Origin: Cellulomonas composti
Lineage (GTDB): Bacteria; Actinomycetota; Actinomycetes; Actinomycetales; Cellulomonadaceae
DNA length: 64,000 nucleotides
Assembly: GCF_007990245.1 (NCBI RefSeq)
Contig: NZ_BJWG01000014.1
Coordinates: 1-64,000 of the forward strand
Reading direction: 5' to 3'
Shown here: positions 1-64,000 of the stretch, one piece after another
Position numbering within the stretch: the first letter of the stretch is position 1
Layout of the letters: every line of letters starts with the position of its first letter
Notes under the pieces: generated by a model
The model's database searches: none
What the model was told of the DNA's origin: nothing
Seen by the model: the letters and a program-made list of their open reading frames with translations, nothing else
Translations under genes and position numbers: made by a program

Positions 1-38
1 CTCGACCTCCGCTGACCTGCATTCATCGCTGCAGTCAT
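1..38 (-). CDS. possible 5' end of a gene running off the left edge
   Basis: Reading leftward, an ATG at 38 is followed in frame by a second ATG at 26, and the frame stays open to the window edge (starting Met-Thr-Ala-Ala-Met-Asn-Ala-Gly-Gln-Arg-Arg). It would be the next gene after moaC in the same direction. A MogA/MoaB-type molybdopterin gene is common there, but twelve codons are too few to say. No strong ribosome binding site is visible. Confidence 0.25.
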   Translation of the reverse strand, partial: MTAAMNAGQRRS

Positions 39-92
39 CTCTGCACTCAGCGGTGGGTGCGGCGGGTGGGTGCGTGAGTCGCGGGGTCGCGG

Positions 93-566
93 CTAGGTGG
101 GGCGGTGCCAGTCGCCGGACTTGCCGCCGGTCTTCGACTCCAGGCGCACGTCGGCGATGTGGACCGACTTGTCGAGGCCCTTGACCATGTCGACGACGGC
201 GAGCGCGGCGACGCTCACGGCGGTCAGCGCCTCCATCTCGACCCCCGTGCGGTCGGCGGTGCGGACGGTCGCGGTGATGCGCACGCCGTCGTCGTCGAGC
301 ACGAGGTCCACGACCACGCCGTGCACGCCGATGACGTGCGCCAGCGGGAGCAGGTCGGGCGTGCGCTTGGCGGCGGCGATCCCGGCGATGCGGGCCACGG
401 CGAGGACGTCGCCCTTGGGTGCGGTGCCGTCGCGCAGCACCGTCATCACCGCGGGGCCGCACGCGACGCGGCCGGTGGCCGTCGCCGAGCGGACGGTGGG
501 CTGCTTGGCCGTGACGTCGACCATGCGCGCGTGCCCGCGCTCGTCGAGATGCGTCAGGTCGCTCAT
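93..566 (-). CDS. moaC: cyclic pyranopterin monophosphate synthase MoaC
   Basis: This 157-residue cytoplasmic enzyme converts the cyclic GTP derivative made by MoaA into cyclic pyranopterin monophosphate, the first stable intermediate of molybdenum cofactor synthesis. Family features are visible from near the N-terminus: [13 protein letters not shown], then the [12 protein letters not shown] segment, [22 protein letters not shown] and the C-terminal KTGGKSG. The length matches the family. Its ATG overlaps the moeA stop by four bases (ATGA), which fixes the start and indicates translational coupling. A much longer frame continues upstream through moeA but lacks MoaC features and is a high-GC shadow. 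Confidence 0.95.
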
Positions 567-1843
567 GTCAGGAAGACCTCCAGGGTGTCGCCGGGTCGGA
601 CCTCGGGAACGTCGGCGGGCACGACCGCAAGGCCCTGCGCGACGGCGAGCCGGGCGACGAGGTGCGAACCGGAGCCGCCGGACGTCGCGCGCCACACCCG
701 CACGCGCCCGTCGTCGCCGCGACGGACCGCGCCGGGCTCGTCGGGCTCCGTGAGGCGGACGGGCATGAGCTGGGCGCGGCCCGGCGGCGTCCGCCAGCCG
801 TCGGCGGCGACCGCCGCGAACCGCGGTCGTTCGACGTCGACCAGGCCGAGCATGCGCCGGATCGCCGGCCGGACGAACGCCTCGAACGACGCGAACGAGC
901 TGACGGGGTTGCCCGGCAGCGTCCAGATCGGCGTGCCGCCCGGGAGTCGGCCGAGCCCCTGCGGCTTGCCCGGCTGCACCGCGACGCTCACGAACTCGAC
1001 GCCGGTCAGCGCGGCCTTCACGACGTCGAACGCCCCGACGCTGACCCCGCCGCTCGTGACGATGCCGTCGACGGTCCCGTGCCGGCCGTCGTCCAGGGCC
1101 GCGACGAGCGCGCGCAGCTCGTCGGGGTCGTCGGAGGTCGGGCCCAGCCGAAGGGCGGTCGCGCCCGCCTCCTGCACGGCCGCCGCGAGCAACCACGAGT
1201 TCGAGTCCGGGATCCGGCCGCGCGGCAACGGCTCGCCGGGCGCGACGAGCTCGTCGCCCGTCGAGATGACAGCGATCCGCGGACGGCGGTGCACGACGAG
1301 CGTCGCGCGGCCCACCGACGCCGCCGCGGCCACGTGCGCCGGCCCGACGAGCGCGCCCGCCGTCAGCACGAGGTCGCCCGGCGCGGCGTCCTCGCCGGCT
1401 CGTCGGACGTTGGCCCCCGGCTCGACCCGCTGCACGGCCTCGACGACCCCGCCGACCTCCGCCCACGCACCCACGCGCGGGTCCGCCGGCCTGGTCAGCT
1501 CGACGGGCAGCACCGCGTCGGCACCCGGGGGCACGGGGGCGCCGGTCATGATCCGCACCGCGGTCCCGGCGACGACCGTCGGCTCGTCGGCCGACCCCGC
1601 GGCAAGGTCGCCGACGACACGCAGCGCGACGGGCGCGTCCGGGGCCGCCCGGGCGACGTCCGCGGCGAGCGCGGCGTAACCGTCCATCGCGGAGTTGTCC
1701 CAGCGGGGCAGCACCTCGTCGGTCACCACGTCGGCCGCGAGCACCAGCCCGAGGGCGTCCAGCAGCCCGACCTCCACGGCCGGCAACGGCGCGGCCAGCG
1801 CCAACGTCGCCGCGCGATGCTCGTCGAGACCTCGCACAACCAC
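563..1843 (-). CDS. moeA: molybdopterin molybdenumtransferase MoeA
   Basis: This 426-residue protein catalyses insertion of molybdate into adenylylated molybdopterin, the last common step of molybdenum cofactor synthesis. Visible family marks are the N-terminal [16 protein letters not shown] segment, the MoCF-binding core with [11 protein letters not shown], the [18 protein letters not shown] motif, and a C-terminal beta-barrel domain (domain IV). It overlaps moaC by four bases downstream and lies about 50 bases downstream of the E1/rhodanese gene, so the three probably share a transcript. Start taken at the GTG at 1843, which gives a normal N-terminus for the family. Confidence 0.95.
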
Positions 1844-1894
1844 CCCTTTCGTCGCTGGATCGTCGCACGTCCGGCGTCCGCGCGGGGGCCCGGC

Positions 1895-3028
1895 TCAGCG
1901 CGTCGCGAGCTCGCTCGACCGCCACGCCACGATGCCGCCCGCCAGGTTCGTCGCGTCGATGCCCGCGCTCCGCAGCACCTGGGCGGCGAGCCGCGAGCGC
2001 GCGCCGACGTGGCACAGCACGACGACCGGGCCCGGGTAGGGCCAGTCCCGCAGCGCGGACCCGTCGAGCACCGACGCGAGCGGCACGGGCACCGCGCCGG
2101 GCATCGCCGCCACCGCGATCTCCGCGGGCTCCCGCACGTCGATCACGACGACCGGGTCGGCCGGGTCCGCGAGTCGCGCCGCCAGCTCGTCGGGCCGGAT
2201 CTCCGGCACCTCGTCGGCGTCGACCGTCGTGGGGGCCGGGTCCGCGGGTCGTTCGTCGGACCGCTTCGGGACGACGAGCGGGACCTGCGACCAGCGCGCG
2301 CGCAACGCGTCCAGCACCAGCACGCGCCCGAGCAGCGGCTCGCCGATCCCGCAGACCAGCTTGACCACCTCGGTCGCCATCACCGAGCCGACCTGCCCAC
2401 ACAGCGCGCCGAGCACGCCGGCCTCGGCGCACGACGGCACCTCGTCGGGCGCAGACGGTGTCGGGAACAGGTCGCGCAGCGTCGGGCCGCCGCCGGGCGC
2501 GGTCGCCCAGAACACCGCGACCTGCGCGTCGAACCGCAGCACGGAGCCCCATACGACCGGCAGGCCCGCGGCCGCGGCCGCGTCGGAGACGACGTACCTC
2601 GTCGGGAAGTTGTCGCTGCCGTCGACCACCAGGTCATAGTCCGCGAGCACGTCGGGTGCGTTCGTCGCGGTGAGTCGCAGGTCGTGGGTGCGCACGACGA
2701 TCGTCGGGTCGAGCGCCAGCACCGCGTCACGCGCGGAGTCGACCTTGGGCCTGCCCACGTCCGACGAGCCGTGCACGACCTGTCGCTGCAGGTTGGACAC
2801 GTCCACCACGTCGTCGTCGACGATCCCGATCGTCCCGACCCCGGCCGCCGCGAGGTACTGCAGCACCGGCGCCCCCAGGCCCCCGGCCCCCACGACGCAC
2901 ACGCGCGCGGCCCGCAGCCGGCGCTGCCCGGTCAGGCCGACGCCCGGCAGCAGCAGGTGACGCGACGCGCGCTCGGCCTGCTCGGGCCCCAGCGGCGGTC
3001 CCGGCTCGACGAGCGGTGCGATCCTCAC
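1895..3028 (-). CDS. moeZ: MoeZ-type adenylyltransferase/sulfurtransferase (ThiF/MoeB plus rhodanese)
   Basis: This 377-residue two-domain protein adenylates and then sulfurates the C-terminal glycine of small ubiquitin-like sulfur carriers, such as MoaD for molybdopterin synthase and CysO for cysteine synthesis. The N-terminal E1-like domain shows the nucleotide-binding [15 protein letters not shown] loop, [19 protein letters not shown] and the Cys-containing [10 protein letters not shown] segment. The C-terminal rhodanese domain has the active-site loop CHVGARS. The GTG start at 3028 gives the standard family N-terminus; a longer frame reaching 3679 overlaps the aminotransferase and is spurious. 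MoeB and MoeZ names are used interchangeably for this architecture; the rhodanese domain favours MoeZ. Confidence 0.9.
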
Positions 3029-3084
3029 CCGCCCAACGTACGACCCGGGCGGGTGTCGCAGCGACGGGGTCCGCCGGGCGGGCG

Positions 3085-4251
3085 CTACAGCGTCCGCTGC
3101 CAGGCCACGATGCGGTCGACCGCCTCGCCCACCACCGCGACCGACGACGCGAACGACAACCGCACGTACCGCGACCCGTCGACCGGGTCGAAGTCCGTGC
3201 CCGGAGTCAGCGCGACCCCGGCCTCGTCGAGGAGCCGCGCGCACCAGGTGACGGAGTCCAGGCCGGACGCGGAGACGTCGCCGTAGAGGTAGAACGCGCC
3301 GTCGGCGGGTGCGACGTGGGTCCAGCCCAGCTCGGGCAGGCGCTCGAGCAGCAGCGCGCGGGCGGCGGCGTAGCGCTCGACGTTCTCGCGCGCCGCGGCC
3401 ATCCCCTCCGACGAGAACGCGGCGACACCCGCATGCTGCGCGAGCGCCGGCGGGCACAGCGCCACGTTGCCGGCGAGCGCGTCGACCGTCGCGACGAGGT
3501 CGTCCGGCAGCACCAGCCAGCCCAGCCGCCAGCCGGTCATCGCCCAGTACTTCGAGAACGAGTTCACGACGACCGCGCCCGTGTCGAGGAAGCGCGCGGC
3601 CGTGGCCACCTCCGCGTCGGTGTACGTGATGCCGTGGTAGATCTCGTCGCTCACGAGCCGCACGTCGTGCTCGCCGCACCAGCGCGCGAGCGCCTCGAGC
3701 TCGGCAGCGTCGATCATCGTGCCCGTCGGGTTGGCCGGGGACGCGACGACCAGCCCGGACAGCGGCGCCTGCGCGTGCGCGGCCTCGAGCATCGCGACCG
3801 TCGGCTGGAACCGGGTCTGCGGCCCGGCCGCGAGCTCGACGACCTCACACCCCAGCGCCGCGAGGATGTTCGTGTACGCCGGATACCCGGGCCGCGCGAG
3901 CGCCACCCGGTCGCCGACGTCGAACCCCGCCAGGAACGTCAGCATGAACCCGCCCGACGATCCGGTCGTCACCGCGATCCGCCCGGGGTCGAGGTCCACG
4001 CCGTACCAGTCGCGGTAGTGCGCGGCGATCGCCGCACGCAGCCCCGGCGCCCCGAGCGCCTCGGTGTAGCCGAGGTCGCCGCCGGTGAGCAGCTCGATGG
4101 CCCGCTGTCGCACGACCTCCGACGCGCCGGTCGCCGGCTCGCCCGCGCACAGGTTGAGCACGTGCTCCCCGGCGGCCCGGCGCGCGTTGGCGGCGGCGAT
4201 GATCTCCATCACGGCGAACGGCGGCACATGCGCCCGCGCAGCAACCTTCAT
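3085..4251 (-). CDS. class I/II PLP-dependent aminotransferase
   Basis: This 388-residue fold-type I aminotransferase resembles aspartate/aromatic aminotransferases. Visible marks are LCAGEPATGASE near the N-terminus, ARPGYPAYTN, the substrate-contact segment SPANPTGTM, SDEIYHGITY, and the pyridoxal-phosphate lysine in NSFSKYWAMTGWRLGW. The substrate cannot be told from sequence. The ATG at 4251 is chosen because it begins the family N-terminus; the frame upstream runs through the intergenic repeat. It is 57 bases upstream of the MoeZ-like gene in the same direction, so read-through is possible, but a shared pathway is not evident. Confidence 0.9.
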   Translation of the reverse strand: MKVAARAHVPPFAVMEIIAAANARRAAGEHVLNLCAGEPATGASEVVRQRAIELLTGGDLGYTEALGAPGLRAAIAAHYRDWYGVDLDPGRIAVTTGSSGGFMLTFLAGFDVGDRVALARPGYPAYTNILAALGCEVVELAAGPQTRFQPTVAMLEAAHAQAPLSGLVVASPANPTGTMIDAAELEALARWCGEHDVRLVSDEIYHGITYTDAEVATAARFLDTGAVVVNSFSKYWAMTGWRLGWLVLPDDLVATVDALAGNVALCPPALAQHAGVAAFSSEGMAAARENVERYAAARALLLERLPELGWTHVAPADGAFYLYGDVSASGLDSVTWCARLLDEAGVALTPGTDFDPVDGSRYVRLSFASSVAVVGEAVDRIVAWQRTL

Positions 4252-4364
4252 CCCCCCATCCTCCCCCGAACCCCGCAGACAGATCTCCTGTCCACACCTC
4301 CGACGACGAGGCACGAACAGCACGCGGCGGACCGCCCGGCCCCGGCGCCGGCCGGCCAGCGGCC

Positions 4365-4607
4365 AGCCGGGTGGAGTTCCCGCCACCAGACGACGGCAAC
4401 CCCACCCACACCGGTTCCCGACCCCGCGGCGAAGGGGCAGCCGGGACGGCAGCGACCAAGCCGGGTGGACTTCACGCCACCAGACGACGGCAACCCCACC
4501 CACACCGGTGCCCGACCCGCGGCGAAGGGGCAGCCGGGCTGGTGGCGGCCAGCCGGGTGGACTTCACGCCGCCAGGCGACGGCAACCCCACCCACGCGGG
4601 GGGTGTG
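4365..4607. repeat. three direct copies of a ~93 bp intergenic repeat
   Basis: Copies begin at 4365, 4459 and 4551, each opening with agccgggtgga, running through cgacggcaaccccaccca, and the first two continuing to gcggcgaaggggcagccggg. Spacings are 94 and 92 bases, so the copies lie in different reading frames and are not a protein repeat. The third copy is truncated after about 57 bases. They fill the gap between the aminotransferase start and the phosphatase end. From 4610 to 4700 the sequence is G-rich low complexity with no gene seen. Function unknown. Confidence 0.8.
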
Positions 4608-4700
4608 ATGCCGGAGCGGGGGGTGTGATGCCCGGGCAGGAGGGTGGTGCGTCGGCGGCGGGTGGTGCGTCGGCGGTGGGTGGGTCGGGGGGTGGGTGGG

Positions 4701-5222
4701 TCAGGGGTGGGGGAGGTGGGGGCGGGTGTGGGTGACGATGGCGTCGGCGGCTGCCTCGAGCTGCGAGAGGCAGAGCTCGAAGTCGTCGGGGCCTCCGTAC
4801 CAGGGGTCGGCGATGTCGAGGACGTCCTCGCGGGCACCAGGCGCGAGGGCCGGCGCGGCGGGGTCGAAGCTGCGGTAGAGCAGGACCTGCGGCGCAGCGC
4901 CACCTGCCAGCCGGCGCAGCACCCGGGCGTGCTGGGCCGTCATGGCGAGGACGAGGGCGCGCGTGGCGAGCTCGTCGGGCGTGATGCGGTGCGCGCGGTG
5001 GCCGTCGCCGGTCGGGTAGCCGTGGGCGGCCAGGACGGCACGGGCGCGGCGGTCCACCGGGTTGCCGCGTTCCTCGTCGGAGACCCCGGACGAGTCGACG
5101 ACGACGAGGTCGCCGAGCCCCGCGGCCGAGAACCGGTCCCGCAGGACGATCTCGGCCATCGGGGAGCGGCAGATGTTCCCGGTGCACACGGTCATGAGGC
5201 GGAACGGCGTCGCGGAGATCAC
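4701..5222 (-). CDS. low-molecular-weight protein tyrosine phosphatase
   Basis: This 173-residue cytoplasmic phosphatase hydrolyses phosphotyrosine through a cysteinyl-phosphate intermediate. The P-loop VCTGNICRS places the nucleophile at Cys13 and the phosphate-binding arginine at Arg19. The general-acid aspartate lies in DIADPWYGG near the C-terminus. This is the actinobacterial PtpA/Wzb type. The gene is divergent from the GH81 glucanase, with 273 bases between start codons. It has no partner kinase beside it. Start at the ATG at 5222, about a dozen residues before the P-loop as usual. Confidence 0.9.
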   Translation of the reverse strand: MISATPFRLMTVCTGNICRSPMAEIVLRDRFSAAGLGDLVVVDSSGVSDEERGNPVDRRARAVLAAHGYPTGDGHRAHRITPDELATRALVLAMTAQHARVLRRLAGGAAPQVLLYRSFDPAAPALAPGAREDVLDIADPWYGGPDDFELCLSQLEAAADAIVTHTRPHLPHP

Positions 5223-5249
5223 CGGCCCATCCTCGCGGACGCGTTCCTC

Positions 5250-5278
5250 TTGACTTCACCCGCACCCGGCACCATGCT
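5250..5278 (+). promoter_or_regulatory. probable promoter of the GH81 glucanase gene
   Basis: TTGACT at 5250-5255 and CATGCT at 5273-5278 are separated by 17 bases, a plausible primary-sigma promoter. It lies about 220 bases upstream of the glucanase ATG and directly precedes the palindromic operator. Assigned by eye from consensus only. Confidence 0.5.
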
Positions 5279-5293
5279 TGCCCGACGAGCCGG

Positions 5294-5305
5294 TGACACG
5301 TGTCA
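5294..5305. promoter_or_regulatory. palindromic operator TGACACGTGTCA upstream of the GH81 gene
   Basis: Perfect 12-base palindrome with a central CG step, typical of LacI-family operators. It starts 16 bases after the likely -10 box, so a bound repressor would cover the transcription start. The same sequence, extended to the identical TGACACGTGTCAAC, occurs at 49464 before the GH16 and GH64 glucanase genes. The LacI-family protein encoded at 8539-9525 is the natural candidate to bind it. Confidence 0.65.
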
Positions 5306-5495
5306 ACGGACAAAGCACCTCAGCGTCGAGGCTGCCGCCGGCCGCAGCGCACCACCGTTCAGCACCCGTCGGTCCGTCGAGCACCCGCTCCGCCGGACCA
5401 CCGCGACCCACCCGGTACGGACCCCGTGCCCGGGCACCACAGCCCGCCCGCCGCCGCCCGCGTCGGACGGCGCACCCAGAACGGAGACACCACCG

Positions 5496-8489
5496 ATGTC
5501 TGCCCACGCAGAACCCGGGACGACGAGGTCCCGCATGCGCGCCGCCAGCGCGCTCGGCCGGCCGGCACCAGCCGGAGCGGCGAGTGAACGTCGCACCATC
5601 GACCGCCGCGCGCTCGTCGCGATCGTCGCGATCGGCGCTCTGCTCGCCTACCTGGTGCAGGCGGTGTTCCTGCCGGCGCCGGACGCGGCCGCGGTGGACG
5701 TCGGCTCGGGCAGCTACGCGGAGGGCACGCCGGCGGGCGGCGCGATCCCGACGGAGTGCAACGGCACACCGGTGACCAACCCCCGCGCACACGTGACCGG
5801 CAACTTCCCGGCGGGCGCGATCCCGACGAACGACTGGTGGACGTCGCTGCTGTGGCGCAAGTTCGACTGCGCGTCGATCTCCGAGAACCTCGTCGCGCAC
5901 CCGCTGACGTTCCACGCGTTCACCGACGGCCTGGGCGTGAGCTTCGCGACGACGAGCACGATCTCCGGCACGGCGACGGGCGTGAGCGAGTACCACTACC
6001 CGTACGCCGAGGACTTCCGGCTCGGGATCGCGGGCCTGTCGTCGGACGGCAAGGTCGACGGCTACTCCGACTGGACGGTCAGCGAGCTGTGGAGCAACGG
6101 CTCGAGCAGCCTGCGCACGACGTTCGGGCACGGCCTGCCCTTCGTGTACGCGACGAAGACGGGCGGCAACGCGACGCTGCGCGGCACGGCGGCGCCGACG
6201 GTCTGGCGCAACGCGAACGGCGCGATCGGCTTCACGCTCAACGGCCACGACTACGCCGCGTTCGGCCCGACGGGCTCGACGTGGACGGTCTCGGGCACGA
6301 CGATCTCGTCGTCGCTGAACGGCGGCGCCTACTTCTCGGTGGCCGTGCTCCCGACGAGCACGACGGACGCCGCCCGGGGCGCAGCGCTGGATGCCTACGC
6401 GCCGTACGCGCACAACCACGTCACGGGCACCAAGATCTCGTGGGCGTACGACGAGGCGACGGCCAGGCTCACGGCGACCTACGCGTACACGACGACGGCG
6501 AAGCAGGCCGGTGCCTCCGGCACGGTGTTCGCCCTGTACCCGCACCAGCGGGACCACCTGAGCGGCACGACGCTCTCGTCGTACTCCTACGTCTCGCCGC
6601 GCGGCCCGATGAAGGTCGCGATCGGGGCGACGCAGTTCCAGACGGTCACGCCGTTCAACGGGGTGCTCCCGCAGCTCGCCAACACCGGCTTCCCCGCCGG
6701 CTCGTCGGACGCGAACCAGCTCGCCGGGTACGTCAACGAGGTCGCCGCGACCGACCCGTTCGCGGGCTTCGGCGAGGACACCTACTGGACCGGCAAGGCG
6801 ATCGGCCGCGCGACGCAGGTGATCCAGATCGCCAACGCGACGGGCAACACGTCGGCGCGCGACTCGCTGCTCTCGAAGGTCCGCACCCGGCTGACCGACT
6901 GGATGACCGCGAGCCCGGGTGAGACCCAGCGCGCGTTCTTCTACAACCCGTCGTGGGGCACGCTGATCGGCTACCCCGCCTCCTACGGCTCGGACACAGA
7001 CCTCAACGACCACCACTTCCACTACGGGTACTACGTGGTGGGCGCGGCGACGGTCGCCGAGTTCGACCCGTCGTGGGCGGCGACGTCCGCGTACGGCGGC
7101 ATGGTGAACACCGTCATCAAGGACGCGGCGAACTGGGACCGCACCGACACCCGCTTCCCGTTCCTGCGCGACTTCGACATCTTCGCGGGCCACGACTGGG
7201 CCTCGGGCCACGGCGCTTTCGGTGCCGGCAACAACCAGGAGTCGTCGTCGGAGGGCATGAACTTCGCCTCCGGGCTCATCCAGTGGGGCCAGGCGACGAA
7301 CAACAAGACCGTCCGTGACCTGGGCATCTACCTCTACACGACGCAGGCCTCGGCGATCGAGAACTACTGGTTCGACACCGACGACGAGGCGTTCCCGGCG
7401 GCGTTCGGCCACTCCACGGTCGGCATGGTCTGGGGCGACGGCGGCGCCTACGCCACGTGGTTCAGCGCCGAGCCGGAGATGATCCAGGGCATCAACCTCC
7501 TGCCGAGCACGGGCGGCCACCTGTACCTGGGCTACGACCCGGCGTACATCACCCGCAACCTCGCCGAGCTGGAACGCAACAACGGCGGGCCCGCGACGGT
7601 GTGGAAGGACATCATCTGGGAGTTCCAGGCGCTGGCGGACGCCCCCACGGCGCTCGCGCAGTTCCGGGCGCAGGCCAGCTCCTACACGGTCGAGGAGGGC
7701 GAGTCCCGCGCGCACACGTTCTCGTGGCTGAAGAACCTGTCCGGCCTGGGCACGGTCGACCGGTCCGTCACCGCGAACACGCCGTTGCACGCGGTGTTCG
7801 TCAAGAACGGCGTGCGGACGTACCAGGCGGCGAACATGGGCTCGTCGGCGATCACGGTGCGGTTCTCGAACGGCGTGAGCCTCGCGGTCCCGGCCAGGTC
7901 GGTCGTCGCGAGCACGGGTTCGACGACCGACCCGGGCCCTGACCCCACGCCAACCCCCACGCCAACCCCCACACCGAGCCCGACGACGAGCCCGTCGCCG
8001 ACTCCGACGCCCAGCCCGACTCCGACGACGAGCCCGACCCCGACCCCGTCACCGACTCCGACGACCCCGCCGACCTCGGGCACGGACGCGACCTCGCGCA
8101 TCCAGGCCGAGGCGTACTCGGCGATGTCCGGCGTGCAGACGCAGGGCACCGACGACGTGGACGGCGGCAGCAACGTCGGCTGGATCGGCCACGGCGACTA
8201 CCTGCGGTTCGACAACGTGAACTTCGGCAGCACACCGCGCACGCAGTTCGTCGCCCGGGTGGCCTCGGGTGCGGCCGACGGGGTGAGCGGGCTCGTCCAG
8301 GTCCGGCTCGACAGCCTGAGCTCGGCACCGATCGGCACGTTCGCGATCGGGAGCACGGGCGGCTGGCAGACCTGGCGGACCGTCCCGGCGAACATCACGG
8401 GCACGACGGGGGCGCACACCGTCTACGTGACGTTCGAGTCCGGGCAGCCGGCGGACTTCGTCAACGTGAACTGGTTCACGTTCCAGTAG
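5496..8489 (+). CDS. secreted GH81 endo-beta-1,3-glucanase with CBM6
   Basis: This 997-residue extracellular enzyme is predicted to cleave beta-1,3-glucans such as laminarin or callose. A basic N-terminus is followed by a hydrophobic signal segment at about residues 40-60. The GH81 catalytic region runs to about residue 800 and includes NDWWTSLLW, DLNDHHFHYGY and NNQESSSEGMNF, which hold family catalytic Asp and Glu positions. A Pro/Thr/Ser linker at about 813-860 leads to a C-terminal CBM6-like beta-sandwich starting RIQAEAYSAMSG. The ATG at 5496 has GGAG nine bases upstream. The frame remains open far upstream, but that part is non-coding. It is convergent with the LacI gene and separated from it by a strong hairpin. 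Confidence 0.93.
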   Translation: MSAHAEPGTTRSRMRAASALGRPAPAGAASERRTIDRRALVAIVAIGALLAYLVQAVFLPAPDAAAVDVGSGSYAEGTPAGGAIPTECNGTPVTNPRAHVTGNFPAGAIPTNDWWTSLLWRKFDCASISENLVAHPLTFHAFTDGLGVSFATTSTISGTATGVSEYHYPYAEDFRLGIAGLSSDGKVDGYSDWTVSELWSNGSSSLRTTFGHGLPFVYATKTGGNATLRGTAAPTVWRNANGAIGFTLNGHDYAAFGPTGSTWTVSGTTISSSLNGGAYFSVAVLPTSTTDAARGAALDAYAPYAHNHVTGTKISWAYDEATARLTATYAYTTTAKQAGASGTVFALYPHQRDHLSGTTLSSYSYVSPRGPMKVAIGATQFQTVTPFNGVLPQLANTGFPAGSSDANQLAGYVNEVAATDPFAGFGEDTYWTGKAIGRATQVIQIANATGNTSARDSLLSKVRTRLTDWMTASPGETQRAFFYNPSWGTLIGYPASYGSDTDLNDHHFHYGYYVVGAATVAEFDPSWAATSAYGGMVNTVIKDAANWDRTDTRFPFLRDFDIFAGHDWASGHGAFGAGNNQESSSEGMNFASGLIQWGQATNNKTVRDLGIYLYTTQASAIENYWFDTDDEAFPAAFGHSTVGMVWGDGGAYATWFSAEPEMIQGINLLPSTGGHLYLGYDPAYITRNLAELERNNGGPATVWKDIIWEFQALADAPTALAQFRAQASSYTVEEGESRAHTFSWLKNLSGLGTVDRSVTANTPLHAVFVKNGVRTYQAANMGSSAITVRFSNGVSLAVPARSVVASTGSTTDPGPDPTPTPTPTPTPSPTTSPSPTPTPSPTPTTSPTPTPSPTPTTPPTSGTDATSRIQAEAYSAMSGVQTQGTDDVDGGSNVGWIGHGDYLRFDNVNFGSTPRTQFVARVASGAADGVSGLVQVRLDSLSSAPIGTFAIGSTGGWQTWRTVPANITGTTGAHTVYVTFESGQPADFVNVNWFTFQ

Positions 8490-8500
8490 GCCGTCGAGCA

Positions 8501-8541
8501 TGAGTGCACCCCGCCGCATCGCTCGCGGCGGGGTGCACTCA
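8501..8541. terminator. bidirectional terminator hairpin between GH81 and lacI-type gene
   Basis: A perfect 17-base inverted repeat (8501-8517 with 8525-8541) flanks a seven-base loop, with arms beginning TGAGTGCACCCCGCC. It lies 11 bases after the glucanase stop and overlaps the stop codon of the convergent regulator gene, so it can serve both transcripts. There is no long T-tract, as is common in this GC range. Confidence 0.8.
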
Positions 8542-9525
8542 CGTGGAGGCGCGCGCGACGACGTGGAAGACGTCGGCGGTGCGCGCCGGTGGCTCCGAGG
8601 AGCCGTCCAGGGCGGCGAGCACGGTCGCCGCGAGGTAGTCGGCCTGCGCGTCGATGGCCTGCCACACGGTGGTCAGCGCGGGCGCGGCGACGCGCGCGGC
8701 GGGGATGTCGTCGACGCCGATCACGGCGACGTCCGCGGGGATCGCGAGCCCGTGCGCGCGCACGCCGGCGAGCACCGCGAGCGCGACCTCGTCGTTGTAC
8801 GCCGCGACGGCGGTCACCGGGTCGTCGCCCGAACGCCAGGCCGCGACCGCGGCCGAGGCCGACTCGACGTCCAGGCTCACCCGCTCGACGAGCGGCGCGG
8901 GCAGCCCGAGCTCCGCGCACTGCGCCCGGACCCCGGCCAGGCGGCGGTCGGCGAACGCCGCGAGCCGGTCGTCGCTCGGTGCCGCGTACGCGAGCACGCG
9001 GTGCCCGCGCTCGACGAGGTGCGCGACCTGCAGCGCACCGATGCTGGCCTGCGGCACCGCGAAGATCTCGGGATGGGGGTCCTCGTCGAGCGCGGTGCCC
9101 GCGACGGGGATGCCCGCCTGCTTCATGGCGCGCGCGTCGGCCTCCGCGAACGGGCCGAGGCCGAGCACGACGCACGGCGTGACGGCCCGCCACAGCGCGG
9201 CGAGCGGCCGGCCGCTGCGGTTGACGTGCACGAGCACCGACAACCCGTGCTCGGCGAGCGCCGCGGTCAGGTGGTCGATGAGCGCGTCGATCACGGGCCC
9301 GACGGTCCAGTCCGGCAGCACGAGCAGCACCAGGTCGCTGCGCCCGGAGCGCAGCGTGCGGGCGGCGGCCGACGGCGTGTACCCCAGCCGCTCGGCGGTC
9401 TCGAGCACGCGCTGGCGCGTCGTCTCGGTGATGACGACACCGGGCGTCGCGTTCAGCACGTAGCTGACGGTGGTGCGCGAGAAACCGCTCTCTCGGGCGA
9501 CGTCAGCGCTGGTGACCCGCGGCAC
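8539..9525 (-). CDS. LacI-family transcriptional regulator
   Basis: This 328-residue DNA-binding regulator is probably sugar-responsive. The N-terminal helix-turn-helix reads TSADVARESGFSRTTVSYVLN, followed by the hinge helix around PSAAARTLRSG, which contacts the central CG of LacI-type operators. The rest is a periplasmic-binding-protein-like effector domain (VAAYNDEVALAVLAG, VIGVDDIP). The GTG at 9525 has a strong AAGGAGGG seven bases upstream, and this start places the helix-turn-helix at the N-terminus as in the family. Its position next to GH81 and the shared palindromes suggest it represses beta-1,3-glucanase genes. The inducer is unknown. Confidence 0.9.
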   Translation of the reverse strand: MPRVTSADVARESGFSRTTVSYVLNATPGVVITETTRQRVLETAERLGYTPSAAARTLRSGRSDLVLLVLPDWTVGPVIDALIDHLTAALAEHGLSVLVHVNRSGRPLAALWRAVTPCVVLGLGPFAEADARAMKQAGIPVAGTALDEDPHPEIFAVPQASIGALQVAHLVERGHRVLAYAAPSDDRLAAFADRRLAGVRAQCAELGLPAPLVERVSLDVESASAAVAAWRSGDDPVTAVAAYNDEVALAVLAGVRAHGLAIPADVAVIGVDDIPAARVAAPALTTVWQAIDAQADYLAATVLAALDGSSEPPARTADVFHVVARAST

Positions 9526-9635
9526 GGCTGCCCTCCTTGCGACCCGTCTCGGCTGGGCCCACTCTAACCGCGGGCACCGCGGGACGAGCCCGCGCAGCGG
9601 CCTACCGCGCGGGTGAACCCGGTGCCGGTCGCCCG

Positions 9636-9676
9636 GCACGACGACACGCCGGCCCCCTCGAGCCGGCGCGTCGTGC
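9636..9676 (-). terminator. hairpin after the phytase-like gene
   Basis: Arms GCACGACG...CGCCGGC and GCCGGCGCGTCGTGC pair around an eight-base loop, with a three-base bulge on one side. The hairpin lies eight bases past the stop of the phytase-like gene and before the LacI-type gene that lies further along in the same direction. Confidence 0.6.
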
Positions 9677-9683
9677 GGTGCGG

Positions 9684-12600
9684 TCAGCGAACGGTGAGCG
9701 TGTGGCTCGCCGTCGCCGGGAGGTAGCCGGCCGAGCCGGCGTAGGTGACCTTGACGGTGCTCGAGGTGGTCACCTTCGGCAGGGTCACGGTCGTACGGCC
9801 GCCGACGAGCGTCGTCGTCGTGACCTTCGCCGTGCCGAGCCACACGGTGACCGCACCCGTCGGCGTCGGCGCCTCCGTGGCACCGGTCACGGTGACGGTC
9901 ACCTTGGGCCTGGCGCCCTTGGCCACGGTCCACGACGAGGTCGTCAACGTCACCTCGGGCGTCGCCCTGCTCACGACGAGACGGGCCGACGACGAGGTCG
10001 AGGCGGCCACGCCGCTGGTGCCGGCGTACCGCGCGGTCAGCGTGTGCGTGCCGACCGTCAGGGTGCGGGGAAGGGCCACGGTGACGGTGCCCTTCCTGCC
10101 GGACACGACGAGCGTGCCCGTGCCGACGACCTTCGAGCCGTCCCGCACCTGCACCGTGCCGCCCGGCGCGGCGGTCGCGCCGACGACGCTGACCTTGGCC
10201 GTCACGGCGGCGCCGTAGGTCGCGGTGCCCCGGCTGAGCGTCAGCGTCGTCGTCGTACCCGACGCGACGATCGTGACCGTCGCCGTGCCGTCCGAACCCG
10301 CGAGCTCCTCACCCGCGGGAGCGAACGACGCCGTCAGCGCGTGCGTGCCGTGACCCAGCACGACCTTGGTGGTGGCGACACCCGCGGTCACGGGGACGGT
10401 CGCGAGCGGCGTCGTGCCGTCGAGGGACGTGACCGTCCCTGTGACGTCGGCAGTGCCGCTGACCGGCGCGACGACCGCGCGCAACGTCTGCTGCGAGCCG
10501 TAGGTCGTCTGGCCGGACACCGTCAGGCTCGTCGTCGTCGCGGCAGGTCCGAACACGTGCGCCGTCGACCCGAGCCGCAGCAGCACGGTCTCGCCGGTCG
10601 CGTCCGCGAGGCCGTCGTTGTCGGTGACGGCGTAGACCTGGCCGTTGCGCCCGATCGTCAGCCCCTCGAGCTTCTCCTGGGTCCAGCCCGCGGTGGCGCG
10701 CAGGTCCGGCAGGACGTCGTGCGCGAGGGACTTGGTCAGCGGCGCGACCGTGCCCGGCGCGGGGTCGACGCTCGGCAGGTCCACCGTGTAGATGCGCTTG
10801 ACCTGCGCGTTCACACCGTTGAGCTTGTCGCGCTCGATCACCGCGAGCGTGTCGTCGTCGACCGCGACGACCTCGGACAGGCCCAGCCAGTCTCCCGCGA
10901 CGGTCGTCTGCTCGAGCGGGTAGGCGAACCACGTCCACGCCTGGGTGGTGACGTCGTAGCGGCCGATCCGCGCCGCGCCGGCCAGTCCGCCCGGGTCGCT
11001 GGTCAGCCCGCGCTGCAGCGCGACGAACACGTGCTCGCCGGCGTCGTCGTTGGTCGTCGTGACGCCCTCGATGCCCCACTTGGTCAGGCCCGCGGACACG
11101 TCCGCGGGGAGCGCCACGCGCTCGAGCACGCCGCCGTAGGCGCTCACCCGGACCAGCTCGTTCCCCGGCCCGGTGGCGCCCTCGACGCCCAGCCAGAAGC
11201 CGCCCTGCGGGCGCGCGGCCAGGCCCTCGACGTCGAACGACACGCCGGCGCCGGCCTGGGTGATGCGCACCTCGCGGTCGATCACCGCGGGGGTGGTGCT
11301 CACGTCGAGCGAGAGCAGGCGCGTGTTCGTGTACGCGGCGTCGGTGACGGACCAGAGGCGGTCCTCGTCGCGCACGTCGGGCGCCAGCGCGCCCAGCGCA
11401 CCCCAACCGACCGGGCGACCAGCGACGTCGTCGGCCGAGACCACGCTCGGGAACTGCGGCGTGCCGGCGGCCTCGTCGAACGCGTCGCCGAGGCCGTAGA
11501 TCGAGACCGCGGAGCGCACGTTCGCCGCGGGCGTGTCCGTCTCGCTCGAGACGAGCAGCAGGTCGCGCGACGGGACGGGCAGGATGCCCTCGGGCCCGTT
11601 CGTCGTGGCCAGGACCTGCTGGAACGCGGGGTGCGCGGGGTCGGACACGTCGTAGACCGCGACGAGGTTCGAGCGCTCGGAGCCGACGAACGCGTACGGC
11701 GTGCCGTCCATCGTGGCGATCGCGAGGCCCTCGATCTCGACGCCCTTCTTGGCGGCGCGGTCCTCGTTGTGCAGGCCCGTGCGCACCGCGAGCCGCTCGA
11801 GCTCGTTGCCCGAGTCCCACACGACGGTGCCCGTGGTCGTGTCGAAGATCGACCAGCCGCGTGTGCCGCCCTTCCAGTCGCCCTCGTTCGCGGTGGCGAC
11901 GTGCGTCCCGTCGAGCCACCCGATCGCGTCGGGCTCGCGCGGCGTCGCGGGGATCGAGCCGGTCTGGTCGATCTTGCCGTCCTTGAGGACGTCGATGTCG
12001 GTGACGGCCTGCGTCCCGGCGCTGAACACGCTCGTCACGGCTGCCGTGGCGATGTCGACGAGCGCGACGCCGTTGTTCTCCTGCAGCGTCACCGCGACCG
12101 TCGAGCCGGTCGGGTCGATCGCCACGTACTCCGGCTCGGGGTCCTGCGGGGTGTCGAGGCCCGCGGCGACGAACGACGGCAGGGCCGCGCCGCCCTCCTG
12201 CGTGAACGCCACCGGGCGCAGCCCCCAGCTCGTCGGGTCGTCGCCGGCCAGGTCGACGAGCTGCAGGAAGCCGCCCGGCGCCTGGGGCAGGTCGCCCTTC
12301 TTGCCGCCCACGGGCGTCGCGTTCTCGTCGCGCTGGTTCTCGATCGCGATCGCGGCGTGCGTCGTGTCGGGCGTCAGCGCGATCGAGTCCGGCTGCCCAC
12401 CGAGCTCCAGCGTCCGCACGACCTCGTGCGTCGCGAGGTCGACGACCACGAGCGCGCCCGAGGGGGCCGTGAACGTCTCGGAGGTGTCGACGACGACGAG
12501 CACGTACCCGCCGACGATCGCGACCGAGGTCGGCTCGGCGTGGGCGCCCACGCCCAGGTCGGCAGCCAGGTCGAGCGTGCCCAGGCCGACGGGCTGCGCG

Positions 12601-12932
12601 GGGTCGGTGATGTCGACGAAGCCGATCCGGCGCGCCAGCGCGTCGGTGTGCACGAAGGTGCGCACGTCCTCGCTGACGGCCGAGATCTCGGCGACGGTGA
12701 CGTCCGACTCGGCGGCGGTCGCGGGCCGGTTCAGGTACACCGGGTAGGTCGCCAGCCGGTGGAACGCGTCGGCCGGGCTCGGGTCGGTCCAGCCGGCCGA
12801 CGACCAGCCCGGGGCGGGCGTCGCGGCGGTGGCGGGGACGATGGTCAGGCCGGTGGCGGCCAGGGCTCCGGCGACGACGAGCGCGCAGGCGGCGGTCGTT
12901 CGGGGGCGCGGACGGGGGCGTACGGGCAGCAT
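9684..12932 (-). CDS. secreted phytase-like (esterase-like) protein with Ig-like repeats
   Basis: This 1082-residue exported protein starts with a basic region and a clear signal peptide ending around ATAATPAPG. The first ~450 residues resemble beta-propeller 'choice-of-anchor I' proteins (repeated VALVDIAT, GFVDITDP blades). Next comes a region matching the 'esterase-like activity of phytase' family (GVSFDVEGLAARPQGGFWLGVE, EKLEGLTIGRNGQVYAVTDND). The C-terminal ~270 residues form about three bacterial Ig-like repeats (TTTLTLSRGTATYG, LTARYAGTSG, VKVTYAGSAGYLP). Phosphate-ester release outside the cell is possible, but the substrate is unknown. No sortase motif or terminal membrane helix is seen, so anchoring is not evident. 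Confidence 0.8.
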   Translation of the reverse strand: MLPVRPRPRPRTTAACALVVAGALAATGLTIVPATAATPAPGWSSAGWTDPSPADAFHRLATYPVYLNRPATAAESDVTVAEISAVSEDVRTFVHTDALARRIGFVDITDPAQPVGLGTLDLAADLGVGAHAEPTSVAIVGGYVLVVVDTSETFTAPSGALVVVDLATHEVVRTLELGGQPDSIALTPDTTHAAIAIENQRDENATPVGGKKGDLPQAPGGFLQLVDLAGDDPTSWGLRPVAFTQEGGAALPSFVAAGLDTPQDPEPEYVAIDPTGSTVAVTLQENNGVALVDIATAAVTSVFSAGTQAVTDIDVLKDGKIDQTGSIPATPREPDAIGWLDGTHVATANEGDWKGGTRGWSIFDTTTGTVVWDSGNELERLAVRTGLHNEDRAAKKGVEIEGLAIATMDGTPYAFVGSERSNLVAVYDVSDPAHPAFQQVLATTNGPEGILPVPSRDLLLVSSETDTPAANVRSAVSIYGLGDAFDEAAGTPQFPSVVSADDVAGRPVGWGALGALAPDVRDEDRLWSVTDAAYTNTRLLSLDVSTTPAVIDREVRITQAGAGVSFDVEGLAARPQGGFWLGVEGATGPGNELVRVSAYGGVLERVALPADVSAGLTKWGIEGVTTTNDDAGEHVFVALQRGLTSDPGGLAGAARIGRYDVTTQAWTWFAYPLEQTTVAGDWLGLSEVVAVDDDTLAVIERDKLNGVNAQVKRIYTVDLPSVDPAPGTVAPLTKSLAHDVLPDLRATAGWTQEKLEGLTIGRNGQVYAVTDNDGLADATGETVLLRLGSTAHVFGPAATTTSLTVSGQTTYGSQQTLRAVVAPVSGTADVTGTVTSLDGTTPLATVPVTAGVATTKVVLGHGTHALTASFAPAGEELAGSDGTATVTIVASGTTTTLTLSRGTATYGAAVTAKVSVVGATAAPGGTVQVRDGSKVVGTGTLVVSGRKGTVTVALPRTLTVGTHTLTARYAGTSGVAASTSSSARLVVSRATPEVTLTTSSWTVAKGARPKVTVTVTGATEAPTPTGAVTVWLGTAKVTTTTLVGGRTTVTLPKVTTSSTVKVTYAGSAGYLPATASHTLTVR

Positions 12933-13063
12933 CGGTTCTCCTCGATCACGGGGACGAGTCGAAGAGTGCTGGTGATGCGTGTCGGTCGGTCGACCCGCAG
13001 GTGAACGCGCCGCGACGCGCGTCCGACGAGTTGTGCGCGGGTCGAACCCGGCTCAGCCCGGGG

Positions 13064-14215
13064 TCAGACCCGGCGGAACCGTGAGACCACGTGGCACTCG
13101 AACGGGTCGCGCGCGGCGAGCCCGACCTCGTTGAGGTAGCGCACCACGATCCCGTAGGACCGGAACAGGTTCGTCTCGGTGTAGGGCACGTCGAGCGTGC
13201 GGCAGTGCTCGCGCACGAGCAGCCGCGCCTGCGCCAGGTGCGTGCGCGGCATGCTCGGGAACAGGTGGTGCTCGACCTGGTAGTTCAGGCCGCCCAGGAG
13301 CGAGGTCGCCCACCAGCCGCCCGCGACGTTGCGGGACGTGCGCACCTGCTTGGAGAAGAAGTCGAGCTTCGCGTCGTGCGCGATCATCGGCATGCCCTTG
13401 TGGTTGGGCGCAAAGGACGCTCCCATGTACACACCGAACACCGCGAGCTGTACACCGAGGAACGCGAACGCCATCCCGACCGGGAGCACCAGGAACACCG
13501 GCACCCAGAAGACGACGAACCTGCCCGCGAGCAGACCGATCTCGGACCAGCGGGACTTCACCGGCCCGCGCCCGAGCACGTGCATCAGGCCGGCGCGGTG
13601 CAGGTTGAGGCCCTCGAGCGTCAGGACCGGGAAGAACAGCCAGCCCTGCCGGCGCGTGAACATCGCATGCAGTCCGCGGGCCTTGGCGGCGTCCTCCGAC
13701 AGGAACGAGATCGTGTCGAACGCGACGTCCGGGTCCTTGCCGATCTGGTTGGGGTTGGCGTGGTGCCGGTTGTGCTTGTTGTTCCACCACGACAGGCTCA
13801 CGCCGACGACGCCGCACGCGAGGATCCTCGCGAGCCGGTCGTTCGCCGGACCACCCGCGAGCACCTGCTTGTGCGCGGCCTCGTGCGTGACGAACGCGGT
13901 CTGCGTGAGCAGGATGCCCAGCACCGCGGCGAGCAGGAGCTGCCACCAGCTCTCACCGATCAGCACGAAGGCGACCAGCGTCGCGGCGAACCCGACGGCG
14001 ATCGCCGCGCCCACGCCGCTGTAGAACCCGTACGCCCGGCGCAGCAGCCCACGTTCACGTACAACGGCCGCGACCTGCGTGTACGCGTGCGTCAGATTGG
14101 GGAACGAGTCGTCGCGCGCCACGGTGCGCCGGAACCCGGCCGGCAGCTCGAGCGTGTCCTCGGGCTCGGCAGGCGCGATGGTCCCGGCCGACGAGGATGC
14201 GGAGGTCGAGGCCAT
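13064..14215 (-). CDS. membrane fatty acid desaturase
   Basis: This 383-residue membrane di-iron desaturase introduces a double bond into acyl chains of lipids or acyl-CoA. The three histidine boxes are HEAAH (111-115), HNRHH (148-152) and QVEHH (313-317); the last, with Gln in place of His, is typical of front-end or actinobacterial DesA3-like enzymes. Four or more hydrophobic segments flank the boxes. The ATG at 14215 is chosen; an in-frame GTG at 14248 would add 11 residues and cannot be excluded. The leader is long (over 200 bases) and holds a possible leader peptide and hairpins. Desaturases of this kind often respond to cold or membrane state. Confidence 0.9.
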   Translation of the reverse strand: MASTSASSSAGTIAPAEPEDTLELPAGFRRTVARDDSFPNLTHAYTQVAAVVRERGLLRRAYGFYSGVGAAIAVGFAATLVAFVLIGESWWQLLLAAVLGILLTQTAFVTHEAAHKQVLAGGPANDRLARILACGVVGVSLSWWNNKHNRHHANPNQIGKDPDVAFDTISFLSEDAAKARGLHAMFTRRQGWLFFPVLTLEGLNLHRAGLMHVLGRGPVKSRWSEIGLLAGRFVVFWVPVFLVLPVGMAFAFLGVQLAVFGVYMGASFAPNHKGMPMIAHDAKLDFFSKQVRTSRNVAGGWWATSLLGGLNYQVEHHLFPSMPRTHLAQARLLVREHCRTLDVPYTETNLFRSYGIVVRYLNEVGLAARDPFECHVVSRFRRV

Positions 14216-14357
14216 GGGTGGCACCTGCCCGGTCGAAGGCCCACGCACCGGCGCGGGGCTGAAGTCTGCTAAAGGCGGGTGCCGATCGCACTGCCACAGT
14301 AACCCAGCGGCCTGTGCAGCAGCAGAGGGGTCTCACCCCATCTTCGGCGCGCAGGGA

Positions 14358-14425
14358 GCAGCCCGTGGGCCGGCTCCGGTCGGAGCCTGCCGCGAGGGAC
14401 GAGGTCCGCGGCGCCCACGGGCTGC
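14358..14425 (-). promoter_or_regulatory. candidate attenuator hairpin in the desaturase leader
   Basis: Two perfect 13-base arms, GCAGCCCGTGGGC at 14358-14370 and its complement at 14413-14425, enclose a 42-base loop holding a smaller hairpin (GGCTCC/GGAGCC near 14371-14386). A further seven-base stem (GGTGACT/AGTCACC, 14430-14450) overlaps the end and stop codon of the upstream mini-ORF. Mutually exclusive or ribosome-controlled folding is possible. The ordering, mini-ORF then hairpin then structural gene, is that of an attenuator. Confidence 0.5.
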
Positions 14426-14434
14426 CAGGGGTGA

Positions 14435-14473
14435 CTAGAGAGCAGTCACCTCTCGCGTCCAGAAGAACGTCAT
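14435..14473 (-). CDS. possible 12-residue leader peptide MTFFWTREVTAL
   Basis: This short frame reads MTFFWTREVTAL and stops at TAG. It has a very strong AGAGGAGGT ribosome binding site about eleven bases before its ATG, far better than that of the desaturase gene 220 bases downstream. Its last codons and stop lie inside a seven-base stem, directly before a 13-base-arm hairpin. The strong translation signal and its position suggest a regulatory leader peptide. No known leader family is recognised, and the aromatic-rich core is only suggestive. Confidence 0.45.
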   Translation of the reverse strand: MTFFWTREVTAL

Positions 14474-14683
14474 GTCGTGGACCACCTCCTCTCGGGTTGT
14501 CCCCGGAACGTACGTCCGCCCCCTCACCGCCCGCCAGGCAATATCCCGGACGCATCCAGACTGCTCCGTCCAGGTGAGACCGCTTCTCCGTGCGGGCCGC
14601 CGACGACTGGCGCGACCCGGTCGCACAGTCCGCGGCCCGACCCGCGCCACCCCTTCCACGTCTGAAGTGGCAAGGTTGGGGAC

Positions 14684-15448
14684 GTGGCGCTCAAGACACC
14701 GGCCGAGATCACCGCGATGCGGCCCGCGGGCAGGTTCGTCGCCGGCGTGCTGTCGTCGCTGCGCGACCTCGCCCGGCCCGGCCTGACGCTCCAGCAGCTC
14801 GACGACCACGCGCACCGCATGATCGACGACGCCGGGGCGCACTCGGTCTACCTCGGCTACCACCCCTCGTTCGGCGCGATGCCCTACCCCGGCGTGCTGT
14901 GCACGTCGGTCAACGACGCCGCGCTGCACGGGCTGCCCTCGTCGTACGCGCTGCAGGACGGTGACGTGCTCTCGGTGGACTTCGCCGCACAGGTGCAGGG
15001 CTGGGTCGCGGACTCGGCGCTGACCGTGCAGGTGGGCTCGACGACGCCGGAGGCGCAGCGGCTCATCGCGGCGACCGAGCAGGCCCTGATCGCCGGGATC
15101 GCGGCGGCGCGCGTCGGCGGCCGGATGGGCGACGTCTCCGCCGCGATCGGCGAGGTGGCCCACCGCGGCGGCTACGGCCTCAACACCGACTTCGGCGGCC
15201 ACGGCGTCGGCCGCACGATGCACGAGGACCCGCACGTCCCCAACGACGGTCGCCGCCGCGGCGGCATGAAGCTGCCCGCAGGCCTGGTCATCGCGATCGA
15301 GCCGTGGTTCATGGCGGGCGGCAACGGCTACGTGATCGACCCCGACGGCTGGACGATCCGCAGCGCCGACGGCTCGATCGCCGCGCACTTCGAGCACACC
15401 GTCGCGCTCACGAAGGACGGCCCCGTCGTCCTGACCGCGCGCGACTGA
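14684..15448 (+). CDS. map: type I methionine aminopeptidase
   Basis: This 254-residue cytosolic metalloprotease removes the initiator methionine from nascent proteins. Metal ligands of the family are visible: Asp in LSVDFAAQ, Asp in VADSALTV, His in FGGHGVGRTMHEDP, Glu in AIEPWF and Glu in FEHTVAL. The GTG at 14684 starts the protein immediately before the KTPAEITAMRPAGR N-terminus and follows a GGGGAC motif. It is divergent from the desaturase leader. Actinobacteria often have more than one map gene; this one lies outside the usual ribosomal-protein operon context, so it may be the second copy. Confidence 0.92.
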   Translation: MALKTPAEITAMRPAGRFVAGVLSSLRDLARPGLTLQQLDDHAHRMIDDAGAHSVYLGYHPSFGAMPYPGVLCTSVNDAALHGLPSSYALQDGDVLSVDFAAQVQGWVADSALTVQVGSTTPEAQRLIAATEQALIAGIAAARVGGRMGDVSAAIGEVAHRGGYGLNTDFGGHGVGRTMHEDPHVPNDGRRRGGMKLPAGLVIAIEPWFMAGGNGYVIDPDGWTIRSADGSIAAHFEHTVALTKDGPVVLTARD

Positions 15449-15463
15449 CCTGCGGGAGCCCTG

Positions 15464-16057
15464 ATGAGCAACGACCACCCCGTCGAGCACAAGACGGTCC
15501 CGGTCCCGCTCTACGACGCCCCGCTGCCCGCCGCGACCCCCGCGTACGGCACCCCCGCGTACGGCACACCATCGGCGCCCGTATCCGGCGCACCCTCGTC
15601 GGCCCCGGTGCAGGACATGGTCACGGGTGCGTACACACCGCGCGCACCCCAGGTGTACGTCCAGTCGTCGTACCCGACGAGCCCGCAGTACACCCAGGCC
15701 GGCTGGGTGCCGGTCTGCACGGACCGCGTCCCGCCGAACGCTGCCGTCGTCGTCATCGCGTGGGTGGTCGCGTTCTTCACGTTCGGCTACATGCTGCCGT
15801 GGGCGATCGCGGCGACGCGCGGCCGCTCGAACCGGTGGGCGATCTTCGTGCTCAACCTGCTGCTCGGATGGTCGTTCATCGGCTGGGTCGCGTCGCTGGT
15901 CATGGCGTGCATGTCGCACTCCGTCGTCGCCGGCGGTCCGGTCAACATCGTCGTCGCGCAGGTCAACGCACCCCCGCCCGGGTGGTACCCGTCGCCGTCC
16001 GGCGCCGGCAGCGAGTACTGGGACGGTGCGCGCTGGACGGGCCACCGCGCACCCTGA
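15464..16057 (+). CDS. small membrane protein with superinfection-immunity-like and DUF2510 domains
   Basis: This 197-residue protein has a Pro/Ala/Tyr-rich N-terminus with tandem PAYGT units and two hydrophobic helices in the middle (about 90-145, AVVVIAWVVAFFTFGYMLPW then AIFVLNLLLGWSFIGWV), like the T4 Imm superinfection-immunity/TM2-like family. The C-terminus is a short DUF2510-type motif (PPGWYPSP...YWDGARWTGH) with the expected aromatic spacing. It follows map by 15 bases in the same direction and is probably co-transcribed. The family name does not prove a phage role; such proteins are common in actinobacterial housekeeping loci. Confidence 0.75.
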   Translation: MSNDHPVEHKTVPVPLYDAPLPAATPAYGTPAYGTPSAPVSGAPSSAPVQDMVTGAYTPRAPQVYVQSSYPTSPQYTQAGWVPVCTDRVPPNAAVVVIAWVVAFFTFGYMLPWAIAATRGRSNRWAIFVLNLLLGWSFIGWVASLVMACMSHSVVAGGPVNIVVAQVNAPPPGWYPSPSGAGSEYWDGARWTGHRAP

Positions 16058-16061
16058 CCCG

Positions 16062-16850
16062 TCAGTCGGCCGCGAGCGCCTCCGCGAGCGTCACGACCCC
16101 CGTCGCCTGTGCGGGACAGAGCAGGTGACCCGCCCGGCACGCCGCGAAGGCCTTCCCCGGCATACGGACGTGGACGACCCGCGCACGGCGACCCTGCGCC
16201 GCGGCGACGACCCGCGCGGCCTCGTCGGACGAGACCACCCGTGGTCCGCCGACGTCCGGCACGCGACCGCTCGGTCCCGCCTCGACGAGGTCGACGAGCC
16301 GCGCGGCGACCTCACGCACGTCGACGGGCTGCACGCTCGTGCGACTGGGCAGCACCGTCACGCCGCCGACCGTGAACCGACGCAGCAACCACGGCACGAA
16401 CTGGTGGAACTGCGTGGTGCGCAGGATCGTCCACGGCACGTCGCCGGCCTCGACAAGGTGCTCGACCTCGAGCTTGGCGCGGTAGTAGGAGTAGGGGATC
16501 GCATCGACCCCGACGATCGAGATGTAGACCAGGTGCTCGATCCCCGCGCGCCTCGCGGCGATCAGCAACCGTCCCGCCGCCTCGACGTCCCGCTCGCCGT
16601 GCCGAGGCTCGCTCGCGCAGTGCACCACGGCCGCCGCACCGTCGAGCGCCTCGTCGAGCCCGGCGCCCGTCGACAGGTCCCCGACGACGCGGCGCACGCC
16701 CGGCGACTGCTCGTCGGCGGTCCGCCGGCTCAGCACTCTCACCGTCCGTCCGCGCCGCACCAGCTCCGCCACGACCTCCCGGCCCAGCATCCCCGTCCCA
16801 CCGGTGACCAGCACGGGCACCGTCTGCGACGAGGTCGTCTGCTCGCTCAT
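16062..16850 (-). CDS. NAD(P)-binding SDR/NmrA-like protein
   Basis: This 262-residue atypical short-chain dehydrogenase has the dinucleotide loop VTGGTGMLGREVVAEL at the N-terminus, RVLSRR after the second strand and AAVVHCASEP after the fourth. The usual YxxxK is replaced by a YYRAK segment. This is the NmrA/complex I NDUFA9-like subgroup, often acting as redox sensors or quinone-linked reductases. The substrate is unknown. The ATG at 16850 is followed at once by the cofactor domain. It converges with the small membrane protein gene, four bases apart. Confidence 0.8.
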   Translation of the reverse strand: MSEQTTSSQTVPVLVTGGTGMLGREVVAELVRRGRTVRVLSRRTADEQSPGVRRVVGDLSTGAGLDEALDGAAAVVHCASEPRHGERDVEAAGRLLIAARRAGIEHLVYISIVGVDAIPYSYYRAKLEVEHLVEAGDVPWTILRTTQFHQFVPWLLRRFTVGGVTVLPSRTSVQPVDVREVAARLVDLVEAGPSGRVPDVGGPRVVSSDEAARVVAAAQGRRARVVHVRMPGKAFAACRAGHLLCPAQATGVVTLAEALAAD

Positions 16851-16921
16851 CCCGGCATCCTCGCGAGTGCACCGGGTGCCTGTCGAGGACCCCTCGCTCC
16901 CGTGCTAATCTTCTGCGGCGC

Positions 16922-17004
16922 GCGCGAGTGGCGGAACGGCAGACGCGCTGGCTTCAGGTGCCAGTGTCCGAAAGGGCGTGCGGGTTCAAATCCCGCCTCG
17001 CGCA
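16922..17004 (+). tRNA. tRNA-Leu (CAG)
   Basis: The acceptor arms GCGCGAG (16922-16928) and CTCGCGC (16997-17003) pair perfectly, followed by discriminator A. The anticodon loop CTTCAGG within stem GCTGG/CCAGT gives CAG, reading CUG leucine codons. A variable arm (tgtccgaaagggcg) marks a class II tRNA, and the T arm is GCGGGTTCAAATCCCGC. The CCA end is not encoded. This is the major leucine isoacceptor expected in a CTG-rich genome. Confidence 0.95.
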
Positions 17005-17036
17005 CACGAAGGGCTCAGGCCCGGCAGTCCGGACAG

Positions 17037-17068
17037 CTCCCGGCAGGACGAGATCCTGCCGGGAGTTT
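17037..17068 (+). terminator. terminator after tRNA-Leu
   Basis: CTCCCGGCAGGA at 17037-17048 pairs with TCCTGCCGGGAG at 17054-17065 around a five-base loop, followed by TTT. It lies 33 bases after the tRNA 3' end, a classic intrinsic terminator shape. Confidence 0.8.
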
Positions 17069-17094
17069 CTGGTTTCAGGTCCGCGTGTCCGGGG

Positions 17095-17185
17095 CGTTCG
17101 CTGTCACTCTCATCGAGAACTTGCCGATGATGAGCACTGTCTGGTCGAACCTCTCGTCAACGAGTCGTTCACTGTCACTCTCATC
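17095..17185. repeat. two 20-base direct repeats beside the Fic gene
   Basis: Copies at 17095-17114 and 17166-17185 (cgttcNctgtcactctcatc) differ at one of 20 positions and are 71 bases apart. They lie between the tRNA terminator and the 3' end of the Fic gene. No gene is seen in 17069-17227. They could be remnants of a mobile-element or toxin-locus boundary, but neither copy matches the tRNA 3' end. Confidence 0.5.
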
Positions 17186-17227
17186 AGGAGAGCGCTCGTA
17201 CCGGAGCGGTCCGCGCCCAGGCGGTCG

Positions 17228-18436
17228 TCAGTTCGTGTCAGCTCCCACGAGCACTCGCCAGACCGACGGAGAGAAGAACCTACGCCGGTAGTCACTGCCG
17301 CCGACGGGTGCGAGGACGTCGAGTGCGATGAGTTGGTTGATCAGGCCGTTCGCCCGTGCGTAGGAGAGGTGGAGGTCGCGCTCTACCATCCGCGCCGTGA
17401 ATGAAGGACGGGCGATGGCGTAGTCCACCAGGGATTGAGCGCTCTCGGCGCGCAACCGAGAGTCGCGGACGCGGTCCTTGAGCTGCCGCTGCACGTCGAC
17501 CAGTTCCAGCATCCTCCGGTGAGTCTGAGTCGCGGACGCGTGCAGGCCCGTCGCGAAGAACCTCACGAACCCATCCCAGTCGCCATCAGTGCTGACGGCG
17601 AGAAGTCGGTCGTAGTACTCCGATCGACGCGCTTCGAACCACGGAGACACCGTGAGCGTCGGCTCGGACAGGACACCGGACTTCAGCAAGTGAAGGACGG
17701 TCAGGAGTCGACCCAGGCGACCGTTGCCGTCGTTGAACGGGTGCAGCGTCTCGAACTGATAGTGCGCGAGCGCTACGGACACGACCGGATCGAACTCGTC
17801 CTGGCCTTCAGCGTCCATCCAGGCGAGCAGGTCTCCTAGCCTCGACTCAAGATCCAAGCCCGGGGGCGCAGGAACGAAGCGGGCCGCCTTGACGGGAAGC
17901 ATGTCCGGCGCCGCGTCCTCCCGGCGCCCAATCACGACCTGGATGTCCCGGAGGTGCCCGGACGACCTGCCTTCCGAGCGGGTTCTGGCAACCAAGATGG
18001 ACTGGAGTTCGCACAGCATGCCGGGAGTAAGGCGCCGTCCTTGATCCACCCAGCTGAAAGCGGCATCGGCCATCGTGACGTAGTTCAGGACCTCGCGAAG
18101 GTCACTGCTCGAGGGCTGCTCTTCGTCTGCCGTCAGCACCTCGGCGAGCGGCGCGTACGTGCCCTCGAGGGCCGAGGTGCTCTGGGCCTCCGTCTGAAGC
18201 GTCGAGCGGCGCAGGAGGCTCGGGTTGGGTAGTCGCCGCGCGGTGCTGTCGAGTGCTGCGAGGGCCGCGCGAGCGTCGCCAACGACTCTGTAGGTACGAG
18301 GAAGGAGGGCCGGAGTCTCGTCGGGAAGCCTGTGGGACACGAAGGCGGAGTGGGTCCACGGCCCGCGAATCGGATCGCTGCCGCTGATCGGCACGAGGTC
18401 GCCGGGAGAGGCCGGCCCGAATCGTCGAAGGTCCAT
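17228..18436 (-). CDS. fic: Fic/DOC family protein (class II, N-terminal inhibitory motif)
   Basis: This 402-residue protein is predicted to transfer AMP (or another nucleotide part) to hydroxyl groups of target proteins. The catalytic motif HPFNDGNGRLGR lies at 232-243, with all key residues present. The inhibitory helix motif TSALEG at 87-92 has the conserved Glu91 that would block ATP binding in the resting state, placing it in class II (antitoxin fused). A Fic_N-like region precedes the Fic core, and the C-terminal ~110 residues look like a winged-helix domain (FTARMVERDLHLSYARANGLI). The target is unknown. Its base composition is somewhat lower in GC than its neighbours and it sits beside a tRNA gene, suggesting transfer. 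Confidence 0.9.
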   Translation of the reverse strand: MDLRRFGPASPGDLVPISGSDPIRGPWTHSAFVSHRLPDETPALLPRTYRVVGDARAALAALDSTARRLPNPSLLRRSTLQTEAQSTSALEGTYAPLAEVLTADEEQPSSSDLREVLNYVTMADAAFSWVDQGRRLTPGMLCELQSILVARTRSEGRSSGHLRDIQVVIGRREDAAPDMLPVKAARFVPAPPGLDLESRLGDLLAWMDAEGQDEFDPVVSVALAHYQFETLHPFNDGNGRLGRLLTVLHLLKSGVLSEPTLTVSPWFEARRSEYYDRLLAVSTDGDWDGFVRFFATGLHASATQTHRRMLELVDVQRQLKDRVRDSRLRAESAQSLVDYAIARPSFTARMVERDLHLSYARANGLINQLIALDVLAPVGGSDYRRRFFSPSVWRVLVGADTN

Positions 18437-18476
18437 CGTCTCACAGTAGACGACTGATGCTCATTGCGCCGTTCTG

Positions 18477-18493
18477 TCACATATTGAGTGTGA
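18477..18493. promoter_or_regulatory. inverted repeat TCACA-N7-TGTGA upstream of fic
   Basis: TCACA and TGTGA flank seven bases (tattgag) about 40 bases upstream of the Fic start codon, where an operator would lie. Short symmetry like this can arise by chance. Because class II Fic proteins sometimes bind DNA through a winged-helix C-terminus, self-regulation is possible but untested. Confidence 0.3.
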
Positions 18494-18783
18494 TGATGAT
18501 TGGACATGGCGCGCCGAAGGTGTCACGACAGTTGACCGTCAGGTGTCAGCGATCGAGGCGACTTGGATGGATGCCCTGCCCCCCGCCAGGCCGCCAGCGC
18601 CTTGGGGCGGGATGCCGTGCGACGCGTCGCTCGGACGAGTCGTCATGCCGTCGCGCGGCGTCCGGACCCCGGTCGAGCATCGGTGTCCGCGCGGAAGGCG
18701 CAACCCGCGGAATCCGGTCGGGCACGACGTGGGATCTGCCGGCACTCGCGTCGGTTGTGCCGACGTCGTAGGTGGGTGGCGGT
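18494..18783. other. gap with no gene seen
   Basis: The stretch between the Fic promoter side and the end of the GlsB gene has no frame with protein-like composition or a plausible start and ribosome binding site. Nothing further was recognised. Confidence 0.5.
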
Positions 18784-19062
18784 CTAGCGGGAGGAGCGGC
18801 CGCCCACCGCGCGCCAGATCGCGGTGACGATGACCGCGCCGACGATCGAGCCGATGATGCCGCTCGCACGCAGCTGCAGGCCGTCGCCCGCGATGAGGCT
18901 GGCGAGCAGGCCGCCGACGAACGAGCCGACGAGGCCGGCGACGATCGCCATCGTCCAGTCGATCCGGCCCGAGCGTCGGCCGAGGATGAGCTGGGCGGCC
19001 GCGCCGATGAGCATGCCGAAGAGGATCAGTCCGAGAATGAGCACGGGGAGAGCGTAGGACAC
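18784..19062 (-). CDS. GlsB/YeaQ/YmgE family stress-response membrane protein
   Basis: This 92-residue protein has three hydrophobic helices rich in Gly (LPVLILGLILFGMLIGAAAQL, MAIVAGLVGSFVGGLLASLI, SGIIGSIVGAVIVTAIWRAVGG), the pattern of the transglycosylase-associated protein family. Despite that name, no enzyme activity is established. Family members are induced by general stress in many bacteria. The polar loop RRSGRIDW between helices 1 and 2 is conserved in the family. Divergent from the MFS exporter, with about 46 bases between starts. Confidence 0.85.
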   Translation of the reverse strand: MSYALPVLILGLILFGMLIGAAAQLILGRRSGRIDWTMAIVAGLVGSFVGGLLASLIAGDGLQLRASGIIGSIVGAVIVTAIWRAVGGRSSR

Positions 19063-19108
19063 CGCGGGCCACTACGGTCCTCTCGACGGCGTCGCGAGGA
19101 GAGTGGGC

Positions 19109-20755
19109 ATGTCGGAGCAGGTCACGCAGCCGCCGGAGACGGCCGCCCCGCGGAAGGCCGGCTGGGGCGTCATCGGCATCCTGGCGGCGGCGCAGTTCAT
19201 CATGGTGCTCGACACGACCGTGATGAACGTGTCGATCTCGCAGGTGGTCGAGGACCTGGACACCACGGTCGTCGGGCTGCAGACGGCGATCACGATGTAC
19301 ACGCTCGTGATGGCCGCGTTCATGCTGATCGGCGGCAAGATCGGCGACCGCTGGGGCGCCAAGCGCACGTTCTGGATCGGCATGCTGATCTACGGCACCG
19401 GGTCGCTCATCACGTCGATGTCGCCGAACCTCGGGGTGCTGCTGTTCGGATGGTCGCTGATCGAGGGCCTGGGCGCGGTGTTCGTGATCCCCGCGATCGC
19501 GGCACTGACGGCCGCGACGTACGAGGGCAGGCAGCGCGCGCTGTGCTACGGCATCCTCGGCGGCGTCGCCGGCGCGTCGATGGCAGCGGGGCCGCTCATC
19601 GGCGGCTGGGTCACCGCGAACTACACGTGGCGTCTGGTGTTCGCGGCCGAGACGGTGATCGTCGTCGTGCTGATGCTCTTCCTCAAGCTCATCCCGCGGA
19701 CCGCGGGCCGTCCGAGCAAGCTCGACGGTCTGGGCGCGGTGCTCTCCGCCGCCGGCCTCGGCGCGGTGGTGCTGGGCGTGCTGCAGTCGAGCCAGTGGGG
19801 CTGGGTGCTCCCGAAGCCGAACGCGCCGTTCGTGTTGCTGGGCCTGTCCCCGACGATCTGGCTGCTGGTGCTCGGCGCGTACGTGCTGACGCTGTTCGCC
19901 CGGCGCGAGACGGCGGTCGCCGACAGGGGCGACGAGCCGCTGCTCGACCTCAAGCTGCTGGGCATCCCGCGGATGCGGGCGGGCCTCGTCGTGCAGGCCT
20001 GCCAGGCGTTCATCATCCAGGCGTCGTTCTTCGTCCTGCCGCTCTACCTGCAAACGGTCCTCGGCTTCGACGCGCTGGAGACCGGCAAGCGGATCCTGCC
20101 GCTGTCGGTCGCGCTGTTCGTGTGTGCGCTCGGCGGTGCGGTGCTGGCCGGGCGGATGTCGCCGCAGCGCATCATCCAGGCGGGCCTGGGGCTGCTGCTC
20201 GTGGGCGAGGTCGTCATCCTCGGCTTCATCGCGCCGGACCTACGCTCGTTCGGCTTCGCCGCGGGCATGGCGCTGCTGGGTGCGGGGCTCGGCCTCATGG
20301 CCTCGCAGGTCGGCAACATCATCATGTCCTCGGTGAGTCCGACCCGCGGCGGCGAGGCCGGCGGCCTGCAGGGCACGTCGCTCAACCTCGGTGCGTCGAT
20401 GGGCGTCGCGCTCGTCGGATCGATCGTCATCGCACTGCTCGCCTCGGGCTTCACCGACGCGGTGATGCGCAGCGACACGCTTCCCGACGACGTGAAGGCG
20501 CAGGTCGCGGCGACCGCGGAGAGCAGCGCGAACTTCGTCTCGACGACGCAGGTCGAGCAGGCCGCGACCGACGCCGGGCTACCCGACGAGCAGGTCAGAG
20601 AGCTCGTCGCGACCTACTCCGACGCGCAGCTCGACGCGCTGCGCGCAGGCTTCGCGTTCCTCGCGCTGTTCGCGCTGCTCGCGCTCGCGTGGGTCAGGCG
20701 GCTGCCGCGCCGCGCCACGGACGTGGTCCAGCAGCCGACGACGAGCGGCGCGTAG
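19109..20755 (+). CDS. MFS drug exporter, DHA2 (14-helix) type
   Basis: This 548-residue inner membrane transporter is predicted to export drugs or other hydrophobic compounds using the proton gradient (EmrB/QacA type). Visible features are the motif D-like AAQFIMVLDTTVMNVSISQV in helix 1, motif A GGKIGDRWGAKRTFWIGM between helices 2 and 3, and a motif C-like GGVAGASMAAGPLIGGWVT in helix 5. About 14 hydrophobic segments follow. The ATG at 19109 has GAGGAG seven bases upstream; a GTG two codons earlier is less well placed. The substrate cannot be told from sequence. Confidence 0.88.
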   Translation: MSEQVTQPPETAAPRKAGWGVIGILAAAQFIMVLDTTVMNVSISQVVEDLDTTVVGLQTAITMYTLVMAAFMLIGGKIGDRWGAKRTFWIGMLIYGTGSLITSMSPNLGVLLFGWSLIEGLGAVFVIPAIAALTAATYEGRQRALCYGILGGVAGASMAAGPLIGGWVTANYTWRLVFAAETVIVVVLMLFLKLIPRTAGRPSKLDGLGAVLSAAGLGAVVLGVLQSSQWGWVLPKPNAPFVLLGLSPTIWLLVLGAYVLTLFARRETAVADRGDEPLLDLKLLGIPRMRAGLVVQACQAFIIQASFFVLPLYLQTVLGFDALETGKRILPLSVALFVCALGGAVLAGRMSPQRIIQAGLGLLLVGEVVILGFIAPDLRSFGFAAGMALLGAGLGLMASQVGNIIMSSVSPTRGGEAGGLQGTSLNLGASMGVALVGSIVIALLASGFTDAVMRSDTLPDDVKAQVAATAESSANFVSTTQVEQAATDAGLPDEQVRELVATYSDAQLDALRAGFAFLALFALLALAWVRRLPRRATDVVQQPTTSGA

Positions 20756-20773
20756 TCGCGGCGCCCGCGCGTC

Positions 20774-21199
20774 TCAGTGCCGCAGCCGGTTGATCGGCAT
20801 GCCGAAGATCGACGGCTCCTGCACGGGCAGCTCGTCGAGCCGGTCGGGCACCGGCGGCAGCTCGAGCGGGACCACCCCGATCCACACGCGCCAGAGCATG
20901 CCGACGCGGAACAGGGTCCCGGGCACCTGGACGACGGCGTCGGGGTGGGCGTCGAGCAGCGCGGTGAGGGCGGCCTCGCGGTCGTGGGGCGCGAAGCCGA
21001 CGAACGCCTCGTGCCAGACGAGCGCGACCCGCCCGTTCTTGCCCCGGACCAGCTCGACCTCGTCGTGCACCCGGTCGAGATGCGTCGCGCTGAGCCCGAG
21101 CGCGCCGACGATCGCGCGCTGCAGCGCCGGCGCCTCGGCGGCGTGGAACCCGTCGAGCACCTCGGCGTGCACGCGCGGCTTTCGTCGGAACAGGCTCAC
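20774..21199 (-). CDS. unknown 141-residue protein
   Basis: No family is recognised. The protein starts with a short basic stretch (MSLFRRKPR), has no signal peptide or membrane helix, and reads as a mixed alpha/beta domain with conserved-looking FVGFAPHDREAALTALLDAHPDAVV and FRVGMLWRVWIGVVPLELPP segments. The C-terminus is rich in Pro and acidic residues. It converges with the MFS gene (18 bases between stops) and lies just downstream of the glycosyltransferase gene in the same direction, so it may be the last gene of that transcript. Confidence 0.65.
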   Translation of the reverse strand: MSLFRRKPRVHAEVLDGFHAAEAPALQRAIVGALGLSATHLDRVHDEVELVRGKNGRVALVWHEAFVGFAPHDREAALTALLDAHPDAVVQVPGTLFRVGMLWRVWIGVVPLELPPVPDRLDELPVQEPSIFGMPINRLRH

Positions 21200-21218
21200 G
21201 GCACCCAGCGTGCCACTG

Positions 21219-22538
21219 TCAGGGCCCGATCAGCACAGCGCGGGGCGGGCGGGGTGCGGGGTGCAGTGCCGCTACGCGCTCCAGGATGCGGTCGAGGACC
21301 ACGGCGCGGTCGAACTGCATGGCGTGCTCACGGGCGCGATGCGACCAGGCGGCCCGCTCGTCGAGCCCCATCGCGAGCACCCGGTCGATCGCGGCCGCGA
21401 TCGCGCGGGGGTCGGAGACCGGCACGACGATCGCGGTGTCGCCCACCGCCTCGCCGATGCCGCCCGTCTCGGTGGTGACCACCGGCCCGCCGCCCGCGAG
21501 CATGTTCTCCACGAGGGCGATGCCGAAGGTCTCGACGAACTCGGGGCGGGGCTTGCTGGGCAGCACGAAGGCCGCGCAGCCGGCCATGAGGTGCACCTTC
21601 TCGTCGTCGCCCACGTCGTGCAGGAACGTGATCGCCTCGGCGTGGCCGCTGGCCGCGGCGCGCGCGTGCAGGTCGTCGGCCTGCGGTCCGTTGCCGGCCA
21701 CGACCAGCCGCATGCCCGCGGCGGGCGCACCCGAGGCCACGAAGCCGTCGATCAGGTCGTCGACGCCCTTGGCGTGCGCGAGCCGCGACAGGTAGAGGAC
21801 GTAGCCGCCGCGGTCCAGGCCGCGGGCGCCGAGCGCGGCGGCGGTCTCGTCGTCGTCACGGGTGAGGTAGGCGGCCACGTCCACGGCCGGGTAGGAGATC
21901 GCGACGCGCTGCGCGCACTGCTCGGCGAACGCGGTGCCGTGCCGCGCGTCGAGCGCAGCGGCCTCCGCGACGACCAGGTCGCGCGTGTACCGAGACACGG
22001 CGAGGCACACGTCGTGCGCGAGGTACTGCGTGAGCACCTGCGCGGCGGCGCCGAACCGGTCCTCCTCGACGCACGCCCGCACGACGTTCGTGATGTCCGA
22101 GCCCACGGCCTCCGCGACCGTCACCACGTCCACGGGCAGACCTGTGCGCCGGGCGGTGCGCACCGCGTCGTCGACGGCCGCGGCGTGCGGGGACAGGTAC
22201 AGCGACATCGCGACGGTCGGCACGCCGTCCGTGAACAGCTCGACGAGGCGGCCCGTGAGCCCGGCGAGGTAGCGGCCGTCCGGCACCTTGTAGTCGCCGA
22301 CGGGGCCGGGCCGCTCCACGACGATCCCGTCGCTGTAGGGCAGGACGCCGTCGAGCGGCTTGAGCGGCAGGCCGGCGGCCTGGAGGCGGTCCACCGGCCA
22401 GGTCACGATGCGGACCTCGTCGAACCCACGGTGCAGCGCGGCCTCGGCGAGGTTGCGGGCCTCGCCGGAGTGCCCGCAGATGACCGGATCGGCGCGCACG
22501 ACGACGACGAGACGACGGGTGGGTCGGGTGGAGGTCAC
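21219..22538 (-). CDS. GT4-type glycosyltransferase
   Basis: This 439-residue cytosolic GT-B fold enzyme transfers sugar from a nucleotide donor. It shows a first Rossmann region (RLVVVVRADPVICGHSGEARN), the YLSRLAHAKGVDDLI segment at the start of the donor domain, and the retaining GT4 signature EFVETFGIALVENMLAGG with the two Glu residues spaced as expected. The GTG start at 22538 overlaps the stop of the GH92 gene by four bases (GTGA) and has GAGGA upstream; a longer frame from 22613 would overlap the upstream gene and is less likely. Coupling to the GH92 mannosidase suggests handling of the same glycan, possibly mannose-containing. Donor and acceptor unknown. Confidence 0.85.
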   Translation of the reverse strand: MTSTRPTRRLVVVVRADPVICGHSGEARNLAEAALHRGFDEVRIVTWPVDRLQAAGLPLKPLDGVLPYSDGIVVERPGPVGDYKVPDGRYLAGLTGRLVELFTDGVPTVAMSLYLSPHAAAVDDAVRTARRTGLPVDVVTVAEAVGSDITNVVRACVEEDRFGAAAQVLTQYLAHDVCLAVSRYTRDLVVAEAAALDARHGTAFAEQCAQRVAISYPAVDVAAYLTRDDDETAAALGARGLDRGGYVLYLSRLAHAKGVDDLIDGFVASGAPAAGMRLVVAGNGPQADDLHARAAASGHAEAITFLHDVGDDEKVHLMAGCAAFVLPSKPRPEFVETFGIALVENMLAGGGPVVTTETGGIGEAVGDTAIVVPVSDPRAIAAAIDRVLAMGLDERAAWSHRAREHAMQFDRAVVLDRILERVAALHPAPRPPRAVLIGP

Positions 22539-24775
22539 GGCGAGGTCCTCTCGGTCGGACGGCGGTCGCTCGGTGGACGCGGGGCGCTGGGCGGACGGTT
22601 CGTCGTGCCCCACCCGGAGGGTTCGGGACCGAGCCCGACGAGCAGGCGGCCGCCACCGTGCACCTCGGTACCCGTCAGGTACGGGCGGTCCAGCGGGGCG
22701 CCGTCGAGGTGCACGGACTGCACGTACTGAGCCGGTCCGCCGGGTTCGGGTTCGACGAAACCCGTGGTCTCGACCGTCAGCGGCCGACCGCCGACGTCGA
22801 TGCGGGACTCACGCCACGCGGGCGCGTTGAGCAGGAACAGGTTCTGGCCGGCGACCGGGAACAGCCCGAGGCTCGCCCACACGTACCAGGACGACAGCCC
22901 GCCCGAGTCGTCGTTGCCGGGCAGCCCGCCGCGGCCGGTGCCGAACTGCTGGTGGACCACGTCGTGCACCACCTGCGCGGTGCGGTCCGGCCGGCTGGCG
23001 TACATGTACGACCAGGGGGCCTCCATGTCCGGCTCGTTGTTCAGGCCTTCGAAGCGGTTCAGGGCGTAGCCCGCCGCCATCTCGTCGGGACCGGGCGTGA
23101 GGCCCGGCTGCCGCACGGGGTCCGATCCGAACCCGAAGAACCGGTCGAGCATCCCGACGAACGCGTCGTCGCCACCCGCGAGCGCGATCCGCGCCGCCAT
23201 GTCGTGCAGCAGCCGGAACGAGTAGTTCCACTTGCCGCCCTCGTACCAGGTGGAGTCGACGAGCAGGCCGTCCGTCGGGTCGAACGCCCGGGTCCAGCCC
23301 CCGGCGCGCGCGCCGAGCTGCTCGACGAGCGTGCGGTCCCCGACGCGCGCCGCGACCACGGCGGTGCACCAGTAGCCGAACGCGAGGTCGAGCGTGTGGC
23401 TGACCGGGTGCGTGATGCCCTTCTGCAGGTACTCCTCGCCGTAGGTGCGCCGCAGGTCGTCGTTCATGTGCACGAGCGCCCAGTCCCAGTCGACGCCCGG
23501 CAGCCCGAGCGCGCACAGGTCCGCGAGGAACGTGTGCGCGAGCGCCGACCCCTGCCGCGAGAACCGGTCCGCACCGCGCGCCATCCGGTAGCCGATGGGC
23601 AGGTTGCCCTCCTCCTCGGCGATCTGCAGGAGCGCGTTGGCGAGCTCGACCGCCCGCTGCGGCACGAGGGCCGTCATGAGCGGAAGGTGCGTGCGGTAGA
23701 TGTCCCACATCGTCGCGATGTCGAACGCGAACGGTCCCGGCGAGGGCCAGAACGGCGACTCGTCGGGCGCGAGGCACGGCTTGACGAGCGAGTGGTACAG
23801 CGCGGTCGCGAACACCTGGTGCTTGTCCGACGAGGGCGTGTCGATCGCGATCGTGCCGAGGTGCTCGCGCCACACCGCCGTCGTCGCCGCCCGACGCCGG
23901 TCGAACGTCGGGATGCCCGGCGCGATCGGACCGCACTCGCGGTGCAGCGTCTCGCGCGCCTGGTCCACGCCGCGCAGCGAGAACCCGAACCGCAGCTCGA
24001 CGACCTGCCCCGGCTCGGTCGGTCCGGCCCACATGAGCCCGAAGGGCCGCAGCGTCGTCGGACGGATGCGATCGAAGTCCAGGCGCGTCCCGCCGGGCAT
24101 GAGCCGCCGGTCGTACCAGAGCATCTGCCGCCAGCCGGGCGCGTCGCACTCCACGCGCACGGCCAGCGGCGCTCCCTCGACGACGACCTCACCCTCGGCG
24201 CACCCGGCGCCGATCGAGCCCAGGTGCGCGCGCAGCGGCACCGTGCGGCCGAACGGGATGTCGAGCCCGCCCAGCGAGAAGTCGATGACGACGCGGGCGT
24301 CGTGGTGCGCCGGGAACGTGTAGCGGTGCACCGCCGACTTCGGGCCGACCGTGATCTCGGCCCGCACGCCCGAGCTCAGCGTCGCGGCGTAGTAACCCGG
24401 CTCGGCGTGCTCCTCGACGATGTCCCAGACCCGGCCCAGGTCGTCGAGCGGCCGCAGCATCGGGGTCACGCGGAAGTAGTTGTAGTACTTGCGGATCGCA
24501 CCCGTGCCGGACTGCTGGAAGTGCGTGAACCCGCTGGCCACGAGCCCGTCGTGCAGCACGGGCGGCAGGCCCTCGGTCGACAGGTCGTAGCGGCCGTAGC
24601 CCGTCGGGTAGGCGCCCGAGTACGCGCACGCCGAGACCATGCCGAACGGGTACGCCGCGCCGGGGTGCGTGTTGCCGACCTGCGGTTTGGGCCACCACCA
24701 GCTCGCGGCCAGGCCGGTGGGCGCGGGCAGGGCGGTCGCGTCCGTGCCGATGAACGGGTCGACGTGCTCGAACAT
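22535..24775 (-). CDS. GH92 alpha-mannosidase-like glycoside hydrolase
   Basis: This 746-residue protein resembles GH92 exo-acting alpha-mannosidases, calcium-dependent inverting enzymes acting mostly on alpha-1,2-mannose. Family marks: VDPFIGTD at the N-terminus, GNTHPGAAYPFGMVS, GFTHFQQSGTG, MWDIYRTHLPLMT, the GLNNEPDMEAPW segment and GNDDSGGLSSWYVWASLGLFP, which hold metal and catalytic positions. The protein starts directly at the catalytic domain with no signal peptide, so it likely acts in the cytoplasm on imported oligosaccharides, unlike many secreted GH92 enzymes. A palindromic operator lies about 50 bases before its ATG. It is co-transcribed with the GT4 gene. C-terminal residues after the domain are a Pro/Arg-rich tail. 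Confidence 0.9.
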   Translation of the reverse strand: MFEHVDPFIGTDATALPAPTGLAASWWWPKPQVGNTHPGAAYPFGMVSACAYSGAYPTGYGRYDLSTEGLPPVLHDGLVASGFTHFQQSGTGAIRKYYNYFRVTPMLRPLDDLGRVWDIVEEHAEPGYYAATLSSGVRAEITVGPKSAVHRYTFPAHHDARVVIDFSLGGLDIPFGRTVPLRAHLGSIGAGCAEGEVVVEGAPLAVRVECDAPGWRQMLWYDRRLMPGGTRLDFDRIRPTTLRPFGLMWAGPTEPGQVVELRFGFSLRGVDQARETLHRECGPIAPGIPTFDRRRAATTAVWREHLGTIAIDTPSSDKHQVFATALYHSLVKPCLAPDESPFWPSPGPFAFDIATMWDIYRTHLPLMTALVPQRAVELANALLQIAEEEGNLPIGYRMARGADRFSRQGSALAHTFLADLCALGLPGVDWDWALVHMNDDLRRTYGEEYLQKGITHPVSHTLDLAFGYWCTAVVAARVGDRTLVEQLGARAGGWTRAFDPTDGLLVDSTWYEGGKWNYSFRLLHDMAARIALAGGDDAFVGMLDRFFGFGSDPVRQPGLTPGPDEMAAGYALNRFEGLNNEPDMEAPWSYMYASRPDRTAQVVHDVVHQQFGTGRGGLPGNDDSGGLSSWYVWASLGLFPVAGQNLFLLNAPAWRESRIDVGGRPLTVETTGFVEPEPGGPAQYVQSVHLDGAPLDRPYLTGTEVHGGGRLLVGLGPEPSGWGTTNRPPSAPRPPSDRRPTERTSP

Positions 24776-24825
24776 CCCGGTGCCCCTCCCTCGCCCGTCA
24801 GGGACGGGAACCGACCGTCGGGTAC

Positions 24826-24837
24826 GACAGCGCTGTC
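24826..24837. promoter_or_regulatory. palindrome GACAGCGCTGTC upstream of the GH92 gene
   Basis: Perfect 12-base palindrome centred about 56 bases upstream of the GH92 start codon. Size and symmetry fit a LacI- or GntR-type operator, but the sequence differs from the TGACACGTGTCA sites of the glucanase genes, so a different regulator, not encoded nearby, would bind it. Confidence 0.45.
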
Positions 24838-24929
24838 CTCGCCCTGTCCCGTGACGGTACGAGCGAGTTGTGTCCGGCGTGTTGCGCCGAGGTCACGGTC
24901 CACCGGGCGCGGCGGGCGGGCGCCCCGCA

Positions 24930-24976
24930 TCCACGGACGGCCCGCGCGTCCACGGACATCTCGAACGTCCACGGAC
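24930..24976. repeat. three TCCACGGAC repeats at exact 19-base spacing
   Basis: TCCACGGAC occurs at 24930, 24949 and 24968, each start 19 bases from the next. They lie 155-200 bases upstream of the GH92 start, inside the 291-base gap before it. Regular spacing near two helical turns suggests cooperative protein binding on one DNA face. No known regulator site is recognised. The remainder of the gap holds nothing else that was recognised. Confidence 0.45.
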
Positions 24977-25066
24977 CCCGCACCGCAGCGGTCCAGCGAC
25001 GCCGGAGCCGTCCGTCGATGCTGGAGCTGTCCGGGTGGGCGGCAGGTCGGGGGGCGGGCGGGCGGG

Positions 25067-25630
25067 TCAGGCGACGTGGGGGGTGCGGGCGCGGGTGACG
25101 CCCGCGATCGCGGCGGCCAGGCCGAGGCGGGGGGCCAGGCCGTCGACCTGCACCACCGCGGCCGGGCCGTGGTCCTGGTAGAGCGCGACGAGCAGGCCGA
25201 GCGTGCGGCGGTCGTCGAGCTGCTCGGTGATCTCGAGCAGCGTCCGCGGGCCGTCGTACACCAGGTAGGTCACCGCGCCCGTGAACTCCTCGGCCGGCGT
25301 CACCCGGAACCGCACCGGCCCGACCTCGACCGGCGCCGGCAGCAGCCGTCCGCTCACGTGGGACAGCCCGAGCAGCGTGGACAACGAACGACGCTCGTCG
25401 GCCCGCAGGCCGACGCACGCATCCACCAGGTCGACGTCGGCAAGCACGACGCACGCGACGTCCGGCTCGCCGCCGGGGTGCCACGAGCCGTCCAGCTCGA
25501 GCGTGGCGATCCCGTCGTCGACCGCGAACGCCGTGCGCACCAGCTCGACCCGGTCCTCGAGGCTCAGGCCGCGCAGCGGGTTGCCCCGCGTGGTCGTCGT
25601 CGCGCCGCACGAGCAGGAGATCGTCGCCAT
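25067..25630 (-). CDS. unknown 187-residue protein
   Basis: No family is recognised. The N-terminus MATISCSCGATTTTRGNPLRG has a CxC pair that could bind metal or form a disulfide, but no further Cys cluster completes a zinc finger. The rest is soluble alpha/beta with conserved-looking RVELVRTAFAVDDGIATLELDGSWH and VTYLVYDGPRTLLEITEQL. No signal peptide. It is divergent from fhaA, with 199 bases between starts, and its ATG at 25630 is the first after the divergent promoter region. Function unknown. Confidence 0.65.
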   Translation of the reverse strand: MATISCSCGATTTTRGNPLRGLSLEDRVELVRTAFAVDDGIATLELDGSWHPGGEPDVACVVLADVDLVDACVGLRADERRSLSTLLGLSHVSGRLLPAPVEVGPVRFRVTPAEEFTGAVTYLVYDGPRTLLEITEQLDDRRTLGLLVALYQDHGPAAVVQVDGLAPRLGLAAAIAGVTRARTPHVA

Positions 25631-25829
25631 GCCCCCAGCCTGCGCCCGCCCACCCACACGCAGGCACCCGGCACGCCGACCGAGCACAGAACCCGGCGCG
25701 CCGAACCGCCCACCCCGGGGTGCAGCGCACCGCCACGGCTGCGCGCGGATACCATCGAGGCGGATCGTCGGGCCTGCGTCTTCGCGCGGGCGCTCCGGCA
25801 CTGCTCGGGTCCGGCGGAAGGAGGTGGGC

Positions 25830-26537
25830 ATGGGATTCCTCGACAAGTTCGAGAACGGCGTCGAACGCGCCGTGAACAACGTGTTCGCCAAGACCTTCCG
25901 TGGCGACCTCAAGCCCGTCGAGATGGCCAGCCGGCTGCGCCGCGAGGTCGACGAGAAGGCGGCGGTCGTCGGGCGGGACCGCACGGTCGTCCCCAACGAG
26001 TTCACGATCGAGCTCGCCACCGCGGACTACGACCAGGTCGAGTCCTGGGGCGCCGAGGCGCTGGCCGACGAGTTCGCCGCGAACGTCACGGACCACGCCG
26101 CGAGCCAGCGCTACGCGTTCGTCGGGCCGGTGACCGTGAGCTTCTCGGAGAACGTCGAGCTCGAGGCGGGACGGTTCGAGGTGCACTCCGCGACGGTGCG
26201 CGGTGCGGTCGCCCCCGCGACGAGCACGGCGCCCAGCCCACGCCACCCGCTGCTCGACATCGACGGTCAGCGCTACCTGCTGACCGGGCCCGTCACGGTG
26301 ATCGGACGGGGCTCGGAGGCGGACATCATCGTCGACGACCCCGGCGTCTCGCGCCGGCACCTGGAGATCCGGGTGACCCCGGACGGCGTGGTCGCGACCG
26401 ACATGGGCTCCACCAACGGCCTGTTCGTCGAGGGGCACTCCGTGCCCGCCGCGACGCTGCTCGACGGCAACACGCTGACGATCGGGCGCACGCGCATCCT
26501 GTTCTGGACGGGTGGCGACCAGGGCTCCGACGAGTGA
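25830..26537 (+). CDS. fhaA: FHA domain protein FhaA (DUF3662 plus FHA)
   Basis: This 235-residue cytosolic protein reads phosphothreonine marks made by PknA/PknB and links them to peptidoglycan synthesis. The N-terminal ~120 residues are the DUF3662/FhaA_N domain (MGFLDKFENGVERAVNNVFAKTF). The C-terminal FHA domain at about 150-235 has GRGSEADIIVDDPGVSRRHLEI and the binding-loop motif STNG. It is shorter than mycobacterial FhaA because the linker is reduced. The ATG at 25830 follows GAAGGAGG by six bases. First gene of a seven-gene operon ending with pknB. Confidence 0.93.
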   Translation: MGFLDKFENGVERAVNNVFAKTFRGDLKPVEMASRLRREVDEKAAVVGRDRTVVPNEFTIELATADYDQVESWGAEALADEFAANVTDHAASQRYAFVGPVTVSFSENVELEAGRFEVHSATVRGAVAPATSTAPSPRHPLLDIDGQRYLLTGPVTVIGRGSEADIIVDDPGVSRRHLEIRVTPDGVVATDMGSTNGLFVEGHSVPAATLLDGNTLTIGRTRILFWTGGDQGSDE

Positions 26538-26547
26538 CGCGGGCCCG

Positions 26548-27060
26548 ATGAGCGAACTGACGATCACCCTGCTGCGGCTGGGGTACCTGGCTCTGCTGTG
26601 GATCCTGGTCCTCTCCGCGATCGGTGTGCTGCGCCGCGACCTGTACGGCACGCGCATCACGCGCCGCGAGCGCCGCGCCGCAGCGTCGGGCCAGCCGATG
26701 ACGGCCGCCGCCCCCACGGTGGGCACCGCCCCCGCCGAGCCCCGCAGCCCTCGCTCGACCCGCGCCGCCGCCCCTACGCGGCTCGTGGTCACGGACGGCC
26801 CGCTCACCGGGACGACCGTGCCGCTCGGCCAGTCCGCCGTGCTCATCGGCCGCGCACCCGGCTGCTCGCTCGTGGTCGACGACGACTACACCAGCTCGCG
26901 GCACGCGCGGATCTTCCCGCGCGGCGACCAGTGGTACGTCGAGGACCTCGGGTCCACCAACGGCACGTTCGTCGGCGAGCAACGCCTGACGGCGCCCGTC
27001 CTGCTCACCGTGGGCACGGCCGTCCGGGTCGGCCGCAGCATCATCGAGCTGCAGAGGTAG
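26548..27060 (+). CDS. fhaB: membrane-anchored FHA domain protein FhaB (FipA-type)
   Basis: This 170-residue protein has an N-terminal membrane helix (TLLRLGYLALLWILVLSAIGVLRR) and a C-terminal cytosolic FHA domain at about 86-170 with IGRAPGCSLVVDDDYTSSRHARI and the GSTNGTF loop. In mycobacteria and corynebacteria it is phosphorylated by PknA/PknB and helps cell division and septal peptidoglycan synthesis. It starts ten bases after the fhaA stop. An in-frame earlier start overlaps fhaA and is not supported. Confidence 0.92.
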   Translation: MSELTITLLRLGYLALLWILVLSAIGVLRRDLYGTRITRRERRAAASGQPMTAAAPTVGTAPAEPRSPRSTRAAAPTRLVVTDGPLTGTTVPLGQSAVLIGRAPGCSLVVDDDYTSSRHARIFPRGDQWYVEDLGSTNGTFVGEQRLTAPVLLTVGTAVRVGRSIIELQR

Positions 27061-27063
27061 TCC

Positions 27064-28413
27064 GTGGCCGTCGCACTGCGTTATGCGGCCAGGTCCGACG
27101 TCGGGCTGGTCCGCTCCAACAACCAGGACTCCGCGTTCGCGGGTCCGCACCTGCTGATGGTCGCCGACGGCATGGGCGGGCACGCGGGCGGCGACATCGC
27201 CTCCTCGATCGCGGTCGCGGCCTTCGCACCGCTCGACGACGAGGCGCACGGGTCCGACGACGCGCTCGCGGAGCTCGAGAGCGCGCTCGACGAGGCCCGC
27301 GAGGAGATCAAGGCCCGCACCCTGGTCGAGCCCGAGCTCGCCGGCATGGGCACCACCGTCACGGCGATCCTGCGGGCCGGGAACAAGCTCGCGATGGTGC
27401 ACCTCGGCGACTCGCGCGGCTACCTCCTGCACGACGGCGAGCTGACGCAGGTCACGATCGACCACACCTTCGTGCAGCACCTGGTCGACCTGGGCCGCAT
27501 CACGCCGGAGGAGGCCGAGCACCACCCGCAGCGCTCGGTCGTCATGCGCGTGCTGGGCGACTTCGACATGGACCTGACACCCGACATGTCGGTGCGTGAG
27601 GCGCGCGTCGGCGACCGCTGGCTGCTGTGCTCGGACGGCCTGTCGGGCTTCGTCAGCCACGAGACGATCGCGACGACGCTGCGCGACCTCACCGACCTGG
27701 ACACGTGCGCCGACCGGCTGGTCCAGCTCGCGCTGCGCGCGGGCGGCGGCGACAACGTCACGGTCGTCCTGGCGGACGTCGTCGACCTCGACGAGCTGGC
27801 CGACGGCGACGCGCCGACGACCCAGTCGACCGTCGTGGGCGCCGCCGCGATCACCCGCGACGACCCGACCGTCGCCGCCGACGGCCCCGCCGCGCGCGCG
27901 GCCGGTCTCACCCGATCCGCGTCGGCCCGCTCCGGCTCCCGCTCCGGTCCGGAGGACGACGAGGACGACGAGAGCGACGAGTCCGACGACGAACCCCGCG
28001 AACCCGACGACGACCCGGATGGCCCCGCCGGGGGCCCCGCCGGGGACACCGATGAGGACGACGACGACCCGACCGGGGCTTCGCGCCGGCGCCGGGTGCG
28101 TCCGATGGTCGTCGTCGTCGCGCTCGTCGTGCTCGTCGTCGGGCTCGTGGCGATCGCGTTCGCGTGGACCCGCACGCAGTACTTCGTCGGGGTCGACGAC
28201 GGCCAGGTCGCGATCTTCCAGGGCGTCCCGGGCTCGCTCGGCCCGATCGAGCTGGCGCACGTCGTCGAGCAGACCGGCATCGCGGTCGAGGACATCTCCT
28301 CGACCTACGTCCGCGAGCGCGTCGAGGAGACCATCCACGCCGACGACCTGGACGCGGCACGCCGGCTCGTCGAGCAGATCGAGGTCGACGACGCGGACGG
28401 CATCTCGACGTGA
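27064..28413 (+). CDS. pstP: PP2C-type Ser/Thr protein phosphatase PstP
   Basis: This 449-residue membrane protein reverses phosphorylation by PknA and PknB. The N-terminal ~235 residues are the PP2C (PPM) catalytic domain: RSDVGLVRSNNQD, the metal-binding ADGMGGHAGGD, HLGDSRGYLL, LLCSDGLSGF and the C-terminal metal motif GGDNVTVVLADV. An acidic, low-complexity Asp/Glu/Pro linker follows (about 295-340), then a single membrane helix at about 346-368 and an ~80-residue extracytoplasmic tail. GTG start at 27064, three bases after fhaB. Its stop overlaps the rodA start by one base. Confidence 0.94.
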   Translation: MAVALRYAARSDVGLVRSNNQDSAFAGPHLLMVADGMGGHAGGDIASSIAVAAFAPLDDEAHGSDDALAELESALDEAREEIKARTLVEPELAGMGTTVTAILRAGNKLAMVHLGDSRGYLLHDGELTQVTIDHTFVQHLVDLGRITPEEAEHHPQRSVVMRVLGDFDMDLTPDMSVREARVGDRWLLCSDGLSGFVSHETIATTLRDLTDLDTCADRLVQLALRAGGGDNVTVVLADVVDLDELADGDAPTTQSTVVGAAAITRDDPTVAADGPAARAAGLTRSASARSGSRSGPEDDEDDESDESDDEPREPDDDPDGPAGGPAGDTDEDDDDPTGASRRRRVRPMVVVVALVVLVVGLVAIAFAWTRTQYFVGVDDGQVAIFQGVPGSLGPIELAHVVEQTGIAVEDISSTYVRERVEETIHADDLDAARRLVEQIEVDDADGIST

Positions 28414-29915
28414 TGGCGACCGTCGAGGCGTACCGCGTGCGGGCGGGCCGAGGCGTCGAGCTCGGGCTGCTGGTGCTCGCGATCGCTATCGGTGTCGGTG
28501 CGTACGCGCTCGTCGGGCTCGGGGTCGAGGGTGTGGTCCCGCCCGATGCCGCCGGGTACGGCGCGGGGCTGGCCGGGCTCGCACTCGCCGTTCACCTGGT
28601 GCTGCGCTGGCGCGCGCCGTACGCGGACCCCGTGATCCTGCCGATCACCGTCGCGCTCAACGGGCTCGGCCTCGCGATGATCTACCGGATCGACCTGGCG
28701 TACGAGTCGCGCGAGATGGCGCACGGCTTCGCGTCCCGCCAGCTCGTCACGACCGCGATCGCCGTGGCGCTCGCCGCCGCCGTGCTGATCTTCCTGCGCG
28801 ACCACCGCACGCTGCGGCGCTTCACCTACACCGCGATGGTCGTCGCGCTCGCGCTGGTCATGCTGCCGCTCGTGCCCGGCCTGGGGCAGACGATCAACGG
28901 TGCGCGGATCTGGGTGTCGGTCGGCGGCCAGAGCTTCCAGCCCGCGGAGTTCGCCAAGATCGCGCTCGCGATCTTCTTCGCGGGTTACCTGGTCTCCAAC
29001 CGTGACACGCTCGCGCTCGCCGGGCCGAAGGTCGCGGGCCTGCAGCTGCCACGCGCGCGTGACCTGGGCCCGATCCTCGTCGTGTGGGCCGTCTCGCTGG
29101 CCGTGCTCGTGGTGCAGCGCGACCTCGGTACGTCGCTGCTGCTCTTCGGCGTGTTCGTCGCGATGCTCTACCTGGCCACCGAGCGGATCAGCTGGGTCGT
29201 GATCGGCCTGGTCATGTTCGTCGGCGGCGCGATGGCCGCGGCGTCCGCGTTCGCGCACGTCGCGGCGCGGTTCGAGGCGTGGCTGCACGCGATGGACCCG
29301 GTGGTCTTCGAGCGCTTCCCCGGCGGTTCGGGCCAGCTCGTGCGCGGGCTGTTCGGGATGGCGTCGGGCGGGCTGTTCGGCACCGGGCTGGGCAACGGCC
29401 GGCCGGACCTCGTGTACGCGGCCGAGTCGGACTTCATCATGGCCTCGCTCGGCGAGGAGCTCGGCCTGACCGGCATCCTCGCGATCCTCATGCTGTACGC
29501 GATCCTGACCGAGCGCGGCATGCGCACGGCGATCGGCGTGCGGGACGGGTTCGGCAAGCTGCTCGCGGGCGGCCTCGCGTTCGTCATCGCGCTCCAGACG
29601 TTCGTCGTCGTCGGCGGCATCACCAGGCTCATCCCGCTCACGGGACTGACCACACCGTTCCTCGCGTACGGCGGCTCGAGCCTGCTGGCCAACTGGGTCG
29701 CGGTCGCGCTCCTGCTGCGCATCTCCGACGACGCGCGCCGCCCGGCACCAGCCCTCGTGCGCGGCGTCGATCCCGACCTGCTCCCCCCCGAGGCCGACGA
29801 CGACTACGACAGCCCGCCGCACCGGACGCCCATCTCGGTCGGTGGCGGCGGCGGCGCGCACGAACGCGACTTCGAGGACGAGCAGCCCACCGAGCGGATC
29901 GGGAGGCGCCCGTGA
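28413..29915 (+). CDS. rodA: SEDS-family peptidoglycan polymerase RodA/FtsW
   Basis: This 500-residue polytopic membrane protein polymerises lipid II into glycan strands together with the class B penicillin-binding protein encoded next. It has about ten to twelve hydrophobic helices and SEDS motifs: TINGARIWVSVGGQSFQPAEFAKIA, VQRDLGTSLLLFGVF, SDFIMASLGEELGLTG and GLTTPFLAYGGSSLLANW, with the catalytic-loop Glu/Asp region between. An acidic cytoplasmic tail of about 50 residues follows. ATG at 28413 overlaps the pstP stop. The position in the pknB operon identifies it as RodA rather than divisome FtsW, which lies in the dcw cluster. Confidence 0.94.
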   Translation: MATVEAYRVRAGRGVELGLLVLAIAIGVGAYALVGLGVEGVVPPDAAGYGAGLAGLALAVHLVLRWRAPYADPVILPITVALNGLGLAMIYRIDLAYESREMAHGFASRQLVTTAIAVALAAAVLIFLRDHRTLRRFTYTAMVVALALVMLPLVPGLGQTINGARIWVSVGGQSFQPAEFAKIALAIFFAGYLVSNRDTLALAGPKVAGLQLPRARDLGPILVVWAVSLAVLVVQRDLGTSLLLFGVFVAMLYLATERISWVVIGLVMFVGGAMAAASAFAHVAARFEAWLHAMDPVVFERFPGGSGQLVRGLFGMASGGLFGTGLGNGRPDLVYAAESDFIMASLGEELGLTGILAILMLYAILTERGMRTAIGVRDGFGKLLAGGLAFVIALQTFVVVGGITRLIPLTGLTTPFLAYGGSSLLANWVAVALLLRISDDARRPAPALVRGVDPDLLPPEADDDYDSPPHRTPISVGGGGGAHERDFEDEQPTERIGRRP

Positions 29916-31357
29916 ACACCCCGCTGCGGCGCCTCGCGACGGTGATGCTGGTGATGTTCGTCGCGCTCATGGGCGCGTCCACGTGGGTGCAGTACGTCAA
30001 GGCGCCCGAGCTGAACAGCGACTCGCGCAACGTGCGCACGCTGTACCGCGAGTACGGCAACGCGCGCGGCCCGATCGTCGTCGCGGGCGACGCGGTCGCG
30101 CAGTCGGTCAAGGTCGACGACTCCTACGGCTACCAGCGCACCTACTCCGACGGCGACACGTACTCGGCCGTGACCGGCTTCTACTCGATCGTGCACGGCA
30201 GCACGCAGCTCGAGCACGCCGCCAACGACGCGCTCACCGGCCGCGGGGACCAGCTCTTCTTCACACGCCTGCGTGACCTCATCACAGGCCGCAAGCCCGA
30301 GGGCGCGGCGGTCGAGACGACGATCCTCCCCGCCGCCCAGCGGGCCGCACGCGAAGGCCTCGGCGACCAGCAGGGCGCCGTCGTCGCGATCGAACCGTCG
30401 ACGGGCCGCATCCTCGCGCTCGTCTCGACGCCGGGCTTCGACCCGAACGCGCTCGCGACGCACGACGTCGCCGCCGCCAGCTCCGCCTACACCCAGCTCG
30501 CCGGCGCGGACGGCAACCCGCTGCGCAGCAACGCCACGCTCGAGACGTACCCGCCGGGCTCCACGTTCAAGCTGGTCACCGCTGCGACCGCGCTCGAGAA
30601 CGGCTACACCGCGGACACCGAGATCCCCGCGCCGACCGTGCTCGACCTGCCGCAGTCCTCCGCGACGATCGGCAACTTCGGCGGCGGCGGCTGCGGCAGC
30701 GACCCGATCACGATCGCGGAGGCACTGCGGGTCTCGTGCAACACCGCGTTCGGGCAGCTCGGGATGGACCTGGGCGACGACGCGATCCGCGAGCAGGCCG
30801 AGAAGTTCGGCTTCGACTCGGGCCTGACGATCCCGATGGACGTGGTCAAGAGCGTCTTCCCGGCCGACCTGAACGCGCCGCAGACCGCACAGTCCGCGAT
30901 CGGTCAGTTCGACGTGCGGGCCACGCCGATGCAGATGGCGATGGTGGCCGCCGCGATCGCCAACGACGGCGTGCTCATGAAGCCGTACACCGTCGACCGC
31001 GTGCGCGCCGCCGACCTGTCGGTGGTCTCGACCACGGAGCCCTCGGTGCTCTCGCGGGCCGTCTCCGCGAGCACCGCGCAACAGCTCACCGACATGATGC
31101 TCGGCGTCGTCAACAGCGGCACCGGCACGGCCGCGCAGATCAGCGGCGTGCAGGTCGCGGGCAAGACGGGCACGGCGCAGACGACCGAGGGCGCCGCGCC
31201 GCACGCCTGGTTCACCGCGTTCGCGCCAGCCGACAACCCGCAGGTCGCGGTCGCGGTCATCGTCGAGCACGGCGGCAACGCGGGCAACGAGGCGACCGGT
31301 GGCCGGATCGCCGCGCCGATCGCGCGCGCCGTCATCGAGGCGGTGCTGAACTCATGA
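29912..31357 (+). CDS. pbpA: class B penicillin-binding protein PbpA
   Basis: This 481-residue membrane-anchored transpeptidase cross-links peptidoglycan made by the RodA partner. An N-terminal membrane helix at about 5-25 is followed by a dimerisation/pedestal region, then the transpeptidase domain with SxxK in PGSTFKLVTA (about Ser217), SxN in RVSCNTAFGQ and KTG in AGKTGTAQT (about 417). All three catalytic motifs are intact. GTG start at 29912 overlaps the rodA stop (GTGA), and its own stop overlaps the pknA ATG (ATGA), so translation is tightly coupled. Confidence 0.94.
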   Translation: MNTPLRRLATVMLVMFVALMGASTWVQYVKAPELNSDSRNVRTLYREYGNARGPIVVAGDAVAQSVKVDDSYGYQRTYSDGDTYSAVTGFYSIVHGSTQLEHAANDALTGRGDQLFFTRLRDLITGRKPEGAAVETTILPAAQRAAREGLGDQQGAVVAIEPSTGRILALVSTPGFDPNALATHDVAAASSAYTQLAGADGNPLRSNATLETYPPGSTFKLVTAATALENGYTADTEIPAPTVLDLPQSSATIGNFGGGGCGSDPITIAEALRVSCNTAFGQLGMDLGDDAIREQAEKFGFDSGLTIPMDVVKSVFPADLNAPQTAQSAIGQFDVRATPMQMAMVAAAIANDGVLMKPYTVDRVRAADLSVVSTTEPSVLSRAVSASTAQQLTDMMLGVVNSGTGTAAQISGVQVAGKTGTAQTTEGAAPHAWFTAFAPADNPQVAVAVIVEHGGNAGNEATGGRIAAPIARAVIEAVLNS

Positions 31358-32643
31358 GGACCGCGGAGGGCGTCGCGCTCGGCGACCGGTACCGGCTGGT
31401 CCGGCGGATCGCGGTCGGCGGCATGGGCGAGGTCTGGGACGCCTACGACGAGTCGCTCACGCGTTCGGTCGCGGTCAAGGTGCTCAAGGCGGAGTTCGCC
31501 GGGGACGCCGGATTCCTCGAGCGGTTCCGCACCGAGGCGCGCAACTCCGCGGCGCTCTCGCACCCCAACATCGCGCAGCTCTACGACTACGGCGAGCAGG
31601 AGGGCTCCGGCTACCTCGTCATGGAGCTCGTCGTCGGCGAACCGCTGTCCGACCTGCTCGAACGCGAGCCCGTGCTGCCGGCCCGCCGGCTGCTGCCGAT
31701 CCTCGCCCAGACCGCGCGCGGTCTGCACGCGGCGCACGAGGCCGGCGTGGTGCACCGCGACGTCAAGCCGGGCAACATCCTGCTCGGCCGCGGCGGCCGG
31801 GTGAAGATCACCGACTTCGGCGTCTCGCTCGCGCGCAACCAGATGACGATGACCGCGACCGGCATGGTCATGGGCACCGCGCAGTACCTCTCGCCCGAGC
31901 AGGCGGTGGGCCGGCCCGCCACGCCCGCCTCCGACCTGTACTCGCTCGGGATCATCGCCTACGAGGCGCTCGTCGGACGGCGGCCGTTCACCGGACCGAC
32001 CGCGGTCGACATCGCGGTCGCGCACGTCAACGACCCCGTGCCGCCGCTGCCCGCGAGCGTCGACCGTGAGCTCGCCGCGGTCGTCGTCCGCCTGCTCGCC
32101 AAGGACCCGGCGGCGCGGCCCGCCTCCGGTGCCGAGCTCGCGGCCGAGCTCGACCGGCTCGTGCCGCGCACCCCACCCGCGGGCGTGCCCGTCGTCGTGA
32201 CACGTCCCGACCGAGCACCCGACCCCGTGCCGCGACTGCCCGCCGCACCCGCACCCGCGCCCGACGGCCCCACCACGGCCGCCGTGGGAGCGCCGCCGTC
32301 CTACCCGCCGCGCCGCCCGCCGCGGCCGGGCGGGGAGCCCGCTCACCGCACCGTCTCGTCGCGACCGCCCCTGCAGGGCTCGGGGCCGCGACTCGGGCGG
32401 TTCGGACACATGACCTGGCCGCTCCTGGCGCTCGTGCTGCTGCTCGTCGCGCTGCTCGGTGCGGCCCTCGCGGGCAAGGTCATCGGCGCGGAGGGCCCCC
32501 TGACCCCGCCGAACCTTGCCCAGGATGTGACCTCGGCCTCCGCACCAAACATGCCGAGTGATGGGAAGATCAGCCAGGATGTGCCCGAACCCGCGGTGCG
32601 GTCAGCCGTGAACGGGCCCGATCGAGATGAAGAGGACGCCTAG
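31354..32643 (+). CDS. pknA: Ser/Thr protein kinase PknA
   Basis: This 429-residue membrane kinase phosphorylates FHA proteins, cell-wall enzymes and division proteins. The N-terminal Hanks kinase domain (about 12-270) has GGMGEVWDAYD, catalytic VHRDVKPGNILL, ITDFGVSLA and the GTAQYLSPEQA activation segment. A Pro/Ala-rich juxtamembrane linker leads to one membrane helix at about 353-373 and a short extracytoplasmic tail of about 55 residues without PASTA repeats, the normal PknA arrangement. It overlaps pbpA by four bases and pknB by one. Confidence 0.93.
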   Translation: MRTAEGVALGDRYRLVRRIAVGGMGEVWDAYDESLTRSVAVKVLKAEFAGDAGFLERFRTEARNSAALSHPNIAQLYDYGEQEGSGYLVMELVVGEPLSDLLEREPVLPARRLLPILAQTARGLHAAHEAGVVHRDVKPGNILLGRGGRVKITDFGVSLARNQMTMTATGMVMGTAQYLSPEQAVGRPATPASDLYSLGIIAYEALVGRRPFTGPTAVDIAVAHVNDPVPPLPASVDRELAAVVVRLLAKDPAARPASGAELAAELDRLVPRTPPAGVPVVVTRPDRAPDPVPRLPAAPAPAPDGPTTAAVGAPPSYPPRRPPRPGGEPAHRTVSSRPPLQGSGPRLGRFGHMTWPLLALVLLLVALLGAALAGKVIGAEGPLTPPNLAQDVTSASAPNMPSDGKISQDVPEPAVRSAVNGPDRDEEDA

Positions 32644-34649
32644 TGGTGGACGACGGACCCCGCATCCTGGCCGGCCGGTACGAGGTCGGTGAGCTCATCG
32701 GCCGCGGCGGCATGGCCGAGGTGCACATCGGCCACGACGCGCGCCTGGGCCGCACGGTGGCGATCAAGATCCTGCGATCGGACCTGGCGCGCGACCCGTC
32801 GTTCCAGAACCGGTTCCGGCGCGAGGCCCAGGCGGCCGCCGCGCTGAACCACCCCGCGATCGTCGCGGTCTACGACACCGGCGAGGACGTCTTCACCGAG
32901 CCGACCGGCGTCGTCGCGCACGTGCCGTTCATCGTCATGGAGTACGTCGAGGGGCACACGGTCCGCGACATCCTGCACGACGGCGCTGCCGTGCCGATCG
33001 AGGAGGCCATCGAGATCACGGTCGGCGTGCTGTCGGCCCTGGAGTACTCGCACCACGCCGGGATCGTGCACCGCGACATCAAGCCCGCGAACGTGATGAT
33101 CACGCCCACGGGTGCGGTCAAGGTGATGGACTTCGGCATCGCCCGCGCGATGGCGGACTCCGCCGCCTCGATGACGCAGACGCAGGCCGTGATCGGCACC
33201 GCGCAGTACCTCTCACCCGAGCAGGCTCGCGGCGAGACGGTCGACGCGCGCTCCGACCTGTACTCCACGGGCTGCCTGCTGTTCGAGATGCTCACGGGCC
33301 GTCCGCCGTTCACCGGCGACTCGCCGGTCTCTGTCGCCTACCAGCACGTCCGCGAGCAGCCGCCCGTGCCGAGCACGCTGGCCTCCGACGTGCCGGACGC
33401 GCTCGACCGGATCACGCTCAAGGCGCTGACCAAGGAACGCGACTCGCGCTACTCGACGGCCGCGGAGTTCCGCGCCGACCTCGAGACGATGATGCGCGGC
33501 GGGGTCGTCGCCGCGCCGGCCATCGGCGCCGCGGTCGTCGCCGCCGGACCGCTGACCGACGCGACCCAGGTGCTCGCCCCGGCGGTCGCCGCGACGCAGA
33601 CGTTCACCCCTGCGCCGGTCCCCCCGGCGTGGGGTTCCACCGGAGCGGGTGAGCTCACCTCGACCGAACCCGAGGACGACGATCGCAAGCCGTGGCTCAT
33701 CTGGCTGCTCGTCGCGATCGCGGTGCTCGCGGTCGGCGGCATCGTCTGGCTTCTCGCGAACTCGGGCGACGACGCGGCCGAGAAGGTCGCGGTACCGCCC
33801 GTCGTCGGGCTGACCAGGGAGGTCGCCGAAAAGGCGCTCGCGGACGCGGACCTCATCTCGAAGACCAAGCTCGAGCAGTCCGCCGACATCGAGGCCGGCC
33901 TGGTCATCTCGTCCGATCCGGTCGAGGGAACCGAGGTCGAGGCCGAGTCGGTCGTCAACCTCGTCGTGTCCAGCGGACCGGACGCGGTCGAGGTCCCGAA
34001 CGTCGCCGGACGCACCGAGTCGCAGGCGCAGGCCGACCTCATGGCCGTCAAGCTCCTGGTGAACCCGGATCGCGAGGAGGACAACAACCCGAACTTCCCG
34101 GCCGGCCAGGTCACCAAGACCGACCCTGCCGCCGGCGAGATCGCCAAGCCGGGTGACCAGGTCACGCTGTGGGTCTCGACCGGCAACGTCGAGCTGCCCG
34201 ACCTCGTGGGCAAGACGCAGGACGAGGCGGAGCAGATCCTGTCCGACCTCAAGCTGAGCTCGACGGTGCGTGAGGTCGAGACGGCCGACCAGGCCCCCGG
34301 CACGGTCGTCAGCCAGGATCGTCAGGCCGGGCTCGTCCCGCAGGGCACGCGGGTCACGCTCGAGATCGCGATCGCGCCGACCACCGCGACGATCCCCACC
34401 AACATCGCGGGCATGTCCTACGACGACGCGGTGGCCGCGCTCGCCGCGCTGGGGCTCACGAACGTGACCCGCCAGGACGACGCGTCCGACGAGGCCGTCG
34501 GCACCGTGCTCTACACCGACCCCGCCGCGGGTCAGACGGTCCCGTTGACGCAGCGCATCGTCATCCACGTCTCGAAGGGCCCCGACGAGCCGACGCAGGA
34601 GCCCACCGAAGACGGCGACGGCGACGGTGACGGCGGGAACGGCGGCTGA
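32643..34649 (+). CDS. pknB: PASTA-domain Ser/Thr protein kinase PknB
   Basis: This 668-residue receptor kinase senses muropeptides or lipid II outside the cell and controls wall synthesis inside. The kinase domain (about 12-275) shows GRGGMAEVHIGHD, VHRDIKPANVMI, VMDFGIARA and GTAQYLSPEQARGE. A linker and membrane helix at about 351-371 lead to four PASTA repeats (starting near 381: VPPVVGLTREVAEKAL; VPNVAGRTESQAQADL; LPDLVGKTQDEAEQIL; IPTNIAGMSYDDAVAAL). The C-terminus is Asp/Gly-rich. GTG start at 32643 overlaps the pknA stop TAG by one base. Last gene of the operon, followed by a hairpin. Confidence 0.95.
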   Translation: MVDDGPRILAGRYEVGELIGRGGMAEVHIGHDARLGRTVAIKILRSDLARDPSFQNRFRREAQAAAALNHPAIVAVYDTGEDVFTEPTGVVAHVPFIVMEYVEGHTVRDILHDGAAVPIEEAIEITVGVLSALEYSHHAGIVHRDIKPANVMITPTGAVKVMDFGIARAMADSAASMTQTQAVIGTAQYLSPEQARGETVDARSDLYSTGCLLFEMLTGRPPFTGDSPVSVAYQHVREQPPVPSTLASDVPDALDRITLKALTKERDSRYSTAAEFRADLETMMRGGVVAAPAIGAAVVAAGPLTDATQVLAPAVAATQTFTPAPVPPAWGSTGAGELTSTEPEDDDRKPWLIWLLVAIAVLAVGGIVWLLANSGDDAAEKVAVPPVVGLTREVAEKALADADLISKTKLEQSADIEAGLVISSDPVEGTEVEAESVVNLVVSSGPDAVEVPNVAGRTESQAQADLMAVKLLVNPDREEDNNPNFPAGQVTKTDPAAGEIAKPGDQVTLWVSTGNVELPDLVGKTQDEAEQILSDLKLSSTVREVETADQAPGTVVSQDRQAGLVPQGTRVTLEIAIAPTTATIPTNIAGMSYDDAVAALAALGLTNVTRQDDASDEAVGTVLYTDPAAGQTVPLTQRIVIHVSKGPDEPTQEPTEDGDGDGDGGNGG

Positions 34650-34656
34650 CCCGGTG

Positions 34657-34671
34657 AGCCCCGGAGGGGCT
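34657..34671. terminator. short hairpin between pknB and trpG-type gene
   Basis: AGCCCC and GGGGCT pair around GGA seven bases past the pknB stop, overlapping the stop codon of the convergent glutamine amidotransferase gene. A T-tract is absent. It is the only hairpin in the 20-base convergent gap. Confidence 0.5.
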
Positions 34672-35293
34672 ACAGCCGCACCAGCGGGTGCAGCCCCTCC
34701 GACCGCTCGACGGCGTGCTCGTCGCCGCACACCGCGAGCCAGTTCGCCAGCAGCCGGTGGCCGCCCTCGGTGAGCACCGACTCGGGGTGGAACTGCACGC
34801 CGTACAGCGGAAGCGTCCGGTGCTGCAGGCCCATGATCACGCCGTGCGTCCGGGCGGTCACCTCGAGCTCGTCGGAGACCGTGCCGTCGACGACCGCGAG
34901 CGAGTGGTAGCGCGTCGCGGTGAACGGCGTGGGCAGGCCCACGAGGACGCCCTCGCCGTCGTGCTCCACCTCGCTCGTCTTGCCGTGCATGAGCTCGGGC
35001 GCGTGCGTGACGGTGCCGCCGAACACCTCGCCCAGCGCCTGGTGGCCGAGGCACACGCCGAGCATCGGCGTGCCGGTCCGGGCGCAGTCGCGGATCACCT
35101 CGATGCTCGCGCCGGCCTCGGTGGGCGTGCCGGGACCGGGGGAGACGAGGACGCCGTCGAACCCCGTGCGCTCCTCGAGCGGCGGTACGGCGTCGTTGCG
35201 CACGACGACCGTCTCGGCGCCGAGCTGGTTGAGGTACCCGACGATCGTGTAGACGAACGAGTCGTAGTTGTCGACGACGAGGATGCGCGTCAT
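34670..35293 (-). CDS. class I glutamine amidotransferase, TrpG/PabA type
   Basis: This 207-residue amidotransferase supplies ammonia from glutamine to a chorismate-using partner (anthranilate or aminodeoxychorismate synthase). The triad is visible: nucleophile in GVCLGHQALGE, and His and Glu in VQFHPESVLTEGG. LVSPGPGTPTEAG is the oxyanion-region motif. No trpE or pabB lies next to it. In actinobacteria this gene conventionally sits beside pknB and is called trpG or pabA; which role dominates cannot be told. It follows the 52-residue membrane protein gene by one base. Confidence 0.9.
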   Translation of the reverse strand: MTRILVVDNYDSFVYTIVGYLNQLGAETVVVRNDAVPPLEERTGFDGVLVSPGPGTPTEAGASIEVIRDCARTGTPMLGVCLGHQALGEVFGGTVTHAPELMHGKTSEVEHDGEGVLVGLPTPFTATRYHSLAVVDGTVSDELEVTARTHGVIMGLQHRTLPLYGVQFHPESVLTEGGHRLLANWLAVCGDEHAVERSEGLHPLVRL

Positions 35294-35294
35294 C

Positions 35295-35453
35295 TCACTC
35301 CCCCACGGTGGTGTCGTTGAACGGCATGTACGGCGCGATCGCGGGGAACACCCACGCGAAGCAGACGACCACGACGGCCGCCGCGAGCGCCACGAGCAGG
35401 ACCACCCGCACGGCCGTCGGCCCGGGCAGGTGCCGCCACAACCAGCCGTACAT
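35295..35453 (-). CDS. small membrane protein (52 residues)
   Basis: This short gene lies between sortase and trpG. It encodes MYGWLWRHLPGP, then one strong membrane helix (VVLLVALAAAVVVVCFAWVFP), and ends YMPFNDTTVGE. Its ATG at 35453 has a strong GGAGGGGG upstream, and its stop is one base from the trpG start, so it is in the operon. Short single-helix proteins ending in a similar NDxTVG motif occur at this place in other actinobacteria; no function is established. The codon use and position make it a convincing gene despite its size. Confidence 0.8.
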   Translation of the reverse strand: MYGWLWRHLPGPTAVRVVLLVALAAAVVVVCFAWVFPAIAPYMPFNDTTVGE

Positions 35454-35472
35454 CAGCGTCCCCCTCCGGTCC

Positions 35473-36282
35473 TCATGATGCGCCCTCCAGCAGCTCGGCG
35501 GGGGTGCCGTCCGCGACGGGCGCCCAGTAGTCGAGCACGCCGTGCACGATGTAACGCTGCCGCGCGGAGAACATCGGGTGGCAGGTGGTCATCGTGATCA
35601 TCCGCTCGGTCGGCACCGCACCGGGTTCACCCGGGACCGGCGCGATGACCTCGGTCTGCTTCGGATAGACCACCCGGGAGGACGTCACGCGGTACACGTA
35701 CCAGGTGTCCGTGCCCGGCCCGCCGTCGCCGGTCGCGGTGCGGATCACCACCGCGTCCCCGACCTTGAGCTCCTCGATGCGGTTGAACGGCTTCGCGTAG
35801 GTCGTGCGGTGCGCGGCGATCGCGAAGTTGCCGACGTCCCCGGGCATCGCGGTGCCCACGTAGTGCCCGACGCCCAGCTTGTCGAGCACGCCCGCCTTGT
35901 CGGTCCCCTCGCTGATCGGCCGCTCGGGCTCGCCGTCCCACCGCGGCACCTGGATCGTCGCGAATGTCTCGGCGTGCGCTGGTTCGGCCATCACGGGAGG
36001 GGCGTCGCGACGCGGGGTCGCGACGATCGGACCCGTCTCGGTGGCCTCCGGCTCCGGTGTGGGCACCGAGTGCCGGGGCAGCTCGCGCACGATCGCTTCC
36101 TGCTCGCGGTTGCCCTGCACGTCGGTCCACCACAGCTGCCAGACGAGGAACCCGAACAGCAGCACGCCGAGCGTGATGAGGATCTCGCCGAGCACGCCGA
36201 TCGTGCCGAAGAAGGCCCGCGCGCCCCGGGACTGCCGGGGCGGCGGCGCGACCTCGGAGGTCTGCTCCTCCTGCGTGCTCAT
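35473..36282 (-). CDS. class E sortase
   Basis: This 269-residue membrane transpeptidase joins LPXTG-like (LAXTG for class E) surface proteins to peptidoglycan. An N-terminal cytosolic segment and membrane helix (about 28-52, GVLGEILITLGVLLFGFLVWQLWW) precede the sortase domain. The catalytic His is in AIAAHRTTY, Cys in MTTCHPMFS and Arg in SARQRYIVHG. The ATG at 36282 overlaps the stop of the DUF881 gene (ATGA). The frame upstream of that ATG belongs to no gene. The location next to pknB, trpG and crgA is typical for the actinobacterial class E housekeeping sortase. Confidence 0.92.
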   Translation of the reverse strand: MSTQEEQTSEVAPPPRQSRGARAFFGTIGVLGEILITLGVLLFGFLVWQLWWTDVQGNREQEAIVRELPRHSVPTPEPEATETGPIVATPRRDAPPVMAEPAHAETFATIQVPRWDGEPERPISEGTDKAGVLDKLGVGHYVGTAMPGDVGNFAIAAHRTTYAKPFNRIEELKVGDAVVIRTATGDGGPGTDTWYVYRVTSSRVVYPKQTEVIAPVPGEPGAVPTERMITMTTCHPMFSARQRYIVHGVLDYWAPVADGTPAELLEGAS

Positions 36283-37067
36283 GACGACGTCCCCTGCTCG
36301 GGCTCGACGGGCAGCCCCGGGAGGACGGTCGTGCCCGGCGGCACGGCCGCGTACTGCAGCTCGGTCGAACCGGCGAACGCCGGCAGCAGGAGCTCGTCGT
36401 GACTGTCGACCGACCAGCCCAGACCGACCTGGTCCGCGTCCTCGATGTAGGCCTGCACGGTCTCCGACGCCGCGAGCGCGGCCTTGAGCCGCTTCGGGTC
36501 GCCGATCGCCTGCACGACGTAGGGGGGCGAGTAGACCTGCCCCTGCAGCCGCAGCACGTTGCCGACGCACCGGAACGCGCTGGTCGAGATGACGCGCTGG
36601 TCCATGAGGGTCATCGCCTCGGCGCCGCCCGCCCACAGCGCGTTCATCACGGCCTGGATGTCCTGCTGGTGCACGACGAGCACGTCGGGGCTGATGCCCT
36701 CGAGACCGGGCTGGTCCGTGGGCGCATCGTCGAGCCGGACCTCGAGACCTCCCCCGGCGACGGGCAGTAGCCCGCCCTCGACGAGGTACGCCTCGGACGG
36801 TGTGCCGACCTGCACCCCGTCGCCGCCGGTCTCGGTCAGGTGGTCGACGTCGGCGCGCAAGTCGTCGACCTGGGTGGTCAGGTCACCGACCCGGTCGATC
36901 TCGCCCTGCGTGAGCTCGGCGAGGTCCTGGGGGTGACGTCGACCTTCGTCGGCCCGGGAGAACTGCGCGTTCGCCGCGAACAGCGCGCCGGACAGCGCCA
37001 GGACCACCGCGACCGAGACCGTGCCGCGCGCGCGCGGGCGACGCCGCCGGTGCGGGTGGTCGGTCAC
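36279..37067 (-). CDS. DUF881 family membrane protein
   Basis: This 262-residue protein has a basic N-terminus, one membrane helix at about 17-34 (VSVAVVLALSGALFAANAQ), a short coiled-coil stretch (DRVGDLTTQVDDLRADVDHL) and an extracytoplasmic DUF881 domain with GGGLEVRLDDAP, VHQQDIQAVMNALWAGGAEAM and VYSPPYVVQAIGDP. The family is found with crgA and sortase in many Gram-positive bacteria and is thought to be linked to division or the cell envelope, but its role is not known. Four-base overlap with the sortase gene. Divergent from crgA. Confidence 0.9.
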   Translation of the reverse strand: MTDHPHRRRRPRARGTVSVAVVLALSGALFAANAQFSRADEGRRHPQDLAELTQGEIDRVGDLTTQVDDLRADVDHLTETGGDGVQVGTPSEAYLVEGGLLPVAGGGLEVRLDDAPTDQPGLEGISPDVLVVHQQDIQAVMNALWAGGAEAMTLMDQRVISTSAFRCVGNVLRLQGQVYSPPYVVQAIGDPKRLKAALAASETVQAYIEDADQVGLGWSVDSHDELLLPAFAGSTELQYAAVPPGTTVLPGLPVEPEQGTSS

Positions 37068-37227
37068 GTGGGCTCCTGGTGCCAGTGGAGACGGCTCGGG
37101 CGGGTATTGTCGCGCACTACGCTAGGTGACGGCGCATCCTCGACGGCGAGCTCGCGTCGAGCTCACGCCGAGGCGTCTGCGAGAGCAGCCGCCGTGGACA
37201 CCCCGAACGCTGGACAGGAGCAAACCG

Positions 37228-37485
37228 GTGCCCGAGTCGAAGTCGCGCAAGAAGGCGACCTACACGCCGCCGCCGCAGAAGCAGGCGGCCAAGCCCAACC
37301 CGCGCTGGTGGGTCCCGGTCATGCTCGGGCTGATGGTCGTCGGCCTGCTCTGGATCGTCGTGTTCTACATCGGTCGTTCGACCGACGGCTCTTCCCTGCC
37401 GCTGCCGTTCCTCGGCACCTGGAACCTCGCCGTCGGCGCCAGCCTCATCCTCGTCGGCTTCGGCATGACGACGCGCTGGCGCTGA
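37228..37485 (+). CDS. crgA: cell division protein CrgA
   Basis: This 85-residue membrane protein helps localise penicillin-binding proteins and FtsZ-associated factors at the septum in actinobacteria. It has a basic N-terminus ([15 protein letters not shown]), two membrane helices ([22 protein letters not shown] and [21 protein letters not shown]) and the short polar loop LPFLGTWN between them, exactly the family pattern. The GTG at 37228 has AGGAG eight bases upstream; the longer frame from 37126 adds a stretch unlike the family. Divergent from DUF881, with about 160 bases between starts. Confidence 0.94.
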
Positions 37486-37512
37486 CCTTCGTCGCTCGTC
37501 GTCCGTCGTCCT

Positions 37513-37606
37513 CAGCAGTGGACGGCCCTGTGGATAGTTACACCGGTGTCATTCGTCCCCAGCGGTGGACAACGGTGTGGATAACCACACCGTTGTCATT
37601 CGGTCC
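37513..37606. repeat. tandem ~47 bp repeat carrying two DnaA-box-like sites
   Basis: Two imperfect copies (37513-37558 and 37560-37606) share CAGC-GTGGAC...TGTGGATA...ACACCG-TGTCATTCG. Copy 2 contains TGTGGATAA at 37576-37584, the exact complement of the DnaA box TTATCCACA; copy 1 has TGTGGATAG at 37529-37537, one mismatch. The boxes are 47 bases apart in the same orientation. Copy 2 is also a hairpin (GGTGTGG/CCACACC), which might end crgA transcription. The 150-base gap holds nothing else recognised. Confidence 0.6.
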
Positions 37607-37635
37607 TGGGCGGGAGTGAGACCGGGGACGACGAG

Positions 37636-38568
37636 TCAGAGACCGTACTGGCGCAGGTACGCGTCCTGCAGGTCGCGCGGCACGCTCCAGATCTGCTGGA
37701 TCTCGAGGGGTGCGAGGCCGTAGGCCCACACGATGGTCACCACGAGGCCCACGGCGAGCAGGATCGGCGCGACGATCGCCACGAGCCGACGCTGGTCGAC
37801 CGGTGCGAACGCGTATCCCGCCGCGAGCAGCGCCCCGGTGAGCAGCCCGCCCAGGTGCCCCTGCCAGGAGATCCCGGGCATAAGGAAGCTGAACGCCATG
37901 TTCACGACGATGATGCCGAGCACTCCCTGCGCCGGATGACCCGAGCGCCACATCACGACGAACGTCGCGCCGAACAGGCCGAAGATCGCGCCGGACGCGC
38001 CGACGACGCCCTGGTACCACGAGGACCAGCCGATCGCGGCCGTGACCAGCACGACCGTGCTCCCGCCGATCGCGCTCAGCAGGTAGAGCGTGACGAACCG
38101 CACCCGCCCGAGCTGCAGCTCCAGGTACGGCCCGACCGCCCACAGCGCCACCATGTTGAGCACGATGTGGAAGAACGAGCCCTGCGAGTGCAGGAACGCC
38201 GAGGTCACGAAGCGCCACGGCTCGTCGTGCCCGCGCACCGGGGAGTACAGCCAGCTCGTCGTGAACCCGTTGATCGCCAGCTGTGCGATGTACGCCGCGA
38301 CGCACGCCGCGATGATCACGTAGGTGACGATCGGGCGTGAGTCCTGGTGCACGATGCCGCCGAAGCGGGTGCGCACGTCGCGCGCGCCCTTCGCCGCCTC
38401 GTTCACGCAGTCGACGCACTGCACACCGACCGGAGCCTGCCGTTGGCAGTCCGGGCACACCGGACGCCCGCACCGCTGGCAGCGGACGTACGAGACGCGG
38501 TCCGGGTGACGCGGGCAGACGGGTGGGGCGTCCGTCGCGCCCGCGGGCAGCGGCTCGTCGATCGTCAG
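37636..38568 (-). CDS. rhomboid-family intramembrane serine protease with N-terminal zinc-finger segment
   Basis: This ~310-residue membrane protease is predicted to cut substrates within the membrane. The catalytic Ser lies in GVVGASGAIFGLFGA and the His in SWQGHLGGLLTG, with HIVLNMVALWAVGP as the family helix-2 motif and six to seven hydrophobic helices. The conventional start would be the GTG at 38460, inside a Cys-rich block. Reading further upstream in frame gives VCPRHPDRVSYVRCQRCGRP, a B-box-like zinc segment seen at the N-terminus of many actinobacterial rhomboids, back to a CTG at 38568 that overlaps the cyclophilin stop (CTGA). That start is preferred but CTG is rare; the 274-residue form is the alternative. 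Confidence 0.85.
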   Translation of the reverse strand: MTIDEPLPAGATDAPPVCPRHPDRVSYVRCQRCGRPVCPDCQRQAPVGVQCVDCVNEAAKGARDVRTRFGGIVHQDSRPIVTYVIIAACVAAYIAQLAINGFTTSWLYSPVRGHDEPWRFVTSAFLHSQGSFFHIVLNMVALWAVGPYLELQLGRVRFVTLYLLSAIGGSTVVLVTAAIGWSSWYQGVVGASGAIFGLFGATFVVMWRSGHPAQGVLGIIVVNMAFSFLMPGISWQGHLGGLLTGALLAAGYAFAPVDQRRLVAIVAPILLAVGLVVTIVWAYGLAPLEIQQIWSVPRDLQDAYLRQYGL

Positions 38569-39104
38569 TCCTCGATCTCGATCGACTCGATGACGATGTC
38601 CTGCACCGGGCGGTCACCCGGTCGGACCTGGGTGGTGGCGATCGTGTCGACCACCGCGCGGCTCGCGTCGTCGGCGACCTTGCCGAAGATCGTGTGCTTG
38701 CCGGTGAGCCACTGCGTGGCCGCGACCGAGATGAAGAACTGCGAGCCGTTGGTGCCGCCGACCTTGCCGGTCACGGGGTCCAGACGCTGGCCGGCGTTCG
38801 CCATGGCGAGCAGGTACGGCTGGTCGAACGAGAGCTCCGGGTGGATCTCGTCGTCGAAGTTGTAGCCCGGGCCGCCGCGGCCGTTACCGAGCGGGTCACC
38901 GCCCTGGATCATGAACCCGTCGATGACGCGGTGGAAGACGACGCCCGCGTACAGCGGGTCCGTGCGCTGCTGGCCCGTCGACGGGTCGGTCCACTCCCGG
39001 GTCCCGGTGGCCAGCCCGACGAAGTTCGCCACGGTGCGCGGCGCGTGGTTCGGGTACAGCTCGATCCGGATGTCCCCGGCGGTCGTGTGCAAGGTCGCGA
39101 ACAT
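38565..39104 (-). CDS. ppiA: cyclophilin-type peptidyl-prolyl cis-trans isomerase
   Basis: This 179-residue cytosolic enzyme speeds cis-trans isomerisation of proline peptide bonds. The active-site residues are visible in VVFHRVIDGFMIQGGDP (catalytic Arg), NGSQFFISVA and LTGKHTIFGKV. No signal peptide. The ATG at 39104 begins at the first strand (MFATLHTTAGDIRIELYP), so longer in-frame starts are not needed. In actinobacteria ppiA lies near the origin beside crgA, as here. Its stop overlaps the probable rhomboid start. Confidence 0.94.
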   Translation of the reverse strand: MFATLHTTAGDIRIELYPNHAPRTVANFVGLATGTREWTDPSTGQQRTDPLYAGVVFHRVIDGFMIQGGDPLGNGRGGPGYNFDDEIHPELSFDQPYLLAMANAGQRLDPVTGKVGGTNGSQFFISVAATQWLTGKHTIFGKVADDASRAVVDTIATTQVRPGDRPVQDIVIESIEIED

Positions 39105-39228
39105 GGCGCCCAGTCTGGCACGTCCGGCCCGTGCGGACCCATGCACGCGGCGCGCCAGAGTGGCAGAGTGAGACGTCACAGGCCCGCCGACGTCCGTTCC
39201 GTCGGGACCTGAACCGTGAGGAGGGGAC

Positions 39229-40116
39229 ATGTCCGCACGCCGTCCGTCGCTCGAGGTCGACACCGAGCAGCTCAAGGCCCAGGTGGCCGACGCGACCGAC
39301 CAGGCCCGGGTGATCGCCGGCCACGCCGCGTCGAACGCCAAGGTCGCCGCCGCGAAGGCGGGGGATGCCGCGGTGGCCGCCAAGGAGTGGAGCGCGCCGC
39401 GCGTCGAGGCCTTCGTCGACTGGCTGCTGCCCCGCGTCGAGCACCTCTACAAGGAGAGCGTGAAGGCCGCTGCCCCCAAGGTCGAGCTCGCCGCCGAGCG
39501 CGTGTCTCCGGCGATCGACACGGCCCACGACAAGCTGGTCGACGAGCTGTTGCCACGCCTCGTGCACGCCGTCAACGAGGCGGCCGAGAAGGCCGGTGCG
39601 GCTGCGGAGCACGCCGCCGACGCCGCCGCCCAGCGCTCGAGCGCCGCTGCTGCCGCTGCCGCAGCCGCCGCGGCGGCCGTCACCGCCGAGGCCGAACGGT
39701 CACGTCACCGCGGCGCCAAGGTCTTCTGGAGCATCCTCGTCGCGCTGGGCGTCGCGGCCGCGATCGTCGCGTGGCGTCGTTCGAGCACGGCCGTCGACCC
39801 GTGGGCCGAGCCGTGGGAGCCCGTCGGGGACGACGACTTCGCCGACCGTGCCGGCGACGTGGGCTCCGACCTCGCCGACGCCGCCGGTGACGCCGCCGAC
39901 GCGCTCGGTGAGGCCGCCGGGGTCGCCGTCGCCAAGGGCCGGGAGGCCGCGGCCAAGGCCGCCGACCTCGTCGCGGACGCCAAGGACAAGGTCGCGGATG
40001 CAGCGGACAGCGCCGCCGAGACCGCGAAGAAGGTCACCCGCCGCCCGCGCAAGGCCGCTGCCGACGCCGCCGAGAAGGTCGAGGACAAGGTCGAGGACGT
40101 CGTCGACGAGAACTGA
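39229..40116 (+). CDS. Ala-rich helical membrane protein of unknown function
   Basis: This 295-residue protein is almost entirely predicted amphipathic helix with apolipoprotein/LEA-like composition (repeats such as AAKAGDAAVAAKEW, AAEKVEDKVEDVVDE). One membrane helix lies at about 163-180 (KVFWSILVALGVAAAIVAW) with a run of Ala before it. Charged, Ala/Lys/Asp-rich helices flank it on both sides. No family with known function is recognised. The ATG at 39229 has a strong GAGGAGGGG six bases upstream. Similar proteins occur near ppiA in related actinobacteria, but that is recalled, not tested. Confidence 0.75.
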   Translation: MSARRPSLEVDTEQLKAQVADATDQARVIAGHAASNAKVAAAKAGDAAVAAKEWSAPRVEAFVDWLLPRVEHLYKESVKAAAPKVELAAERVSPAIDTAHDKLVDELLPRLVHAVNEAAEKAGAAAEHAADAAAQRSSAAAAAAAAAAAAVTAEAERSRHRGAKVFWSILVALGVAAAIVAWRRSSTAVDPWAEPWEPVGDDDFADRAGDVGSDLADAAGDAADALGEAAGVAVAKGREAAAKAADLVADAKDKVADAADSAAETAKKVTRRPRKAAADAAEKVEDKVEDVVDEN

Positions 40117-40210
40117 CGCCGCTGACGCACCGCGGCGGTGCGAAGTGCGTGGCGCTGGTCGATGCTGAGCTCGGCGGGGTGCGTTCTGGACAGCATCGAT
40201 CCTTCGGTGG

Positions 40211-40882
40211 TCAGGACACGACGAGACGGGGCGCGAGGTCGGCGACCCTCCGGCCGAGCTCGGTGACGGCGCGGTCGAAGGCGTCGTCGTGACCGACGCG
40301 GACCGGGTCGGGGATCGACCAGTGCACATCGGCAACGAGCCCGACCTCCTCGTGCGCCCGGTCGCACACGGTGATCACGAGGTCGCCGTCGCGGCGCACC
40401 GCCTCCAGCCGTCGCGGCTCGTGGCCTCGCAGGTCCAAGCCATGGCGAACAGCCGCAGCGATCGCTCCCGGATCGATGCCTGGTGCCGGGTGGGTGCCGG
40501 CCGAGACCGCCGGGATCGTGCTGGCGGCCCGCCACAACGCCACGGCGAGGTGCGACCGGGCGGAGTTGGCGGTGCAGACGAACAGCACCCGCAGCGGTCG
40601 AGGGAGTGCCGTCGTGAACGGCCCCAGCTCGGTCGGGAGCAGGCGCAGGTACGTCCTTCGGCGGTCCCCCTCGGAGGGGGTTCGCTCCACGAGCCCGTGC
40701 TCGACGAGCACGTTCACGTGATGCGCCAACAGGTTCGAGGGCATGCCGAGCTCGGCCGCCAGCTCTGACGGCGACGCGTCCCCGCGCGAGAGCAGATCCA
40801 CGACGGCCAGCCGTCCGGGATCGGACAAGGCGCCGTGCAACGCCGCGCGGCGTTCGACCTGTGCCATCCACTCAGTGTTCAT
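40211..40882 (-). CDS. ArsR-type regulator fused to a LMW phosphatase/arsenate reductase domain
   Basis: This 223-residue fusion has an N-terminal winged helix-turn-helix (about 1-85: LHGALSDPGRLAVVDLLSRG, SPSELAAELGMPSNLLAHHVNVLVEHGLV) and a C-terminal low-molecular-weight phosphatase domain with the P-loop FVCTANSARS and the acid loop SIPDPVRVG. All catalytic residues (Cys, Arg, Asp) are present. The regulator half lacks the usual ArsR cysteines, so metalloid sensing could depend on the catalytic half. The gene is divergent from arsC with a palindrome touching its start codon, so it likely controls both. A single fused frame is supported by continuous coding without a stop or restart. Confidence 0.85.
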   Translation of the reverse strand: MNTEWMAQVERRAALHGALSDPGRLAVVDLLSRGDASPSELAAELGMPSNLLAHHVNVLVEHGLVERTPSEGDRRRTYLRLLPTELGPFTTALPRPLRVLFVCTANSARSHLAVALWRAASTIPAVSAGTHPAPGIDPGAIAAAVRHGLDLRGHEPRRLEAVRRDGDLVITVCDRAHEEVGLVADVHWSIPDPVRVGHDDAFDRAVTELGRRVADLAPRLVVS

Positions 40883-40884
40883 TG

Positions 40885-40898
40885 AGTCAATGTTGACT
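40885..40898. promoter_or_regulatory. operator-like inverted repeat AGTCAA-TG-TTGACT
   Basis: Perfect six-base arms around two bases, lying two bases upstream of the fused regulator's start codon and 89 bases before arsC. Position in the divergent arsenic promoter region suggests the binding site of the ArsR-type protein. Confidence 0.5.
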
Positions 40899-40986
40899 GA
40901 CCGGTATGCGGATGGTCAAGATGTGGGAACGCGTCGCCGCTCGTCGCCGATCACGGCCACGCCACCGCGAGCAACCGAGGAGCTTC

Positions 40987-41409
40987 ATGACCGCCGCCGA
41001 CAAGCCCAGCGTGCTGTTCGTCTGCGTCCACAACGCCGGCCGCTCCCAGATGGCCGCCGGGTTCCTGACGGCGCTGTCCGGGGGTGCCGTGGAGGTCCGG
41101 TCCGCCGGCTCCATGCCCGCCGACCAGGTCAACCCCGTCGCCGTGCACGCGATGGCCGAGGTCGGGATCGACATCGGCGCCGAGCGGCCCAAGATCCTGA
41201 CCGCTGACGCCGTGCGGACCTCCGACGTCGTGGTCACGATGGGCTGCGGGGACGCCTGCCCGTACTTTCCCGGCAAGCGATACGAGGACTGGGTGCTCGA
41301 GGACCCGGCAGGGCAGGGCATCGACTCCGTGCGCCCCATCCGCGACGAGATCCGCGCGCGGATCCTCGGCCTCCTCGACGAGCTCGGCGTCCAGCCCGTC
41401 GGCGCATGA
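40987..41409 (+). CDS. arsC: arsenate reductase, LMW-phosphatase type
   Basis: This 140-residue enzyme reduces arsenate to arsenite. The P-loop VCVHNAGRSQMAAGF holds the nucleophilic Cys and Arg; the MGCGDACPYFPGKRYEDWVLEDPAG segment carries the two further Cys residues and the acid Asp region seen in thioredoxin- or mycothiol-linked ArsC enzymes. The electron donor cannot be told from sequence; mycothiol is usual in actinobacteria. ATG at 40987 has CGAGGAG six bases upstream; an in-frame ATG at 40906 adds an Arg-rich stretch outside the family. Confidence 0.92.
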   Translation: MTAADKPSVLFVCVHNAGRSQMAAGFLTALSGGAVEVRSAGSMPADQVNPVAVHAMAEVGIDIGAERPKILTADAVRTSDVVVTMGCGDACPYFPGKRYEDWVLEDPAGQGIDSVRPIRDEIRARILGLLDELGVQPVGA

Positions 41410-41459
41410 GCACCGGTGACGGCACCACCATCGGTGCTACCCCGACGGCGTCCAGGGGC

Positions 41460-41498
41460 CCGAGCGGGGCCGCGTGCCCTCGACGCGGCCCCGCTCGG
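41460..41498. terminator. bidirectional terminator between arsC and arsM
   Basis: A perfect 16-base inverted repeat (CCGAGCGGGGCCGCGT and its complement) flanks a seven-base loop, 50 bases after arsC and eight bases after arsM, which converge here. Confidence 0.8.
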
Positions 41499-41505
41499 TG
41501 TGCGC

Positions 41506-42252
41506 TCATCCGGGCTTGCGCGCCTGGACGATCGCGCCGTGCATCCCGTCGGCCACCGCGTGCGTGAAGGTGACCTGGGCGTCGACGAACCCCGCGCCTG
41601 CCAGGTGGTCCAGGTACTCGCTGCGTGACAGCGCGCCGGCGATGCATCCGACATAGGAGCCCCGCTCGGCCCGTTGCTCGGGGGTGAGGTCGTCCTCGGC
41701 GACCACGTCGGAGATCCCGACGCGTCCACCGGGCACCAGCACCCGGAACGCCTCGGCGAGCACCCGGGGCTTGTCGGGCGAGAGGTTGACCACGCAGTTG
41801 GAGATCACCACGTCGACGACGCCGTCGGCGAGCGGCAGGTCCTCGATCGTGCCCTTGTGGAACGAGACGTTCGTCGCGTTCGCCCGTTCGGCATTCGCAC
41901 GGGCCAGGTCGAGCATCTCGTCGGTCATGTCGACGCCGTGCGCGAAGCCGCTGGGGCCGACGCGCTTGGCGGAGAGCAGGACGTCGATGCCGCCGCCCGA
42001 CCCCAGGTCGAGCACGCGCTCGCCTTCGCGCAGCTCGGCGACTGCCAACGGGTTGCCGCAGCCGAGAGAGACCAGCTGTGCCTCCAGGGGTACGTCGACC
42101 AGGTCCGACGCGTCGTAGAGCCCGGCGCCGAACTTCTCCGCCTCGTCGCTTGGCCCGCAGCTCCCACCACCACCGCAGCAGCCGGCGCCACCGGATCCCT
42201 GGACCGCTGCCAGCGCGTACTTCTCACGCACCTGCTCACGGATGTCTGCCAT
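41506..42252 (-). CDS. arsM: arsenite S-adenosylmethionine methyltransferase ArsM
   Basis: This 248-residue methyltransferase converts arsenite to methylated arsenicals, some volatile. The SAM-binding motif is LDLGSGGGIDVLLSA. The three conserved arsenic-binding cysteines fit Cys65 (SLGCGNPL), Cys153 (ISNCVVNLSPDK) and Cys203 (YVGCIAGAL). An extra Cys/Gly-rich segment near 24-32 (GCCGGGGSC) occurs in many ArsM proteins. ATG at 42252 has AAGGAGG nine to ten bases upstream. It is divergent from arsR with about 100 bases between starts. Confidence 0.92.
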   Translation of the reverse strand: MADIREQVREKYALAAVQGSGGAGCCGGGGSCGPSDEAEKFGAGLYDASDLVDVPLEAQLVSLGCGNPLAVAELREGERVLDLGSGGGIDVLLSAKRVGPSGFAHGVDMTDEMLDLARANAERANATNVSFHKGTIEDLPLADGVVDVVISNCVVNLSPDKPRVLAEAFRVLVPGGRVGISDVVAEDDLTPEQRAERGSYVGCIAGALSRSEYLDHLAGAGFVDAQVTFTHAVADGMHGAIVQARKPG

Positions 42253-42354
42253 GCCGTCGACCTCCTTGTATCGATGATTGTCGATGCCATGATGGACTGT
42301 GGATCGACTCCTGTCAATATCGACGTAGGTCAATCTCCGGCTTACACTTCCCGC
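42253..42354. promoter_or_regulatory. divergent arsM/arsR promoter region
   Basis: The 102-base region between the two start codons holds GTCAAT twice (42313 and 42329, 16 bases apart) and ATCGATGATTGTCGAT near 42271-42286, AT-richer than its surroundings. These are plausible ArsR operator parts, but no clean palindrome was found and the boxes were not assigned. Confidence 0.35.
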
Positions 42355-42732
42355 ATGGCACTCGACCTGCTCCCCGTCGTGGACAGCGCTCCAGCAACCT
42401 GCTGCACCCCGCGGGCCGAGGCTGCGATCACAGCGGAGGACGCCGTTGCACTGGCGAGGACCCTGAAGGCGCTGGCCGACCCCGCTCGCCTGCGCCTCCT
42501 GTCGCTGATCGCCGCGCACGAAGGCGGCGAAGCGTGCGTGTGCGACCTCGTCGGACCGATCGGGCTGAGCCAGCCGACCGTCTCGCACCACATGAAGCAA
42601 CTGGCCGAGGCCGGGCTCGTGACGCGAGAGAAGCGCGGCGTCTGGGCCTACTTCACGATCGTCCCCGGCGCCGTCAGTGCGGTGAGCGACCACCTCGCGC
42701 TGCATCTCGGAGTCGCGACCGCCGGTACGTGA
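42355..42732 (+). CDS. arsR: ArsR-family metalloid-responsive repressor
   Basis: This 125-residue winged-helix repressor is predicted to release DNA when arsenite binds. The helix-turn-helix is around PIGLSQPTVSHHMKQLAEAGLVTRE, and the sensing Cys pair lies in EACVCDLVG before it. A second Cys pair near the N-terminus (ATCCTPR) is typical of actinobacterial or Corynebacterium-type ArsR, which uses N-terminal cysteines. ATG at 42355. Divergent from arsM, and converging with the ABC exporter operon. Confidence 0.92.
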   Translation: MALDLLPVVDSAPATCCTPRAEAAITAEDAVALARTLKALADPARLRLLSLIAAHEGGEACVCDLVGPIGLSQPTVSHHMKQLAEAGLVTREKRGVWAYFTIVPGAVSAVSDHLALHLGVATAGT

Positions 42733-42768
42733 GGCATCCCGGCGACGCTCAGACGCCTCTGCTCGAGA

Positions 42769-43581
42769 TCAGGACAGGAACAGCGCGCGTAGTCGCGTGG
42801 TCGTGAAGGCGACCCCGCCGACGATCATCACGACGAAGTAGCCGACGTGCACGGCCATCGAGGTACCGAGCTCACCCAGCGTCAGGCCGCGCACCAGCTC
42901 GACCGCGTGCCACAGCGGCATCGCCTTGATCAGCCACTGGATCGGCTCGGAGTACACCGACAGCGGGAAGAACGTGGCCGAGAACAGGAACATCGGCAGC
43001 ATGACGAACGTGATCCAGTCCATCTGCTGGAAGGTCTTCATGTAGCTGGTGATCGCCATGCCGACCGCCGCGAACCCGAACGCGACGAGCACGACCGCGG
43101 GCAGCGCGAGCAGGGCCGTCCACGCCAGGTTCAGGCCGAGCACCTGCATGACCGTGAGGAAGCCCACCGCGTAGAGCGCGCCGCGCATGAGCGCGTAGAC
43201 GATCTCGCCGAGCGCGACGTCGAGCGGGCCGATCGACGTGGCCAGCATCGCGTCGTACAGCTTCCCGAAGTGCATCTTGAAGAAGACGTTCCACGTCGAG
43301 TCGTAGATCGCGCCGTTCATCGCCGAGACGGCCAGCAGACCGGGCGCGATGAACGCCGCGTACGACACCTGCTGACCCGATGGCAGCGTCACGTCGCCGA
43401 TGAACGAGCCGAGGCCCCAGCCCATCGCGAGCAGGTAGAACACCGGCTCGAAGAACCCCGAGATCACCACGATCCCGGTCGCGCTGCGCGTCGCGAGCAG
43501 CGCCCGCCCGACGACGGCGCGTGCGTTGCCCGCGTACAGCGCGCGGACCCCGCCGCGCGCCGGTGCCACCACGCCGGTCAT
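42769..43581 (-). CDS. ABC-2 type permease
   Basis: This 270-residue membrane protein has six predicted helices and the ABC-2 signature region (NGAIYDSTWNVFFKMHFGKLYDAMLATSIGPLDVALGE, MLPMFLFSATFFPL). It is one of two permeases forming an exporter with the ATPase encoded at the operon start. NodJ/DrrB-like. Its ATG at 43581 overlaps the stop of the preceding permease gene by four bases. The exported molecule is unknown. Confidence 0.88.
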   Translation of the reverse strand: MTGVVAPARGGVRALYAGNARAVVGRALLATRSATGIVVISGFFEPVFYLLAMGWGLGSFIGDVTLPSGQQVSYAAFIAPGLLAVSAMNGAIYDSTWNVFFKMHFGKLYDAMLATSIGPLDVALGEIVYALMRGALYAVGFLTVMQVLGLNLAWTALLALPAVVLVAFGFAAVGMAITSYMKTFQQMDWITFVMLPMFLFSATFFPLSVYSEPIQWLIKAMPLWHAVELVRGLTLGELGTSMAVHVGYFVVMIVGGVAFTTTRLRALFLS

Positions 43582-44450
43582 CCGCGCAGCCTCCCCACGA
43601 ACACGCGCCGGGCGACGACGCCGCCGGCCACGGCCATCACGACGAGCACGGCGACGTGCACCCACGGCGACCAGGCGCCCGGGCCCAGGCCGTAGGACAG
43701 CGCACGGCCGGCCTCGCTCGCGTGCCACAGCGGCGAGATCCAGCCGATCCACTGCAGCCAGACCGGGAGCGTCGCGAGCGGGTAGAACGTGCCCGAGAAC
43801 AGGAACAGCGGCGTGAAGACGAACCGCTGCACCATCGCGAACTGACCCTTGTCGTCGGAGATGCCCGCCGAGAACGCGAGCAGCGGCAGGCCGAACGCGA
43901 GGCCCGCCAGCACGCCGACCACCGGGATCAGAAGACCCGTGACCGCGTTCCCGACCGCGCCGAACAGCACCATCAGCGCGTAGTAGGACACGCAGACGAA
44001 CACCATCCGCGCGGTGACGGCGATGACGAGGCCGGCGCACACCTGCGGCGGGCTCACCGGCGAGGCGTTCATCCCCCAGAAGATGCGCCGCCACTTGAAG
44101 CCGGCCATCACGGTGTACGTGAACTCCTCGGTGGTCACGCCGACCGCGGCGCTCGCGAGCAGCGCCGGCGCGACGAACCACAGGTAGTCCACCGGGCCGT
44201 CGGGGCCGCTCGCGACCGGGACGTCGATGAACGCCGCCAGGCCCAGCCCGATGCCGAGCAGGTAGAGCAGCGGGCTGCCGATGCCGGACATCACCACGGT
44301 CCAGCCGTAGCTGCGCATCTGCCGGAGCTGGTGCTCGGCGATGTACCACGCGCCGAACCGCCGCGGCCGCACGGCGCCGGCGGTCGCCGCCGCGACCATC
44401 TCGCGCACGTCCGCCGGCAGCGTCTCCTCGGAGGGCGTCGTCTGGCTCAC
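43578..44450 (-). CDS. ABC-2 type permease (second subunit)
   Basis: This 290-residue membrane protein is a paralogue of the next gene's product, with the matching region VGVTTEEFTYTVMAGFKWRRIFWGMNASPVSPPQV and the helix motif RFVFTPLFLFSGTFYPL. A ~45-residue cytosolic N-terminus precedes the first helix. GTG start at 44450 overlaps the ATPase stop (GTGA). Two unequal permeases suggest a heterodimer, as in NodIJ/Drr-type exporters. Confidence 0.88.
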   Translation of the reverse strand: MSQTTPSEETLPADVREMVAAATAGAVRPRRFGAWYIAEHQLRQMRSYGWTVVMSGIGSPLLYLLGIGLGLAAFIDVPVASGPDGPVDYLWFVAPALLASAAVGVTTEEFTYTVMAGFKWRRIFWGMNASPVSPPQVCAGLVIAVTARMVFVCVSYYALMVLFGAVGNAVTGLLIPVVGVLAGLAFGLPLLAFSAGISDDKGQFAMVQRFVFTPLFLFSGTFYPLATLPVWLQWIGWISPLWHASEAGRALSYGLGPGAWSPWVHVAVLVVMAVAGGVVARRVFVGRLRG

Positions 44451-45373
44451 TCGACCAGGCTCCGCCCCGTCAGACGCAGGAACACGTCCTCCAGGCTCGA
44501 GCGACGCACCAGGCTCGTCGTCGGGTGCAGCCCGAGCCGAGCGACCCGTTCCAGCAGCCCTTCGCCGTCGTCGGTGTACAGCAGCACGCGGTCCGGCAGC
44601 GTCTCGACGCGGTCCGCGAGCCCCTCGAGCCGGGCCGCCGCGTCCGCGTTGCGCTCCGAGCCGAACCGCAGCTCGCACACCTCGCGCGTGGAGTACTGCC
44701 GGATCAGCGCCGAAGGGCTGCCCTCCGCCATGATCCGGCCGTGGTCGACCACCACCAGGCGGTCGCACAGCTGCTCGGCCTCGTCCATGTAGTGCGTCGT
44801 GAGCACGAGTGTCGTGCCGCGCTCCTTGAGCCGGAACAGCCTGTCCCACAGCACGTGGCGCGCCTGGGGGTCCAGGCCTGTCGTCGGCTCGTCGAGCATG
44901 AGGATGCGCGGCTCGTTGATGAGCGCGCGCGCGATCGTCAGGCGCCGCTTCATGCCGCCGGACAGGTCGTCGACGCGTGCCTTGGCCTTCTCCTCGAGCT
45001 GCGCGAAGCCGAGCAGCTCGTCGGCCCGCTGGGCGCACAGCGCGCGCGAGATGCCGAAGTACCGGCCGTAGACGATGAGGTTGTCGCGCACCTTCAGCTC
45101 GGTGTCCAGGTTGTCGTCCTGCGGGACGACGCCGAGCTGCGAGCGGATCTCCGGTCCGTGCGTGTCCGGGTCCAGCCCCAGGACGCGCAGCTCGCCGGCC
45201 GTGCGCTGCGAGACCGCGCCGACCATGCGCATCGTCGTCGACTTGCCCGCGCCGTTGGGTCCGAGCAGCCCGAAGGACTCCCCGGGCGGAACCTCGAAGT
45301 CGATGCCGTCCACGGCGACGAACTCGCCGAACGTCTTGCGCAGCCCGCGGGCGGAGATGACCGGTGCAACCAC
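44447..45373 (-). CDS. ABC transporter ATP-binding protein, DrrA/NodI type
   Basis: This 308-residue ATPase powers the two ABC-2 permeases. Walker A is GPNGAGKST, the signature is DLSGGMKRRL and Walker B is ILMLDEPTTGLDPQ, with the H-loop in TLVLTTHYMDEAEQ. A ~90-residue C-terminal regulatory domain follows, as in drug-export ATPases of the DrrA family. The GTG at 45373 gives the normal N-terminus (APVISARGLRKTFG); the ribosome binding site is weak. The three-gene operon has no regulator beside it. Confidence 0.92.
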   Translation of the reverse strand: MVAPVISARGLRKTFGEFVAVDGIDFEVPPGESFGLLGPNGAGKSTTMRMVGAVSQRTAGELRVLGLDPDTHGPEIRSQLGVVPQDDNLDTELKVRDNLIVYGRYFGISRALCAQRADELLGFAQLEEKAKARVDDLSGGMKRRLTIARALINEPRILMLDEPTTGLDPQARHVLWDRLFRLKERGTTLVLTTHYMDEAEQLCDRLVVVDHGRIMAEGSPSALIRQYSTREVCELRFGSERNADAAARLEGLADRVETLPDRVLLYTDDGEGLLERVARLGLHPTTSLVRRSSLEDVFLRLTGRSLVE

Positions 45374-45541
45374 GCCCGACAACCTACGTCGTCCCACCGA
45401 CAGGAGCCGCCTCAATTGCCGGCGCCGTGGGCGGCCGCGGGCGGCCGTGCGCGCGCTCGTCGGGCGTGCTCGTCGGACCCGTGACACGGGGGTGACCGTT
45501 GGGCCCAGCGGATGACACACGGACCCGGGTACGGTCCGCAC

Positions 45542-46102
45542 ATGATCCTTGCCGATCTCCAGTCCCGCCTGCGCATCGCGCTGACCAACACGCTGGTCGA
45601 GGAGTGGACCCTGTTCACGCCCACCACCGGAACGAGCCGGCCCAGCGAGCGCACCATCGGCTTCCACCTCGGGTGGTACCTGCGCCAGACGATCGAGCGC
45701 ACGTGGAGCGTGGACGCGGAGTACGACCGGTCCGGCATGGTGCTCGAACCGTCGGTCCGCCTCACCGGCGCCGAGCAGCACATCCCGAACCTGATCGTGC
45801 ACCACCGCGGCCAGCTCGGCCCCGAGAACAACCTGCTGCTCGCGCACGTCTCCGTCGACGAGGCGACGAGCGAGGACCACACCGACGTCGTCGCCGCGCA
45901 GACCCTCCAGCACCGGTTCGGCTACCGCTACGCGATGCTGCTCGACCTGCGCCTGCAGCTCGAGGGCCGGCGTGCGAGCGTCACGCCGTACTGGCAGTGG
46001 GCCACGCTCGAGGGCGGCCCGGAGACCTCCGAGCCGGTCCCCGTCTACACCGCCCGCGTCCTCGGCGAGATCACCGAGCGCGCCCGCGCCGCCGGGGACT
46101 GA
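45542..46102 (+). CDS. unknown 186-residue protein with a degenerate PD-(D/E)XK-like pattern
   Basis: No named family is recognised. The order Glu-rich helix (TLVEEWTLF), ERTIGFHLGWYLRQTIE, HIPNLIVHHRG and NNLLLAHVSVDEAT resembles a group of small proteins with a PD-(D/E)XK nuclease fold, in which PDLIVHRRG and NNLLVIEVK would be expected. Here the Asp is Asn and the (D/E)xK is HVS, so catalysis looks lost. It has no signal peptide and is divergent from the ABC operon. Fold assignment is inference from pattern only. Confidence 0.6.
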   Translation: MILADLQSRLRIALTNTLVEEWTLFTPTTGTSRPSERTIGFHLGWYLRQTIERTWSVDAEYDRSGMVLEPSVRLTGAEQHIPNLIVHHRGQLGPENNLLLAHVSVDEATSEDHTDVVAAQTLQHRFGYRYAMLLDLRLQLEGRRASVTPYWQWATLEGGPETSEPVPVYTARVLGEITERARAAGD

Positions 46103-46128
46103 GCCCCGGGGCGCGGGCGCCTCGAGCC

Positions 46129-47721
46129 TCAGCCGAGCGTCCACCTCTGGGCGGACGTGCCGTTGCAGTCCCAGATCTGCGACTGCGTGCCGTTCGTCGT
46201 CGACGCGGCCGGGTCGTCCAGGCAGCGGCCGGACTGCGGGTTGTAGTACCCGCCGTTCTGCCGGATGAACACCTGCGCGCCGGTGCCGTTGCAGTCCCAC
46301 AGCTGCACCTTGGTGCCGTTGGCCGTACCTCCGCCGGCGACGTCGAGACACTTCCCCTGCACGCGCAGCGTGGAGCCGGCCTCGACGTAGGTCCACTGCT
46401 GGGCCACGGTGCCGTTGCAGTCCCAGATCTGGATCCTGTTCCCGTTGCCGGTCCCCTGGGCGTTGTTGTCGAGGCACTTGCCGTTGGCGTTCCTGAGCGC
46501 CTTGCCCGTGGCCGGCGTGCTTCCGCCACCCCCGTTGAACGGTTCGATCACCAGCGCGGCGGACGTGGGCGACGCGTCGTTGACGAGCGACTCGAAGTTG
46601 CCCACGTCGTCGAAGGCGAAGGCGTACGCCTTCCCGTCGGCCATGTTCGCGTGGATGATTCGCGCGTACTGGTTCGTCGGGCTGTTCCGGTAGAACTGCG
46701 ACGCGTCGGTGCTCGGCTGGGTGTCCACCGTTCCGAGCGTTCCGCGGTTGAGCGCCGCGCACAGCGTGCGGGCGATCGGTCCCACGACGAGGTCGTTCGG
46801 TGCCGCGAGGTTGCCGTCGCAGCCCCACACGTTCGCGCTGCTCGGCCGGTTGAACGACGCGACCTGCCGACCCGCCCCGTCGGTGAAGCTCATGACGGTC
46901 CCGGAGGTCCGGCCGTAGTACTTCGTGCTCGGCTGGTCCGCGAACGGCACGACCGTCAGGGTCTTCGACGAGTACGCGCCCCACGCGGAGGCGATGTACG
47001 AGTCGAGATAGGTCGCCGAGAGCTTGCCGGCGTCCGCGGCCTTGCCAGGAGCGAGCACCCGCAGCACGGTGCCGTCGGCGCGTGTCACGACCGTGCTCGC
47101 CCAGCCGGACTGCGCCTTGAGCTGGTTGACGACGTTGTTGCGGCCGTCGGCGACGAGCGTGCCCGCAGAGTGCGTCCCACCGCTGCCCGTCACCTTCACG
47201 GTGTGCGGCACGGCGAACATGTCGACCTGCGAGCTGTTCAGCCAGATCCCGGCGTCGTTGTACGTGAACTCGCTCCAGTCGAACAGGATGTTCGCGTTCG
47301 CGTCCCCGGCGGCCCACGGGGCAGGCTGGACGAGCCCGTCCGGGGTCAGGAAGAACTTCAGCTTCTCGCCGAGCGAGAAGTAGATGCGTCCCGACATCCC
47401 CCGCGGCAGCTGGATCGTCGTGCTGCCGCCGTTGCCCGGGCCGCCGATCGACACGTCCGGAGCCGCCGCGGGCGGCAGTGCGCCGCCCGACCAGTTCGTG
47501 AACGTGCCCGACGAGTTCGCGTACCCGAGCCGGCCGGTCGCGAGGTTCACGCCGATCACGTACAGGTACACCGCGTCGCCGCGGCCGCTCGAGTTGGTGA
47601 CCGTGACCGGAAGCCGGTCCGGTCCGGCGGCCTGCGCCGCCGGTGTCGCGACGACCACCGCGGCCGCCGCCAGGGCGAGCGCGCCGAGCGCACCCACCAG
47701 TCGCTTCCTGCTCGACCTCAT
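46129..47721 (-). CDS. secreted GH64 beta-1,3-glucanase with ricin-type lectin domain
   Basis: This 530-residue extracellular enzyme is predicted to release oligosaccharides (typically pentasaccharides) from beta-1,3-glucan. A signal peptide ends near ATPAAQAAG (about 32). The GH64 thaumatin-like catalytic region runs to about 395 (YLYVIGVNLATGRLGY, RMSGRIYFSLG-like block, ILFDWSEFTYND, WGCDGNLAAPNDLVVGPIARTLCAALNRG). A Gly/Ser linker leads to a ricin-type beta-trefoil at about 405-530 with three QxW-type repeats (QIWDCNGTVAQQW, QLWDCNGTGAQVF, QIWDCNGTSAQRW). ATG at 47721 has GGAAGGAG about nine bases upstream. Follows the GH16 gene; probably under the same operator, although two hairpins intervene. 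Confidence 0.93.
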   Translation of the reverse strand: MRSSRKRLVGALGALALAAAAVVVATPAAQAAGPDRLPVTVTNSSGRGDAVYLYVIGVNLATGRLGYANSSGTFTNWSGGALPPAAAPDVSIGGPGNGGSTTIQLPRGMSGRIYFSLGEKLKFFLTPDGLVQPAPWAAGDANANILFDWSEFTYNDAGIWLNSSQVDMFAVPHTVKVTGSGGTHSAGTLVADGRNNVVNQLKAQSGWASTVVTRADGTVLRVLAPGKAADAGKLSATYLDSYIASAWGAYSSKTLTVVPFADQPSTKYYGRTSGTVMSFTDGAGRQVASFNRPSSANVWGCDGNLAAPNDLVVGPIARTLCAALNRGTLGTVDTQPSTDASQFYRNSPTNQYARIIHANMADGKAYAFAFDDVGNFESLVNDASPTSAALVIEPFNGGGGSTPATGKALRNANGKCLDNNAQGTGNGNRIQIWDCNGTVAQQWTYVEAGSTLRVQGKCLDVAGGGTANGTKVQLWDCNGTGAQVFIRQNGGYYNPQSGRCLDDPAASTTNGTQSQIWDCNGTSAQRWTLG

Positions 47722-47743
47722 CGGCGAGCTCCTTCCTGTCGAG

Positions 47744-47795
47744 GGCGCCGGGCGGTGCCGGCGCCCGACCCCGCGGCGCAGGTCACGCCGCGGGG
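47744..47795 (-). terminator. two hairpins between the GH16 and GH64 genes
   Basis: Stem 1: CCCCGCGGCG (47769-47778) with its complement 47786-47795, seven-base loop. Stem 2: GGCGCCGG (47744-47751) with 47758-47765, six-base loop. They lie in the 107-base gap and may partly end GH16 transcription or stabilise the messenger ends, which would lower GH64 expression relative to GH16. No T-tract. Confidence 0.55.
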
Positions 47796-47828
47796 TTCGG
47801 GTCTGGCTGTTCGGTCGGACCGTCCGGG

Positions 47829-49226
47829 TCAGCTCGGCAGCGTCCACTGCTGCGCGCGTGTCCCGTTGCAGTCCCAGATCTGCACCTGCGTGCCGGCCGC
47901 CGTCGAGCCGCTCGGGACGTCGAGGCACTTGTTGGACTGCGGGTTGTAGTACCCGCCGTTCTGCCGGATGAACACCTGTGCGCCGGTGCTGTTGCAGTCC
48001 CAGAGCTGCAGCTTCAGGCCGTTCGCCGTGCCACCGCCCGGGATGTCGAGGCACTTGCCCTGCACGCGGAGGGTCGAGCCCGCCTCGACGTACGTCCACT
48101 GCTGCGCGACCGTGCCGTTGCAGCCCCAGATCTGGATGCGGTTGCCGTTGCCGGTCGCGGCCGCGTTGTTGTCGAGGCACGGCCCGTTGGCGTTCGTCAC
48201 GGCCTTGCCCCCGGTGGGAGTGCCACCGCCGCCGTTGTTGCCCGACCCGGCGGTGTACGCGGCGACGTAGTCGACGAGCATCGGGACGCCGGACTGCGTC
48301 GCCGCCGTCGGACCACCGCCGAACGCCGCCGGGAAGCCGCCGCCGATCGCCACGTTGAGGATGACGAAGAACCCGTGGTGCAACGCGTTGTTCCAGGTGG
48401 TCGCGTCGACCTGGTTGGCGGTGATCGTGAAGAAGTTCGAGCCGTCCAGGTAGAACCGCAGCTGCTCGGGCGAGACGCTGCGGTCGTACTCCGTGGCGTA
48501 CGTGTGGAACTGGCCGAGGCAGTTGGCGCACAACCGCTCGCCGCTGCCGATCCCGGTCGTCTCGTTGCACGGTCCGCCGGGGTTGGTGCCGCAGTGCAGC
48601 GCGGAGAACACCGACGGGCGCCCGTTGATGTTCTCGAGGATGTCGATCTCCCCGATGCCCGGCCACCCGGTCGCGCCCGTGCCCCGGGCCGCCTGCCCGA
48701 GCATCCAGAACGCCGGCCAGTACCCGGCCGCGGCGGCCCCGCTGACGTTCGGCTGCGCGATACGCGCCTCGACGCGCAGCTTGCCGCCCGCGGGAGCAGC
48801 GAGATCGGTGCGCTGGGTCTCCACGCGCCCGCTCGTCCAGTTGCCCGCGCCGTCGCGGATCGGCTTGATGACGAGGTTGCCGGCGCCGTCCTGGTAGACG
48901 TTCGCGGTGCTGTCGGTCATGTACTCGATCTCGCCCGTGCCCCAGTTCGCGGCGCCGCCCGGGTAGCCGTGGCCGATGTCGTACAGCCAGTTCGCTCCGT
49001 TGAGCCGACTGCCGGCCGCGCCGGTGAAGTCGTCCGCGAACACCTGCGTCCATCCGGACGGCGGCCCGGGGAGCGAGGCCTGCGCGGGGCCCGCCGTCGG
49101 CCCGACGAGGGCGACGACGACGGTGGCCACGGCCAAGGCCGCAGCCGGCGTCAGCCGGCGACGTCGGTGGCGCCGGCTGGGCGGCGACCCGGTGCGCGAG
49201 GGTGGTGCCGAAGGCACGTGGGACAT
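47829..49226 (-). CDS. secreted GH16 endo-beta-1,3-glucanase (laminarinase) with ricin-type lectin domain
   Basis: This 465-residue extracellular enzyme cleaves beta-1,3- or mixed-linkage glucans. A basic N-terminus with a signal peptide ends near AGPAQASLPG (about 51). The GH16 domain (about 55-325) has the catalytic GEIDILENI with Glu193 and Glu198 and the helper Asp195, plus YWPAFWML and the substrate-cleft FHTYATEYD. A short GNNGGGG linker leads to a ricin-type trefoil (about 335-465) nearly identical to that of the GH64 gene. ATG at 49226 has GGAG seven bases upstream. The 5' leader is about 220 bases with a hairpin. The operator TGACACGTGTCA overlaps the likely -35 box. Confidence 0.94.
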   Translation of the reverse strand: MSHVPSAPPSRTGSPPSRRHRRRRLTPAAALAVATVVVALVGPTAGPAQASLPGPPSGWTQVFADDFTGAAGSRLNGANWLYDIGHGYPGGAANWGTGEIEYMTDSTANVYQDGAGNLVIKPIRDGAGNWTSGRVETQRTDLAAPAGGKLRVEARIAQPNVSGAAAAGYWPAFWMLGQAARGTGATGWPGIGEIDILENINGRPSVFSALHCGTNPGGPCNETTGIGSGERLCANCLGQFHTYATEYDRSVSPEQLRFYLDGSNFFTITANQVDATTWNNALHHGFFVILNVAIGGGFPAAFGGGPTAATQSGVPMLVDYVAAYTAGSGNNGGGGTPTGGKAVTNANGPCLDNNAAATGNGNRIQIWGCNGTVAQQWTYVEAGSTLRVQGKCLDIPGGGTANGLKLQLWDCNSTGAQVFIRQNGGYYNPQSNKCLDVPSGSTAAGTQVQIWDCNGTRAQQWTLPS

Positions 49227-49395
49227 GGCGTTCTCCGTTTCACGAGGGCGATCTCTGTCACGGTCGGCACACCCGTCTGACGGCCCGCGGGCTGGCGGCG
49301 GTGTCACGTACCGACGCCGGACCGGTGCCGAGCACGACTGCTCGTCGGGTGCCACGGGTGTGCGTGCGGGGCGTCCGGGCCCCGCGGCGATGCTT

Positions 49396-49417
49396 GGCGG
49401 GACCACGTCGTCCCGCC
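49396..49417 (-). promoter_or_regulatory. hairpin in the GH16 mRNA leader
   Basis: GGCGGGAC at 49396-49403 pairs with GTCCCGCC at 49410-49417 around six bases. It lies 30 bases downstream of the likely -10 box, inside the untranslated leader. Its role, if any, is unknown. Confidence 0.4.
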
Positions 49418-49448
49418 GGTCGAGGACCCGGAAGGTCCCCAACCGGTG

Positions 49449-49476
49449 AGCGTAGCCATTCGCTGACACGTGTCAA
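49449..49476 (-). promoter_or_regulatory. probable promoter of the GH16-GH64 genes
   Basis: On the leftward strand a perfect -35 TTGACA (49476-49471) is followed after 16 bases by TACGCT (49454-49449). The -35 box is part of the palindromic operator, so repressor binding would exclude RNA polymerase. Confidence 0.55.
49464..49475. promoter_or_regulatory. palindromic operator TGACACGTGTCA upstream of GH16
   Basis: Identical to the operator at 5294 before the GH81 gene, including two further bases (TGACACGTGTCAAC). It overlaps the -35 box of the GH16 promoter. Two identical 14-base sites at two independent beta-1,3-glucanase loci are strong internal evidence for a shared regulator. Confidence 0.7.
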
Positions 49477-49824
49477 CAGGAGAAGTCGGGCAGCGCCGGT
49501 GTCGATCGGCGGTACGAGGGGCGACACCTGATCGGCATGGGCGCACTCGAGCACGGGCGCCGGCCTCGGTCTTCCATCGGCTGGGCCAACCGGCAACCAG
49601 CTTCAGAAGCAGGCCACTAGCAGGTCAGGCGGGGCCCCCGGAACCCCCACCTCCTGCATGACACATGTCTATCCTTACGGACAGGGTTGTGTACACCCAC
49701 CTTCGTCACCGCTTCATAGAGGTTGCGCCGAAGGGCGTGAATCGCTGCGACCTACCCGCTCGTGTCAGTGCGGTCGGGCAGTCTGTCCCGAGGACGTACC
49801 CGCCGGGATCGGCATGAAGGAGAG
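49477..49824. other. gap between the glucanase promoter and the defence island
   Basis: No convincing gene lies here. The left part is the upstream side of the GH16 promoter. The right part must hold the promoter of the 14 kb island; a GTGTACAC palindrome lies near 49690, but no clear -35/-10 pair was found. Base composition falls from about 49660 onward, which marks the island's left edge roughly. No integrase, transposon end or target duplication was seen. Confidence 0.5.
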
Positions 49825-52677
49825 ATGGCGCTGCTCGTGGTCGATGTCGCATCAAGCAGTACGTACGAGTTGCTGCATCACTTCCACGACGCGCTCGCAT
49901 CCCACTACTCGGACCTGCGCGCCGCTCGGGCCAAGCTCGAACCCGCGTCGCCGGTCTTCGCGCTTGAGCACGACCTGCCACCTGACGACCTCGACCTACT
50001 CAAGGGCGCGGTTCGCAACGCGATCAAGCTCGGCCACCTCTCGCGGTATCAGCGGGCCTGGCTGCCATTCGTGGTCTATGCAGCCGAAGTGGGCTACGGA
50101 TACGTGGGCGACGAATACTGGACCACCTTCACTTCGTTGACACCCCGCTGGACGAGCCAGGAGCGCTCGACCGTTCGCGACTGGTTCGTCCAATTTCATA
50201 GAGATTTCGGCGGCGCCCACCCTTCCGGCGCGTGGGCCGATCACTTCACGATCATTGCGTGGCCCATCACGCACGCCGTCCTGCCGACGTACCTCCAGCG
50301 AAACCTCGCCAAGCTGCTGTTCGAGTTCAGCGGTGCGCTGACCTCGGACCTTCTCGACGATCCTGAGGCACTCGGCGTCCGGCTGGCTCGCCGTGCGTCC
50401 AATTACACAGAGCGCTTCCGCATCTTCTGCCAGAACACGGCCCTGGTCGGCCAGGTTGCCGTGGCCCTGCTTTCGGGCGAGAGCGAGCCGACGCCCTTCC
50501 TGTCCGCCTCGACACTGGCGCGCATCGTGGACGGACTCTCCACGGAGTCGCAGGCCCGAAACTGGCTCAAGTCCGCGAGGGCCTCGGCTCGTCGCGTTCG
50601 CGGCTTCCGCTCTGGTGAGCGAGGACCGGCAGGTGGGGCGACACCGAAGAGACTGCCACGCGCGACCGACCCCCGCCTGTTCCTCAGGAAGGACGGTGTG
50701 TGGACCGCCTACGCAGAGCTGCCGGATCTCACAGTGGTTGGGCTGGAAGGGCAGGAGATCTACGGCCAGCTGCGGACGTCGCGCGCCACGGTGAGCGGTG
50801 CGGCGCGACCGATTCCCCCGAGCGGCTTGCTCTACCCGGGACAGGAGGTCAGCTTCGCTAGCTGGCCTCGTCCCGACCAGCCGTTCCTTCGGCTGGATCG
50901 TGGCGACCCACGGACCAATAGCTTCCTGGCCACCCAGTGCGTCATCACAAAGGGGCCATGGTGGCTGTTCCGACGACAGGGCACGGGACTGGCGATCGAG
51001 GTCAAGGGGAAGTTCGTCCGGCCTGGGCACCAATACCTGTTGGTCGGCGTAGAGACCCTTACCGCCCCACCAGTGCCGTGGTGTGCCGAAGTGGCAATCA
51101 CGGCACGCGGCGTCAGGGCCTTCGACCTCTGGGTGCCACCGCACCTCAAGGAGACCGACGAGGAAGCACTCCTGGCTACGGGGCTCTCGGTTGTGTCGCA
51201 TGTCGCGATCCGACCAGTCGGCACGGTGGCGAGCGCTTGGGACGGTGAGGGTGAGGTCGAATGGGTCGCTGGCGAGCCAGCCATTCTCGGCATCCGCTCC
51301 GACCTCGTTCCAAAGCGCGCTCGAGTCGTCGTCGCGGATACGGCCTACTTCCTCGACTGGACGGCAGATGAGCCCGAGTTGCTGTTCACGCTCGAAGGCT
51401 TGCCTGTAGGCACGCACGAACTCAGCGTCGCGCTGTTTGGTAACGGTGAGCGTCAGCTCGCTTCTGGTGCGTTGGTCGTCACCATCCGTGATCCCCAAGT
51501 GCGTGCCGAGGGTGCCACCATCGGCGAGGGAATCCGTATGCTTGCCAACCCAGCGCGCCCAACACTGGCCGAGCTATGGGACGAGCGTGCCGCCATCGCC
51601 ATCGACGGACCGCCAGGCACTGGTGCCGACTTGAGCGTCGCGCTCTTGGACGACAAGGCTGCTCCACTTGTGAATCTGCGCCGTTCGGTGCACTTGCCGC
51701 TCGGAGAGGCCGACTGGCGCACCATCGCAAGATCGGTCCGGACCGACCAGCGATTCGTCGAGGCCTACGACAACTCCGAGTCGTGCATCATCTCGGTATC
51801 TCGAGATGGCATTGGTTTCGCCACGCTCACCTCCGAGCGAGGGTTCCAGCCACTGCGGTGGCGGCTCACCCGTTCCCACGACGGAGACGTGATCGCAAAG
51901 CTCGTCGACCGGACGGACGGTGGCACAACAAGCCTCGACTTCTACAACGTCGACACCCCGCTGACAGCGGTCCGGAAGAACCCTGCCGAGGTGCTTTCTG
52001 TACCGCCACGTGGCGGGCTCGTGATCGCCAGAGCTGGCGATTCGGTCGCTGCGGCCATGCTGCCGACCAACCCCACCGCCTTGCTGCACATGCCCTCAGC
52101 CAGCCCGGTTGTCCCCGCTTCGTCACGCACGCCCAAGGAAGTGCTGCGGCTCGCCGAGGGTCATCGACGTTGGATCCATGCCGAACTTCCCGCCGACGCG
52201 TTCGCCGCCTACCAGCAGCGGCTTGTAGGCGACGCCATCGCTCGTGCGATCGGAACGCTCATTGGCGGCAGTCACTGGGCAGCCATCGAGCTAGCGGTGG
52301 CGGGGGCACGGGACGCCGCCGACCATCTCGAAGCGATGCAAGCGGCCGTCGGCGTCTCTACGGAGCAGAAGGCTGTCGCTTCGACAATCGCCTACAGCCT
52401 CTACAGGTGGCTCAAGCCAGAGGAGTTGCTGCCTGGATTCCACGGAGTCATCTCACCCCACCTGACAAGACACGGCCTCGATGGGCGGCGCTCCGTGCCG
52501 CGGTTCCTCCTCATGCTCGCGGGACGACCTGGCTACATCACCGAGTGGGATCCCAGCGAGGCAGCGACCATCCTTGATCGCGTGCTCCTGTCTCCGGTGC
52601 TCTACCGAGCGGCTCGCTTCGCTGTCCTCGGCACTCGCGCACTCAATGACGCCGAAGGCGTGGAGCGGAGCTTCTAG
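49825..52677 (+). CDS. unknown 950-residue defence-island protein
   Basis: No family with known function is recognised. The N-terminal ~180 residues are helical with a striking WLPFVVYAAEVGYGYVGDEYWTTF segment (about 75-100) of a type I recall from other defence-island proteins. The middle (about 290-560) looks rich in beta strands, with small Ig-like or sandwich domains (LFTLEGLPVGTHELSVALFGNG). The C-terminal ~170 residues are helical. No nuclease, ATPase or methylase motif is visible. It could match DruH or DruB/C of Druantia by size and position, but this is inference. ATG at 49825 has AAGGAG only two to three bases upstream; the GTG at 49837 is better spaced and possible. It overlaps the next gene by one base. 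Confidence 0.75.
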   Translation: MALLVVDVASSSTYELLHHFHDALASHYSDLRAARAKLEPASPVFALEHDLPPDDLDLLKGAVRNAIKLGHLSRYQRAWLPFVVYAAEVGYGYVGDEYWTTFTSLTPRWTSQERSTVRDWFVQFHRDFGGAHPSGAWADHFTIIAWPITHAVLPTYLQRNLAKLLFEFSGALTSDLLDDPEALGVRLARRASNYTERFRIFCQNTALVGQVAVALLSGESEPTPFLSASTLARIVDGLSTESQARNWLKSARASARRVRGFRSGERGPAGGATPKRLPRATDPRLFLRKDGVWTAYAELPDLTVVGLEGQEIYGQLRTSRATVSGAARPIPPSGLLYPGQEVSFASWPRPDQPFLRLDRGDPRTNSFLATQCVITKGPWWLFRRQGTGLAIEVKGKFVRPGHQYLLVGVETLTAPPVPWCAEVAITARGVRAFDLWVPPHLKETDEEALLATGLSVVSHVAIRPVGTVASAWDGEGEVEWVAGEPAILGIRSDLVPKRARVVVADTAYFLDWTADEPELLFTLEGLPVGTHELSVALFGNGERQLASGALVVTIRDPQVRAEGATIGEGIRMLANPARPTLAELWDERAAIAIDGPPGTGADLSVALLDDKAAPLVNLRRSVHLPLGEADWRTIARSVRTDQRFVEAYDNSESCIISVSRDGIGFATLTSERGFQPLRWRLTRSHDGDVIAKLVDRTDGGTTSLDFYNVDTPLTAVRKNPAEVLSVPPRGGLVIARAGDSVAAAMLPTNPTALLHMPSASPVVPASSRTPKEVLRLAEGHRRWIHAELPADAFAAYQQRLVGDAIARAIGTLIGGSHWAAIELAVAGARDAADHLEAMQAAVGVSTEQKAVASTIAYSLYRWLKPEELLPGFHGVISPHLTRHGLDGRRSVPRFLLMLAGRPGYITEWDPSEAATILDRVLLSPVLYRAARFAVLGTRALNDAEGVERSF

Positions 52678-53765
52678 TGAGAATCGCAAAGCTAACGGCC
52701 GAATCGGCATCGCGACTTGCCGTCGAGACACTCGGCCTTGACGCGGATTCCGTCGGACTGACGTCTGTCGAGGGGATTGCAGTCTCCTTGCGCCGAGCCG
52801 CTTCCTTCATGTGTCCGACGAGCCCATCGAGGATGGTCGACGCGGTGCTTGGCGCCGTCCGACCACTCGGCGGCGACGAGCTTCAGCGCGACGACGTTGC
52901 CGAGATACTTGAACAACTAGTCGCGTCGGGCGACCTGCTGGAACTCCGGCACGAGGGAGGGCGATCGACCCGATTGCTCTACCTAGCGCCGCCGTCGTTT
53001 ATCGAGCGTTTTCCGGGCACCTACATGGTCATGGGCGTGCGGCCATTCGGCGCACACCTGATCGGAGACGAGCTTGCTCGTGCGATCGAGTATGAGGGTC
53101 ACACCCGCGTTCTGAAGACTGATCCCGTTGAGGCCGACTCTGAGTTGCGTGCCCGAGGGCTGCAACGGGTGGCCAAGGACCGCTGGGTAGCACGCCCGAG
53201 CAGCGAGACTCCGGCAGATCTCATCGGGCGCCACCAAGCACGCCTCGATGTCGCGACAACAGCAGGTGAGCTCGACGGACTGCAACTGCTCGATCCGGCG
53301 TCGAAGGTGCGCTACTACCGGGGGCGCTGGCGGACACCGGCACAGACCGACACCGGCGACTATGTCGCCCGGCGGCCGCAAGCCTATGGTGCTGATCTCT
53401 GGTGTCTCGTGCGGCTTGAGGCGGGTGCGCCCACGCGGCTCATGGAGTTTCCCGTCGCAGATCCGGTGGTCCCTGGGCGCGACGAGGCCTGGCGCTATCA
53501 GGCGGCGGTCGATGCACTTAGAGGAACCGCCCAGCAGTTCCGCATCCGCCGCGGCAACCAACCGAGCGACGACCCGACGCTCGACTTCTTCTCGCCACTT
53601 CCAGGCTTCGCCGAGCGATATGTGCAGTTCACCGGACTGGCGCTCGGCAAGACCCCCGGCGCCCTGTTCTCGTTCCGGTTGCCCGCGGCGGCACTTGCCG
53701 ACACGACGAACTTCCTCACTGACATGCTCTGGATGACCGACCAGGAGGACAGCAGTGGCGACTGA
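52677..53765 (+). CDS. unknown 362-residue protein with a possible winged-helix domain
   Basis: No family is recognised. The region about 50-110 (MVDAVLGAVRPLGGDELQRDDVAEILEQLVASGDLLEL, then STRLLYLAPPSFIER) has the look of a winged helix: helix, helix, then a strand hairpin. The remainder is mixed alpha/beta, with LWCLVRLEAGAPTRLMEFP and a C-terminal FAERYVQFTGLALGKTPGALFSFRLP. No catalytic motif. GTG start overlaps the stop of the 950-residue gene (TAG/GTG share one base), and its end overlaps the helicase start by 11 bases, so it is made together with the helicase and may be its adaptor or DNA-binding partner. Confidence 0.7.
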   Translation: MRIAKLTAESASRLAVETLGLDADSVGLTSVEGIAVSLRRAASFMCPTSPSRMVDAVLGAVRPLGGDELQRDDVAEILEQLVASGDLLELRHEGGRSTRLLYLAPPSFIERFPGTYMVMGVRPFGAHLIGDELARAIEYEGHTRVLKTDPVEADSELRARGLQRVAKDRWVARPSSETPADLIGRHQARLDVATTAGELDGLQLLDPASKVRYYRGRWRTPAQTDTGDYVARRPQAYGADLWCLVRLEAGAPTRLMEFPVADPVVPGRDEAWRYQAAVDALRGTAQQFRIRRGNQPSDDPTLDFFSPLPGFAERYVQFTGLALGKTPGALFSFRLPAAALADTTNFLTDMLWMTDQEDSSGD

Positions 53766-56700
53766 AGCGCCCACGATCGCGGAGACGATCGACGAGATCC
53801 AGGCCGCCCTGCGCGACTACATCGAGGCGACGTACCACGTCGGCCACCCCACGATCATCGAGCAGCGCCGGCAACTCCTGACGTCGGAGGGCGTGCTCTT
53901 CAGAGCGCCATACATTGAGAGCACCCCGCGGTATCAGACAAATCGGCGCTTCGGCGACTTGGATATCGACCCACAGATCCACGCGTTGTTCGGAACGCTC
54001 ACCCAGAAGATTGGCAACCTCGACCGGCTGATTTATGACCCGCCGTACACCCACCAGGCGGAAGCTCTCGAGTCGACCTCGCGCGATGAGATGAGCCTCG
54101 CCATCACAACCGGCACCGGATCCGGCAAGACGGAGTCATTCTTGCTCCCGATGCTTGCCAAACTCGCTACGGAGGCGGCGCATCGGCCAGCCTCGTTCGC
54201 CGCTCCCGCCGTTCGGGCTCTGATCCTCTATCCGATGAACGCGTTGGTAAATGATCAGCTCGGTCGCCTGCGCCTGCTCCTTGGTGACCCACGTGTCACT
54301 GCGCAGTTCGAGGCCTGGGCCGGGCGTCCCGCACGCTTCGCCCGCTACACCAGCCGCACGCTCTACCCGGGCGTCCGGACCGTCAAGAAGGACATCCAGC
54401 GGCTGGGCTCCATCGAAGACTTTTACTTGCTCTTGATCGACCAGGCGGCCGATCCTTCAGCGCCGGGCCACGCACAGGCGAAGGCACTGAAGGAGAAGCT
54501 CGAACAACGCGGCAAGTGGCCGGCCAAGCCTGACCTCAAGAAGTGGTTCGGGCCGAAGGGCTCCCGTTGGAAGGACACCAAGACCGACGAGTTCATCCGG
54601 GCCGTCATGCAACCGAACGACCCGGAGCTTCTCACGAGGCATGAGGTCCTGGCTGCTCCGCCAGACGTGCTCATCACTAACTACTCGATGCTGGAGTACA
54701 TGCTGATGCGGCCGCTCGAACGGCCGGTCTTCGATCACACCCGCGAGTGGCTGGCCAGCAACCCCGAAGAGAAGTTTCTGCTCGTCGTTGACGAGGCGCA
54801 CCTCTATCGAGGCGCGGCCGGAGCCGAAGTGGCGCTTCTACTACGCCGGCTTCGATCGCGGCTCGGTATCGCTCCTGAACGGTTGCAGGTGATCACGACC
54901 AGCGCGTCGTTCACTACCCCGGAGTACGCGCGTGGATTTGCGGCCCAGTTGACGGGCAAGGATCCGGACGACTTCCGCACAGTCACCAGTCAATGGGCAC
55001 TTCGGTCCGGCGCGTCGACCGGTTCGACCGCCGATGCGTCGTTGCTAGCAAACGTGCCATTGGCTGAGTTCTACGCCGGAGACTCGGACGCAGACCGGGC
55101 TGCAGCCGTTGCTGACCTCCTCAACGAACGCGGCGTAGCTGATCACCGCCGAGGGATCGGCGTGCTCCTACACGATGCGTTGGCTGAGTACGGACCGATG
55201 AACCTGCTCGTCAACGAGACGATGCAAAGGGCCCAGCCCGTCAGTGAGCTGGGACAGATCATCTTCCCGGGTGTCGAGGCGTCAACGGCCGACAGGGCCG
55301 TCACCACGCTGGTGGCGCTCGGCAGTGGAGCGCGCCGCACACCAGACGAGGCTGGATTGCTGCCGTGCCGCGTCCACGCCTTCTTCCGAGGTCTTCCGGG
55401 TTTGTGGGCGTGTCTCGATCCAGATTGTGGCGCGGTGGACCGCAGCACATTGGCGCCAGGTCTCGGACCGATCGGCAAGCTGTACGCCCAACCTCAGGCC
55501 ACATGCGAGTGTGGATCTCGCGTGTTCGAGTTCTATACGTGCCGTCACTGCGGGTCGGCCTACGCCCGCACCTACACCGACAACCTGCTGGATCCGGACT
55601 TCCTGTGGCATGAGCCGGGCGGCGCGTTCCAGGCGACCACAGGCTCAGTCCCGGAGCTGTTTCCACTCGATCTGCTTCTCGAGGAGCCGTCGGCGGGGCA
55701 GGTGGAGGTAGCTGAGATCGACCTAGTCACGGGTCGACTCCGGACTGACCACCCGCCCATTCGCAGCCGCGTCGTGTTCCTCCCGAAGCTCCGAGCCGGC
55801 GAGACCGTGACCAGCGATGACGATGATGAAGGCTCCGACGATCAGGCAGAGGCCAACGGCGAGTTCAAGCCTTGTGGCGTTTGCGGCCAGCTGGCTGGGT
55901 TCGGGCGCTCCTCTGTCCAGGACCACCAGACGAAGGGTGACCAACCGTTCCAGGCGTTAGTGACCCGGCAGATCGAAGTCCAGCCGCCGAGCGCGCCGTA
56001 CTCGGACTTTGCTCCGCTTCGGGGACGCAAGGTGCTGGCGTTCTCCGACTCGCGGCAGGTCGCCGCTCGTCTTGCGCCGAACCTGCAGGACTACTCGATG
56101 CGTGACGTGATTCGCCCCCTCATCCTCAAGGGGTGGACTGATCTAGCTGCCCAGCCCGGCATAGCCACGCAGCTCAGCCTTGAGCGCCTCTACCTGGCTG
56201 TCATGGTCGGCGCCAAGCAACTCAAGGTGCGCCTGCGCCCCGAACTGCGCCAAGCGGAGTCGCTCCACGTGGTGCGCGACGTCGGCAGGGCCGTCGACAA
56301 GGGAGCGTTGAGCGGCGACGTCGACGCCATGGTGGAGCTGCTCATGCTCACCGCGCAGCCGCCGCAAGCCTTGATGCGTGCCATGTACGCCACGCTGACG
56401 GGCAAGTACTACGGCCTCATGTCACTCGGATTGGCATCACTACGCGAGAAGGCCAGCCTGACGGACGAGTTACTAGCTGCGTTGCCGACGATTCCCGGCG
56501 TCGCGACCACCGATGAGGAACGACTTGCGCTCCTCCGACTGTGGCTGGCGCAGTGGTCAACTCCGGCGCGCGGGATCTGGTTCCCCGGGATGACACAGGA
56601 GTGGTGGCGGCAGAAGGACGGCGTCAAGCCGCACTCGGGCAAGTTCCAGACGATCGAGCGCTTGCTCGGCACGTCGGCAGCCAGGAAGGTCTTCAAGGAC

Positions 56701-59328
56701 TCATGGTTACCGGCGATCTTGCCGAGGTTCTGCGAGATGCAGGACCCCAAGTATCGACTACTGGCCGGCAATGTCGCGCTCGAGATCGGTGGCCTGTGGG
56801 GCTACTGCGAACGCTGCCGCTTCACGCAGCGCCCGTTCCCCGGATCGAGCAAATGCATTAGCTGCGGGGGCACCGACGTCCGCACTCTCGACCCAGAAGC
56901 AGACGAAGTCTTCCGGGCACGAAAGGGCTACTACCGAGAAAGTTCCAAGCGGGCGCTAGAGACGCCCGAGAAGCCGATCATGAGCATCATCGCCGCGGAG
57001 CACACTGCCCAGCTCAACGCGGCCCAGTCCGACGCAGTCTTTTCGCGCGCCGAGGAGTACGAACTCTTGTTCCAGGACGTCAATGTTGGTCTCCCGCGTC
57101 CGGGCGAGCAGGAGCGCGCTGCCATCGACGTGTTGTCCTGCACGACCACCATGGAGGTCGGCATCGACATCGGCAGCCTGTCTGGGGTCGCGCTGCGCAA
57201 TATGCCCCCTTCGCGGGCGAACTACCAGCAGCGGGCCGGTCGCGCCGGACGTCGTGGAAACGCCATCGCCACCGTTGTCGCCTTCGGTAGCGCCGACACC
57301 CATGACGATCACTATTTTCGCAACCCTGACCTCATGATCCGCGGCGAGGTCGACGACCCGATCCTGACGCTCGACAACGACGAGATCGCCCGTCGCCACG
57401 TCACCGCTTACCTGCTGCAGCGCTACAACCAGGACCGGTTGCCACGGATCGACCCTGAGGACCAGCCACAGCTGTTCGAGGTGCTCGGCACGGTACGCGG
57501 TTTCGTCGGTACGACGTCGCCGCTCAACCGCGCCGACCTCGAAGATTGGCTCGTCCAGAACCTGCCCGACCTCAGGCAGGACGTCGACTCTTGGCTGCCC
57601 TCGGAGCTGAAGCCTGAGGCCCGTCGGACGATCCTCGACGAGTTGGCCATCCAGACACTTCGTGCTATCGACGAGGCCCTGGGCCTGGAACCCGACGGCA
57701 ACCTGCCCAAGCCAGAGGGCAGCGACGCCACTCCGGCCAACGAAGAAGTCGAGGAGGGCGACGCAGGCGAGGACGGCGCAGAGTTACCAAGCGAGCCGCG
57801 CAGTCAGACCAACCTTCTCGACCGTCTGCTGTACAAGGGCGTCCTGCCGCGCTACGCCTTTCCTACGGACGTCGTCGCGTTCCACGTCTTCGACCGCGAT
57901 AAGTCGGAGCCGTTCCACACCGAGTTCCGCTACGCGCCAAGCCAAGGACTACCGATCGCACTCAGCCAGTACGCACCAGGGAAGGTCGTCTGGATCGACA
58001 ACAAGGAGTGGACATCCGGGGCTATCTACGCTCCGGTGCACAAGGAACGATTCCAGGCCTGGCGCGATAGGTGGCTCTACTTCGAATGCCAGGTCTGCCA
58101 CTACGCCAAGCACTTTCCCTACGACCAGGCGGAGCGCGGCGAGGAGCGCAACTGTCCGGCGTGCGGCGCGGTCGACAAGTTCGGCAAGGCGATGAACTGG
58201 ATGCGACCGCCTGGCTTTGCTCACCGTGCCAACGACGAGCCGGGTACGAGCCCTGATGATGCTCCGGCGAACAGCTATGCGACACGCGCCAAGCTGGTGG
58301 CTGAAGGTCCCGAGGAGGAAGAAGCGTGGGACCACGTCACCGACCGTCTCGAACAGACCTACCGTCGCGACACGCTTCTCGTCACCAATACGGGACCTCG
58401 CAGCGAGGGGTATACGTACTGCACCCTGTGCGGCCTCATTGAGCCGACCAAGGGCGCGACCGGTGTGGTGTCTGGCACCCACCCCAAGCCGTACCCAGAC
58501 GAGCGCGAACCAGACTGCCAAGGGTCGGCCTCGACGCGCGGGCTGGTGCTCGGCACCGACTTCATTTCGGACGTTCTATTGGTCCGGCTCAAGGTCGAGT
58601 CACCACTCACCCTCCGACCGGAGCTTCTCTCAACGCAGGTGGCGCTCCGGACGATCGCGGAGGCCCTGACGATCGCCGCGACAGGCGAACTCGACGTGGA
58701 CGCCAGCGAGTTGCAGGCCGAGTATCGGCCTGCGTTGACGCCAGCCGGGAACCACGGCCTCGAGGCCGAGATCTACCTGTACGACACCCTCGCGGGCGGT
58801 GCTGGATTCACCCGCCGTGTACACGGCTACGGCCTCTCAATCTTCAGGAGGGCGCTGGAGCGACTCGAATCCTGTCCCGCCAACTGCGACGCCTCCTGCT
58901 ATCGCTGCCTTCGGAGCTTCCGCAACCGATTCGAGCACGGACTGCTCGATCGCAAGGTTGGCGCCGCACTGCTGAGATACGTGCTCGACGGCACCATGCC
59001 AACCCTTGATGACGTGCGGACGAGCCAGTCGATCGACAAGCTCCTTGCCGACCTCGACAGCCGCGGCATTGACGGCATCGAGTTTCTCAAGGACGAGCCG
59101 ATCCAGATCGATGGCCTCGGCACGATCACGGCGCCGCTGCTGGCACGGGGCAAGGGACGTGACCGGATCTTCTACATCCAGAGCCCGCTCACGCGGGACC
59201 TACCGGCGACGCAGGAGCTCTGGGATGCCAAGGAGCTTGGTGGGATCCCGGTCTATCCGGTGGACGACATGGTCGTGCAGCGGAACCTTCCTGTAGCGAG
59301 CCAGCAGGTGCTCCAGTGGCTCAACTGA
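53755..59328 (+). CDS. druE: large DEAH helicase with zinc-binding clusters and DUF1998-like C-terminus (DruE-like)
   Basis: This 1857-residue superfamily 2 helicase resembles DruE, the hallmark of Druantia anti-phage systems. Walker A TGTGSGKTES lies at about 119-128, the DEAH box VVDEAHLY at about 345-352, and motif VI QQRAGRAGRRG at about 1159-1169. The helicase lobes are split by long inserts with Cys pairs (CECGSRVFEFYTCRHCG; CGVCGQ; CERCRF...CISCGG; CQVCHY...CPACGA; CTLCG). The C-terminus has SCPANCDASCYRCLRSF (about 1706-1722), the DUF1998/MrfA-type cysteine motif. GTG start with AGGAGG upstream, inside the previous gene. TTA leucine codons at 56470, 56707 and 57784, rare in this GC range, indicate foreign origin. 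DISARM DrmA/DrmB or MrfA are alternatives; fused helicase plus DUF1998 in one chain of this length favours DruE. Confidence 0.85.
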   Translation: MATEAPTIAETIDEIQAALRDYIEATYHVGHPTIIEQRRQLLTSEGVLFRAPYIESTPRYQTNRRFGDLDIDPQIHALFGTLTQKIGNLDRLIYDPPYTHQAEALESTSRDEMSLAITTGTGSGKTESFLLPMLAKLATEAAHRPASFAAPAVRALILYPMNALVNDQLGRLRLLLGDPRVTAQFEAWAGRPARFARYTSRTLYPGVRTVKKDIQRLGSIEDFYLLLIDQAADPSAPGHAQAKALKEKLEQRGKWPAKPDLKKWFGPKGSRWKDTKTDEFIRAVMQPNDPELLTRHEVLAAPPDVLITNYSMLEYMLMRPLERPVFDHTREWLASNPEEKFLLVVDEAHLYRGAAGAEVALLLRRLRSRLGIAPERLQVITTSASFTTPEYARGFAAQLTGKDPDDFRTVTSQWALRSGASTGSTADASLLANVPLAEFYAGDSDADRAAAVADLLNERGVADHRRGIGVLLHDALAEYGPMNLLVNETMQRAQPVSELGQIIFPGVEASTADRAVTTLVALGSGARRTPDEAGLLPCRVHAFFRGLPGLWACLDPDCGAVDRSTLAPGLGPIGKLYAQPQATCECGSRVFEFYTCRHCGSAYARTYTDNLLDPDFLWHEPGGAFQATTGSVPELFPLDLLLEEPSAGQVEVAEIDLVTGRLRTDHPPIRSRVVFLPKLRAGETVTSDDDDEGSDDQAEANGEFKPCGVCGQLAGFGRSSVQDHQTKGDQPFQALVTRQIEVQPPSAPYSDFAPLRGRKVLAFSDSRQVAARLAPNLQDYSMRDVIRPLILKGWTDLAAQPGIATQLSLERLYLAVMVGAKQLKVRLRPELRQAESLHVVRDVGRAVDKGALSGDVDAMVELLMLTAQPPQALMRAMYATLTGKYYGLMSLGLASLREKASLTDELLAALPTIPGVATTDEERLALLRLWLAQWSTPARGIWFPGMTQEWWRQKDGVKPHSGKFQTIERLLGTSAARKVFKDSWLPAILPRFCEMQDPKYRLLAGNVALEIGGLWGYCERCRFTQRPFPGSSKCISCGGTDVRTLDPEADEVFRARKGYYRESSKRALETPEKPIMSIIAAEHTAQLNAAQSDAVFSRAEEYELLFQDVNVGLPRPGEQERAAIDVLSCTTTMEVGIDIGSLSGVALRNMPPSRANYQQRAGRAGRRGNAIATVVAFGSADTHDDHYFRNPDLMIRGEVDDPILTLDNDEIARRHVTAYLLQRYNQDRLPRIDPEDQPQLFEVLGTVRGFVGTTSPLNRADLEDWLVQNLPDLRQDVDSWLPSELKPEARRTILDELAIQTLRAIDEALGLEPDGNLPKPEGSDATPANEEVEEGDAGEDGAELPSEPRSQTNLLDRLLYKGVLPRYAFPTDVVAFHVFDRDKSEPFHTEFRYAPSQGLPIALSQYAPGKVVWIDNKEWTSGAIYAPVHKERFQAWRDRWLYFECQVCHYAKHFPYDQAERGEERNCPACGAVDKFGKAMNWMRPPGFAHRANDEPGTSPDDAPANSYATRAKLVAEGPEEEEAWDHVTDRLEQTYRRDTLLVTNTGPRSEGYTYCTLCGLIEPTKGATGVVSGTHPKPYPDEREPDCQGSASTRGLVLGTDFISDVLLVRLKVESPLTLRPELLSTQVALRTIAEALTIAATGELDVDASELQAEYRPALTPAGNHGLEAEIYLYDTLAGGAGFTRRVHGYGLSIFRRALERLESCPANCDASCYRCLRSFRNRFEHGLLDRKVGAALLRYVLDGTMPTLDDVRTSQSIDKLLADLDSRGIDGIEFLKDEPIQIDGLGTITAPLLARGKGRDRIFYIQSPLTRDLPATQELWDAKELGGIPVYPVDDMVVQRNLPVASQQVLQWLN

Positions 59329-60536
59329 CCGGGCCGCGGGTGCACGACACTGGTGTCGTCTCCAGGCAAGCCGTCCTTCCGGATCCTCCCGACCTGTGGA
59401 GTTACTCGTCTCTCAAGGACGTCGAGACATGCCCACGCCGGTATGCGCTCTCGCGGGCCGCATATCCCCAACTCTGGGAGCAACCCGGCTACCCGCGCTT
59501 GCCCATCACCGCGGCGATCCGCGGTGACGTAGTGCACGGCGCGCTCGAGCTCATCGTCAAGGCACTGGTGAACGCAGGCTGCACATCGACCCGCTCTGCG
59601 GAAGCGGTTGCAGTCCTGCGGGAACTTGGCGGCTACACAAAGGTCGCGGAGACCAGTCTCGCGAGGCAGCTCGCACGACTGGACGGGAACCCACGTCTCG
59701 GCACCGCCCGGCGCGAGCAACTCGCCCGCCAACTCACCGATGGGCTTCCGCAGGTGCGCGTGCAGATTCAGACATATCTGAACCGAATGGAACTCCGCCC
59801 GTCGGCGGGTCGCCAGTCGGGCTCACCGCCGAGTCGCCCAGCAGTGCGCTATCCCGCGCGGGTGGGCGATCACCCAGAGAAGGTTCTGGTAGCCGACTCG
59901 CTTCGCCTCATGGGGCGCATCGATCTACTCAGCGTCGATGCCACCGGTGTCCAGATCACAGACTTCAAGACGGGTGCGGAGGATCCGACGCATCACGATC
60001 AGCTTCAGATATACGTGCTGCTTTGGCGCGAAGACAGCCTGTCCAACCCGAAGGGACTGGCGGTATTGAAGCTTGTCGCGGCCTATCCCAGTCGCGACAT
60101 TGCAGCGGCGGTGCCGTCGGCTGAGGAACTGACGGCTCTTTGTACCCAGCTGACGACCAAGATCGACGCGGCCGACGCTGCCGTCGCTGCGGAAGTTCCG
60201 GCAGCGATCGTCGGCGATCACTGCAGCATGTGCAACGTTCGCGGTGTGTGCGACGCGTACTGGACGACAGGCCTCAAGGCGACGGCCGACGTAGCTGAGG
60301 GGACTTGGTACGACCTGGCCGGCACGGTCCTTCGGAATCACGGAGTCAGAAGCATTGTGCTGCTCGAGTCCCTCACCAATGCCGAAGTGTTGGTCAGAAC
60401 ACCGACGCCTTCCTACGCCGTCCCCGTCGAGAGAAACGTCCGAGTCCTGGGTGCTCGACGGGTCGTGGACCCGGACGACCCGGACTCGCTCGTCGCTGCA
60501 CTCACAAGCGTGTCCGAGGTACTGGAACTGGCGTAG
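59316..60536 (+). CDS. PD-(D/E)XK nuclease with predicted Fe-S cluster (AddB/RecB/Cas4-like)
   Basis: This 406-residue protein has the RecB-family nuclease fold: His74 in GDVVHGALE, Asp203 in MGRIDLL, Asp216 and Lys218 in ITDFKTG, and the QxxxY-like HDQLQIYVLLW. Cys39 (ETCPRRY) with Cys303, Cys306 and Cys312 (CSMCNVRGVC) gives the one-plus-three pattern that binds a 4Fe-4S cluster in AddB and Cas4 nucleases. All catalytic residues are present. A ~90-residue C-terminal beta-rich tail follows. The GTG start overlaps the helicase end by 13 bases, so the helicase and nuclease are translationally coupled and likely act together on DNA ends or flaps. Confidence 0.88.
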   Translation: MAQLTGPRVHDTGVVSRQAVLPDPPDLWSYSSLKDVETCPRRYALSRAAYPQLWEQPGYPRLPITAAIRGDVVHGALELIVKALVNAGCTSTRSAEAVAVLRELGGYTKVAETSLARQLARLDGNPRLGTARREQLARQLTDGLPQVRVQIQTYLNRMELRPSAGRQSGSPPSRPAVRYPARVGDHPEKVLVADSLRLMGRIDLLSVDATGVQITDFKTGAEDPTHHDQLQIYVLLWREDSLSNPKGLAVLKLVAAYPSRDIAAAVPSAEELTALCTQLTTKIDAADAAVAAEVPAAIVGDHCSMCNVRGVCDAYWTTGLKATADVAEGTWYDLAGTVLRNHGVRSIVLLESLTNAEVLVRTPTPSYAVPVERNVRVLGARRVVDPDDPDSLVAALTSVSEVLELA

Positions 60537-60539
60537 CCC

Positions 60540-62528
60540 TCACGCTTCACGCGCACCGGTCCATGGCTCACTCACCAGGAGTTCTTCGTCGTCCGTCGGC
60601 AGCGGCACTCTGGCGCCGTGACGGATCGGGCGCACCAAACTGTTGCCCCGCATGGCCTCTTGGACGTGCTCCAGCGTCGCACGCCGGCGTGCCCAACGTT
60701 CGTACCACCACTGGGCAACGGCCTCGCCGCTGTCTCTTGCTGTCGGGTCAAGGAGGTACTTCGGATCCTGGACCACGCCCAGCGAGTAGTCACGTACGTT
60801 CTCGACAAGGGGTACGCCGTACAAGATGCGCTCCCGGCCGTGCCTCTGCAGCTCGTTCGTCGGCCAGCCAAGTGCCGCCAGACCGAGACGCACCTTGCGG
60901 AGGCGAGGGCTCACGCCCTCGCCGAACAGGCTGTTGACCCGAACAAAGCCGCCGCTGTGCTCGCAGAGCCGAACAAGCGCATCAACGGTGGCGTCAGAGA
61001 AGTGCGACGAGCCAAACGACCGTGAACGTCCCAACTCGTAGAACCCCATCCTCGCGCCACCTTGACCTCCCATCGTCGAAGCAGGCCAGAACAGCCGGTT
61101 GTACTGGCTGGAGCCGGTGCCGTATAGAGATGTGGTGCCGACGAACGCCAGCCTGGCTTCGCGGGTTATCGGGCGTCCGGCCATCGCCGAGGCGATCTCG
61201 CTCGGGCGTGAGTACTTGGCCCGGTAGGAGGCCAACACCGTTGGTGATACGGCTAGCGCGCCGACCAACTTGCCAGCTGCGAGTGCGTTGTAAGGCGCCA
61301 CGGCTCCACACACGGTCAGATCCGCAATGACCGTACCGACGCGCTCACCCCGGGCGCGCCGAGCCAGTCGTCCGATCTGGGTCTTGGCCTTGGTGTCGGC
61401 GAGTGCGCTTCGTAGTCCGTCGACAGACGGCGATGTGCCAAGGTAACCGCCAACCAACGCCTGTATCTCGAGCGTCTCGGCGAGCAGCGCCGAGCGCTTC
61501 GACCGGAAGAGGTACGTCTCCGCTCGCGCTACCCAGGCGTCGGTCTCGATGCTGCGGACCTCGCGAACCACACCTGCACGGTGGTGCTTCGCCCGGTGGC
61601 GCTCGGCATCGGCCTTGAGACGAGCCACCACGTTCGGCGTCGGCCGCTTGAGATCACCCGGCTGCAGCACACCGTCGCGCAGCAGGTCTTCGACATAGAT
61701 CTCTGCGCGCTGAGTCTCGATGCGACGACCGAGCCACTTCGCCATCTCGTCCGTCGGCTCCGCTTCGATCGAGGCCACGAACTGCTTGGTGTCCCACCCC
61801 ATCCAGTCATCTCGCTCCGCGATCTGGACGACTGGACTAGAGATCGCTGCGATCCCGATCACCGCGTGGAACTCGGTGGCTGCGTCTCTGATCAGGATGG
61901 GCATTGAGCGGCCGGGCACCGTTGAGTACGCGTTGGACCAGGTGTGGCGAAAGTAGCGCCAGATGTCATGGAGCTTGAAGCCAGTCAGCCCGCAGGTGCT
62001 AGCACTGTCGACGACCTGTACGTACGGCTGAATGGTGTCTGGCGCCTCAGGGTGTTGCCTGAGAGTGTCGGCCAGTTCACGGCCGTCGCGCATGAGGTTG
62101 AAGACCGAGACGAGCTTGCCTGCGTGCTGGTGGCTTCGCTCCATGCTCCGAACGAATCGCTGGACACTCGGCTGGCGGAGTTGGGCGTCTCTTCGCAGGT
62201 GCTCCTGTCGCCGGATTCGAGCCTTCTCCGTGTCGCGATCGGCGTGGGTGTCAGGCGGACTCAGGAGCGGGCCGTACTTGTCGACGTGTACCAGCCAGCC
62301 TTGATCAACAAGGTCAATGACGGTGTGGGCCGCGGCGGCGAGGGTCGGCTTGTTGTAGACGTCCGTGAGCCCTGCGGCGGTGAACAAAGACGTGTGGTCG
62401 AGCGGGACTTCCGGGTCGAACTGAGCGTGTGCCAACAGATGGCACAGACTGGCGAAGCCCTTTCGCTCCGTCGTCGTGGCGCCGGCCGGGAGCGTGAGCG
62501 GAACGTACTTGACATCGTCTTCGGTCAT
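60540..62528 (-). CDS. DUF4338 protein (DruA-like)
   Basis: This 662-residue protein carries a DUF4338-type core at about 190-250: IWRYFRHTWSNAYSTVPGR, ILIRDAATEFHAVIGIAAI and RDDWMGWD, the pattern of DruA in type I Druantia. An N-terminal ~120-residue helical region, rich in Arg/Lys, and a ~400-residue C-terminal part (ERVGTVIADLTVCGAVAPYNALAAGKLVGAL, LYGVPLVENVRDYSLG) complete it. Biochemical function of the family is not clear to me; no canonical nuclease motif is seen. The ATG at 62528 overlaps the stop of the ATPase gene (ATGA), which is preferred to an earlier in-frame start at 62564. Three bases separate its stop from the convergent nuclease stop. Confidence 0.8.
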   Translation of the reverse strand: MTEDDVKYVPLTLPAGATTTERKGFASLCHLLAHAQFDPEVPLDHTSLFTAAGLTDVYNKPTLAAAAHTVIDLVDQGWLVHVDKYGPLLSPPDTHADRDTEKARIRRQEHLRRDAQLRQPSVQRFVRSMERSHQHAGKLVSVFNLMRDGRELADTLRQHPEAPDTIQPYVQVVDSASTCGLTGFKLHDIWRYFRHTWSNAYSTVPGRSMPILIRDAATEFHAVIGIAAISSPVVQIAERDDWMGWDTKQFVASIEAEPTDEMAKWLGRRIETQRAEIYVEDLLRDGVLQPGDLKRPTPNVVARLKADAERHRAKHHRAGVVREVRSIETDAWVARAETYLFRSKRSALLAETLEIQALVGGYLGTSPSVDGLRSALADTKAKTQIGRLARRARGERVGTVIADLTVCGAVAPYNALAAGKLVGALAVSPTVLASYRAKYSRPSEIASAMAGRPITREARLAFVGTTSLYGTGSSQYNRLFWPASTMGGQGGARMGFYELGRSRSFGSSHFSDATVDALVRLCEHSGGFVRVNSLFGEGVSPRLRKVRLGLAALGWPTNELQRHGRERILYGVPLVENVRDYSLGVVQDPKYLLDPTARDSGEAVAQWWYERWARRRATLEHVQEAMRGNSLVRPIRHGARVPLPTDDEELLVSEPWTGAREA

Positions 62529-63976
62529 GACTTCTGCAGCATCCGTCCGTAGGTACCGCTCCACGCCTCGACGAGATCGTCCACCGGGCGTCCGGCCCGC
62601 TCCATCTGAACGACGCTCCGTGCGAAGGACAACAGGAGCAACTCAAGAGACGTGCGCAGTTCTGCAGCCACCTCACCCTCAATGGCTAGCAGCGGTTGAT
62701 ACAGCGCCGCGAAAGCAGGGTGGTCAGCGTTGAGCGTCAGATCGAGAGTCCGTTGGGCAAGCGTCGACTGGAACATCGCGTCCATCGGAAGAACCTTCGT
62801 TCGCAGCCGGTACTCGATCGCTCCCCGCCTCCCGGGCGATGGGATGACCGGAAGGTCCGGGTCTGCTGCCGTCGCAATGCGGCAGGCGGCCGCCGTGGCA
62901 TCCTGAAACTTGACGTCCTCGAAGGCCTGGCGAACGCGGGCATTGAGCATCCGGGCGAGTGACTCCAACTCTGGTTCGATGGCCTCCCGCAGTGTCGCCG
63001 AGGGCCGGATACCTTGCTTGTTGATCGTGATGCCGAAGTGTTCGTCCAAGCGGGGTTCAAACTCGATCTCGCAGCGCCACCAGTCGTCGTAGTTCTCCTT
63101 GCGCTTGCTGCCCATGAGGTGCCAGCCGCTGGCGATCTCACGTCCCGCGCGCAGGATCGACACACCGCCGCCGCCGACGATGCCGACGCGACGTTTGGTG
63201 ACGTTGTCGAGGCGATGCCACGCCTGCACGGGGAGTTCCGTGAAGCGGACTGTCACGACCGACGTACCGCCGTCGGCTGTCTCCAATTCGTAGTGGAGTT
63301 CGTCGAAGGCGAGTCGTGCAGTCACACCCTCCAACTTGATCGTGAGCAGCATCGGATCGACAGGCTTCACGTGCGATCCGTTGATCGTCATAGTCAGCCC
63401 GGCACTCAGGGTGCGCCGATAGATCCGTCCCATGTCACGTTGAAGCGACCGTTCAAGCCAGACCAGTCGTCGATACTCGATCCGGTCGCACTGCAACCAT
63501 CGAACGCGGCAACCCGACCCGCTCCCACGCTTGCTTCGCCGCTCAGAACTGAGGGTCGGAGCGGCACCGGCGACGACAGCGTCTAGGTCGAGCGTGACGG
63601 TGCGTTCGTAGCCACCGTCTCGCCATGCTGTCACCTCGACACGACGTGCTTGGCTGAGGCTGGCGGCGGGTAGGCCCATGCCGAATCGACCGAACGACTC
63701 GCGTGTATCGAACCGTGAGGAGCCACCGAAGCGCAGGCAGACGTCCAGTTCAGCCTTGGACATGCCCACGCCGTTGTCTTCCACAGTGATCACGGGGAGC
63801 GAGTCGGGCGTCTCCCGGTGAATCGTGACGGCCACCTGGGTAGCGGAGGCTTGCAGCGAGTTGTCAACCAGTTCCGCCAGGGCGGCCGAAACGGTGAGAT
63901 ACCCGAACTCACGGGCCGCCTGGATGAAGTTGGATGCGACCAGCAGGTCGTCTTGCCGCGGGCGGGGGGCGTGCAT
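62525..63976 (-). CDS. GHKL ATPase (Hsp90/MORC/MutL-like)
   Basis: This 483-residue protein has a Bergerat-fold ATP site: N-box LAELVDNSLQA (Glu35, Asp38, Asn39), the G1 motif VEDNGVGM (Asp67, Gly69, Gly71) and the G2 lid FGRFGMGLPAASLSQA (about 95-110). The middle (about 200-350) resembles the second domain of GHKL/MORC ATPases, and the C-terminus is helical. No histidine-kinase H-box or response regulator is present, so a DNA-clamping or chaperone-type ATPase is more likely than a sensor kinase. ATG at 63976 follows AGAGGAGA. It is the first visible gene of the leftward unit; more genes may lie beyond the window. Confidence 0.85.
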   Translation of the reverse strand: MHAPRPRQDDLLVASNFIQAAREFGYLTVSAALAELVDNSLQASATQVAVTIHRETPDSLPVITVEDNGVGMSKAELDVCLRFGGSSRFDTRESFGRFGMGLPAASLSQARRVEVTAWRDGGYERTVTLDLDAVVAGAAPTLSSERRSKRGSGSGCRVRWLQCDRIEYRRLVWLERSLQRDMGRIYRRTLSAGLTMTINGSHVKPVDPMLLTIKLEGVTARLAFDELHYELETADGGTSVVTVRFTELPVQAWHRLDNVTKRRVGIVGGGGVSILRAGREIASGWHLMGSKRKENYDDWWRCEIEFEPRLDEHFGITINKQGIRPSATLREAIEPELESLARMLNARVRQAFEDVKFQDATAAACRIATAADPDLPVIPSPGRRGAIEYRLRTKVLPMDAMFQSTLAQRTLDLTLNADHPAFAALYQPLLAIEGEVAAELRTSLELLLLSFARSVVQMERAGRPVDDLVEAWSGTYGRMLQKS

Positions 63977-64000
63977 GGTCGGTCTCCTCTCGTGGGTTGA

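What the first reader, a model, noticed from the sequence alone, without database searches (positions are those of the whole stretch)
49825..63976. Druantia-like island with an unusual gene set: two unknowns, DruE-like helicase, Fe-S nuclease, DruA-like protein and GHKL ATPase
Seen: six genes in two converging units with tight overlaps (1, 11 and 13 bases rightward; 4 bases leftward) and three bases between the converging stops. Known: Druantia is defined by DruE (huge helicase with DUF1998); type I adds DruA (DUF4338) with DruB-D in one direction, type II DruM/F/G, type III DruH. Inferred: the combination of DruE-like and DruA-like proteins with a Cas4/AddB-type nuclease and a GHKL ATPase in convergent arrangement matches none of these and may be a new Druantia type or a new composite system.
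Basis: partly seen in the sequence, partly recalled or inferred. Interest (0 to 1): 0.87.

Follow-up and report, generated by a model that had tools for sequence, protein, structure and literature searches.

The report
Variant Druantia type I defence island
This is a variant of a known bacterial anti-phage system (Druantia) built from two gene blocks that are inherited separately, one carrying a DNA helicase with a nuclease and one carrying a clamp-like ATPase with a companion protein, which suggests a plug-in sensor attached to a DNA-destroying machine.

Summary
The six genes are real and placed as described. Three match PADLOC type I models: DruE1 (1995 bits), DruA1 (895), DruD1 (420), so the second 'unknown' is a DruD. 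DruB and DruC are absent. A 950-aa protein (U1) without family match stands in their place; its predicted structure is a chain of Ig-like beta-sandwiches between helical ends.

Of 80 related loci, 77 carry U1, 78 DruD, 73 DruA. Their DruEs split from the two DruC-associated DruEs tested with full support. Long DruA (about 660 aa, GNAT-like) had the GHKL ATPase beside it in 43 of 43, short DruA (about 400 aa) in 0 of 30. The place behind DruE holds one of three nuclease-like genes in 52 of 80. All six genes occur in 24 of 80, convergent as here in 20. The two transcription units co-vary internally but much less with each other, so they reassort as blocks. A seventh gene, an Fpg/Nei-like domain without the catalytic proline, lies just outside the window.

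Verdict: a new variant of Druantia type I, not a new kind. Proposed mechanism (inferred): a mismatch-repair-like reader and ATPase clamp licenses a helicase-nuclease.

The parts
49825..52677 (+). U1: 950-aa protein with no Pfam, PADLOC or NCBIfam match; predicted N-terminal helical domain (about 1-260), chain of Ig/FnIII-like beta-sandwiches (about 284-750), C-terminal helical domain (about 770-944)
   Evidence: family found in 77 of 80 loci; AlphaFold2 mean pLDDT 86.1, pTM 0.46; Foldseek and VIA matches
52677..53765 (+). DruD (362 aa), function unknown
   Evidence: PADLOC DruD1 420.3 bits; weak relation to E. coli DruD
53755..59328 (+). DruE, 1857-aa YprA-family helicase; GTGSGKT, DEAH, QRAGRAGR and four cysteines of the MZB/DUF1998 region intact
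   Evidence: PADLOC DruE1 1995.5 bits; Pfam DEAD, Helicase_C, MZB; motif check
59316..60536 (+). PD-(D/E)XK nuclease of AddB/Cas4 type with cysteines C39, C303, C306, C312 (Fe-S type) and D203, D216-x-K218, Q229, Y233
   Evidence: Pfam PDDEXK_1 78.9 bits; these residues invariant in 26 of 26 aligned rows, the window included; checked in the window protein
60540..62528 (-). long DruA (662 aa, DUF4338); GNAT-like core with an N-terminal extension and an insertion absent from short DruA
   Evidence: PADLOC DruA1 895.3 bits; gap in the alignment of E. coli DruA to the profile; AlphaFold2 pLDDT 90.4, pTM 0.88; VIA list
62525..63976 (-). GHKL (MutL/MORC/MzaB-like) ATPase, 483 aa, Bergerat motifs intact; an Fpg/Nei-like small gene and an XRE regulator lie upstream of it beyond the window edge
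   Evidence: Pfam HATPase_c_3 83.8 bits; NCBIfam MzaB 93.4 bits, under its cut-off of 850; profile matches MORC and MutL structures; motifs

Best explanation
An anti-phage system of the Druantia type I lineage made of two modules. Module 1 (U1-DruD-DruE-nuclease) is the DNA-processing machine: DruE loads on and unwinds infection-related DNA, U1 is an Ig-domain scaffold or sensor, and the Fe-S nuclease works in trans, replacing the C-terminal Vsr domain that is predicted to be inactive in type I DruE. Shown by computation: gene content, conservation, the strict link of GHKL to long DruA in this set, the interchangeable gene behind DruE, the largely separate inheritance of the two modules, and the fold assignments at the stated strength. 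Inferred: defence function of this locus, the clamp step, what is sensed, and nuclease action in trans. Confidence is about 0.9 for the classification and 0.35 for the mechanism; the figure given covers both together.
For: DruE1, DruA1 and DruD1 matches. U1 in 77, DruD in 78 and DruA in 73 of 80 loci; GHKL beside 43 of 43 long and 0 of 30 short DruA. The DruA/GHKL state needs at least 4 changes on the DruE tree and the state of the place behind DruE 16. That place holds the Fe-S nuclease in 32 of 80, a NERD-like nuclease-helicase in 11, or PDC-M02A/B in 9. Correlation of pairwise identities is 0.85-0.96 within module 1, 0.95 for DruA-GHKL and 0.15-0.70 between modules; DruA data reject the DruE clade, p-AU 2.7e-6. 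The profile of the Fpg-like family finds a second place in each of three genomes at E 7e-15 to 4e-12; in the window's genome it is a place that Pfam's Fpg model also marks, hhalign 98.3%. The GHKL profile matches MORC and MutL. Type I DruE is said to have an inactivated Vsr domain (PMC12458937, this part of the Results read). DruH of type III has helical ends and three Ig-like domains and is a likely phage sensor (PMC13192584, passages).
Against: No experiment on this locus. 30 of 73 loci with a DruA have the short form and no GHKL, so module 2 is not universally needed. Outside this clade two long DruAs lack GHKL in the stretch fetched (Haloplanus L104, Hymenobacter L106). The Fpg-like gene is in 19 of 43 GHKL loci, was not listed when the window's genome was searched with Pfam's Fpg model, and its profile found no Fpg in the PDB. 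In 28 of 80 loci none of the three nuclease-like genes was found behind DruE, some of them cut off by contig ends. U1 shows no sequence link to DruB or DruC and matched no PADLOC model, DruH included. Whole-chain TM-scores of the U1 matches are low (about 0.1); only single domains match. The GNAT match of DruA has no Foldseek hit under E 0.001 and VIA Z at most 7.9.
Confidence: 0.45

Rival explanations
1. It is two defence systems side by side: a minimal Druantia core (U1-DruD-DruE with nuclease) and a separate DruA-GHKL system.
For: Largely separate inheritance of the blocks. GHKL-GHKL-DruA occurs without a DruE match in the stretch fetched in Roseivivax L105 and viral contig L108.
Against: DruA is part of nearly every locus (73 of 80); the other 7 lie near a contig end. 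Short DruA stands in front of U1-DruD-DruE in the same direction in 28 of 30 short-DruA loci, and E. coli type I has DruA too. In 394 sampled class genomes GHKL matches at E under 1e-200 occur in 3, the same 3 that have the full-length type I DruE match.
Confidence: 0.2
2. GHKL and long DruA are self-protection or regulatory parts: DruA acylates and so silences a system protein, and GHKL with the Fpg-like protein releases it upon infection.
For: GNAT-like fold of DruA (PMC10853773 passage). An XRE regulator sits upstream of this unit in the window's genome.
Against: No acyl-CoA binding shown. Similar XRE genes were not consistently placed beside the unit in other loci.
Confidence: 0.15
3. A type I Druantia whose DruB and DruC have fused and diverged beyond recognition as U1.
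For: U1 lies where DruB and DruC lie, before DruD; about 950 aa against 548 plus 627 aa.
Against: No match of the U1 profile to E. coli DruB or DruC by hmmsearch or hhalign, though single sequences stood for DruB and DruC. The DruE tree splits the two kinds.
Confidence: 0.2

Closest known systems
Druantia type I (E. coli druABCDE, here strain FREC5, locus L103)
   Same: DruE1, DruA1 and DruD1 family proteins; tightly packed genes
   Different: U1 in place of DruB and DruC; long DruA with GHKL; nuclease behind DruE; second unit convergent
Druantia type III (DruH-DruE)
   Same: YprA-family helicase with a large partner that has helical ends and Ig-like domains
   Different: no DruH match; more genes; type III DruE carries a nuclease domain predicted to be active according to PMC12458937
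MZA system (MzaB)
   Same: GHKL ATPase of the MzaB-like kind
   Different: 93.4 bits against a cut-off of 850; no other MZA gene matched among the six
MutL and MORC ATPases
   Same: intact N-terminal GHKL ATPase motifs
   Different: match limited to about 50-130 residues of the ATPase domain
AddB/Cas4-type Fe-S nucleases
   Same: PD-(D/E)XK core and four invariant cysteines
   Different: not fused to a helicase; best PADLOC match is DruK at 38 bits

Membership tests
Druantia (any type) | DruE helicase with DUF1998/MZB | tested here: met
   DruE1 1995.5 bits over residues 4-1856; MZB 47.7 bits
Druantia type I | DruA (DUF4338) | tested here: met
   DruA1 895.3 bits; Pfam DruA 91 bits
Druantia type I | DruD | tested here: met
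   PADLOC DruD1 420.3 bits; only weakly related to E. coli DruD (which scores 15.7 bits on the same model; hhalign E 4e-4, probability 36%)
Druantia type I | DruB | tested here: not met
   no DruB1 match among the six; E. coli DruB finds nothing at E 1e-3 in the selected ORFs of the loci searched
Druantia type I | DruC | tested here: not met
   no DruC1 match among the six; E. coli DruC finds nothing at E 1e-3 in the selected ORFs of the loci searched
Druantia type I | PADLOC's own rule for calling type I (which genes are required) | not testable with these tools
   the rule files are not held; only the models were run
Druantia type II | DruM, DruF, DruG | tested here: not met
   no such match for five of the six proteins at E up to 1; for DruE the list was cut at 25 of 39 families
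Druantia type III | DruH | tested here: not met
   no DruH match in the lists (the DruE list was cut at 25 of 39)
Druantia type IV | DruF and DruL | tested here: not met
   no such match in the lists; definition from PMC8565338
DruK nuclease | full-length DruK match | tested here: inconclusive
   38.2 bits over residues 188-317
MZA system | MzaB above its curated cut-off, with the other Mza genes | tested here: not met
   93.4 bits against 850; no other Mza match in the lists
GHKL ATPase | Bergerat-fold motifs (N box, G1, G2) | tested here: met
   E35, D38, N39, D67, G69, G71, G96, G99, G101 invariant in 28 aligned rows and present
GNAT fold (DruA) | acetyltransferase-like fold | tested here: inconclusive
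   VIA list dominated by acyltransferases, e.g. 9y12_A Z 7.8, rmsd 3.5 over 138 residues, but no Foldseek hit under E 0.001; PMC10853773 calls DUF4338 a GNAT domain (passage)
Anti-phage system | protection from phage | not testable with these tools
   needs an experiment

The most novel reading that the evidence does not exclude
Druantia type I holds an undescribed, taxonomically broad branch with U1 in place of DruB/DruC, to which a detachable recognition module (catalytically dead Fpg/Nei-like reader, MutL/MORC-type ATPase clamp, GNAT-fold long DruA) is coupled: a mismatch-repair-like damage or modification sensor turned against phage DNA, passed on independently of the helicase-nuclease that it licenses.
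Probability: 0.3. Interest if true: 0.82.

Novelty: new variant of a known kind. Interest (0 to 1): 0.6.

Why it matters
None of the papers seen here works out a mechanism for type I Druantia. This variant splits the system into two co-inherited blocks and gives testable roles: which gene senses, which clamps, which cuts. PADLOC's models match none of the five U1 proteins scanned, although U1 is one of the most constant proteins of this branch, so loci of this branch may be called incomplete. A glycosylase-like domain without its catalytic residue beside a MutL/MORC-type ATPase would point to recognition of altered bases, which many phages carry (recalled).

Tried and rejected
Tried without result: PDB sequence search with the U1, DruD and DruA profiles gave nothing significant. 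The Fpg-like profile against the PDB gave no Fpg at E up to 10, and Pfam's Fpg model run on the window's genome listed four other places but not this gene at E up to 0.1. The link rests on Pfam for the protein itself (29.1 bits, cut-off 25.5; 7 of 15 family members at E up to 0.1; two others shown score below the cut-off and two had no match) and on the genome search and hhalign with the family profile. E. coli DruC in viral contigs: none; in plasmids one record. No direct repeat longer than 11 bases was shared by the two edges, and the end of tRNA-Ala is not repeated at the left edge. U1 against a large partner of another DruE (L013) showed no relation; that protein proved to be DruF/DruL-like, not DruH, so U1 was not compared with a DruH sequence other than through PADLOC's models. 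For the NERD-like proteins, Pfam listed ATPase families but no NERD domain in the three scanned. VIA lists: other folds for U1 and DruA are not excluded.

Considered and rejected: a new system unrelated to type I (one search shows the type I matches); a reading artefact (order conserved in other families); strict universality of GHKL with long DruA (exceptions in L104 and L106).

Three of 80 have no U1: L042 and L058 start near the contig edge (42 and 786 bases before DruE), but L076 has 4.6 kb before DruE without U1. Seven of 80 have no DruA found; all are near a contig end, L076 again with 4.6 kb. L029's DruA is in two pieces and was counted as long; L046's nuclease is in two pieces; L036's GHKL is cut by the contig end. 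The correlation used the window and 29 of the 43 long-DruA loci; L029, L036, L037, L038, L067, the four sphingomonad-type loci (L060, L064, L070, L072) and the five non-convergent loci were left out. One search used the window and 32 loci on a quick tree, and the tested group holds one long row (L046). The DruE tree was FastTree with warned-of long branches, and only two DruC-associated DruEs were in it. The DruB count of 0 of 369 came with no control ringing, so it does not show absence. Two attempts to count U1 in the 394 class genomes failed. An earlier count gave 20 of 43 for the Fpg-like gene; the count is 19.
Full report
1. The observation. The six genes exist at the stated coordinates with the stated overlaps. 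Against PADLOC the second gene is DruD1 (420.3 bits), the third DruE1 (1995.5 bits over residues 4-1856) and the fifth DruA1 (895.3 bits over residues 3-651). The first gene, U1, matches nothing in PADLOC, Pfam or NCBIfam at E up to 1. The fourth is a PDDEXK_1 nuclease (78.9 bits). The sixth is a GHKL ATPase nearest to MzaB, but far under that model's cut-off (93.4 against 850 bits).

2. Relatives. Family profiles built from the window proteins found U1 in 77, DruD in 78 and DruA in 73 of 80. By the record titles printed in the tree, the loci come from eight phyla, most of them Actinomycetota and Pseudomonadota. The smallest form is DruA-U1-DruD-DruE, as on a Nitrosococcus plasmid. The full six-gene set is in 24 of 80 loci and in the window's convergent order in 20 of 80; by record titles these 20 come from eleven named actinobacterial families (some as metagenome bins), with one bin titled Acidobacteriaceae. 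A further locus, on a contig classed as viral, has GHKL-DruA-U1-DruD-DruE in one direction (L107).

3. Comparison with canonical type I. In E. coli FREC5 the order is druA (404 aa), druB (548), druC (627), druD (347), druE (1836). The U1 profile does not match E. coli DruB or DruC, and DruB, DruC and DruD of E. coli find nothing at E 1e-3 in the selected ORFs of the loci searched. E. coli DruD is weakly related to the window DruD (hhalign E 4e-4, probability 36%). In the DruE tree the E. coli sequence and that of a Pseudomonas plasmid, which has a DruC relative (39% identity), stand apart from the other 82 rows with support 100. U1 was found in 2 of 369 sampled genomes of the class of Halotalea, one of them Halotalea itself, the centre of the search; DruB1 in 0 of 369, but no control rang in that search, so it does not show absence.

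4. The GHKL-DruA module. Of the 73 loci with a DruA, 43 have the long form and all 43 have the GHKL gene directly upstream of it (overlapping or within 70 bases; 886 in L029, whose DruA is split); 30 have the short form and none has GHKL. The pair lies convergent behind DruE (38), in front in the same direction (3) or in front and divergent (2). The state needs at least 4 changes on the DruE tree, so the number of independent events is small. Outside the set, two distant long DruAs have no GHKL in the stretch fetched (L104, L106), while L101 and L105 have two GHKL genes each; so do the viral contigs L108 and L109. In 394 sampled genomes of the window's class, GHKL matches at E under 1e-200 occur in 3, the same 3 that have the full-length type I DruE match (one of the three is the window's own genome). 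Weaker GHKL matches at E up to 1e-20 occur in 32 more.

5. DruA. E. coli DruA aligns to the long-DruA profile in two parts, 88-241 and 380-626: the long form has an N-terminal extension and an insertion. The predicted model has no Foldseek match under E 0.001, but about 46 of the 50 listed rows of the VIA answer are acyltransferases of the GNAT or MYST kind by title (some names recalled as such); for example 9y12_A, Z 7.8, rmsd 3.5 over 138 residues. The tool warns that best Z values of 7 to 8 are common without kinship. A published analysis calls DUF4338 a GNAT domain (PMC10853773, passage seen).

6. U1. Predicted with mean pLDDT 86.1 and pTM 0.46, so domains are fairly sure and their arrangement is not. 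Foldseek and VIA give Ig-like, FnIII and complement domains (e.g. 3pdd Z 9.3, rmsd 2.3 over 86 residues at 459-567); whole-chain TM-scores are about 0.1, so only single domains match. Among predicted viral proteins similar chains occur, some named as tail or FnIII proteins. The N-terminal helical part is the most conserved (mean pairwise identity 0.43 against 0.30-0.34 for the sandwiches and 0.26 for the C-terminal part). DruH of type III also has helical ends and three Ig-like domains and is proposed to sense phage structural proteins (PMC13192584, passages seen; a phage tail protein activates type III in M. smegmatis, PMC13316683, passages seen). No homology between U1 and DruH is claimed.

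7. The place behind DruE. It holds the Fe-S nuclease in 32 of 80 loci, a protein with a NERD-like N-terminal region and a helicase-type ATPase in 11, and PDC-M02A (DUF4365) with PDC-M02B in 9 Streptomyces (the PADLOC and Pfam scans covered one of the nine, the rest were joined by clustering). The NERD reading is mine, from an EGxEY, ExD and ExK pattern in the alignment; Pfam listed no NERD domain. That DUF4365 is nuclease-like is recalled; the sequences show a GVD...QLK pattern. Type I DruE is described as carrying an inactivated Vsr nuclease (PMC12458937; introduction, two of three parts of the Results, and the legends read), which fits a nuclease supplied in trans. The nuclease in the window has all the invariant catalytic and cysteine residues. 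In the remaining 28 of 80 loci none of the three kinds was found there.

8. Two blocks. Among the window and 29 actinobacterial loci, pairwise identities correlate at 0.85-0.96 within U1-DruD-DruE-nuclease, at 0.95 between DruA and GHKL, and at 0.15-0.70 between blocks. Bootstrap ranges over loci are 0.86-0.93 (U1-DruE) and 0.92-0.97 (DruA-GHKL), but wide for the four between-block pairs tested (0.21-0.87 overall). The window's DruE is closest to L046 (89%), whose DruA is only 59% identical, while the window's DruA is closest to Dermacoccus L054 (83%), whose DruE is 60% identical. The DruA data reject the clade seen for DruE (p-AU 2.7e-6, quick tree, one long row in the clade).

9. Seventh gene. 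A small gene upstream of GHKL, at C14:64090-64464, has relatives in 19 of the 43 GHKL loci; four of the 24 without it have under 1 kb upstream, so 19 may be low. It matches Pfam Fapy_DNA_glyco above the cut-off (29.1 against 25.5 bits). Its family profile finds a second place in each of three genomes at E 7e-15 to 4e-12; in the window's genome this is a place that Pfam's Fpg model also marks, and hhalign gives 98.3%. Against this: the Pfam model run on the whole genome did not list the small gene itself, and the profile found no Fpg in the PDB. The second residue, the catalytic proline of Fpg (recalled), is alanine, threonine or glycine in the 15 aligned rows, so it is probably a reader, not an enzyme.

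10. Setting. The island has lower GC than its left flank and ends on the right beside an XRE regulator, tRNA-Ala, tRNA-Ile, a DUF3566 gene, gyrA and gyrB, which by common actinobacterial gene order (recalled) is the chromosomal origin region. No flanking repeat longer than 11 bases was found.

11. Prior literature. Searches for Druantia with GHKL and nuclease, Druantia with GNAT, and Fpg with GHKL and phage defense returned nothing; defense with GHKL and DruA returned one unrelated paper. Wider listings were seen as listings; of them I opened parts of PMC12458937, PMC13192584, PMC8565338, PMC7251935, PMC10853773, PMC11090510 and PMC13316683. The PADLOC paper names type IV as its one new Druantia type (section read). 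PMC12458937 mentions 'unappreciated diversity' in types I and II; its supplement could not be read and the original Doron paper is not held, so a prior listing of this gene set is possible.

12. Verdict. A new variant of Druantia type I: it fails the DruB and DruC criteria and meets DruA, DruD and DruE. The mechanism proposed (reader and clamp licensing a helicase-nuclease) is an inference from parts.

Noticed in passing
contig C14:64090-64464 (- strand), 90 bases past the window end; L016:1090-1464: Small conserved protein related to the Fpg/Nei N-terminal domain, lacking the catalytic proline, upstream of the GHKL gene; in 19 of 43 GHKL loci.
   Followed up: yes
contig C14:64552-64830 (- strand); L016:1552-1830: XRE-type regulator upstream of the leftward unit; similar proteins were not consistently placed in other loci.
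   Followed up: partly
contig C14:65032-71000: The island abuts tRNA-Ala, tRNA-Ile, DUF3566, gyrA and gyrB, probably the chromosomal origin region.
   Followed up: partly
L101, L105, L108, L109: Variants with two GHKL genes in tandem before a long DruA, on plasmids and on contigs classed as viral; in L105 and L108 no DruE was found in the stretch fetched.
   Followed up: partly
L104 (Haloplanus plasmid), L106 (Hymenobacter plasmid): Long DruA relatives without a GHKL gene in the stretch fetched, with FtsK-type genes in the neighbourhood; L106's DruA is over 1000 aa and may be a fusion.
   Followed up: no
L024 and eight other Streptomyces loci, behind DruE: The candidate defence pair PDC-M02A/B occupies the nuclease position.
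   Followed up: partly
window:46129-49469 (- strand): The 546-aa frame has ricin-type lectin repeats, and the overlapping 974-aa frame ends in a similar lectin tail by eye, so two neighbouring carbohydrate-active proteins are likely.
   Followed up: partly
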